Assembly (NCBI RefSeq): GCF_009712035.1
Contig: NZ_VILB01000029.1
Location: 1-34,487 of the forward strand
DNA length: 34,487 bases
Direction: 5' to 3'
Source: Anabaena sp. UHCC 0187
GTDB lineage: Bacteria > Cyanobacteriota > Cyanobacteriia > Cyanobacteriales > Nostocaceae
Under the pieces are notes generated by a model that was given only the letters and a program-made list of their open reading frames with translations, searched no databases and was not told the origin of the DNA. This document shows positions 1-34,487 of this stretch, piece after piece. Position 1 is the first letter of the stretch, and every line of letters starts with the position of its first letter. Both the position numbers and the translations under genes were made by a program.

Positions 1-96
1 GGTTATAATATCTTTAACAATTTCCATTTTAGCTTCAGCAGAATGTTTATCATCATATTGTCCAATAATAGATAGTTCATTAATTAAAAATTGCAT
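1..96 (-). CDS. Partial third gene of the DUF262/ATPase operon, unknown function
   Basis: An ATG at 96-94 opens a frame that stays open to the window edge, giving only the N-terminal 32 residues (begins MQFLINELSIIGQYDDKHSA). It starts one base after the stop codon of the ATPase gene, so it is almost certainly the next gene of the same transcript and may be translationally coupled. I do not recognise the family. The visible part is a hydrophilic, mixed-charge segment with no signal peptide. Its value lies in context: it is the third member of a DUF262-ATPase operon and would be needed to identify the system. Confidence 0.6.
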   Translation of the reverse strand, partial: MQFLINELSIIGQYDDKHSAEAKMEIVKDIIT

Positions 97-97
97 C

Positions 98-1192
98 TTA
101 TATTAACTCCATCTCTGTTTTGTAAAATTCATCAAAAAATCCATCAGGTAATGAACTAAAATTACCATCATCATGTATTTTTGGTATGAAGATATTAATT
201 ATTTCTTGTTGCATATTTTCATTTCTTTCAAAATAATATAATTGTACATTATTATAAGAAAGTTTATTTCTCTTAACAGCGATTCTGATACCATTTAAAA
301 GATTTTCACTGTGACTTTCAATAATTACTTGAATACCATGATTTGCCGCTAAAGCTAATAATTGACCTAATTTAGATTGTCCTTGAGGGTGAAGATGAGA
401 TTCAGGATTTTCAATAATTATCATTGTTCCTGGTTTAGAGGAAAGAATTGCTGTTAAAATAGGTAAAGAATAAGTGACACCAAAACCTACATTAAAAGGA
501 GAATATTCTTTACTAACTCCAAAAGAATATTTTATTGTCATTGCGTTGGCAACTTGTCTTACATTAATATTAATATTAGGACTAATTTCTCCCATCCAAG
601 CATCAACTTGATCTTTTAAACTTTGAGATTTACTGCGAGGATGACTTAATTCACTAATGGGAATATCTTGATTACCAAATTCATGTAAAAAATGTGCTGT
701 ATATTCTCCTTTTTTACCTATTTGTCTATGTTTAACAACATCATTTTCAGACAAAGGATAAGATTCCTCTGGTGTAATTCTTTCAGCACCTAAATAGTGA
801 AAATCATCATTAAATAAATTAAATTGATTAATTGTAGAATCATTACCTATTAATGCAATCCGTAGCACATTACTACTAGGAGAATCATAATCAAAACTCC
901 AGTTTGTTCGCTGACCATTTTCCCAAACAATTCCGAAGCTAATTAATTCTTCTTCTTCGGCATTTTCATATAGAACATCTTCAGCAGTACCTATATAAGC
1001 TATTTGATTATCAAGTTTTAGTCCATTACTAGGTAAATAATCTGTTATATAAGCATAGCGTAATAAAATCAATGGTTGAATTACAGAAGATTTACCTGTA
1101 CTATTTAAACCAGAAATTAAGGTAAGAGGTTTAAAATCAAAATTTTCATCTGCAAATGCTTTGAAGTTTTTTAAATGTAATTTTTTAATCAT
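98..1192 (-). CDS. AAA/ABC-type ATPase (AAA_15/AAA_21, DUF3696-like C-terminus)
   Basis: A 364-residue soluble ATPase of the SMC/RecF/OLD-like group. Residues 28-36 form the Walker A loop (GLNSTGKSS). An ABC-signature-like stretch (NVGFGVTYSLPIL) lies near residue 240, Walker B with catalytic acid follows (TMIIIENPESHLHPQGQ), and an H-loop-like motif comes later (VIIESHSENL). The C-terminal end, with DGFFDEF, fits the DUF3696 tail of this family. I see no TOPRIM or HNH nuclease domain, so unlike OLD or GajA proteins the nuclease activity, if any, must come from a partner. Its start codon overlaps the stop of the DUF262 gene by four bases, indicating translational coupling. Family knowledge links such ATPases to phage defence; that role here is inferred from context. 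Confidence 0.85.
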   Translation of the reverse strand: MIKKLHLKNFKAFADENFDFKPLTLISGLNSTGKSSVIQPLILLRYAYITDYLPSNGLKLDNQIAYIGTAEDVLYENAEEEELISFGIVWENGQRTNWSFDYDSPSSNVLRIALIGNDSTINQFNLFNDDFHYLGAERITPEESYPLSENDVVKHRQIGKKGEYTAHFLHEFGNQDIPISELSHPRSKSQSLKDQVDAWMGEISPNININVRQVANAMTIKYSFGVSKEYSPFNVGFGVTYSLPILTAILSSKPGTMIIIENPESHLHPQGQSKLGQLLALAANHGIQVIIESHSENLLNGIRIAVKRNKLSYNNVQLYYFERNENMQQEIINIFIPKIHDDGNFSSLPDGFFDEFYKTEMELI

Positions 1193-2322
1193 GACAATAT
1201 ACTTTGAATAATTCCTTGAATATGCTTAAATCGCTCTTTGACGATGTTAGCATCTCCAGCACTTTTATATAAAATACTATCAAATTTACCATCTTTTTGA
1301 TCTTTTAATAAAACTTTACGTAAATCTTCTTTTCTTTGTTTAAGAATATTGATTTCCTGATCATTTAATTTAGCCAGGTTAATTGACCATGCTTCCAGTA
1401 GTGCTTTATTAATAGGATATCTTGGTTTCTCTCTTGGCTTCCTAAATGCTTGTTCCTCAAATAAATCATGAGCAAGATTCATAATTAACAAAAATCTTTG
1501 TTTGATTTCCTCTATTTCAGAATCATCCATTTGATTCATTTCGGTCATTTTTTTATCTAAAAAATAATCATAATCTTTAAAATCCAGGTTATCTATATTA
1601 CTCGTCATTAAAGATAAAACTTTTAAAATACATTCTTGGTCAATCATCCTTTTATCTTTAATTCCCTTATCTGTTGTTTTTTTAAATTCTGGAGATTCAG
1701 AAAGTTCTTTTAATAAGGTTGTGATTTTATTTTGAGAGTTTTTAGCATAGCGCATTTCCTGAGCAGAAAGTGCAGTTCCTCCTTGATTAATCCGTTTAAA
1801 TATATTAAAACTAATCTCAGATGATGTTCCTCTTAAAATTAAATATACTGTTAATTTTGTTTCTTTAATTCTTCTTTTCCACCGAGGTGTCAGTTCTTGA
1901 TAATTTTTACCATGTAAATCAGTGAAAAAATCTAATCCATCCAGAGTAAAACTTTGATCAGTGACAAATTCCTTAAATGTTGTTATTCTTTGTATTCCAT
2001 CTATGACTAACCATTGATCATCATTAGTTGCATCAATATAAAAAGCAGGTAAAGGAATTTGCACTAAAAGAGATTCAATTAACCGACTTTTTGCAGTTTT
2101 AGTCCAAATACCTTCTTTTCGTTGAAATTCAGGTGCGATCATGCGATGATTATTTAATCTGTCCAGAATTTGCTGTACGGTCATGATATTAGTTCCCATA
2201 CTAATGCAAGTCGGATCAAATCCTTGAGAAAGCGTTGGTTCTTCTTCTTCCTCTTCAATATCTATATCTTCTTCATATTCTGAATTAATATTATTTGGTT
2301 CTAAATTGCTTGCTTCCGTCAT
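1189..2322 (-). CDS. DUF262 domain protein (GmrS/ParB-like fold)
   Basis: A 377-residue protein with the DUF262 hallmarks: PEFQRKEGIW at 64-73, the nucleotide-site motif DGIQR at 108-112 (usual form DGQQR), and the FxxINxGGxxL segment at 174-185. In GmrSD-type type IV restriction enzymes DUF262 is the NTP-binding half and is fused or paired with a DUF1524 HNH nuclease. Here no HNH motif is present in the C-terminal half, so this is a stand-alone DUF262 protein. Residues 15-29 are an acidic run (mostly Glu/Asp), suggesting a disordered tail. It is the first gene of the minus-strand operon, overlapping the ATPase gene by four bases. Function as sensor or nuclease partner in defence is inferred. 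Confidence 0.85.
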   Translation of the reverse strand: MTEASNLEPNNINSEYEEDIDIEEEEEEPTLSQGFDPTCISMGTNIMTVQQILDRLNNHRMIAPEFQRKEGIWTKTAKSRLIESLLVQIPLPAFYIDATNDDQWLVIDGIQRITTFKEFVTDQSFTLDGLDFFTDLHGKNYQELTPRWKRRIKETKLTVYLILRGTSSEISFNIFKRINQGGTALSAQEMRYAKNSQNKITTLLKELSESPEFKKTTDKGIKDKRMIDQECILKVLSLMTSNIDNLDFKDYDYFLDKKMTEMNQMDDSEIEEIKQRFLLIMNLAHDLFEEQAFRKPREKPRYPINKALLEAWSINLAKLNDQEINILKQRKEDLRKVLLKDQKDGKFDSILYKSAGDANIVKERFKHIQGIIQSILS

Positions 2323-2556
2323 AGTATATACTTTGAATTTTGATTAACTTATTTTAAGTATGAAAAAAATGATCGTGTCGGTATTCCTTTCTATTATAAT
2401 CTAAATCAATTAAACTTTTATTTCCTGTCTAACTAACTTAGCTCAACCCCAATCTTTCAGGTTATGATTAAGTCGGAGATGAGAATGAACTATAGCGGTA
2501 CATCTGAGGAATAAGTTAACACATACTCACACATAAACTTAAGTAAAATCAATTAT

Positions 2557-3399
2557 ATGCCACTTAAAGTCACCTTTTTCCAAGCTGGATATTGTACCCA
2601 TCCTGAAGCCATAGTCGTGCAAGATGGACGCTGGAAAACCACTAATTTCCCCTCTCTCTTTGCCCTAATTTCACACCCCCAAATAGGTGCTATTTTATTT
2701 GATACCGGCTATTCAGACCGCTTTTTTCAAGAAACAAGTTCTTTCCCCTTTCGTCTTTATGCCTTCACAACTCCTGTATATTTTCAACCAGAAGATAGTG
2801 CCGTTTATCAATTACAAAAAGCAGGAATTGAACCAGAAGCCGTTAAATATATTATTATTTCTCACTTTCATGCCGATCATATTGGAGGTTTAAAAGACTT
2901 TCCTAATGCTCAATTTATCTGTTTTAATTCCGCATATCAAGCTGTTAAATATCGCCGAGGAATTAACGCCCTTAAAGCGGGTTTTTTATCAGGTTTGCTA
3001 CCTTCAGATTTTGAACAACGGGTCATATTTGTAGAGGATAAACAAACAGTATCATTACTTCCTAAATATGCTCCCTTTACCACTGGTTTTGACTTATTAG
3101 GAGATGGTAGCCTTATCGCTGTTGAATTACCAGGTCATGCCACAGGTCAATTAGGTTTGTTTTTCATTGATGCTGATCATCATAATTATTTTCTCATTGC
3201 TGATGCTTGTTGGCTAAGTCGTGCTTATCAGGAGTTTATAAAACCTCATCCTATTACTAATTTGATATTTGCTAATAAGCAAGAATATGTGGATACACTT
3301 TCTAAAATTCATCAATTACACAAATTGAATCCAGAACTGAAAATAATTCCTACTCATTGTTTAAAAACTTGGCAAGAACTAGAAAAAAACTATCTTTAA
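2557..3399 (+). CDS. MBL-fold metallo-hydrolase (lactonase/glyoxalase-II-like)
   Basis: A 280-residue metallo-beta-lactamase-fold hydrolase. The metal motif HxHxDH is at 103-108 (SHFHADHIGG), with further ligands His194 (LPGHATGQ), Asp216 (IADACW) and probably His267 (PTHC), so both metal sites look complete. No signal peptide is visible, so it should be cytoplasmic. The arrangement resembles N-acyl homoserine lactonases and related esterases, but substrate cannot be read from sequence. It heads a same-strand run with a phosphatase-like gene 29 bases downstream and then an adenylate-forming enzyme and an acyltransferase, suggesting it hydrolyses a thioester, ester or lactone in that pathway. 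The ATG at 2557 is the first in frame and gives the normal family N-terminus. Confidence 0.85.
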   Translation: MPLKVTFFQAGYCTHPEAIVVQDGRWKTTNFPSLFALISHPQIGAILFDTGYSDRFFQETSSFPFRLYAFTTPVYFQPEDSAVYQLQKAGIEPEAVKYIIISHFHADHIGGLKDFPNAQFICFNSAYQAVKYRRGINALKAGFLSGLLPSDFEQRVIFVEDKQTVSLLPKYAPFTTGFDLLGDGSLIAVELPGHATGQLGLFFIDADHHNYFLIADACWLSRAYQEFIKPHPITNLIFANKQEYVDTLSKIHQLHKLNPELKIIPTHCLKTWQELEKNYL

Positions 3400-3428
3400 C
3401 TATTCATAATACAACTTCAAAAAATTGC

Positions 3429-3749
3429 ATGAAGAAATTATTATTTATCTGTAGTCAAAACCGATTACGCAGTCCTACTGCGGAAGTAGTATTTTCTGAA
3501 TATGAAGGATTAGAAACAGAATCAGCAGGACTAAATAGAAGTGCAGAAATTCCTTTATCTATTGAAGTGATTCAGTGGGCAGATTTGATTTTTGTGATGG
3601 AAAAACAACATCTACATAAACTTTCTCAAAAATTTAAACCTTACCTCAAAAATAAGAAAGTAATTTGCTTAGATATTCCTGATGATTATGACTATATGCA
3701 ACCTGAGTTGGTAGAATTATTAAAGAAGAAAGTTCTTCCTTTTTGTTAA
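3429..3749 (+). CDS. Low-molecular-weight protein tyrosine phosphatase-like protein
   Basis: A 106-residue protein with the phosphatase P-loop CX5RS near its N-terminus (Cys8, Arg14, Ser15 in ICSQNRLRSPTAE) and an acidic DIPDDYDYM segment near residue 78 that could supply the general acid. This fits the short COG4551-like group rather than the 150-residue classical LMW-PTPs. The frame extends upstream to an ATG at 3357, inside the previous gene, but the ATG at 3429 places the beta-strand KKLLFIC directly before the P-loop as in the family, so I chose it. It sits 29 bases after the MBL gene and 31 bases before the adenylate-forming enzyme. Whether it acts on phosphoprotein or a small phospho-metabolite is unknown. 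Confidence 0.8.
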   Translation: MKKLLFICSQNRLRSPTAEVVFSEYEGLETESAGLNRSAEIPLSIEVIQWADLIFVMEKQHLHKLSQKFKPYLKNKKVICLDIPDDYDYMQPELVELLKKKVLPFC

Positions 3750-3780
3750 ACAACATTATTAAAGCTAAATTTTCAATATT

Positions 3781-5109
3781 ATGCCAGGTATCTCAACTAT
3801 TCTGTGGAATTATCTATTAACAAAGTATGCGAGACGATTCAATAGCCGTGAGGAACTGTTATCATGGCAACATCGAAAAGTTTGTAATTTCCTCAAAATT
3901 ATTCTCCCCAAATCTCAATTTTATCGAGAGTATTATCACGGTCTAAATATTCAGGAATGGCAACATTTTTCGATCATTGATAAATCAGTCATGATGGCTA
4001 ATTTCGACCAGTTAAATACAGTAGGAATCAAAAAAACAGAGGCGTTTACACTGGCAATAACAGCCGAAAAAACCCGCAATTTTAGCTCAACTCTTGATGG
4101 TTACACCGTTGGACTTTCTTCGGGAACTAGTGGCAATAGAGGGTTATTTATAGTTAGTAAAAAAGAACAACAAACATGGGCAGGGACTATTTTAGCTAAA
4201 ACCTTACCTCAGTTTATTCTTACTCCCCAAATAATTGCATTTTTTCTGAGAGCAAATAGCAATCTTTACGAAACAGTTAAAGGACAACGGATTCAATTTG
4301 AGTATTTCGATTTATTCAGTTCTGTTACCAGTCATATTGAGCGTTTAAACCAGATTGCACCAACTATTTTAGTAGCACCTCCTTCCATGTTGCGGCTGTT
4401 AGCTGATGCTCAATTGAGAGGTGATTTAAACATTACACCAATTAAAATTATTTCTGTTGCGGAAGTATTAGATCCTTTAGATGAAATATATATTCGTAAC
4501 TGTTTTGGACAAAAAATTCATCAACTCTATCAATGTACAGAAGGGTTTTTAGCGAGTACCTGTGAACATGGAACTTTGCATCTTAATGAAGATATTTTAG
4601 TGATTCAAAAAGATTATCTTGATGAAAATGCGGGTAAATTTATGCCCATAATCACAGATTTTAACCGCACAACTCAACCGATTATTCGTTACCGTCTTGA
4701 TGATATTTTAACAGAACGTCAAACCCCTTGCCCCTGTGGTTCAGTTTTGACAGCATTGGAGAGTATTGAGGGACGAAGAGATGATATATTTTGGTTGCCA
4801 AATCAAACAGGAGAAAGATTAATTCCTGTATTTCCTGATTTTATCCGTCGAGCAATTATGATGGCTTCGGAAGATATTCAGGAATATCGAGCAGTGCAAA
4901 AAAGTCCTAATTTGATGGAAATTTCTTTAAAAGTAACCACAGAATTACAGGGATTAATAAAGGATAAAGTTGATAAATCTTTGATAGATTTATTTGAGCA
5001 ATCATATTGTCAAATTCCGCATATTCATTACCAAGAATATAAAATAAGAACGGAACACCATCAAAAACTCAGACGTATTCAACGAGACTTTACACCAGAT
5101 TTAAAATGA
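3781..5109 (+). CDS. Adenylate-forming enzyme, PaaK / F390-synthetase-related
   Basis: A 442-residue member of the ANL superfamily in the phenylacetate-CoA ligase/coenzyme F390 synthetase-like branch. The phosphate-binding loop SSGTSGNRG is at 113-121, the aromatic-acid-site motif YQCTEG at 249-254, the ribose-binding Asp motif YRLDD at 303-307, a CPCG cysteine pair at 316-319 and the hinge motif GRRDD at 330-334. By family it should activate a carboxylate as an acyl-adenylate and pass it to CoA, an amine or another acceptor; the substrate is unknown. Its stop overlaps the start of the GNAT gene by four bases (ATGA), a sign that the two proteins are made together and that the GNAT protein may use the activated acyl group. 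Confidence 0.8.
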   Translation: MPGISTILWNYLLTKYARRFNSREELLSWQHRKVCNFLKIILPKSQFYREYYHGLNIQEWQHFSIIDKSVMMANFDQLNTVGIKKTEAFTLAITAEKTRNFSSTLDGYTVGLSSGTSGNRGLFIVSKKEQQTWAGTILAKTLPQFILTPQIIAFFLRANSNLYETVKGQRIQFEYFDLFSSVTSHIERLNQIAPTILVAPPSMLRLLADAQLRGDLNITPIKIISVAEVLDPLDEIYIRNCFGQKIHQLYQCTEGFLASTCEHGTLHLNEDILVIQKDYLDENAGKFMPIITDFNRTTQPIIRYRLDDILTERQTPCPCGSVLTALESIEGRRDDIFWLPNQTGERLIPVFPDFIRRAIMMASEDIQEYRAVQKSPNLMEISLKVTTELQGLIKDKVDKSLIDLFEQSYCQIPHIHYQEYKIRTEHHQKLRRIQRDFTPDLK

Positions 5110-6263
5110 TCACAAATCAAGTTAATCTTTACGATATTACAAATATTGATAGTCTTCCTTGGACTAATTCGGAAGTAGCAATATTGGCAAAAAATTACTG
5201 GCTACCGTTAATGAAAGCGGGTTCTTCTCAATTTATTAATAATGTCAATAGCCAACTTTTGGCAATAACTATTGATGATCTTGTTTTACCAATTACAGTC
5301 AATCATAAAGAATTAGAAAACTCCTATGTTTGTTCTCCCTATTCGCACTATATTACCTACTCCAAGGAAGAACTATATATATTAAAAAATCCGCTACTTG
5401 AGAAAGTTCTGAAAATCTTATTAAATTTAATGGGCATAGTTTTGAATTTCGGGAAAATTAATCAAGTTGTCATTGTCAATAACTGGTTATTTTCAACTAA
5501 TTTATATCCTGATTTATCTAAAAATCAAATTGCGGATATTACCTCTTATTTAAAAGAACGTTTCCCAACTCATACTATTATTTTTCGTTCAATTAATACT
5601 TTTATCAATGATGATTTATTTAAGGCTTTTCAATATAATAATTATCAAATGATTGCTAGTCGGCAAATTTACCTTTTTAACCCTAAAGATACATCAGCAA
5701 TGCGAACCAAAATGAGATGGCGTTTAAAGCAAGATTTTAACCTAATTGAAAAACAAGGTTATGAAGTAATTAATGGTGATCAAATTTGTGTAACAGAAGT
5801 CAAAAGACTTGTAGAATTATATAATGCTTTATATTTAGAAAAGTATTCCTACAATAATCCTCAATTCAATGAAAATTTCTTAGCATTAGCACTAAAAAAC
5901 AAAACTCTGCAAATTCAAGCTTTGCGAAAAGCTGGAAAAATTGATGGGGTGATTGGTTTTTATGAAATCAATGGAGTCATGACAACTCCGCTTTTAGGAT
6001 ATGATACCAGTTTGCCTCAAGCAGTTGGTTTATATCGAATGCTATCAGCGCAATTAACTATTGAAGCCACAAAACGGGGAATTATATTACATCAAAGTTC
6101 TGGTGCTGCTTCCTTTAAACGGTTGAGAGGATTTATTGATAATATTGAATATAGTGCTGTTTTTGATCAACATTTATCTTTTTCTCGTCAATTAGTATGG
6201 CGGTTATTAGGATTATTAGTCAATAAAATTGCTGTACCATTAATTAAGAAATACAAACTTTAA
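5106..6263 (+). CDS. GNAT-superfamily acyltransferase
   Basis: A 385-residue protein whose C-terminal half (about 190-360) looks like a GNAT acyltransferase fold: a basic entry segment (MRTKMRWRLKQDF near 199-211), a central strand-loop (KIDGVIGFYEINGVMTTPLLGYD, about 278-300) and a following helix-strand with HQSSGAASFKRLRG at 329-342. This conserved pattern resembles FemAB/GNAT-like proteins. The N-terminal 180 residues match nothing I recognise. It overlaps the adenylate-forming enzyme gene by four bases, arguing for a shared pathway in which an activated acyl group is transferred. A hydrophobic stretch at 365-380 might contact the membrane. Donor and acceptor are not predictable from sequence. 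Confidence 0.7.
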   Translation: MITNQVNLYDITNIDSLPWTNSEVAILAKNYWLPLMKAGSSQFINNVNSQLLAITIDDLVLPITVNHKELENSYVCSPYSHYITYSKEELYILKNPLLEKVLKILLNLMGIVLNFGKINQVVIVNNWLFSTNLYPDLSKNQIADITSYLKERFPTHTIIFRSINTFINDDLFKAFQYNNYQMIASRQIYLFNPKDTSAMRTKMRWRLKQDFNLIEKQGYEVINGDQICVTEVKRLVELYNALYLEKYSYNNPQFNENFLALALKNKTLQIQALRKAGKIDGVIGFYEINGVMTTPLLGYDTSLPQAVGLYRMLSAQLTIEATKRGIILHQSSGAASFKRLRGFIDNIEYSAVFDQHLSFSRQLVWRLLGLLVNKIAVPLIKKYKL

Positions 6264-6341
6264 CACTCTTCACTAAAAAAACACAGAAAATGTCAAATTA
6301 TTTAAATTTGCTTTAATCCCGAATTTAATTTTTAGGCTAGG

Positions 6342-6608
6342 ATGGAATCCGAATTGATCATTTCTATGCCTAAACAACCCCATGTTCAGTCCCGTAAATT
6401 CCCTAAATCTCTAACTTTTTCTTTGTATTTCTTAGGTGTTATAACTGTTTTGATAGCATCTTTTCCTTGGCTTTATGAGGTAAAGACAAAAGCCGGTATT
6501 AATATTTTACAGAATTACCATGCAGGATCTTTTTTAGAAAAACATACTCATGGACTTTTTAAATGTCAGTGGCTGTATCCCTACTATTGTGAACCTTCCC
6601 AAGATTAA
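6342..6608 (+). CDS. Small single-pass membrane protein, hypothetical
   Basis: An 88-residue protein with a basic N-terminal region, one membrane segment at about 24-45 (SLTFSLYFLGVITVLIASFP) and a C-terminal tail with two cysteines, two histidines and several aromatic residues (HTHGLFKCQWLYPYYC). It lies 78 bases after the GNAT gene on the same strand, so it may belong to that transcript or stand alone. A second ATG at 6366 would give an 80-residue version; the first has a purine-rich TAGGCTAGG directly in front but at poor spacing. I do not know a function; similar short tails exist in cyanobacterial hypothetical proteins. Confidence 0.6.
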   Translation: MESELIISMPKQPHVQSRKFPKSLTFSLYFLGVITVLIASFPWLYEVKTKAGINILQNYHAGSFLEKHTHGLFKCQWLYPYYCEPSQD

Positions 6609-6625
6609 ATTGTAAGATTTAAGAT

Positions 6626-6648
6626 TAGGGTGGGCATTGCCCACCCTA
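6626..6648. terminator. 10-bp-arm palindrome between convergent genes
   Basis: TAGGGTGGGC and its exact complement GCCCACCCTA are separated by ATT, giving a 10-bp GC-rich hairpin in an AT-rich gap between the convergent small membrane protein gene and the GH57 gene. There is no clean T-run on either side. It can plausibly act as a bidirectional transcription stop, but this palindrome type is also a dispersed repeat in cyanobacteria. Confidence 0.55.
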
Positions 6649-6653
6649 CAAAT

Positions 6654-9305
6654 TTAAGTCAATTTAGCTAGATAAGGACTGACATCAACAGCTAATTTTT
6701 GTCCTAATTTCAGTAATTGACGACATTCAATAGTTTCTGCTTCACTGTCAATACTGGTAATTCGTGGCAATATTTGACTGTGTAAACAACTCCAGTAAAG
6801 TTCTTGGGAATGGTTTAAATTAATGCCAAGATGTAATTTATGACCAACATCAATTAATCGTTCTAACCGTTGGATATCTGCATCTATTTTACTATTGGCA
6901 TCATAGAGTAATTGCCATAATAACTGGACTATCAATTGTTCTAGAATGTGATTACCATCGGGGATGTTTAATTGACAACGCAGATGTTTGGCTTCAGTGG
7001 AGATCGCTTCTAATTCTACAATATGATTCCAGCTTAATTGCAGTTCACTAATATCTTGTTCTAGGGATTTTAATGTTGTTAAACAACGATGCCCCAAAGC
7101 AATTTCCGCTGCTACCTGCAATTCTCGTGGTACTTGCAACTCATCCCGATGAAAGGCCATAATTACACCGTAATTATCACGATAGGCTTGAGTATATAAC
7201 TGGTCTAAACGTGCCAGTGTTTCCTGACTTAACAACCTCATAATGCGGTGACGTTCTTCCGCAAATAAAGTCTGTAAACTAAAGGCTTCATCGCCAAACA
7301 GTTGAGTCATCACTAAAATCACATGAGCGATACTAGCCTGCTGCAAGGCTGTAAACAGCTTTTCTTTAATTTGACTGTAGTTACGCCGTCCTTCAAACTG
7401 TTGAATACAGCAATGAAAATCCCAGCCAGCCAAATGCAAGACAGCAAAGATTAAATTTTCACTTTCCCAGGTAATATCTGACACTAGCTGCAAATGCCCC
7501 ACGGACATAGTTAAGGGACCCATGCTCTGCTTATGGTAGTCCAATTCATTAACAGTGTAACAATAAATACCCTGGTAGTGAGTAGAGGGGTGTTTATCTG
7601 TCTCTTGTTCAGGAACAGTATTTTTGTGATGATTAAATAGGGAAGTAATGGCGTAATGGGCAGCAACTTGTTTAAAGCCAATTTGGGCAGTTAGCACCAA
7701 TTGATGATATATCTCAGCCCCATGTTTAAACTCTTCCACATTACTAGGAGCTAAACCCAGGCGTTTAATAAAGCCCTGTTCTAACTGCACACCTGCCACA
7801 TCTCCGGCTAATTCTAAAGCACGGGAGGCATAGCGCAAAATTTGTGTTCCCTCCGGGCGGGAAATTTCTTCAAAAAACCAGCCGCAACTGGTGAACATCA
7901 GCAAAGAATGACGCTGCATTTCTAACAAGCGTAAAGCTTCTACCTGTTCAGCCGCTTGAAGTTTGCGAGTTTGATGGCGGGATAGAAACCGGTTAATATT
8001 AGCGGGAGTGCGATCTACCAAAATATGAACATATTCGTCCCGCGCTTGCCAAGGATCACGAAATAATGCACTACCATATTCTTCATAAACATCAATTAAC
8101 TGATCCCGCAGCCAATTTAAAGCATTCCGTAACGGCCGCCGCCATTTTTGATGCCACACGCCCCCTTCACCACCACAACCACAATCATCTTGCCATCTAT
8201 CCACACCATGAGCGCAACTCCAAGCCGTCACAGACTTGATTTTTACTTCCCAAGAGGGAGGATTTAAACTCAAATAATGGGCAAAATTGGTGACAGTCCA
8301 ACCATGACGGGGAAACTCACCAATAAAAGCATAGGCTAAAGTCTTTTCTGTGCCTTTTTTGTGATGTCCAAAGGTTTCCCCATCTGTAGCTACAGAAATT
8401 AATTGGGACTGACGATGATCCCCGCGAATAGCTGCCCCAATGCGTCCCGCAAAATGATGGGAATTGTAGACAACATCACTAAAACCCATATCCCGCGAAA
8501 TCGGACCATCATAGAAAAAGATATCAATATAGGCAGTTGATTTATTTGCAGACTCATCGCTATCTAAGTAACAGCGGTAAGGACGAGTGGGATCAATCTG
8601 ATTACCCCCCACCTCATGCCATTCACTATCAGGATGATCCTTTGTGGGGAAAGGACGACAACGCTGGGCTTGAGAAGGGGCTAAAATAATAAACTTAATC
8701 CCTTCTGCTACCAATGCTTCTAAGGTGGCATAATCTACGGCTGTTTCTGCCAACCACATTCCTTCAGGATCACGGCCAAAGCGAGAACGGAAATCTTCCT
8801 TACCCCAGCGAATTTGTGTATGTTTATCCCGTTCATTGGCTAGGGGGAGGATAATGTGATTATAGACTTGAGCGATCGCATTTCCATGACCATTTAAACG
8901 TTCGCAGCTTTTAGCATCAGCCTCCAAAATTCGCTGATAAACGGACCCATCGTAGCGTTCTAACCACGACATCAGCGTTGGCCCAATGTTAAAGCTCATG
9001 TATTCATAATTATTCACAATCTTCACAACTTCGCCTCGGTCATTGAAGACTCTAGCAAAGGCATTAGGACGGTAACACTCCCAATGAATACGCTCATTCC
9101 AGTCATGAAAAGGACTAGCACTGGGTTGACGTTCAATTGCATCAAGATAAGGATTTTCTCTAGGAGGTTGATAAAAATGACCATGAACCGTGACATAAAC
9201 ACCCTGTGCAGTTTTCAGGGGATCATGTTCAGGACTGGATTTAGCCTCTTGATCTAATGGTAATATTGAGCCAGAACTACTGGGTATTTCCGCAGTCGAA
9301 GTCAT
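6654..9305 (-). CDS. Glycoside hydrolase family 57 protein with DUF3536
   Basis: An 883-residue GH57 enzyme of the long DUF3536-containing type common in cyanobacteria. GH57 region 1 is seen as HGHFYQPPREN at 41-51, the nucleophile region as GMWLAETAVD with Glu187, and the acid/base region as ATDGETFGHH with Asp308. Together these argue for an active alpha-glucan hydrolase or glucanotransferase (amylase/amylopullulanase-like), acting on glycogen or similar alpha-glucan in the cytoplasm. No signal peptide is visible; the first 35 residues are Ser/Pro-rich and probably disordered. The C-terminal half (about 440-880) is helical and corresponds to DUF3536 and its extension. It stands alone on the minus strand. 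The exact glucan activity is not predictable. Confidence 0.9.
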   Translation of the reverse strand: MTSTAEIPSSSGSILPLDQEAKSSPEHDPLKTAQGVYVTVHGHFYQPPRENPYLDAIERQPSASPFHDWNERIHWECYRPNAFARVFNDRGEVVKIVNNYEYMSFNIGPTLMSWLERYDGSVYQRILEADAKSCERLNGHGNAIAQVYNHIILPLANERDKHTQIRWGKEDFRSRFGRDPEGMWLAETAVDYATLEALVAEGIKFIILAPSQAQRCRPFPTKDHPDSEWHEVGGNQIDPTRPYRCYLDSDESANKSTAYIDIFFYDGPISRDMGFSDVVYNSHHFAGRIGAAIRGDHRQSQLISVATDGETFGHHKKGTEKTLAYAFIGEFPRHGWTVTNFAHYLSLNPPSWEVKIKSVTAWSCAHGVDRWQDDCGCGGEGGVWHQKWRRPLRNALNWLRDQLIDVYEEYGSALFRDPWQARDEYVHILVDRTPANINRFLSRHQTRKLQAAEQVEALRLLEMQRHSLLMFTSCGWFFEEISRPEGTQILRYASRALELAGDVAGVQLEQGFIKRLGLAPSNVEEFKHGAEIYHQLVLTAQIGFKQVAAHYAITSLFNHHKNTVPEQETDKHPSTHYQGIYCYTVNELDYHKQSMGPLTMSVGHLQLVSDITWESENLIFAVLHLAGWDFHCCIQQFEGRRNYSQIKEKLFTALQQASIAHVILVMTQLFGDEAFSLQTLFAEERHRIMRLLSQETLARLDQLYTQAYRDNYGVIMAFHRDELQVPRELQVAAEIALGHRCLTTLKSLEQDISELQLSWNHIVELEAISTEAKHLRCQLNIPDGNHILEQLIVQLLWQLLYDANSKIDADIQRLERLIDVGHKLHLGINLNHSQELYWSCLHSQILPRITSIDSEAETIECRQLLKLGQKLAVDVSPYLAKLT

Positions 9306-9430
9306 ATATTTTTATCCAAATAAATGTGCAATTTTGCAGAATATTCTTACTATATCTACATTTCTCCAATTGTTTTCTCATAAAATCAGTTATAAATAAC
9401 ACCTGTGAAACAAAACTAAATTTTAATAGA

Positions 9431-9467
<37 letters not shown>

Positions 9468-9486
9468 GAAAAATAATCTCCAACCC

Positions 9487-9612
9487 CAATTACCAATTAC
9501 CAATTACCAATTACCAATTACCAATTACCAATTACCAATCACCAATTACCAATCACCAATTACCAATTACCAATTACCAATCACCAATTACCAATCACCA
9601 ATTACCAATCAC
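9487..9612. repeat. Heptamer tandem repeat CAATTAC/CAATCAC x18
   Basis: Eighteen uninterrupted copies of a 7-nt unit, CAATTAC with some units reading CAATCAC. It fills most of the 389-base gap 9306-9694 upstream of the Ca2+/H+ antiporter gene. An open frame through it (9257-9640) is low-complexity and not a gene. The unit also appears in short form at 18624-18641 and, as GTAATTG, at 21514-21546. Confidence 0.92.
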
Positions 9613-9694
9613 CATCCTTGACAGATATGATAGGTATTAAAATGCACATAATTTTTTAGTCCTTGTGCAGATATCCCCTGAACTAAAGGTAAAA

Positions 9695-10798
9695 ATGTCA
9701 ATCAAGAACATTATTTTCAGCGTTCTACTGTTGTTTATACCCATATCTCTAGCAGCCCACTTTTTAGAATGGGGAGACTTGATAGTTTTCATCACCGCTG
9801 CATTAGCTATACTCCCCCTAGCGGCTTGGATGGGTACAGCTACGGAAGAAATTGCCGTCGTCGTCGGACCAGGAATAGGCGGATTTTTAAACGCGACTTT
9901 TGGCAATGCGACAGAATTGATTATTGCCTTAGTTGCCCTGAATGCTGGCTTAATTGATGTTGTTAAAGCCAGTATTACTGGATCAATTATCAGTAACCTA
10001 CTCCTAGTCATGGGTTTATCCATGCTATTGGGGGGAATTCGTTACAAAGAACAAACATTTGAATCAGTTGTAGCACGGGTAAATGCTTCCTCCATGAACT
10101 TGGCGGTAATTGCGATTTTGTTACCAACAGCAATGAACTATACCTCCGTAGGTATTAGCGAAAAAACCGTGCAGAGTCTCTCCCTCGCTGTGGCTGTCGT
10201 CTTAATTCTCGTTTACGGCTTAACACTGCTATTTTCCATGAAAACTCATGCCTATTTGTATGAAGTTGGTGTTGCAGAGATAGAAGAGTCGGAAGAAGCA
10301 GAAGAAGTCTCCCATGAAAAACCAAATCTTTGGTTGTGGAGTGGTGTCCTTTTAGTTTGTACCCTGTTAGTCGCCTTTGAGTCAGAATTGCTAGTTGGTT
10401 CTTTAGAAGTCGCTACATCCAAACTCGGTTTAAGCGCCCTATTTACCGGGGTAATTTTAGTCCCCATTATCGGTAACGCTGCTGAACACGCTACCGCAGT
10501 CACCGTAGCCATGAAGAACAAAATGGATTTGGCTATGTCTGTCGCTGTGGGTTCAAGTATGCAAATTGCCCTATTTGTTGCCCCAGTTTTAGTAATTGCT
10601 GGCTGGGTAGTTGGACAACCAATGGATTTAGATTTTAACCCCTTTGAATTAGTCGCTGTGGCTGTATCAGTTTTAATTGCTAATAGCATTAGTTCTGATG
10701 GTAAATCTAATTGGTTAGAAGGGACATTACTCCTAGCTGCCTATACTGTTTTGGGTTTTGCCTTCTACTTCCATCCAGTTGCCAATGGCATGGGTTAA
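9695..10798 (+). CDS. Ca2+/H+ antiporter, CaCA superfamily (CAX/ChaA type)
   Basis: A 367-residue polytopic membrane protein with about eleven hydrophobic segments and the two CAX signature repeats: GNATELIIALVALNAG in the first half and GNAAEHATAVTVAMKNK in the second, each with the essential acidic residue. An acidic loop (EIEESEEAEE) separates the halves, as in CAX proteins. It should exchange cytoplasmic Ca2+ (or another divalent cation) for protons across the cell membrane. I chose the ATG at 9695, preceded by AAAGG at good spacing; a GTG at 9665 would add ten residues. Upstream is an 18-copy heptamer array whose length might affect expression; downstream is a hairpin terminator. Confidence 0.9.
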   Translation: MSIKNIIFSVLLLFIPISLAAHFLEWGDLIVFITAALAILPLAAWMGTATEEIAVVVGPGIGGFLNATFGNATELIIALVALNAGLIDVVKASITGSIISNLLLVMGLSMLLGGIRYKEQTFESVVARVNASSMNLAVIAILLPTAMNYTSVGISEKTVQSLSLAVAVVLILVYGLTLLFSMKTHAYLYEVGVAEIEESEEAEEVSHEKPNLWLWSGVLLVCTLLVAFESELLVGSLEVATSKLGLSALFTGVILVPIIGNAAEHATAVTVAMKNKMDLAMSVAVGSSMQIALFVAPVLVIAGWVVGQPMDLDFNPFELVAVAVSVLIANSISSDGKSNWLEGTLLLAAYTVLGFAFYFHPVANGMG

Positions 10799-10870
10799 TT
10801 ATATCCCATCTTGCTGATATCTTTCTTGACCTATTGGCAAATACTGCCACAAATTTATTAAAGGTTTAAT

Positions 10871-10903
10871 ATTCCCGATCTCATAAATTGGGAATTTTTT
10901 TTA
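10871..10903 (+). terminator. Rho-independent-type terminator after the Ca2+/H+ antiporter
   Basis: ATTCCCGAT and ATTGGGAAT form a nine-base stem with one G-U pair around a short loop, followed by a run of eight T. It lies 72 bases after the antiporter stop codon on the same strand. Confidence 0.75.
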
Positions 10904-11068
10904 TACTCTACCAACCTATAAATATTTTTTTACTAATTTGAACTCCCTTAAGATAGATGAATAAAATTAATAATTCTTATAGTCTCAAATCAGATCATTC
11001 TTTTGATATCAACCTATAGATTTATGATACATCAATTTTTCTAAAGGAGTAGGAGTCACCGAGTCACC

Positions 11069-11149
<81 letters not shown>

Positions 11150-11362
11150 GAGTTAGAAGTTACAACCTCTTTATAGTTAATAGCGCAAAGCGGTGTATGT
11201 TGTCCTTTATTTACCTAAAATCTGCTGTGAATGGATCTTGAAGATTCCTTTTTAAATTTCATATAAACCAGATTATTTTTTCCTACTTGATTATAGTAAT
11301 TTATATATAGGAATTATATTTGATTTTTCAAAAAAACTCATTACCAGTTTACATTTGTTCTT

Positions 11363-11402
11363 CTTTTCTTTTCTTTTCTTTTCTTTTCTTTTCTTTTCTT
11401 TT
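11363..11402. repeat. Pentanucleotide array CTTTT x8
   Basis: Eight perfect copies of CTTTT end 41 bases before the ATG of the peptidoglycan-binding protein gene, in the likely promoter or leader position. The five-base unit and homopolymer-rich content make it prone to slippage. Confidence 0.92.
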
Positions 11403-11443
11403 GCTATTGCCCATTTTATAAATAAATACAACTATAAAAGACA

Positions 11444-12004
11444 ATGAATGAAATCGGACTGCTGATGATGGGTATATTTAATCCAAAACCACTAACTATA
11501 CCCCATTTCCCATTAACCCAAACCTTGTTTCACCTAGAAAATGGTGTGCAGTTAACAAATCATCAATCAAATAAGTTAGTTGCTTATACTCAAATTACAC
11601 CACCAGAATTTATCCACATAAATGAAACTTCCCCAACTAATCTCTCAATTCTCTCATTCCGACGACACCAAATCTTTAAGCAAATGGTAGAAAAACAGAT
11701 ATCCAGCAGTTCTTTTGAATTAGCTGATGCAGGGAATATCCCTATAAAAAATAAAAAAGGTATTCAAGCATCAGCAGGATATCGCACAACCCAAAACAAA
11801 CCGATGCCTTTGATTAGTTTTGGTAGTTCAGGTATATCTGTGAGAGTTTTACAAAAACTTTTAGTTGCTAATGGTTATGGAATACCTGTTGATGGTGTTT
11901 TTGGACCAATTACCGAAACTGCTGTCAAAGCCTTCCAAAATCGTCGGAGTCTATCAACAGATGGTCTGGTTGGTCAAAAAACTTGGTGGGAATTAACAAT
12001 GTAA
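11444..12004 (+). CDS. Peptidoglycan-binding domain protein (PG_binding_1)
   Basis: A 186-residue protein with a single C-terminal peptidoglycan-binding domain at about 123-184, showing the typical GxxGxxVRxLQ-like opening (FGSSGISVRVLQKLL), the DGVFGPITETAVKAFQ core and the closing LVGQKTWWEL. The first 120 residues have no recognisable domain and are Pro/Thr/Ser-rich. No convincing signal peptide is present: the N-terminus is only weakly hydrophobic (MNEIGLLMMGIF). Cell-wall binding is expected from the domain, but how the protein would leave the cytoplasm is unclear. It is a single gene, with slippage-prone CTTTT repeats just upstream. Other ATGs at 11465 and 11468 are possible starts. Confidence 0.75.
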   Translation: MNEIGLLMMGIFNPKPLTIPHFPLTQTLFHLENGVQLTNHQSNKLVAYTQITPPEFIHINETSPTNLSILSFRRHQIFKQMVEKQISSSSFELADAGNIPIKNKKGIQASAGYRTTQNKPMPLISFGSSGISVRVLQKLLVANGYGIPVDGVFGPITETAVKAFQNRRSLSTDGLVGQKTWWELTM

Positions 12005-12055
12005 TTGGTCAGTTGTTAGTTGTCATATAAATCATCTAAATCAAAAGAATCATAG

Positions 12056-12886
12056 TTAAAGATGATTTCTATCAGTTAAAATTTCATAACCACTATCTGT
12101 CACTAATACAGTATGCTCAAACTGAGCAGATAAAGCATTATCAACTGTTACCGCAGTCCATCTATCAGCTAAAATTCGGGTATTTTTAGAACCAGCATTT
12201 AAAATTGGTTCAATTGCTAAAGTCATTCCTGAACGCAATTTTACATTGGGTATATCACGAGTCCGATAGTTAAAAACCGCTGGTTCTTCGTGTAAATTTC
12301 TACCCACACCATGACCAGTAAATTGTTCCACCACTGCAAACCCATTGGCTTTTACATGGTCTTCAATTGCACCGGCAATCTCCGTGAGATGGACACCAGC
12401 TTTTACCTGTTCAATCCCTTTATATAAAGATTCTTCGGCTATTTTAATCAGTCTCGCGGCTTCAGTTGTCACATTACCCACAGCTATAGTAATACAAGAA
12501 TCACCATGAAAACCTTGATAATAAGCCCCGGTATCAACTTTTAACACATCTCCTGCCCGAATTACCTTTTTAGGGCTAGGAATTCCATGGACAACTTCAT
12601 TATTAATACTAGAGCAAATAGAAGCCGGGAAACCGTGATATCCTTTAAAGCTAGGAGTTGCATCCATTTCGCGGATACGTTTTTCGGCAAAAGCATCTAA
12701 ATCAGCCGTGGTCATTCCGGGCTGAACTAGCTCAGAAATTTCTTTGAGCACAGTTGCCACAATCCTCGCTGATTGCCGCATAATTTCGATTTCACGGGTT
12801 GATTTGATTTCAATCCCTCGGCGTTGTCGTTTTTCGGGTTTTGGCTGGGCTGGTTGAGAAAGCAAGTTACTGAAAATATTCATCAT
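12056..12886 (-). CDS. map: Methionine aminopeptidase, type I
   Basis: A 276-residue type I methionine aminopeptidase, which removes the initiator methionine from nascent proteins. The dinuclear metal ligands are all present: Asp118 (KVDTGAY), Asp129 (HGDS), His192 (TGHGVGR), Glu226 (AIEPIL) and Glu257 (QFEHT), plus the catalytic His100 (HGIPS). The core begins at about residue 24 ([17 protein letters not shown]); residues 1-23 form an extra basic, Pro/Gln-rich N-terminal tail absent in the short E. coli form. Cyanobacteria usually carry several map paralogues, so this need not be the only one. Two consecutive ATGs open the gene. Confidence 0.92.
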
Positions 12887-13055
12887 GAAGTTTAGGAATT
12901 AGCGGTGCTTTACCGATTAAGTGTTAAGTTGTTGAGATTTATTGCTAAGAATATCTATATTTAAGTTAACTTATTTTGCGCCTTTAGAGAAACATAGATA
13001 TTCATCCTGTCAATCCTCAAATCCTGTCAATGCTGATTCTGACAGTGAAAAATTA

Positions 13056-13505
13056 TCACCTAATCACAATCTCTCCCTTCATTCCTGCTTCTGTGTGTCC
13101 AGCAATAGTACATCGTAAAGCATATTTTCCTGGTTTCATGGGGACAAATACCCATTCTGCTTCTGCACCAGGTTTAAGTTCTAATTCGTGAATATTCCCT
13201 TTAATTTCGACATTTCCGGCTTCGACTTTTTGAGTCCAAATTGCATCAGCAAAGTCTTTAGCGGTAAAATAATGTTTCTGTGAGCTAGGATTATTTAACT
13301 TGAGATTGTAGCGTTTACCAGATGTAAATTCTAAATGATTTGGCTCAAATTTTAATTCATTAGCAACATTACCCAAGCTAACTGTAATCTCTATTGGTGG
13401 TTGTTTGAGGAGATTGTTAGATAGATTTTCTGCTGTTGCTGGAGATACACCCATGATTAGCAGACTCATTACCAGGGAGAATAAACAAATCAAAAAGTTA
13501 CTCAT
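13056..13505 (-). CDS. Secreted cupredoxin-domain (blue copper-like) protein
   Basis: A 149-residue protein with a Sec signal peptide (hydrophobic 4-20, likely cleavage after SPATA at 25) and a plastocyanin-like cupredoxin domain. The four type-1 copper ligands can be assigned: His78 (QKHYF), Cys132 and His137 (RCTIAGH) and Met142 (EAGMKG). It should act as a periplasmic or lumenal one-electron carrier or copper-binding protein; it is not classical plastocyanin (petE) by motif, since the ligand loop here is CTIAGHTEAGM. It lies 53 bases in front of the M16 peptidase stop on the same strand, with the map gene downstream. Confidence 0.85.
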   Translation of the reverse strand: MSNFLICLFSLVMSLLIMGVSPATAENLSNNLLKQPPIEITVSLGNVANELKFEPNHLEFTSGKRYNLKLNNPSSQKHYFTAKDFADAIWTQKVEAGNVEIKGNIHELELKPGAEAEWVFVPMKPGKYALRCTIAGHTEAGMKGEIVIR

Positions 13506-13558
13506 GGCTAAATGGATAATTGTAAATCACACCTATTCCCATTATCCATGAAGCACAT

Positions 13559-16390
13559 TCATTTACTCTTTTTATGTGCCAGAATTTGTGGCCCTGCTGT
13601 AACCACAACAATTTTATCAGGATGAAGTAACTCACGGGCGGCTTGATTAACTTGATTGAGGTTGACTTGCTCTATTTTACTAATAAATGAGCGCAATTCT
13701 CCCTGATTTAAGCCATAAACCTCATTCATTACCATTAAGCGGCTTAACTGTTCAGGATTAGCCAAAGAAATATTATAATTGCTGATTAAATTGCGTTTAG
13801 CTGTTTCTACTTCCTGTGCTGTCACACCTTGTTGATGAACTTGTTTCAGGAGGTTGCGGGTACTGGAAATTGCTTTGCGTGCGTCTTCTGGACTGGTTTG
13901 CATTTCAATCAGAAATGTACCAACATTTTTACCTGTGATGAAATTGCTATAAATTCCGTAGGTTAAGCCTTGGCGATCGCGCACTTCTGCCCCCAGTCTA
14001 CTGGATAAGGTATCACCGCCGAGAATTTGATTCAAGATCATCGCCGCATAAAATCGTCTATCTTGACGATTAATTCCGGTATAACCCATGTAAGTAATCG
14101 CTTGGGGTTTACCAGGAACAACCGGATTAACATTAATTACATTTTTCGGCATTCCCACATTGGGATATTTTACCGTTGGTGGTTTGCCCTTAACTTGCCA
14201 ATCTCCCAATTTTGCTTGAATGAGCGATCGCACTTTGGTAACATCAAAATCGCCCACAATTGCTAAAACTGTGGTATCAGGACGATAATGTTGGGCTTTA
14301 AAAGCCATGACATCTTGACGTTGAATTTGTTCAATACTTTCCGCAGTTGGGAAGGTATGTAATGGATGTTTTTTCGGATAAATGGACTGCACAAAGATGC
14401 GATTTGCAACTTTATCAGGATCATCTAAATCTGAATCTAGGGAAGTTAAAGCTTGTTGACGCGAAAGTGCAAACTCTTTTTCGGGGAATGTACTATTTCT
14501 GATTACATCCGTCAATGTCCCCAGCAAAACTGGTAAATCCACCGCTAAACTACTACCTTTAATCCGCACACCTTCACGATAAGTTTCAAAGTCCAAATTT
14601 GCGCCTTTTGCATCTAATCCTTGGGCAATAGTCCGCATATCTTTGGTTTTCGTGCCATTCATCAGATTTGCTGCCACTAAAGACGCTAATCCTCCTTGAT
14701 TATCTGCCTCAAATTCTGTTCCCGCTTTGATATATCCGGTTAAGGTAACTGTTGGTGTAGTTTTGTCTGGTAACAGTAACACGCGTAACCCATTAGCTAA
14801 TTGTAACTGTTGGGGGATTTGTCTTTCTTGCCTTTTGGGTAATATATCTAGAGGTGGTAAATACTTCTTGACTTCCGCTGGAACTACAGCCACATCAACA
14901 GCAAAATTATCTTCTGTTTGCGGTGAGTAAGATGAACTCCGGGTAGTTTCTGCTTGCTGAGTAGGTTCAAAAAATCCGACTTTTCGGGCTGCTGGTTGTA
15001 GATATTTATTGATGACATTAATCACATCAGCAACTTGGACTTTCCGAATATTTACTAAGTGGTTTTCTGTATATTGGTAATTATCCGTCGTGATTTGATC
15101 ATTACCCAATTGCATGGCTTGATTGGTAATATCACGGTTATTTAAAATAACTGAAGCTGTTAATTGAGTTTTTGCTCGTTCTACCTGTTCCGCTGTCACA
15201 CCGACTTTAGCAAGTTTCGCTAAGGCCGTCATTACCGCTGCATCAATTTTAGTTAAATCCTGATTTCCCGAACCTGTCACCAACATTTCATACCAGCCAC
15301 CCCCACGTAAACTAGCAACATTGCCCGAAACATTATTAGCTAAACCCGATTCTACTAATTCCTGATATAAGTAAGAATTTTTACCCGCAGTCAAGATATA
15401 ATCCATGACTTCCAAAGCGGGGATATCTGGTTGATTGATTTGGGGAAGTGGGTAAATTAGTTGTAGTAATGGATTTCCCCCCGGTTCTTGTAATTTAATC
15501 GCCGGTGCAGATTTAGGGGAAGATGATGGAGTTATGAGATGATGGGGTGAATATTGGCGTTTAGGGATTTTACCAAATACAGCTTGGACTTTTTTCAATG
15601 TTGGTGTGGTGTTAAAATCTCCCGCAATTACCAAAACAGCATTGTCAGGACTATAGAATTTCTGATAATATTCTCGTACTTGCTCAACTGTGAATTTTTC
15701 CACATCAGCCTTAGTTCCCCCAATAGGTAATCTATAGGGATGATCAGGAAAAGTGGACATCATCACAGCGCGATTTAGACGATATTCTGGGCTATTTTCA
15801 TAACCTTGTAATTCAGAAATTACCACTCGCTTCTCACTAGCTAACTGTTGAGGATCAATCAGCGAGTTTTTCATTCTATCAGCTTCTAGCGTCAACAGAG
15901 CCGTGAGTTTATTCCGTTCCGCAGTATTGTAATATGCGGTTTGGTCATAACTGGTAAAAGCATTAGAATCACTGCCTAAAGCACTAAGTAATCGTCCAAA
16001 CTGAATGGGACGGTTGCTAGTACCCTTAAACATCATGTGTTCTAATTGATGGGCAATACCATTTACCCCAGATGCTTCCTGACCTGAGCCAAATTTGTAC
16101 CATACCTGCACTGTCACCACAGGAGCATTATGAACCTCCTTAGTGATCACAGTTAAACCATTATCAAGGACTGTTTTCCGAACATTTGCTGTAATAGCGA
16201 AATTTGGTGTTTCTTTAGCGACTAGTGTTTCATGAGATTTTTCTGGGTTGGAGTTGTGGGAAGGGACGGAAAAATCCGCCCTTTCTCCACTAAAAGCAGC
16301 ATCTTGATTTAACACAAAAGCGGCTATGATCCAGATACTCAAGATAACTAAAGAAAAGCGATGTCGTTGTGCGAGCGAAGAAAAAGGCAT
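13559..16390 (-). CDS. M16-family (insulinase/pitrilysin-like) zinc peptidase, two-domain
   Basis: A 943-residue M16 peptidase with an N-terminal hydrophobic segment at 11-28 (export signal or anchor). The first half carries the inverted zinc motif HxxEH at 114-118 (HQLEHMMFKGT) and the distal ligand Glu193 (VISEL), so it should be catalytic. The second half (about 520-940) repeats the M16 fold without HxxEH and contains the usual R/Y motif region (RDRQGLTYGIYS), as expected for the non-catalytic clamshell half. It should degrade peptides in the periplasm or at the membrane. An extended palindrome lies only 15 bases before the start codon, making this gene a good candidate for direct transcriptional control. 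Confidence 0.9.
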   Translation of the reverse strand: MPFSSLAQRHRFSLVILSIWIIAAFVLNQDAAFSGERADFSVPSHNSNPEKSHETLVAKETPNFAITANVRKTVLDNGLTVITKEVHNAPVVTVQVWYKFGSGQEASGVNGIAHQLEHMMFKGTSNRPIQFGRLLSALGSDSNAFTSYDQTAYYNTAERNKLTALLTLEADRMKNSLIDPQQLASEKRVVISELQGYENSPEYRLNRAVMMSTFPDHPYRLPIGGTKADVEKFTVEQVREYYQKFYSPDNAVLVIAGDFNTTPTLKKVQAVFGKIPKRQYSPHHLITPSSSPKSAPAIKLQEPGGNPLLQLIYPLPQINQPDIPALEVMDYILTAGKNSYLYQELVESGLANNVSGNVASLRGGGWYEMLVTGSGNQDLTKIDAAVMTALAKLAKVGVTAEQVERAKTQLTASVILNNRDITNQAMQLGNDQITTDNYQYTENHLVNIRKVQVADVINVINKYLQPAARKVGFFEPTQQAETTRSSSYSPQTEDNFAVDVAVVPAEVKKYLPPLDILPKRQERQIPQQLQLANGLRVLLLPDKTTPTVTLTGYIKAGTEFEADNQGGLASLVAANLMNGTKTKDMRTIAQGLDAKGANLDFETYREGVRIKGSSLAVDLPVLLGTLTDVIRNSTFPEKEFALSRQQALTSLDSDLDDPDKVANRIFVQSIYPKKHPLHTFPTAESIEQIQRQDVMAFKAQHYRPDTTVLAIVGDFDVTKVRSLIQAKLGDWQVKGKPPTVKYPNVGMPKNVINVNPVVPGKPQAITYMGYTGINRQDRRFYAAMILNQILGGDTLSSRLGAEVRDRQGLTYGIYSNFITGKNVGTFLIEMQTSPEDARKAISSTRNLLKQVHQQGVTAQEVETAKRNLISNYNISLANPEQLSRLMVMNEVYGLNQGELRSFISKIEQVNLNQVNQAARELLHPDKIVVVTAGPQILAHKKSK

Positions 16391-16405
16391 ATCTTTGGCG
16401 AATAG

Positions 16406-16431
16406 ATATATGTAATTTAAGTTACATATAT
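16406..16431. promoter_or_regulatory. 26-bp perfect palindrome with GTA-N8-TAC core (NtcA/CRP-type operator?)
   Basis: Ten-base arms ATATATGTAA and TTACATATAT flank TTTAAG with no mismatch. The centre reads TGTAATTTAAGTTACA, which contains the NtcA consensus GTAN8TAC. It lies 15 to 41 bases upstream of the M16 peptidase ATG (on the minus strand). That position is too close for the usual activator placement at -41.5 with a start of transcription before the ATG, so repression is the more likely mode if a regulator binds. Confidence 0.5.
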
Positions 16432-16536
16432 TGATTGACTAGAAAAATTGGGCAAATGTTTCTGCACCTCATGGAAACTAAAAATGTACCTGAAAAGGAA
16501 AAAGATTATATCAGCCAAAGGGCATGAATAGTAATT

Positions 16537-16965
16537 TCAAGCCGATTTATTCAAAAACCGTATAAATTCCAGAGGTAAACCGTCAAAATCAGCGATAAAT
16601 GCGACTTCTAAGATATTATCGCCAATTTGCTGCTGTGTAGGTTCTAAAAGAATTTTCAGAGGTGGTAAATTTTCTATTGCAGCTAACCGTGTTTTTAAAC
16701 TTTCCAACCAAGTGGGTAAATCTGGTGTGATCTGAGTCACATCAAAAGCAAGATGATAATAGCCTACATAATGTTCATCATTAAAAGCATCTGGGGCTGG
16801 TTTGGGTTGGGGAATTTGGATGAGTTCAATTCTCCCACCTAAACCTTCCATCCAGCAAGCTAGAGTATAACCGGTGGTGAAGCGATCGCCCACCGTAAAC
16901 CCTAGCTGCTCATAAAAAGCGATCGCTAGATGGATATTTGCTGTTCTAATGGAAGCATGGTGCAT
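16537..16965 (-). CDS. VOC-family (glyoxalase/bleomycin-resistance) protein
   Basis: A 142-residue single-module vicinal-oxygen-chelate protein. The opening MHHASIRTANIHLAIAFYEQLGF is typical, and candidate metal ligands fall in the expected places: His3, Glu47 (RIELIQ), His71 (YYHLAF) and Glu133 (LEFIRF). With this complete ligand set, a metal-dependent isomerase, lyase or dioxygenase activity is possible, but the substrate is not predictable. It is a soluble cytoplasmic protein. Two HIP1 octamers (16882-16889 and 16919-16926) lie inside the coding sequence, marking the gene as long-resident in this genome. Confidence 0.82.
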   Translation of the reverse strand: MHHASIRTANIHLAIAFYEQLGFTVGDRFTTGYTLACWMEGLGGRIELIQIPQPKPAPDAFNDEHYVGYYHLAFDVTQITPDLPTWLESLKTRLAAIENLPPLKILLEPTQQQIGDNILEVAFIADFDGLPLEFIRFLNKSA

Positions 16966-16971
16966 AATTTT

Positions 16972-17043
16972 GTCAGTTGTTGGTTGTCAGTTGTCAGTTG
17001 TTAGTTCTTTCTTACCACTGACCACTGACCACTGACCACTGAC
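16972..17043. repeat. GTCAGTT-type repeats and CACTGAC x4, inverted
   Basis: GTCAGTT-type units (16974-17004) are followed after a short spacer by four copies of CACTGAC (17016-17043). The two blocks are near reverse complements and could fold into a long imperfect hairpin between the TIGR02652-like gene and the VOC gene. Confidence 0.85.
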
Positions 17044-17045
17044 TA

Positions 17046-17561
17046 TTACTCAAACAACCGAAAATATGGGTAACGCACCGGCACACCAGGTTCTTTATCC
17101 AAGTCGAAGTTAATCACTTCCCAGCAAGGTTCTGTGGCTGAATCAGGGCTAAATTCTACAGGTAAGCCATATAACCGCGCCCCCGTAGCAACTTCCCCTT
17201 GTCCAGAACGCCAGGGTGTACTCCGTTCCAAATAGCCACTCATTAACTCCTGATAACGGTTAGCAACAATTATCCTTGTAGCCCGATAACCTTGAGTATA
17301 AAGCTTGTCTAAAGCTTCGTGAATTTCAAACCGAATCCCATCAGGATGAGTATGTTGACGGTACCATTCACCATCCCATCTGCGCCAGTGACGACCAGAC
17401 TGTAAATGGACTAACTCCCCAGTTTTGGGTTCAGCTTCAAATGCGCCATGACGGGGACACAGATAAGTATCCGTCAATGTTAAAGCCGAAATAGTTTGGC
17501 GACAGTGAGGACACTGTATTTCAGGGCCAAATATCGGGTACTGAAAGCCTGGATTTATCAT
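17046..17561 (-). CDS. TIGR02652-like cyanobacterial zinc-ribbon protein
   Basis: A 171-residue soluble protein with a likely zinc ribbon at the N-terminus: Cys17 and Cys20 (CPHC) paired with Cys35 and His38 (CPRH). The remainder is rich in aromatic and Arg residues (HWRRWDGEWYRQH) and ends in a conserved-looking PGVPVRYPYFRLFE. It looks like the cyanobacterial TIGR02652 family as I recall it; no biochemical role is known to me. I chose the ATG at 17561, so the protein starts MINPGFQYPIFGPEI directly ahead of the ribbon; an upstream in-frame start at 17600 would add 13 residues. It is divergent from the gamma-carbonic-anhydrase-like gene. Confidence 0.75.
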   Translation of the reverse strand: MINPGFQYPIFGPEIQCPHCRQTISALTLTDTYLCPRHGAFEAEPKTGELVHLQSGRHWRRWDGEWYRQHTHPDGIRFEIHEALDKLYTQGYRATRIIVANRYQELMSGYLERSTPWRSGQGEVATGARLYGLPVEFSPDSATEPCWEVINFDLDKEPGVPVRYPYFRLFE

Positions 17562-17730
17562 GAAGTGCGTATAAACATAGTATTGTTTTTTTGCCAGCAC
17601 CAGTAGGTTTAACTTTACACTCCTGCTCCACTACTTTAGACAACTTGCTCACTGCTACATAAAAATGAAGATAGTGCCTGAGAACAAGTTTCACAACTGC
17701 TTGACCATAGAAGGCCAACGCCGTGATATT

Positions 17731-17746
17731 CTGGTTTAGCAACCAG
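17731..17746. other. Short hairpin in the divergent gap 17562-17800
   Basis: CTGGTT-TAGC-AACCAG is a perfect 6-bp stem-loop. Two more small stem-loops follow (GGAG-TTT-CTCC at 17758-17768, CCAG-N5-CTGG at 17767-17779) before the GTG start at 17801. No T-run follows them. The rest of this gap holds no gene I can support. Confidence 0.35.
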
Positions 17747-17800
17747 CCCTAAAGGTTGGAGTTTCTCCAGTGTTCCTGGGTACCATATCCATATTCTATC

Positions 17801-18304
17801 GTGTCTATCTCTTGTGACTGGAAATCTGCTGAATTTTCTCAAGCTGCTTTTGTGGCAGCCAACGCTGTAATCATTGGTTCTGTAAGCATAGCAGCCAGAG
17901 CCAGCGTTTGGTATGGATCTGTGGTTAGAGGTGATGTAGAAAGAATTGAAATTGGCGAATGTACAAATATCCAAGATGGAGCAATTCTCCATGGTGATCC
18001 AGGCGTACCCACAATCTTAGAAGATTATGTCACTGTCGGCCATCGGGCTGTAGTCCATTCTGCTCACATTGAACGTGGTAGTTTAATTGGTATTGGTGCT
18101 ATCATCTTAAATGGCGTAAGGGTCGGTACAGGCAGCATTATCGGCGCAGGTGCAGTAGTCACTAAAAATGTCCCTCCCGGTTCTCTAGTCATGGGTGTTC
18201 CCGGTAAAGTAGTCCGTCAACTCTCAGAAACAGAAATCACCGAACTCATAGAACACGCCGAAAAATACTACCAATTAGCCCTCCTTCATGCTGCTAATGG
18301 GTAA
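17801..18304 (+). CDS. Gamma-carbonic-anhydrase-like hexapeptide-repeat protein
   Basis: A 167-residue left-handed beta-helix protein built of hexapeptide repeats, closely resembling gamma-class carbonic anhydrases (CamH/YrdA/CcmM N-domain type). The three zinc-type histidines are present as His64 (ILHGDPG), His81 and His86 (VGHRAVVH), with the Arg43/Asp45 pair in VVRGDVE. It has no RuBisCO-small-subunit-like repeats, so it is not full CcmM. It may hydrate CO2 or be a related trimeric acyltransferase-like protein without proven activity. I chose the GTG at 17801, giving MSISCDWKSAEFSQAAF; a TTG at 17756 would add 15 unlikely residues full of Cys, Trp and Pro. Confidence 0.8.
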   Translation: MSISCDWKSAEFSQAAFVAANAVIIGSVSIAARASVWYGSVVRGDVERIEIGECTNIQDGAILHGDPGVPTILEDYVTVGHRAVVHSAHIERGSLIGIGAIILNGVRVGTGSIIGAGAVVTKNVPPGSLVMGVPGKVVRQLSETEITELIEHAEKYYQLALLHAANG

Positions 18305-18444
18305 TTGACAACGAACAACTGACAACTGACTTTTAATCAAACTTTACATATAAGCTTGAAAAAATTCCCCACTTCAGATCACAATAAAAGTTGAGAACTG
18401 TTGACAAAACTTAAGATTTTTTAATTTACAGAGGGCTTCTAGAT

Positions 18445-18570
18445 ATGGACATTGATAATCGTGTATTAATTGTTTTAGCACCTGTAGCCATCGCTGCGGG
18501 TTGGGCTGTTTTTAATATCGGTGCTGCTGCTCTTAGACAAGTACAAAACTTTTTGAGCAGAGAAGCATAA
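18445..18570 (+). CDS. psbY: Photosystem II protein Y
   Basis: A 41-residue protein starting [20 protein letters not shown] and ending NFLSREA, with one transmembrane helix at about 7-29. The sequence is that of cyanobacterial PsbY, a small thylakoid-membrane subunit at the periphery of photosystem II near cytochrome b559. The length matches the family (about 39-42 residues). Purine-rich AGAGGG lies about ten bases before the ATG as ribosome-binding site, and a TTGACA at 18401-18406 may be the -35 element. It is a single gene followed by GGGGACT-type heptamer repeats and then folC on the same strand. Its small size makes it easy to miss. Confidence 0.93.
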
Positions 18571-18573
18571 TTT

Positions 18574-18641
18574 GGGGGACTGGGGACTGGGGACTGGGAA
18601 GAAGGGACTGGGAAGAAGGGAAAAATTACCAATTACCAATT
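18574..18641. repeat. GGGGACT-type and CAATTAC-type heptamer repeats
   Basis: Three GGGGACT-type units with GGGAAGAA interruptions (18574-18621) run into CAATTAC units (18624-18641) that abut the folC start codon, so the folC ribosome-binding region is made of repeat sequence. Confidence 0.85.
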
Positions 18642-18645
18642 ACCC

Positions 18646-19920
18646 ATGAATGTAAATTCCCTGCTCCAATCTTTTCAGCATTTTGGTGTGAATTTGGGGT
18701 TATCCCGCATTGTCGATTTATTGGCAAAGTTGGGAAATCCCCATCACCAAGTACCAATTATTCATGTCGCTGGGACTAACGGCAAAGGTTCTGTTTGTGC
18801 TTACCTGTCTGCGGTACTTACTGAGGCTGGTTATAAAACCGGACGCTACACCTCTCCCCATTTGGTTGATTGGACAGAAAGAATCTGTGTTAACGAACAA
18901 CCAATTGATAGTAATAAACTGTGTGAATTAATACTGCAAGTTCAAGCAGCTATTAACCCAGAGGAAGAATCACCTACCCAATTTGAAGTAATTACCGCTG
19001 CGGCTTGGTTATATTTTGCCCAGCAACAAGTTGATATTGCCGTCATTGAAGTAGGATTAGGCGGGCGTTTAGATGCCACCAATGTTTGTGATAATCCTTT
19101 AGTAACAGTCCTTACTTCTATTAGTCGAGAACATTGGCAACAACTTGGCCCCACTGTAGCCCATATTGCCAGAGAAAAAGCGGGAATTATCAAACCAGGA
19201 TGTCCTGCGGTGGTGGGTTCATTACCAGTAGATGCTCAAGAAGTTGTGAAGTCGCGTATCCTAGAATTACAATGCCCAATTTTTACCCCGCAACCATCTC
19301 GTCAAATTAATCAAAATTGGGCAGAATATCAAAAAATAGAAAGTTCTGAATTTATAAAATATCCCTTAACATTACAGGGACAAATTCAATTACATAATTC
19401 AGCTTTAGCATTAGCAGCTTTGGAAATATTGCAAAAACAAAATTGGCAAATTTCCGAGGAAGCAATTATTCAAGGAATGGGTAAAACCAAGTGGCCAGGG
19501 AGAATGCAATGGATAACTTGGAAAAGTCATAAACTCCTCATTGACGGCGCACACAACCCAGCCTCAGCTACAGTTTTGCGTAATTATGTAGATACTCTCA
19601 ACACCAAAAATATCACTTGGGTAATGGGAATGTTAGCTACTAAAGATCATGGTGAGATTTTTCAGGAACTTCTCAAACCAGGAGATAAATTATATTTAGT
19701 CCCAGTACCCGACAGCAATTCAGCAGATTTGGCAGAATTAGCTAAGTTAGCAACATCAATTTGTCCAGATTTGAAATTTTGCAATACTTCTCCAGATGTA
19801 TTTTCAGCCTTAGATGCTGCTTTTACAACTACAGATAATCAAGTCGTTTTATGCGGTTCTTTGTATTTAATTGGTCATTTTTTGGCATTTTTGTCAGAAT
19901 CAGGATGTCCAGGATTGTAA
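18646..19920 (+). CDS. folC: Folylpolyglutamate synthase / dihydrofolate synthase
   Basis: A 424-residue Mur-ligase-like enzyme that adds glutamate to dihydropteroate and folates using ATP. The P-loop HVAGTNGKGS is at 40-49, followed by the folate-family segment YTSPHLVDWTERI; the central EVGLGGRLDATNV and the IKPGCPAVVG region are typical, and the C-terminal domain contains LIDGAHNPAS. The last nine residues (LSESGCPGL) are encoded by the first copy of a dispersed repeat that recurs 42 bases downstream, so the native C-terminus probably ended near HFLAFL and was altered by repeat insertion. It starts right after a heptamer repeat, with no clear Shine-Dalgarno sequence. Confidence 0.92.
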   Translation: MNVNSLLQSFQHFGVNLGLSRIVDLLAKLGNPHHQVPIIHVAGTNGKGSVCAYLSAVLTEAGYKTGRYTSPHLVDWTERICVNEQPIDSNKLCELILQVQAAINPEEESPTQFEVITAAAWLYFAQQQVDIAVIEVGLGGRLDATNVCDNPLVTVLTSISREHWQQLGPTVAHIAREKAGIIKPGCPAVVGSLPVDAQEVVKSRILELQCPIFTPQPSRQINQNWAEYQKIESSEFIKYPLTLQGQIQLHNSALALAALEILQKQNWQISEEAIIQGMGKTKWPGRMQWITWKSHKLLIDGAHNPASATVLRNYVDTLNTKNITWVMGMLATKDHGEIFQELLKPGDKLYLVPVPDSNSADLAELAKLATSICPDLKFCNTSPDVFSALDAAFTTTDNQVVLCGSLYLIGHFLAFLSESGCPGL

Positions 19921-19958
19921 TTTATGATTTTTTTGTCAGAATCAGGATGTCCAGGATT
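19888..19958. repeat. Direct repeat, two copies of a 29-bp unit, first inside folC
   Basis: The unit with core GTCAGAATCAGGATGTCCAG occurs identically at 19888-19916 (coding for the last folC residues and ending at its stop) and 19930-19958. The second copy continues into TTGAGGATTAACAGGATG, a common cyanobacterial dispersed repeat. Confidence 0.85.
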
Positions 19959-20062
19959 TGAGGATTAACAGGATGTTATTGATTACTTTTCTGTTGGCAT
20001 CAGAATTTTAAAAAATCATATCATTACTTAATATATATTTCTCATTTTTTCGTAAACAAAAA

Positions 20063-20126
20063 AATCATCCTGTAAATCCTATAATCCTGGTTATCCTGAT
20101 ATGGCTACGCCACGCTTCGCTATCAG
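20063..20126. repeat. Dispersed ATCCTG-rich repeat and CTGATA...TATCAG stem
   Basis: Several ATCCTG/ATCCTA units (complement of the AGGAT-rich repeat behind folC) followed by a 6-bp-arm stem CTGATA (20096-20101) and TATCAG (20121-20126) that encloses GGCTACGCCACGCTTCGC, a motif often repeated in Nostocales. Together with the folC-side repeat it makes a large imperfect inverted structure between the convergent folC and solute-binding-protein genes, a plausible bidirectional stop. Confidence 0.6.
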
Positions 20127-20130
20127 ACAA

Positions 20131-21429
20131 TTACCGGTTATCCCATTGTTGTGCGGCATCTTCCACAGCTTTATCTACAGTTTTTTGTCCTAACATTGCC
20201 CCTTGTAAATTTTCGTAAATTGTTTTTTGCAAAAGTTTAGAATCTTTAAGTGTGGGGGTTAATATTTCTGCCTGTTGTAATTGTGTCGCACTCATCACCC
20301 GCCCTTTTTCCACAGTAGTAGCATTAGCGGGAACTTCCTTAAAGTAAGGATCAGATAATGCTTTAATTGTTGAAGGTAGAACATTAGCAGCTTTAGTAAA
20401 GGCTAATTGGTTTTCGTCATTAGTAACAAACAAAGCAAATTTAACAGCTTGATCAGGATATTTACTATCACGAGGAATCACGATATTCATGATAGCAACA
20501 TTTTTCTTACCAGTATCACCCGTAATTTGCGGGGCAATTGCCGAAGCTTGGGCAACTTTGGGGGAATTATTAGCAATGGTTTTCAGAAATTCAGGACCAG
20601 AAGCCAAAAAAGCCGTTTCTCCCGATTGGTATAAATCTATGCCATGCCGATGCCCTTGGGTTAAAGATTCTTTCGGCAACAAACCTTTTTTATACAAATC
20701 TACCCAATATTGAAAAGCAGCTTTTCCTTTATCCGTATTAAAACCAGCCTTACCTTCAGCATTAACTAGGCTAACACCCATTTGTACCAAGGATTCCATC
20801 ACCTCACCAGAGTCTTGGGGGACAAAAGTAGTAAAGAAAGCATACTTACCAGTTTTGTCTTTAATTTGTTGTGCGGCTTGCCCTAATTCTGCGTAAGTGG
20901 CAGGAGGTTTTGTAATACCCGCTTGTTTTAATAAATCGGTGTTATAAATAGTTAGTCGCGTTGTGAGATACCAAGGAATCCCAAAACTCTTACCATTGAG
21001 GGTACTTGCTTGCCAAATATTTGGCAAATAAGAGGCACGGACTTGATTGGGAACTTTGGCATCTAAATCTAACCAAGCATTTTTGCCGGCTAATTGGGAA
21101 GCAAAGTCGGGATTAAGGTTAACAACATCTGGTGGCATTTTTGCTGACACTGCTGTTAAAATCTTGTTCTCCATACCTGCCCAAGGCACATCTACCCATT
21201 TAACTTTGATACTTGGGTTTTGTGATTCAAATGTCGTAATTAGACTTTGAAAGTAGTTGGTAAATTGCGGTTGGAGTTGCATAGTCCAAAACTCAATGGT
21301 GGCAACTCCAGTAGCGGCAGGTTTGGGATTATTACTAACATTACTTGTGCTCCAACTAACAATCCAGCTAGTAAGTAAGCCTAGTAGTGCCAAACAACCC
21401 AGTTGTTTAAATTTTTGCAATCGAATCAT
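20131..21429 (-). CDS. ABC transporter sugar-type solute-binding protein
   Basis: A 432-residue extracytoplasmic solute-binding protein of the SBP_bac_1/UgpB-MalE group. It has an N-terminal signal or anchor (about 8-28, LGCLALLGLLTSWIVSW) without a proper lipobox, then the lobe-1 start IEFWTMQLQPQF and the typical KVKWVDVPWAGMENKI, PPDVVNLNP and GIPWYLTTRLTIYN segments. It should deliver an oligosaccharide, sugar or glycerol-type compound to an ABC importer. No permease or ATPase gene is adjacent, which is common for cyanobacterial orphan binding proteins. I used the ATG at 21429; a TTG at 21471 would add 14 residues ahead of a signal that is already complete. Confidence 0.88.
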   Translation of the reverse strand: MIRLQKFKQLGCLALLGLLTSWIVSWSTSNVSNNPKPAATGVATIEFWTMQLQPQFTNYFQSLITTFESQNPSIKVKWVDVPWAGMENKILTAVSAKMPPDVVNLNPDFASQLAGKNAWLDLDAKVPNQVRASYLPNIWQASTLNGKSFGIPWYLTTRLTIYNTDLLKQAGITKPPATYAELGQAAQQIKDKTGKYAFFTTFVPQDSGEVMESLVQMGVSLVNAEGKAGFNTDKGKAAFQYWVDLYKKGLLPKESLTQGHRHGIDLYQSGETAFLASGPEFLKTIANNSPKVAQASAIAPQITGDTGKKNVAIMNIVIPRDSKYPDQAVKFALFVTNDENQLAFTKAANVLPSTIKALSDPYFKEVPANATTVEKGRVMSATQLQQAEILTPTLKDSKLLQKTIYENLQGAMLGQKTVDKAVEDAAQQWDNR

Positions 21430-21513
21430 CGTAGTAGGTGGTAATATTTTTAGAATTAATCTGGGTAACAAGAAGATGGAGAATTGTGGAGACTATAGGA
21501 TATATCAATTGTG

Positions 21514-21604
21514 GTAATTGGTAATTGGTAATTGACAATTGACAATGTGTAATTTTCCTTCTTCCTTCTTCCTTCTTCCTTCTGACTCCTGACTCCTGAC
21601 TCCT
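21514..21604. repeat. GTAATTG, CTTCCTT and GACTCCT heptamer repeats
   Basis: GTAATTG units (21514-21546), CTTCCTT units (21557-21581) and GACTCCT x3 (21584-21604, complement of AGTCAGG-type units) fill the gap upstream of pilM, 33 bases from its start. Confidence 0.88.
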
Positions 21605-21637
21605 TTATTTTTCTTTAGTAATCTAGCGGGTAAAACT

Positions 21638-22744
21638 GTGGTGAAAGCCTTCACTAGCTTTTTTAATAAATCCAATAAAGGTATTGGTATTGAACTAGCG
21701 CCGGAACGGGTAAACGTAGTCCAACTACGTAAACAACGTCAAAGCTTAAAAATCGAATCTTTAACAACAGTACCAGTACCAGAAGGTATATTTACTGATG
21801 GTCAAATTACTGATTGTCCAGGAATGGCGGAAATTATTCAGCAAGCAATTGTTGCAAGTAAAACTAAAGCTACCCATGTTGCTACTTGTATACCAGGACG
21901 AGACGCTATTGTACGTTTAATTCCAGTGCCATCTGAATTAGATGAAAAAGAGTTACGAGAGATGGTACTCAACCATGAAGCTTCTCTATATTTGCCTTAT
22001 CCCCGTGAAGAAGCTGATGTTGATTATCAGAAACTTGGGTACTTTGTAGACGAAGACGGTATCGAAAAAGTACAAGTTTTGTTAGTTGCTACTCGTAAAG
22101 ATGTCACGCAAAGCTATTTGAATACCTTTGAACAGGCAGGATTAACGGTTGATATCTTAGAAATTAACAGTTTTGCCCTCATTCGCACTGTTCGTGATCA
22201 GTTGCGGCTATTTGGCCCAGAAGAAGCAGCGGTGTTAGTTGATATTGAATTTGATAGTACGGAAATTGCCATCATTATCAATGGTGTGCCACAATTTTCT
22301 CGAACAGTACCGATTGGCACTTATCAACTGCAAACAGCACTATCAAGGGCTATGAACCTACCCACCTCACGGGATATGGATATGTTGGAGAGTATGACTA
22401 TTCCGACAACTCCAACGGATTCAGTTAATACAGGGGTGACAGGTAGTAATCCGGGGATGGCTTCGATGTTGAGAGTTCTGGGGGAATTAGCTGATGAATT
22501 GCGGCGTTCTATTGATTTTTACCTTAACCAAAGTGAAAATCTGGAAGTCGCGCAGATTCTTTTAGCCGGACCAGGGGGAGGATTACCACAACTTGATGAG
22601 TTTTTTACTCAAAGATTGAGTTTACCCACTACCCAAATAGATCCAATTGCTTCTTTGTCTTTGGAGGTAGATGCGGAAAAATATCCTTTAATTAAACGTC
22701 CTGGGTTGGGTATTATCCTAGGATTAGGAATGCGAGGGGTGTAA
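21638..22744 (+). CDS. pilM: Type IV pilus assembly protein PilM
   Basis: A 368-residue cytoplasmic, actin-like-fold ATPase of the type IV pilus alignment complex. The N-terminus GIGIELAPERVNVVQLRK is the PilM phosphate-1-like strand-turn; AVLVDIEFDSTEIAII and ILLAGPGGGLPQLDEFF are the later nucleotide-site segments. It binds the N-terminal tail of PilN and links the inner-membrane platform to the motor; the pilus serves motility and DNA uptake. It starts with GTG at 21638 (a second GTG follows directly) and is the first gene of pilM-pilN-pilO-pilQ, with four bases between its stop and pilN. Heptamer repeats lie in its promoter region. Confidence 0.94.
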   Translation: MVKAFTSFFNKSNKGIGIELAPERVNVVQLRKQRQSLKIESLTTVPVPEGIFTDGQITDCPGMAEIIQQAIVASKTKATHVATCIPGRDAIVRLIPVPSELDEKELREMVLNHEASLYLPYPREEADVDYQKLGYFVDEDGIEKVQVLLVATRKDVTQSYLNTFEQAGLTVDILEINSFALIRTVRDQLRLFGPEEAAVLVDIEFDSTEIAIIINGVPQFSRTVPIGTYQLQTALSRAMNLPTSRDMDMLESMTIPTTPTDSVNTGVTGSNPGMASMLRVLGELADELRRSIDFYLNQSENLEVAQILLAGPGGGLPQLDEFFTQRLSLPTTQIDPIASLSLEVDAEKYPLIKRPGLGIILGLGMRGV

Positions 22745-22748
22745 TAAA

Positions 22749-23558
22749 ATGTACAGTCTAGATATTAACTTTCTTAAAGATCGTCCAGAATATCAAAATC
22801 AAACTGAAAGCAAAGTTAAGGGTAAAAGACAACCTATTCAACTAGGGAATTTAATTCCAGTTTATATAGGACTGGGAGTCGGTTTAGTATTCCCAGCTTT
22901 GGTATTTGCTGGTTTATCATTCTTGGAAGCAAGAACCGCTGAACTAACTCAGGAAACAGCAAAGCTAGAGGAGGAAGGTAAAAGTTTAGATGGAAAAATA
23001 GCCAACATTAAGAAAATTAAAGCAGAAACAGATGGCATTAATAGCCAAACTAAGGCTTTAGTCACAGTATTTGATCAGATCCGTCCCTGGTCAGCAATGT
23101 TACAGGATTTGCGCGATCGCATTCCTAATAAAGTGCAAATCGAAACTATTAAACAAATTGCTGCACCCCTTCCTGCTAAAGGTGCTGTAGCTAGTGCTGT
23201 AGCTGAAATCCCTAGTAATCCCGCTGGATTATTGGAAATTTCTGGTTTCGCTATTTCCTATGGTTTAGTGAACGATTTTGCCCTAAGTCTGGGACAATCT
23301 AAATTCTTGAATCCTCTAGAAACTAAAATTGTGACAGCGGAATTAGTGGATGCCCAACCCATTACAGGTTTTATTCAGCCGAAGGAAGATCAATCCAAGG
23401 GCAAAATTAAACCTTTCCAGGTAGTTAAATACACGATTAAAACAGGCTTGAGTAGTGTGCCAGCATCTGATTTAATTCAAGAGTTAGAGAAAAAAGGCAC
23501 AGTTGGACTAGTGGATAGACTTCGTAATATCAAAAAAGTGGGAGTCATTGCCCAATGA
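22749..23558 (+). CDS. pilN: Type IV pilus assembly protein PilN
   Basis: A 269-residue bitopic inner-membrane protein. Residues 1-15 (MYSLDINFLKDRPEY) contain the conserved INFL tail that docks into PilM, one transmembrane helix lies at about 33-55, a coiled coil at about 58-95 (RTAELTQETAKLEEEGKSL), and a periplasmic ferredoxin-like domain follows. It partners with PilO to form the alignment complex. Its end overlaps pilO by four bases (ATGA), so the two are translationally coupled. Confidence 0.92.
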   Translation: MYSLDINFLKDRPEYQNQTESKVKGKRQPIQLGNLIPVYIGLGVGLVFPALVFAGLSFLEARTAELTQETAKLEEEGKSLDGKIANIKKIKAETDGINSQTKALVTVFDQIRPWSAMLQDLRDRIPNKVQIETIKQIAAPLPAKGAVASAVAEIPSNPAGLLEISGFAISYGLVNDFALSLGQSKFLNPLETKIVTAELVDAQPITGFIQPKEDQSKGKIKPFQVVKYTIKTGLSSVPASDLIQELEKKGTVGLVDRLRNIKKVGVIAQ

Positions 23559-24322
23559 CACTTAGTGATGATTTAAATTTTCCCAGCCAAGGTACGGAGA
23601 TTCAGGATTCTGCTCCTGTTGTCTTTGGTATTACCTTAACACCAACTATTATTGGTGGTTTAGTCGGCTTTTTAGGTGTAGCAGGTGCAGGTTATATGCT
23701 GTTTAATATGGCAATGCCCGCTTGGGATACCTATCAACAACAGCAAACTAAACGTGATCAACTCCAGACAGATGTTAGTCAAAAGAAAAGCCAAGCCCAA
23801 CAAATCGGTAAAGTAGAAGCAGATTTAGCCCAATCTAAAGAACAACAAAAACAAGTTTTAGCTCTATTTGCTGATGAAAAAAGTTTGGATACCCTATTGT
23901 TAGATACCAGTCGGTTAATAGATTCTAGCAATAGTCAAGCTTTTGGTAATGCCATTAGAGCCAAGATGAAAAAATTTGTCCCGGCTTCGGAAAAACCTGT
24001 GGTGGTAGATGATGGCAGTTTTGGGGCAGAAGTTAACAATAAACTCAAACGCAGTCTCGTCAATGTGGAAATTGAGGGTAATTTTGAACAAACCCAATCA
24101 ATTATGCGGAACATTGAACGATTACAGCCTTTATTGTTAGTCAAAAACTATGACTCCAAATTGGCCGCACCAGAAATGTCAGACGATAAAGATAATCCTG
24201 TGCCAATTGGTATCGGTAAACTGACCACATCTTTTCAATTAGAGGCTTTAATGCCACTAACTTCTGAAGAAGCAACAGATTTAGCAGCGAAAACAGCAGC
24301 AGCTAACGCACCGAAAAAATAA
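23555..24322 (+). CDS. pilO: Type IV pilus assembly protein PilO
   Basis: A 255-residue bitopic inner-membrane protein with one membrane segment at about 28-52 (GGLVGFLGVAGAGYMLFNM), a coiled coil at about 58-100 (QQQQTKRDQLQTDVSQKKS) and a periplasmic domain (about 105-240) with the beta-strands typical of PilO. It pairs with PilN and reaches towards the secretin. The C-terminus is Ala/Lys-rich (AAKTAAANAPKK). No pilP follows, as is usual in cyanobacteria, so PilO may contact PilQ directly. Confidence 0.9.
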   Translation: MTLSDDLNFPSQGTEIQDSAPVVFGITLTPTIIGGLVGFLGVAGAGYMLFNMAMPAWDTYQQQQTKRDQLQTDVSQKKSQAQQIGKVEADLAQSKEQQKQVLALFADEKSLDTLLLDTSRLIDSSNSQAFGNAIRAKMKKFVPASEKPVVVDDGSFGAEVNNKLKRSLVNVEIEGNFEQTQSIMRNIERLQPLLLVKNYDSKLAAPEMSDDKDNPVPIGIGKLTTSFQLEALMPLTSEEATDLAAKTAAANAPKK

Positions 24323-24419
24323 TCAAATTTCAGGTAATGGGTAATAGGTAATGGGTAATAGATTTACGGATAAGGAGGTTATACAAAAACACAACAGGAT
24401 GACTATATAGACAATCAAA

Positions 24420-24444
24420 AACCGCGAATTTGCAATTTGCGGTT
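24420..24444. other. Hairpin in the pilO-pilQ gap
   Basis: AACCGCGAA and TTTGCGGTT form a nine-base stem with one G-U pair around a seven-base loop, 53 bases before the pilQ start. No T-run follows on the plus strand, but A-runs flank the left side, so it could be a minus-strand stop, an attenuation structure, or an mRNA processing or stabilising element that separates pilQ expression from pilMNO. The gap also holds GTAATGG-type repeats at 24336-24360. Confidence 0.5.
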
Positions 24445-24497
24445 AAAAATAGACATAGGTTACAATTTAGACTTTTATTTTATGTGAGGAATGAACT

Positions 24498-27047
24498 GTG
24501 AAACAGTTTCATAATAGTGTTTTTGTATCAAGTATGGCAGCTTGTGTTCTCTTAGCAACCCAACCAGTATTAGCACAGATCACACAAGTTACTGATGTTA
24601 AACTCACTCCCATAGAAGGGGGAGTTAGTGTAATTTTAAAAACAGCGGCGGGAGATCGTCCCCAGGTATTTACCACTAAAAAGGACAAATCCTTAGTTGC
24701 AGATGTCATTAATGCTCAATTGCGTCTACCCAAGGGTGATAACTTCCGTCAAGAAAATCCTGCACCGGGAATTGCGGCTATTGAGGTTAAACAATTAGAT
24801 GCTAATAGCATTCGGGTGACAGTCATAGGTATTGATGATGCCCCCAGCAGTCAACCCGTAATGCGAAAGGATAATAATCTTACCCTGGGCTTTACAAGCA
24901 CCACAAATTCAACAGCATCAAATCCCACTAAGCCAACAGAAAAGGTATTAGCCGCAGAGGCTACAACTACCCCTACAGACAGAGTACCAGTTGCACCAGC
25001 TACCACATCTGAATATAAACCAGATGAACCAGGTAAGCGCCCAGATGTTCTCGTCCCTAACCCTCAAGTCACCATTGACGGTAAAATTGCCCAATCCGCA
25101 GGGCCAAATCAACCCTATAACCAAGCTCCTCCTTTTTTACCGAGAGCAGTTGCTCCACCAGTAGGAGATATTACCCAATCGAATATTGATACATCACCCA
25201 CAGTCATTGATTTAGGGACTCAAGAACGAGTTCCCCGGTTAGTGTTGCGTGATGCACCTGTGAGAGAGGTTTTATCATTGTTAGCGCGGGCTGCTAATTT
25301 AAACGTAGTTTATAGCGGTGGTGAGGGAGCGTCAGCAGCCGGTACTGATGGAACTAAGACATCTCAAACAATTTCCCTAGATATAGAAAACGAACCTGTA
25401 CAAGATGTCTTTAACTACGTCTTGCGCTTGAGTGGTTTAGAAGCGAACCGCACGGGACGCACGATTTTTGTTGGGGCTAAACTCCCTAACTCCACCCGTG
25501 ATAATGTCATGCGGAGTTTGCGACTAAATCAGGTAACAGTGGGAGTTGCGTTAAACTTCTTGGTTGGTATGGGTGCAGAAAGTGCTGTCAGCCGGGAACG
25601 ACAAGTTACTAGCGTTAATGCTGTAGCCGTTGGTGCTGCTGCTGCTCCCGTTACCCAAACTCAAACTACCACGGAAACAAAAGTAGAAACTCAACGGATT
25701 GACTATAAAGACTCAACACCTTTACTGAGGGGTTTGCAAGCATTAGGAGACGAGCGCACCAATGCTATTACATTGATTGGTAATCCTAAGCTGGTGGAAA
25801 TGGCAGTATCTCAATTAACACAGCTTGACATCCGTCGTCGTCAAGTGGTGGTTAATGTCAAAATTATTGATGTCAACCTTTCTGGCATTCAAGATTCTAA
25901 CACCAGTTTTTCCTTTGGTGTTGGCAATAACTACTTCTCAAATGACGGTGGTGCTGCTGCGTTTAATTTTGGTGGTTCTAGACCTCCTACTGGTACAGAA
26001 GTGGCAAATAGTATAACTGCAACACCAGCAATTGCTAATCCATTTGTCGGCGCAACTCCAAACACATTTGTTGACCCCAATAATTTTACGACAATAACAC
26101 AAGGTGGCTCGCCAACAACAATAACTAACAGCTCTTCAAGTCCATATACATATACTGACCCTGCCGGTCGAGGGGCGTTTACAGTTCCGGCTGGGCAGAG
26201 TATTACTTTACCTGCGATAAATACCGATGTTCGTACAACAACGGCAGCTTCTTCAAGCAACATCTTACAACCAGGTTTCACTGGTATTAATAATGCTGCA
26301 ACTAATACTACTGTGACTATAGATGCTACAGGAACTGTCACCGTCAGTCCTGGTACTTTGAATACGGTTGCGTCGGCTCTACCATCTATATACCAATTTC
26401 CCAAACGCTTTCTTGCTAGTTTGCAAGCTCAGATCCAAAATAGAAATGCCAAGATTTTAACTGACCCAACATTAATTGTCCAAGAAGGTCAACAGGCTTC
26501 TGTTAACCTAACTGAAGAAGTTGTGGGCAAGGTTGAAAATCTAATAACTTCCGCTGATGGAATAACTACCCAAAGTTTCACAGTTGGTAAAGAAAAAGTC
26601 GGTCTCACACTAGGTGTAAAAATTGAGCGAATTGACGATAATGGCTTTGTTTCCTTATCTGTTTCTCCCTCTGTTAAAGCACCTGTAGGGACACAAACAG
26701 TCAATCTTTTAAACAATTCAAGCCAAAGCATAGTTTTAATATCTGAACGCTCTCTACAATCTGGTTTAATTCGGTTGAGAGATGGACAGACACTTGTTCT
26801 ATCAGGTATTATTCAAGACCAAGATCGAACTGCTGTCACTAAAATTCCCATTTTGGGTGATATTCCCCTCATTGGTTCTTTGTTTAGAAAAACAAATAGA
26901 GAGAATGATCGCAAAGAGGTAATTGTATTACTTACACCTCAAGTTATGGATGACTCTGAGCGTTCTGCTTATGGTTATAATTACACACCTAGTCCCCAAG
27001 TACGGCAAATCTTAGAACGTCGGGGGTTGAAGGTGCAGCCTCGTTAG
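24498..27047 (+). CDS. pilQ: Type IV pilus secretin PilQ
   Basis: An 849-residue outer-membrane secretin. A signal peptide at 1-26 (cleavage near PVLA-QIT) is followed by an AMIN domain at about 30-130 (peptidoglycan binding), a Pro/Thr-rich linker at 135-235, an STN/N0 domain at about 245-325, a secretin N1-type domain at about 335-445 and the secretin core at about 446-820, including PILGDIPLIGSLFR at 784-797. It forms the channel through which the pilus leaves the cell. An unusual Gly/Ser/Thr/Asn-rich stretch at about 476-630 interrupts the core. It starts with GTG, supported by GAGGA seven bases upstream. A hairpin terminator follows. Confidence 0.94.
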   Translation: MKQFHNSVFVSSMAACVLLATQPVLAQITQVTDVKLTPIEGGVSVILKTAAGDRPQVFTTKKDKSLVADVINAQLRLPKGDNFRQENPAPGIAAIEVKQLDANSIRVTVIGIDDAPSSQPVMRKDNNLTLGFTSTTNSTASNPTKPTEKVLAAEATTTPTDRVPVAPATTSEYKPDEPGKRPDVLVPNPQVTIDGKIAQSAGPNQPYNQAPPFLPRAVAPPVGDITQSNIDTSPTVIDLGTQERVPRLVLRDAPVREVLSLLARAANLNVVYSGGEGASAAGTDGTKTSQTISLDIENEPVQDVFNYVLRLSGLEANRTGRTIFVGAKLPNSTRDNVMRSLRLNQVTVGVALNFLVGMGAESAVSRERQVTSVNAVAVGAAAAPVTQTQTTTETKVETQRIDYKDSTPLLRGLQALGDERTNAITLIGNPKLVEMAVSQLTQLDIRRRQVVVNVKIIDVNLSGIQDSNTSFSFGVGNNYFSNDGGAAAFNFGGSRPPTGTEVANSITATPAIANPFVGATPNTFVDPNNFTTITQGGSPTTITNSSSSPYTYTDPAGRGAFTVPAGQSITLPAINTDVRTTTAASSSNILQPGFTGINNAATNTTVTIDATGTVTVSPGTLNTVASALPSIYQFPKRFLASLQAQIQNRNAKILTDPTLIVQEGQQASVNLTEEVVGKVENLITSADGITTQSFTVGKEKVGLTLGVKIERIDDNGFVSLSVSPSVKAPVGTQTVNLLNNSSQSIVLISERSLQSGLIRLRDGQTLVLSGIIQDQDRTAVTKIPILGDIPLIGSLFRKTNRENDRKEVIVLLTPQVMDDSERSAYGYNYTPSPQVRQILERRGLKVQPR

Positions 27048-27072
27048 TTAGTTCTTGGTGATTGTTTTCCAC

Positions 27073-27104
27073 ATACCCGATTTCTGAGAAAAGTCGGGTA
27101 TTTA
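27073..27104 (+). terminator. Terminator after pilQ
   Basis: ATACCCGA and TCGGGTAT form a perfect eight-base stem, extended inside by TTTC/GAAA, and followed by a short T-run. It lies 26 bases after the pilQ stop codon and marks the end of the pilMNOQ transcript. Confidence 0.7.
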
Positions 27105-27153
27105 GCTGATTGCTTCTAAAATCAACAGTAAAGAAAATTATTATTATCTGCTC

Positions 27154-27834
27154 ATGCTGAGATTAATTACTGACTTTGACGGTCCAATCATGGATGTTTC
27201 TGAACGCTACTACCGTGTTTATCAGTTGTGTTTAGAGAAAACTCGATATCCTGAGCAAACAATTACAGAACTTTCTAAAACCGAATTTTGGCAACTCAAG
27301 CGCTCTCACACTCCCGAAATCCAAATTGCCTTAAAATCGGGTTTAGATGCACAGCAAGGGCAACAATTTTCCCAAATTCGCAAACAAACAGTTCACACCC
27401 AACCTTATTTTCAGTATGATGCCCTGATCTCAACTGCATTAGACGCACTCAGCAAAGTTGAAGCAGCCGGTGTTGATTTAGCCGTAATGACAATGCGGAG
27501 GGTGCGAGAACTAGATTATGCCTTTAATCAACACAATTTAAGCCAATTTTTCCCAGAAAATCGCCGTTATTGTCTAAGTAACGACTATGTAAAAACCCGC
27601 GATATCGAAGATAAACCTTTGTTAATGGCTAGAGCTTTAGCAGAACTCCCCCCTGTTACTGATACTTGGATGGTAGGAGATACAGAAGCCGATATTACTG
27701 CTGCCAAAACACATAATATTAAAATTATTGCCGTTGAGTCTGGTATCCGCGATCGCGCACAACTAGCATCTTATCAACCTGATATGATTGTGACCGATTT
27801 AAAAACCGCCGTAGATTTTATTCTTAACCAGTAA
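27154..27834 (+). CDS. HAD-superfamily hydrolase (phosphoglycolate-phosphatase-like)
   Basis: A 226-residue haloacid-dehalogenase phosphatase with all four motifs: DFDGP with Asp7 and Asp9, Thr113 in VMTMRR, Lys154 in EDKPLL, and GDTEAD with Asp176 and Asp180. A helical cap domain occupies about 15-85. The architecture suits a small phosphate ester such as phosphoglycolate or a nucleotide, but motif 1 (DFDGPIMD) does not decide the substrate. It is preceded by the pilQ terminator, so it has its own promoter. Confidence 0.85.
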   Translation: MLRLITDFDGPIMDVSERYYRVYQLCLEKTRYPEQTITELSKTEFWQLKRSHTPEIQIALKSGLDAQQGQQFSQIRKQTVHTQPYFQYDALISTALDALSKVEAAGVDLAVMTMRRVRELDYAFNQHNLSQFFPENRRYCLSNDYVKTRDIEDKPLLMARALAELPPVTDTWMVGDTEADITAAKTHNIKIIAVESGIRDRAQLASYQPDMIVTDLKTAVDFILNQ

Positions 27835-27844
27835 ATCCATAATA

Positions 27845-27875
27845 ATGGGTAATCGGCCATGAACCAATTACCCAT
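27845..27875. terminator. 9-bp-arm inverted repeat between convergent genes
   Basis: ATGGGTAAT and ATTACCCAT form perfect nine-base arms with a 13-base loop, between the HAD gene and the CPP1-like gene that run towards each other. No T-run is present. It resembles the heptamer repeats in sequence and could serve both genes as a stop. Confidence 0.45.
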
Positions 27876-27878
27876 CAC

Positions 27879-28526
27879 TTAACGCAAAAAGCTACTTACT
27901 AACCACATCAATATAAAAGTCAACAGCGTAGAAAACTGATTCGCTGTCAAATTTATTAACGGTAATGGTAATATCAAGCCAGCAATCAAACCACCAGCAA
28001 TCAAACCAATAATTAAACTGGCCAATGTGAATAAAACTGCTCGACCAAATTTACCTTCCTTGCGATTGAGGAAGTAAGTACCAATACCCACCCCAACTAC
28101 TAAGGACAGTTGCAAAACCTGTTCTCCACCATTGGGGTAAAACAAGCTAATCGCACTTAAACCCAGATACCAAGCTCCTGGTAACAGCACATCAGTTAAT
28201 GTGGGCTGATAGAGCAAGCGTGGTGTTAGCCATTCCAAACTCCGTTGTAGCCATGCAGGAGACTGCCGACCAAGGATTGGACTTGCTTGGGGAGAAGATG
28301 GAACTCGCATCTCTGGAAACCGGATGCGTTCAGGGACTTTGATTTTACCTTCTTGGCGCATCCGGAGACGCTCCATTAGAATTGCATCATAAGCCGCTTC
28401 AATGACTTCTAGGTTGTTGCCTTCACCACCATGTTGCTCTAACAGGCGATTTCTAGCATCTTGAATTTCATCAAAGCTTGCATCTTCTGATACCCCAAGT
28501 TTTTCGTAGGGATTTTGATCACTCAT
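27879..28526 (-). CDS. CPP1-like family protein (DnaJ-like N-terminus, membrane C-terminus)
   Basis: A 215-residue protein of the CPP1-like (DUF3353) family. Residues 1-60 form a degenerate J-like helical domain (NPYEKLGVSEDASFDEIQDA) that lacks the HPD motif. Residues about 110-215 contain four membrane segments (ALGAWYLGLSAISLFY region, VVGVGIGTYFL, LFTLASLIIGLIAGGLIAGLI, LTFILMWLVSSFL). In plants CPP1 is a chaperone-like protein for protochlorophyllide oxidoreductase, so a role in chlorophyll synthesis or membrane insertion is possible here, by homology only. Start ATG at 28526 fits the family N-terminus. Confidence 0.85.
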   Translation of the reverse strand: MSDQNPYEKLGVSEDASFDEIQDARNRLLEQHGGEGNNLEVIEAAYDAILMERLRMRQEGKIKVPERIRFPEMRVPSSPQASPILGRQSPAWLQRSLEWLTPRLLYQPTLTDVLLPGAWYLGLSAISLFYPNGGEQVLQLSLVVGVGIGTYFLNRKEGKFGRAVLFTLASLIIGLIAGGLIAGLILPLPLINLTANQFSTLLTFILMWLVSSFLR

Positions 28527-28562
28527 GGGAGTTTATTACTTCAGCCTCAGTCAGCGGCAATC

Positions 28563-28591
28563 TTGATTTTGCAGAAAAACAACTTTAGATT
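28563..28591 (+). promoter_or_regulatory. Candidate sigma70-type promoter
   Basis: TTGATT (28563-28568) and TAGATT (28586-28591) are separated by the optimal 17 bases and point towards a terminator about 110 bases downstream. It is on the plus strand, divergent from the CPP1-like gene. Confidence 0.4.
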
Positions 28592-28597
28592 TTATAT

Positions 28598-28707
28598 TGA
28601 CCACAACAAACGCACAAGGTGAACTGTATCCAGACGTTTTAACCCCAATAGATAGGATTATTTTGCTGTTTGCTTCCTGCTTTTCATCAGCCCGACGGCG
28701 GGTTTTT
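28598..28707 (+). ncRNA. Candidate small RNA, about 110 nt
   Basis: Between a good promoter match and a terminator at its 3' end (CCCG-ACGG-CGGG followed by five T, 28691-28707) lies a stretch of about 110 bases with no plausible protein. The only frame through it begins with TTG, lacks a ribosome-binding site, and continues past the terminator. I do not recognise the RNA as Yfr1, Yfr2 or 6S. The call rests on promoter and terminator spacing only. Confidence 0.4.
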
Positions 28708-29240
28708 GTCTACAGGTTTCAATTCCCCACTTGCCACGTATATTCAATAATTATACACAAAGTTAGAAAAGCCACTACAACCCAATAATTCAGAACATTA
28801 CTGATTAAGTTTTAGTTCTAATTTTATGGGAGTAAATGATATTAGAAGATTTATTTTATCCTCTTAACAGCATAGTAGCATGAGTTTGTTTAATTGATCT
28901 AAAACTTTAACAATAGTTACCTTAACGCAGTACCAATTTTCCGGTCAGCGTAAAGCTTAGTGTCGTCAGATTTGAGCGGGCAAAGAATTATAAATTATTT
29001 TTAATTGCTAATTTACTGTATAAAAAGTATACTATCTTACAGTAATACCTTGGCTGAATTCACCATTTACAGGAAACTAGACTGAATCAAGTACAACACT
29101 TGTTACCAGCATATTTATCTTTTCAATAAAATAATCAGGATAGTCATGGCTGTCCCCTGTAAATTTTGAATGACTGCCAACGTAGAAACTGCGTTTTTAC
29201 GCAATCTGTTGATTAATCCTATGCACTTTTGTATAAAATA
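28708..29240. other. Gene-free region upstream of the response regulator
   Basis: AT-rich, with no frame longer than a few codons that looks coding. It holds an inverted repeat TACTGTA (29014-29020) and TACAGTA (29038-29044), with a GTA-N8-TAC match at 29027-29040 inside it, about 200 bases before the response-regulator gene. Chance matches to GTA-N8-TAC are common in AT-rich DNA, so this is weak as an NtcA site; the inverted repeat may be a regulator site. Confidence 0.4.
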
Positions 29241-29945
29241 ATGGTCATGGCCGTTGCCAAGATTCTTGTAGTTGATGACGATCCAGCGGTTCGGAATTTA
29301 ATCCAACGCTTTTTGCTTAAACAAAATTATCAAGTAGAGTCCGCCGAAGATGGTAAAACGGCTCTGGTTGTGTTTGAGCAATTTAACCCCGATTTGGTGA
29401 TTCTGGATGTTAATTTACCGGATGTAATTGGTTTTAACCTTTGTCAAGAAATGCAAAGTCGTAGTGGCGTATTTGTGCTATTGCTGACGAGCAGAACAGA
29501 CGAAGCTGATAAAATTCGCGGTTTTTCTAAAGGTGCTGACGACTATCTGACCAAGCCATTTGGTTTGGGAGAATTAGAAGTTAGAGTAGCAGCAATTTTA
29601 AGACGGCAGCGGATTGTGACTAATGCCGAACACCAACGCCTAGTCTTTGATAAGCTAATGATTGATCCTGTGCGCCGGGAAGTAATACTTAATACTGAAC
29701 CCATTCCCTTAACGGCTCTAGAATTTGACTTATTGTATTTTTTAGCGAGTCATCCCGGCCGGGTTTGGCGACGATCTGAACTGATCCAAGAAGTTTGGGA
29801 CTATGAATACGTCGGAGATCAGAGGGTCGTAGATGTCCATATCGGTCAAATTCGGAAGAAAATTGAAATTGATTCGACTCAATCAACAGTAATTCAGACT
29901 ATCCGTGGTGTAGGGTATAAGTTTGAATGCGCTACTTCTGCCTAA
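29241..29945 (+). CDS. OmpR/PhoB-family response regulator
   Basis: A 234-residue two-component response regulator. The receiver domain (about 6-120) has the acidic cluster VVDDDP, the phospho-accepting Asp56 (VILDVNLP), the Thr/Ser in LLLTSR and Lys106 (DYLTKPFG). The C-terminal winged-helix DNA-binding domain (about 130-232) contains PLTALEFDLLYFLASHPGRVWRR and ends with the usual TIRGVGYKFE. It controls transcription after phosphorylation by a sensor kinase, but no kinase gene is adjacent, so the partner and regulon are unknown. The open frame begins at a TTG (29229); I chose ATG 29241, and ATG 29247 (MAVAKILVVDDD) is equally good. It is not RpaA or RpaB by its N-terminal sequence. Confidence 0.9.
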   Translation: MVMAVAKILVVDDDPAVRNLIQRFLLKQNYQVESAEDGKTALVVFEQFNPDLVILDVNLPDVIGFNLCQEMQSRSGVFVLLLTSRTDEADKIRGFSKGADDYLTKPFGLGELEVRVAAILRRQRIVTNAEHQRLVFDKLMIDPVRREVILNTEPIPLTALEFDLLYFLASHPGRVWRRSELIQEVWDYEYVGDQRVVDVHIGQIRKKIEIDSTQSTVIQTIRGVGYKFECATSA

Positions 29946-29982
29946 AAATAGTTTTGATTGCCATCTCTCAACTGTCACCACT

Positions 29983-30010
29983 CCCGCGCCTTACGCCTTG
30001 AAGGCGTGGG
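29983..30010. repeat. Strong GC-rich hairpin, possible IS200/IS605-end or MITE remnant
   Basis: CCCGCGCCTT and AAGGCGTGGG pair over ten bases (one G-U) around ACGCCTTG, with an alternative inner stem ACGCC-TTGAA-GGCGT. No T-run follows, so it is a poor terminator. It resembles the structured ends of IS200/IS605-type elements in cyanobacteria, but no transposase is nearby. It lies between the response regulator and DUF2811 genes. Confidence 0.45.
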
Positions 30011-30029
30011 ATGATGCAAAATTTACTGA

Positions 30030-30224
30030 TTATTGATGAAATAAAGTTTCTAAGTAGACACGAGCCGCTCGGCGATCGCTCTCGCCATTTTGCAGCAAAA
30101 ATAGGGATAAAGCCGCTGTTAATACTCGGTTTTGATCCCAATCAGGATGGTTTTCTAAGTAGTTATTCATAGATTCCTGTAATGTTTCGGGAATTTCGGT
30201 AAAGATAGGGACTGTTGTGTTCAT
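30030..30224 (-). CDS. DUF2811 family small protein
   Basis: A 64-residue protein (MNTTVPIFTEIPETLQESMN at its start) matching the cyanobacterial DUF2811 family. It is all-helical in appearance, with the motifs PETLQESM, HPDWDQNRVLTAALSLFLLQNG and RVYLETLF. The ribbon-helix-helix-like length and pattern could suit a small DNA- or protein-binding role, but no function is known to me. A HIP1 octamer (30072-30079) lies within the gene. It is convergent with the response regulator. Confidence 0.8.
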   Translation of the reverse strand: MNTTVPIFTEIPETLQESMNNYLENHPDWDQNRVLTAALSLFLLQNGESDRRAARVYLETLFHQ

Positions 30225-30591
30225 AAAATTTTCCTGTGGATCAATTAAGGGGAGTTACTTGTGTTCAGTTTTACTTAGGGATGAGTCATGCCCTATGGGC
30301 GAAGTAGGGAGGGAAATTAAAATAAACCAGAATACAAGATTCAGATATAGATTCAGATGTTGAACAAAAATAAAACTCAAGACTCATCATTTTGCGCTCA
30401 CAAGGGGTGGATTTGTCAATGCTGCGAAATGTTAACAATTAGCAGTCAAAAATAAATCTTTACGAATTAATCAGGCTTAGGACTAGATTTTTGTTACATA
30501 ACTTCATGAAAACTCGGTTGTCAAGCCTGTTAGTAGTAAAAAATTCACAATCCCCAACAAGTCAGGAATAGCTGATTAAATCGTAGAACAT

Positions 30592-30632
30592 CTGTGGAAA
30601 AGTGCAAAATTACCTGTGGAAATCCTGTGGAA
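30592..30632. promoter_or_regulatory. Three phased CTGTGGAA motifs (DnaA-box-like)
   Basis: CTGTGGAA occurs at 30592, 30614 and 30625, spaced 22 and 11 bases, so all on the same helix face. The first reads TGTGGAAAA, the exact complement of the cyanobacterial DnaA box TTTTCCACA; the others differ in the last one to three bases. A further TGTGGA is at 30235. This is the main feature of the 758-base gene-free gap 30225-30982, in which I see no other gene or RNA. Confidence 0.4.
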
Positions 30633-30672
30633 TCAAGGAGGAAAACAGTAGCTAATAATAAGAATTACCAAA

Positions 30673-30698
30673 ATGTCAGGAAAACCTGACATATCAGG
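30673..30698. promoter_or_regulatory. Overlapping palindromes, TGTCAGG-AAAA-CCTGACA type
   Basis: ATGTCAGG and CCTGACAT form perfect eight-base arms around AAAA (30673-30692); the right arm also pairs with TCAGG at 30694-30698 (CCTGA-CATA-TCAGG), making two mutually exclusive stem-loops. It could be an operator or an alternating RNA structure, about 290 bases upstream of the TerC-family gene. Confidence 0.45.
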
Positions 30699-30982
30699 CA
30701 AGTAAGATGGTAAAGTCAATTAATACATTAAAGTTATGCAAAATTATACAAATTTTTGATTATCTAGCTGAGGCTGGTAAACTTAGTTGCTAGTTCGGAC
30801 GGGCTAAATAGACGTTAAAATATACAAAAGTAGTAATTTATCTGAGTTGCCGTAATACCCCATCCCTAAGATTGTTCTTGGAAACAAGAATCCTTCTCTA
30901 TAGGTCAGGAAGCGTCAATGTCTTTGCTACAATAAAATCCCTAATCCTGTTAATTTTTAATTCTCCTGTCTGAGAAATTGGA

Positions 30983-31705
30983 ATGTTAGACCAAATATTT
31001 AATTACTTAAACTTTCATTTCAGCGTTGAAGCCTCTATAGTCCTCTTAATATTAGTGTTTTTAGAGGCAGTGCTGTCGGCTGATAATGCCATCGCTCTCG
31101 CTGCGATCGCCCAAGGACTAGAAGACAAAAAACTAGAAGGTCAAGCCCTAAACATTGGTTTAGTATTTGCTTATGTCCTGAGAATTACCCTGTTGTTAAC
31201 AGCTACTTGGGTACAGAAATTTTGGCAATTTGAACTATTGGGCGCTGGTTATCTTTTATGGCTAGTATTCCAACACTTTAGCTCCCAAGAAGATGAGGCC
31301 AATCACCATCACGGACCACGTTTTAAATCTCTGTGGCAAGCTATACCCGTGATTGCTTTTACAGATTTAGCCTTTTCCTTGGATAGTGTCACCACAGCGA
31401 TCGCCGTTTCTCAAGAAACATGGTTGGTAATCACTGGTACAACCATCGGGATTGTCACCCTCCGATTCATGGCTGGATTATTTATCCGCTGGTTAGATGA
31501 ATATGAAAACTTAGAAGACGCAGGTTACATCACTGTAGCGTTTGTAGGTTTACGTCTGTTATTAAAAGTCATAAACGATGATTTAGTCCCACCAGAATGG
31601 CTCGTAGTGACTGCCATTGGTATCATCCTAGCCTGGGGCTTCTCTAAGCGCACCGTTGTGGAATTAGTCCCAGAAGAACGGAAAAAAGCTGAAGTCTTGA
31701 AATAA
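30983..31705 (+). CDS. TerC-family integral membrane protein
   Basis: A 240-residue polytopic membrane protein with about seven hydrophobic segments. The TerC signature is present twice: LEAVLSADNA (27-36) with Glu28, Asp34 and Asn35, and TDLAFSLDS (127-135) with Asp128 and Asp134. A His/Asp/Glu-rich loop (SQEDEANHHHGP, 101-112) sits between the halves. The family is linked to metal homeostasis, notably manganese export or metal loading of exported proteins, and plant TerC acts in thylakoid membrane biogenesis; the exact role here is not known. I looked for a yybP-ykoY Mn2+ riboswitch upstream and found none I could support. Confidence 0.88.
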   Translation: MLDQIFNYLNFHFSVEASIVLLILVFLEAVLSADNAIALAAIAQGLEDKKLEGQALNIGLVFAYVLRITLLLTATWVQKFWQFELLGAGYLLWLVFQHFSSQEDEANHHHGPRFKSLWQAIPVIAFTDLAFSLDSVTTAIAVSQETWLVITGTTIGIVTLRFMAGLFIRWLDEYENLEDAGYITVAFVGLRLLLKVINDDLVPPEWLVVTAIGIILAWGFSKRTVVELVPEERKKAEVLK

Positions 31706-31707
31706 GA

Positions 31708-31783
31708 AGTCAGGAGTCAGGATTCAGGGGAGAATTATATTTTTAGTTCTTCCTTCTTCCTTCTGAACTCCTGAACTCCTGTT
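31708..31783. repeat. AGTCAGG repeats with inverted partner between terC-like and ndk genes
   Basis: AGTCAGG, AGTCAGG, ATTCAGG (31708-31728) is followed by TTCTTCCTT-type and CTGAACTCCTG units (31748-31783) that nearly complement it (one-base difference), giving an imperfect hairpin between convergent genes. It may act as a shared terminator. Confidence 0.7.
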
Positions 31784-31786
31784 CAT

Positions 31787-32236
31787 TTATTCACGCAGCC
31801 AAGGAGTTGAATGAGATTGCCAAGCCACTAATTCCTCTTCCTTAAACCACAGCGCAATTTCGGTTTTGGCGGTTTCTTGAGCATCAGAACCGTGAATTAA
31901 GTTACGACCAACATTGATGCCAAAATCACCACGAATTGTGCCTGGTTCTGATGTTAAGGGATTGGTTGCGCCAATAATCTTTCTGGCTGCGGCCACAACG
32001 CCCTCACCTTCCCAAACCATTGCTACCACGGGACTAGAAATGATAAATTCGACTAAACCAGGGAAAAAAGGTCTTTCACGGTGAACATCATAATGTTGTT
32101 CCGCTAATTCTTTACTAACCTTCATAAACTTTAAGCCCACTAGGGTAAAGCCCTTAGTTTCAAATCGGCGAATAATTTCACCCACCAAGCCGCGTTGTAC
32201 ACCGTCAGGCTTAATTGCTAAAAATGTGCGTTCCAA
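31787..32236 (-). CDS. ndk: Nucleoside diphosphate kinase
   Basis: A 149-residue nucleoside diphosphate kinase, which balances NTP pools by transferring the gamma-phosphate through a phospho-histidine. The ATP-site start [15 protein letters not shown], the [20 protein letters not shown] region and the active site NLIHGSDA with His115 are all present. I chose the TTG at 32236, which gives exactly the family N-terminus [12 protein letters not shown] and the usual 149 residues, and has GGAG six bases upstream. An ATG at 32254 would add six residues (MFLETD) and is the alternative; that upstream ATG lies immediately before the GGAG. Confidence 0.94.
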
Positions 32237-32463
32237 ATCTGTCTCCAAAAACATAATCAAATTTTGATGGGTTAATTGTCAGTTGTATTGATGTCTTTTG
32301 TCTAGTAGTCTGGGGAATTTTCCCTAAAAATTGGAGAGATAAGGGAACGAATGCTTACCTAATTACTAATTCTTAATCAGAAATTATTTCTAGTTGTATA
32401 TCCGTTACTAGACTATTTTGCTAAATTGTTATTTCGTGGGCTAAACACAGAGGTCAGGAAGAA

Positions 32464-34479
32464 ATGGGTGTCGAGTCAACCGCTGATGAGATTGTAAAAA
32501 TGCCATCTAATGGGCATAAAGCCGAATTAAAAAGCCAAAAACAGAAGAAGAAACTTTTAGCACCTAGTACAACTACAGGAGATAAATCTCTTCCTTGGAA
32601 AATTGAGAACAGTGAAGACCTTTACCGGATTGAAGGTTGGGGACAACCTTATTTTTCGATTAATGCGGCTGGTCATGTCACTGTCTCCCCCAAAGGTGAA
32701 CGTGGTGGGTCATTAGACTTATTTGAGTTGGTCAATGCCTTACAGCAGCGTAATTTGGGGTTGCCCATGTTAATCAGGTTTTCTGATATTTTGGAAGACC
32801 GAATTGAGAGATTGAATGCTTGTTTTGCGAAGGCGATCGCTCGCTATAACTATCCCGGTGTGTATCGGGGGGTATTTCCTGTTAAATGCAATCAACAACG
32901 CCACCTGATCGAAGATTTAGTTCGTTTTGGTAAACCCCATCAATTTGGTTTAGAAGCAGGTTCTAAGCCAGAATTAATGATTGCTCTGGCTTTGTTAGAT
33001 ACACCAGGCGCATTGTTAATTTGCAACGGCTACAAAGACCAGGAATACATCGAAACAGCGATGTTAGCCCAGAGACTAGGACAAACACCAGTCATCGTCC
33101 TAGAGCAAATTGAAGAGGTAGATTTAGCCATTGCGGTCAGTCGTCAATTAGGCATTAAGCCCATTTTGGGAGTAAGAGCAAAGTTAAGTACCCAAGGAAT
33201 GGGGCGTTGGGGAACTTCCACAGGCGATCGCGCTAAGTTTGGCTTGACAATTCCTGAAATTATGGAAGCTGTGGAAAAATTAGGTGCAGCCGACTTACTC
33301 GGTTCTTTGCAATTATTACACTTTCACATTGGTTCTCAAATCTCCGCCATCAATGTCATTAAAGATGCCATCCAAGAAGCCAGCCGCATTTATGTAGAGT
33401 TGGCCATGCTAGGGGCCGATATGAAATATTTAGACGTGGGTGGCGGATTGGGTGTAGATTACGACGGCTCTCAAACTAACTTCTACACATCGAAAAACTA
33501 CAATATGCAAAACTATGCTAACGACATCGTGGCAGAGTTAAAAGACACCTGTGATGAAAAGCATATTCCCGTACCAACATTAGTGAGTGAAAGTGGCCGG
33601 GCAATTTCTTCCCACCAATCGGTTTTAATCTTTGATGTTCTCAGCACCAGCGATGTCCCCCTTGATCCCCCTTCCCCCCACCAAGAGGGAGAATCCCCAA
33701 TTATTAAATATCTCTGGGAAACTTACCAATCCATCAACAAAGAAAATTACCAAGAGTTTTATCACGATGCTGCTCAATTCAAAGAAGAAGCTATCAGTCG
33801 TTTCAACTTAGGAATTTTGCGCCTCAATGAACGCGCTAAAGCCGAGCGTCTTTACTGGGCTTGTTGTCAAAAGGTTTTAACTCTCATTCGTCAGGAAGAA
33901 TACGTACCTGATGAGTTGGAAGACCTAGAAAAAATCATGGCTTCCATTTACTATATCAATCTTTCTGTGTTTCAATCAGCACCGGATTGTTGGGCTATAG
34001 ATCAACTATTTCCCATTATGCCCATACATCGTCTGGATGAAGAACCAACCCGGAGAGGAATTTTAGCGGACTTAACCTGCGATAGTGATGGGAAAATAGA
34101 CCGCTTCATAGATTTGCGAGATGTCAAATCAGTGTTAGAACTGCACGAATTTGAGCCAGGAAAACCCTATTATCTAGGAATGTTCCTCAATGGAGCGTAC
34201 CAGGAAATTATGGGGAATTTACATAATCTCTTTGGTGACACTAACGCCGTTCATATCAACTTAACCCCCAAGGGATACCAAATTGAACACGTTGTCAAGG
34301 GCGATACCATGAGTGAAGTTCTGAGCTATGTCCAGTATGATGCTGAAGATATGGTAGAAAATATTCGCCAACGTTGTGAACGAGCTTTAGAAGAACAGCA
34401 CATCACCCTGGCAGAATCTCAGCGACTATTACAAACCTATGAGCAAAGTTTACAACGGTATACTTACTTGAATAGTTAG
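32464..34479 (+). CDS. speA: Biosynthetic arginine decarboxylase
   Basis: A 671-residue PLP-dependent arginine decarboxylase of the SpeA (fold III, alanine-racemase-like) type, converting arginine to agmatine and CO2 for polyamine synthesis. The PLP lysine is Lys141 (VFPVKCNQQ), the barrel is marked by LLHFHIGSQ and the PLP-phosphate loop LDVGGGLGVDYDG, and the second active-site residue is Cys539 (DLTCDSDG). Residues 1-44 form a Lys/Ser-rich tail likely to be disordered. AGGTCAGGAAG lies directly before the ATG. The 227-base gap to ndk contains the divergent promoters. The gene ends eight bases before the window edge. Confidence 0.95.
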   Translation: MGVESTADEIVKMPSNGHKAELKSQKQKKKLLAPSTTTGDKSLPWKIENSEDLYRIEGWGQPYFSINAAGHVTVSPKGERGGSLDLFELVNALQQRNLGLPMLIRFSDILEDRIERLNACFAKAIARYNYPGVYRGVFPVKCNQQRHLIEDLVRFGKPHQFGLEAGSKPELMIALALLDTPGALLICNGYKDQEYIETAMLAQRLGQTPVIVLEQIEEVDLAIAVSRQLGIKPILGVRAKLSTQGMGRWGTSTGDRAKFGLTIPEIMEAVEKLGAADLLGSLQLLHFHIGSQISAINVIKDAIQEASRIYVELAMLGADMKYLDVGGGLGVDYDGSQTNFYTSKNYNMQNYANDIVAELKDTCDEKHIPVPTLVSESGRAISSHQSVLIFDVLSTSDVPLDPPSPHQEGESPIIKYLWETYQSINKENYQEFYHDAAQFKEEAISRFNLGILRLNERAKAERLYWACCQKVLTLIRQEEYVPDELEDLEKIMASIYYINLSVFQSAPDCWAIDQLFPIMPIHRLDEEPTRRGILADLTCDSDGKIDRFIDLRDVKSVLELHEFEPGKPYYLGMFLNGAYQEIMGNLHNLFGDTNAVHINLTPKGYQIEHVVKGDTMSEVLSYVQYDAEDMVENIRQRCERALEEQHITLAESQRLLQTYEQSLQRYTYLNS

Positions 34480-34487
34480 GATTGGTG

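Follow-up and report, generated by a model that had tools for sequence, protein, structure and literature searches.

Menshen is a known three-gene system whose operon carries nsnA, nsnB and nsnC in that order. The available part of a review reports that phage resistance is lost when its DUF262 gene is mutated or deleted, and in the portion of the literature at hand the effector step is poorly described. Components of Menshen resemble those of other systems. In PARIS (AriA-AriB), the OLD-ABC ATPase AriA recognizes a phage protein, whereupon it activates a nuclease partner, according to the excerpted accounts of that system. GmrSD, BrxU and SspE combine DUF262 with DUF1524.

The window, meaning the whole 34,487-nt stretch of DNA that we analyzed, is contig NZ_VILB01000029.1 of Anabaena sp. 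UHCC 0187. An operon occupies its positions 1-2322 on the minus strand and consists of nsnA (1189..2322, 377 aa), nsnB (98..1192, 364 aa) and the start of nsnC (1..96). The nsnA and nsnB genes overlap by four bases (1189-1192). The nsnC frame starts at 96, one base (97) past the nsnB stop, and exits the window after 32 codons. This is the tight three-gene layout described in an earlier sequence-only reading, which also guessed from the ATPase, the DUF262 protein and a third protein that the trio might be Menshen and proposed a PADLOC check. Each of the three proteins was matched by a Menshen model (NsnA, 4.7e-113; NsnB, 8.7e-117; NsnC, 4e-5), which confirms the trio, at the level of profile matches, as a Menshen operon with a partial nsnC. 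The window copy shares with Menshen NsnA, NsnB, the A-B-C order, the tight spacing and the model matches, and the 32 codons of its third gene resemble the beginning of NsnC. It differs in that nsnC is incomplete and in that, as assembled, its nsnB tail and the beginning of nsnC have a different origin from the core. Because window base 1 is contig base 1, in a draft assembly of 57 contigs, the third gene was truncated by the assembly.

NsnA is a DUF262 (GmrSD_N) protein. Its best PADLOC model was NsnA, with PD-T4-2_A as the runner-up (2.9e-33), and it matched Pfam PF03235 at 1.7e-21. A motif scan placed an IDGIQR nucleotide-pocket motif at residue 107. NsnA therefore has the DUF262 domain with IDGxQR seen in GmrSD, BrxU and SspE, and it gave a weak profile match (7.1e-4) to 7p9k, a DUF262 protein. 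Unlike those enzymes, it showed no DUF1524, since PF03235 was its sole Pfam match at E up to 1, and the DHIYP motif was absent. It does not appear to join a DUF1524 His-Me nuclease to DUF262 in the manner of GmrSD type IV restriction. An acidic tail had been ascribed to this protein; the acidity was real, but it lies at the N-terminus, where it was present in all 11 aligned NsnA proteins.

NsnB is an OLD-type ABC ATPase with a C-terminal DUF3696 tail. Pfam returned AAA_15 (4e-21), AAA_21 and DUF3696 (1.9e-9), and the protein contains a Walker A motif (GLNSTGKS) at residue 28, ENPESHLHP at 261 and ESHS at 292. The runner-up to the PADLOC NsnB model was HEC-03B (4.6e-37). NsnB is also related to the PARIS ATPase AriA, but at 1.6e-23 versus 8.7e-117 for its own model. 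Where PARIS has its AriB partner, Menshen has a DUF262 protein and a variable NsnC. The UHCC 0187 genome carries two further complete Menshen operons (L005 and L006; NsnC matches of 4.6e-88 and 8.8e-102), and among the matches listed we found no AriB beside nsnB in any of the three operons, where its neighbors were NsnA and NsnC.

These data bear on the possibility that Menshen is a DNA-targeting, restriction-like system in which NsnA senses modified DNA, NsnB is the nuclease and NsnC is only an accessory or regulator. The GmrSD-type pocket motif of NsnA fits such a scheme, and the accessible section of a review terms the ATPase partner of Menshen a predicted OLD nuclease and gives a TOPRIM-family domain to one component. 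Pfam, however, returned no TOPRIM-family match at E up to 1 for the NsnB proteins of the window, L005 and L006. In addition, the whole protein aligns along almost the full length of the 345-position PADLOC NsnB model, and toxin domains occur in some relatives of NsnC. We consider the restriction-like scheme unlikely.

We examined whether the partners co-occur elsewhere by scanning genome contigs with an NsnA alignment and analyzing the best 80 of at least 283 confirmed relatives plus one viral contig. Four of the 80 are among the genus loci described below. These best 80 relatives came from Cyanobacteria, Chloroflexi, Magnetococcales, Planctomycetota, Bacteroidota, Firmicutes and others. An NsnB frame lay 3' of nsnA on the same strand in 77 of the 81 loci and was full length in 70. 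This count comprises 75 loci found by script, seven of them with a short or cut frame (<330 aa), and L116 and L133, which have a longer overlap. In 67 of the 75 loci with a scripted NsnB, the script also picked up a third frame (≥120 aa). Co-occurrence of A and B with a third gene is thus seen across phyla. Scanning viral contigs yielded one relative, L138, which ends before the third gene. A plasmid search returned 58 records, and in 15 of them a single place covered at least 80% of the query.

We assembled a set of NsnC proteins from the 67 third frames. Removing the doubtful L101 and L131 left 65, adding 15 from the genus gave 80, and dropping ten (four duplicates and six short or cut) left 70. 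NsnC has two parts: an N-terminal one that these proteins have in common and a C-terminal one, for which eight sequence groups were distinguished among the 70. A single NsnC model matched 63 of the 70 at 0.001. Pfam toxin domains scored above cut-off in three proteins, with YoeB in two and Gp49 in one. Since some of its relatives carry toxin domains, NsnC is most likely the effector. Of the earlier suggestions, the third protein as the source of activity is now the best supported, given these domains, the lack of a DUF1524 match in NsnA and the lack of a TOPRIM family among the Pfam matches of the three NsnB proteins. NsnC resembles polymorphic and type II toxin-antitoxin toxins (CdiA-CT, YoeB, Gp49) in placing a varying C-terminal toxin domain behind a common N-terminal part; it differs from them in sharing an operon with an ATPase and a DUF262 protein. 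For the C-terminal domain of class II NsnC, a CdiA-CT-like (5t87) toxin fold was considered as a candidate. The C-terminal end can also change by itself. L109 is 75-76% identical to L099, L085 and L087 before, and 38-45% identical within, the last 80 residues.

Other weak Pfam matches across the 70 NsnC proteins were taken as noise, the best being Het-C (three members, 0.0029). For class III NsnC (L006 and four kin), a resemblance to colicin-E3-like RNases was considered. We dropped this idea: L006 had neither a PDB sequence match nor a Pfam match, and no profile link was obtained.

YoeB and Gp49 domains, judging by their Pfam names, occur as toxins of toxin-antitoxin pairs, and decayed Menshen copies exist. 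Both observations would suit a selfish addiction module, with NsnC as toxin and NsnA/NsnB as antidote, in place of an anti-phage system. The loss of phage resistance upon disruption of the DUF262 gene, as given in the available review text, argues for defense, and addiction and defense are not mutually exclusive. We regard addiction in place of defense as very improbable and retain the interpretation of Menshen as an anti-phage operon.

The partial NsnC of the window was matched best by PADLOC PDLC03898 (4e-5), followed by the class III model PDLC03889 (3e-4). Its closest complete relative found was the NsnC of L163, with 81% identity over 31 aa; the L163 protein itself matches PADLOC NsnC at 1.5e-62. 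The window NsnC has a class II N-terminus, and we assign it to class II from these 31 residues and the nsnB tail, so that its class beyond residue 32 is inferred. The remainder of the gene was not found in its own assembly with a class II NsnC profile, with DNA or with PDLC03898; these searches returned the contig end itself and chance-level DNA matches only.

The window operon, as assembled, is a mosaic. We compared it with operons from Anabaena sp. UHCC 0204 (L021, the same locus as L058), Dolichospermum sp. ST_sed8 (L022) and Nodularia (L059), all of which have class I NsnC. Across nsnA and nsnB to codon ~305, the window is about 92-94% identical to these operons. Per 100 bases from 2322 down to 323, identity is mostly 88-100% with dips to 80-86%, and it then falls to 67-74% in 322-223 and 52-58% in 222-23. 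The class I relatives stay alike through nsnC (86-99% for L021 versus L022, 71-99% for L021 versus L059). A fourth relative, L020, in which most of nsnC is gone, shares 94% identity with the window across 226-2333. Among 388 searched genomes of the order, one from another family (L163) matches window positions 4-290 at 84% and encodes a complete 283-aa class II NsnC. Per 58 bases, its identity to the window is 41-81% upstream and 76-95% from 292 down.

A maximum chi-square test placed the recombination breakpoint at 274..284. The statistic was 475, compared with at most 20.6 in 500 shuffles, and the same test with two relatives as queries gave 14 and 8. Across 813 informative sites, the count for versus against the Anabaena parent was 679 to 33 before the best breakpoint and 13 to 88 after it. 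All 12 parent combinations (three core and four tail parents) returned a breakpoint at 274-284, with chi-square values of 213-504; when the tail parent was not L163, sites on the 3' side were less one-sided (31-43 against 49-60). The inferred breakpoint falls inside the conserved ESHSxxLLNGIRIAV stretch of nsnB or immediately beyond it, and it precedes the DUF3696 match (residues 312-362). The 3' end of nsnB (98..274, minus strand, the last ~58 codons) thus appears to have an origin other than the rest of the operon. Among 2415 operon pairs, 350 had an NsnB core identity of at least 0.65, and the three largest core-tail gaps in this comparison were the window's (core 0.86-0.92 versus tail 0.32-0.34). 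L089 is a second mosaic candidate (core identity 0.80 to the class I operon L091, tail 0.62, NsnC class II), but only the window mosaic is sharp.

The mosaic rests on one draft assembly, with the junction 275 bp from the contig end. An assembly chimera could place foreign DNA there, for example from a contaminant, in which case the true operon would end like its Dolichospermum relatives, and the same junction occurs in none of the 15 other genus genomes. Several features of the sequence argue against a chimera. The reading frame is unbroken through a complete NsnB, and the one-base spacing between nsnB and nsnC is the same as in L163. No other copy of this end was found in the assembly, which is rated 99.99% complete with 0 contamination. 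The closest source among the 388 genomes is only 84% identical, and therefore no fitting contaminant is known. A chimera seems improbable to us. Instead, a class II version from a different cyanobacterial lineage appears to have displaced the nsnB docking tail and nsnC jointly.

Across 69 operons, the partial correlation between the NsnB tail and the NsnC N-terminus, controlling for the core, was 0.50. The correlations with the NsnC N-terminus were weaker for the core given the tail (0.26) and for NsnA given the tail (0.18). None of the three values was reached in 2000 permutations, and therefore shared ancestry also contributes. The DUF3696 tail of nsnB and NsnC may travel as one cassette. 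The fuller version of this idea, which we rate as evenly balanced between right and wrong, is that the DUF3696 tail (adaptor) and nsnC (toxin carrier) move together across cyanobacterial families by homologous recombination in ESHSxxLNGIRxAV, and that a second, inner junction in nsnC exchanges the toxin end alone. If so, the tail would be a specificity lock between the sensor hub and the toxin, and in defense annotation the nsnB tail plus nsnC should count as a single exchangeable unit. A 2025 paper by Li, Tan, Basu, Corbett and Zhang is reportedly titled on Menshen domain polymorphism, and we assume that it covers effector polymorphism. In the parts of the Menshen literature available to us, we met no description of a sharp joint exchange of the nsnB tail and nsnC, though such an exchange may still have been published.

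We have considerable confidence in a model in which the window carries a Menshen anti-phage operon, with NsnA as sensor or switch, NsnB as hub and NsnC as toxin effector, and in which the NsnB tail and NsnC were swapped to class II. The roles of NsnA and NsnB are proposed on the basis of DUF262 literature and analogy to PARIS, as presented in the available portions of those sources. NsnA, with its NTP-binding ParB/Srx-like fold, would likely be the sensor or switch, and NsnB would hold NsnC through its C-terminal DUF3696 tail. The conserved N-terminal part of NsnC would serve in docking and bear an exchangeable C-terminal toxin, probably of RNase type. Phage sensing would free or activate this toxin, which would then stop translation in the infected cell. 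The mosaic points to a concrete contact between the NsnB tail and the NsnC N-terminus. It also suggests a way for one sensing core to acquire a different toxin, and it hints at how defense systems trade weapons.

GC content is 28-33% across bases 1-6000 versus 34-45% beyond, and the first of the 12 HIP1 sites in the window appears only at 8872, in agreement with the AT-rich, HIP1-free context noted earlier. DNA from 2400-6400 gave short partial matches only (at most 315 bp), in five of 15 other genus genomes. The setting therefore looks accessory, as the sequence-only reading had proposed. No orthologous empty site was readable from these 2400-6400 matches. A defense-gene neighborhood was not borne out within the window, where the four next genes had no PADLOC match at 1e-5. 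The genes at 2557-6263 encode a metallo-beta-lactamase-fold protein, a low-molecular-weight phosphatase-like protein and two frames without a Pfam match at 0.001, and they are mostly missing from genus relatives.

A DNA search of the genus, from which more distant copies may escape, found relatives in eight of 16 genomes, the own genome included, among them Anabaena sp. UHCC 0204, Dolichospermum sp. ST_sed8 and LEGE 00240. The 18 Menshen loci, including the window operon, comprise at least three broken ones, which makes this genus suited to the study of turnover. We saw decay and rearrangement directly. In L020, the end of the nsnB tail is missing along with most of nsnC. In L030 (6285-7376), the site that holds a class I operon in L005 is occupied by a short nsnB, behind which lies an incomplete class II nsnC in inverted orientation. 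In L023, a 339-aa frame that is transposase-like by eye lies inside nsnB.

About 6 kb away from the second Menshen operon of UHCC 0187 (L005, 15891-17832) are a methyltransferase and a restriction enzyme of type II, the latter matched by PADLOC at 5.8e-151. In an Okeania MAG (L136, 6444-8360), a complete nsnC is followed by two additional, almost identical repeats of its final ~90 codons, and another such copy, the third, runs into unknown bases; these repeats are either tandem toxin-end cassettes or an assembly artifact. In Calothrix sp. PCC 7103 (L089, 9251-10422), two more nsnB pieces downstream of the complete Menshen operon look like a decayed second copy. In five genus genomes (L024, L025, L026, L027 and L028), a class II Menshen operon stands directly before one same gene, which we take to be coaBC-like, and this arrangement suggests a fixed site.
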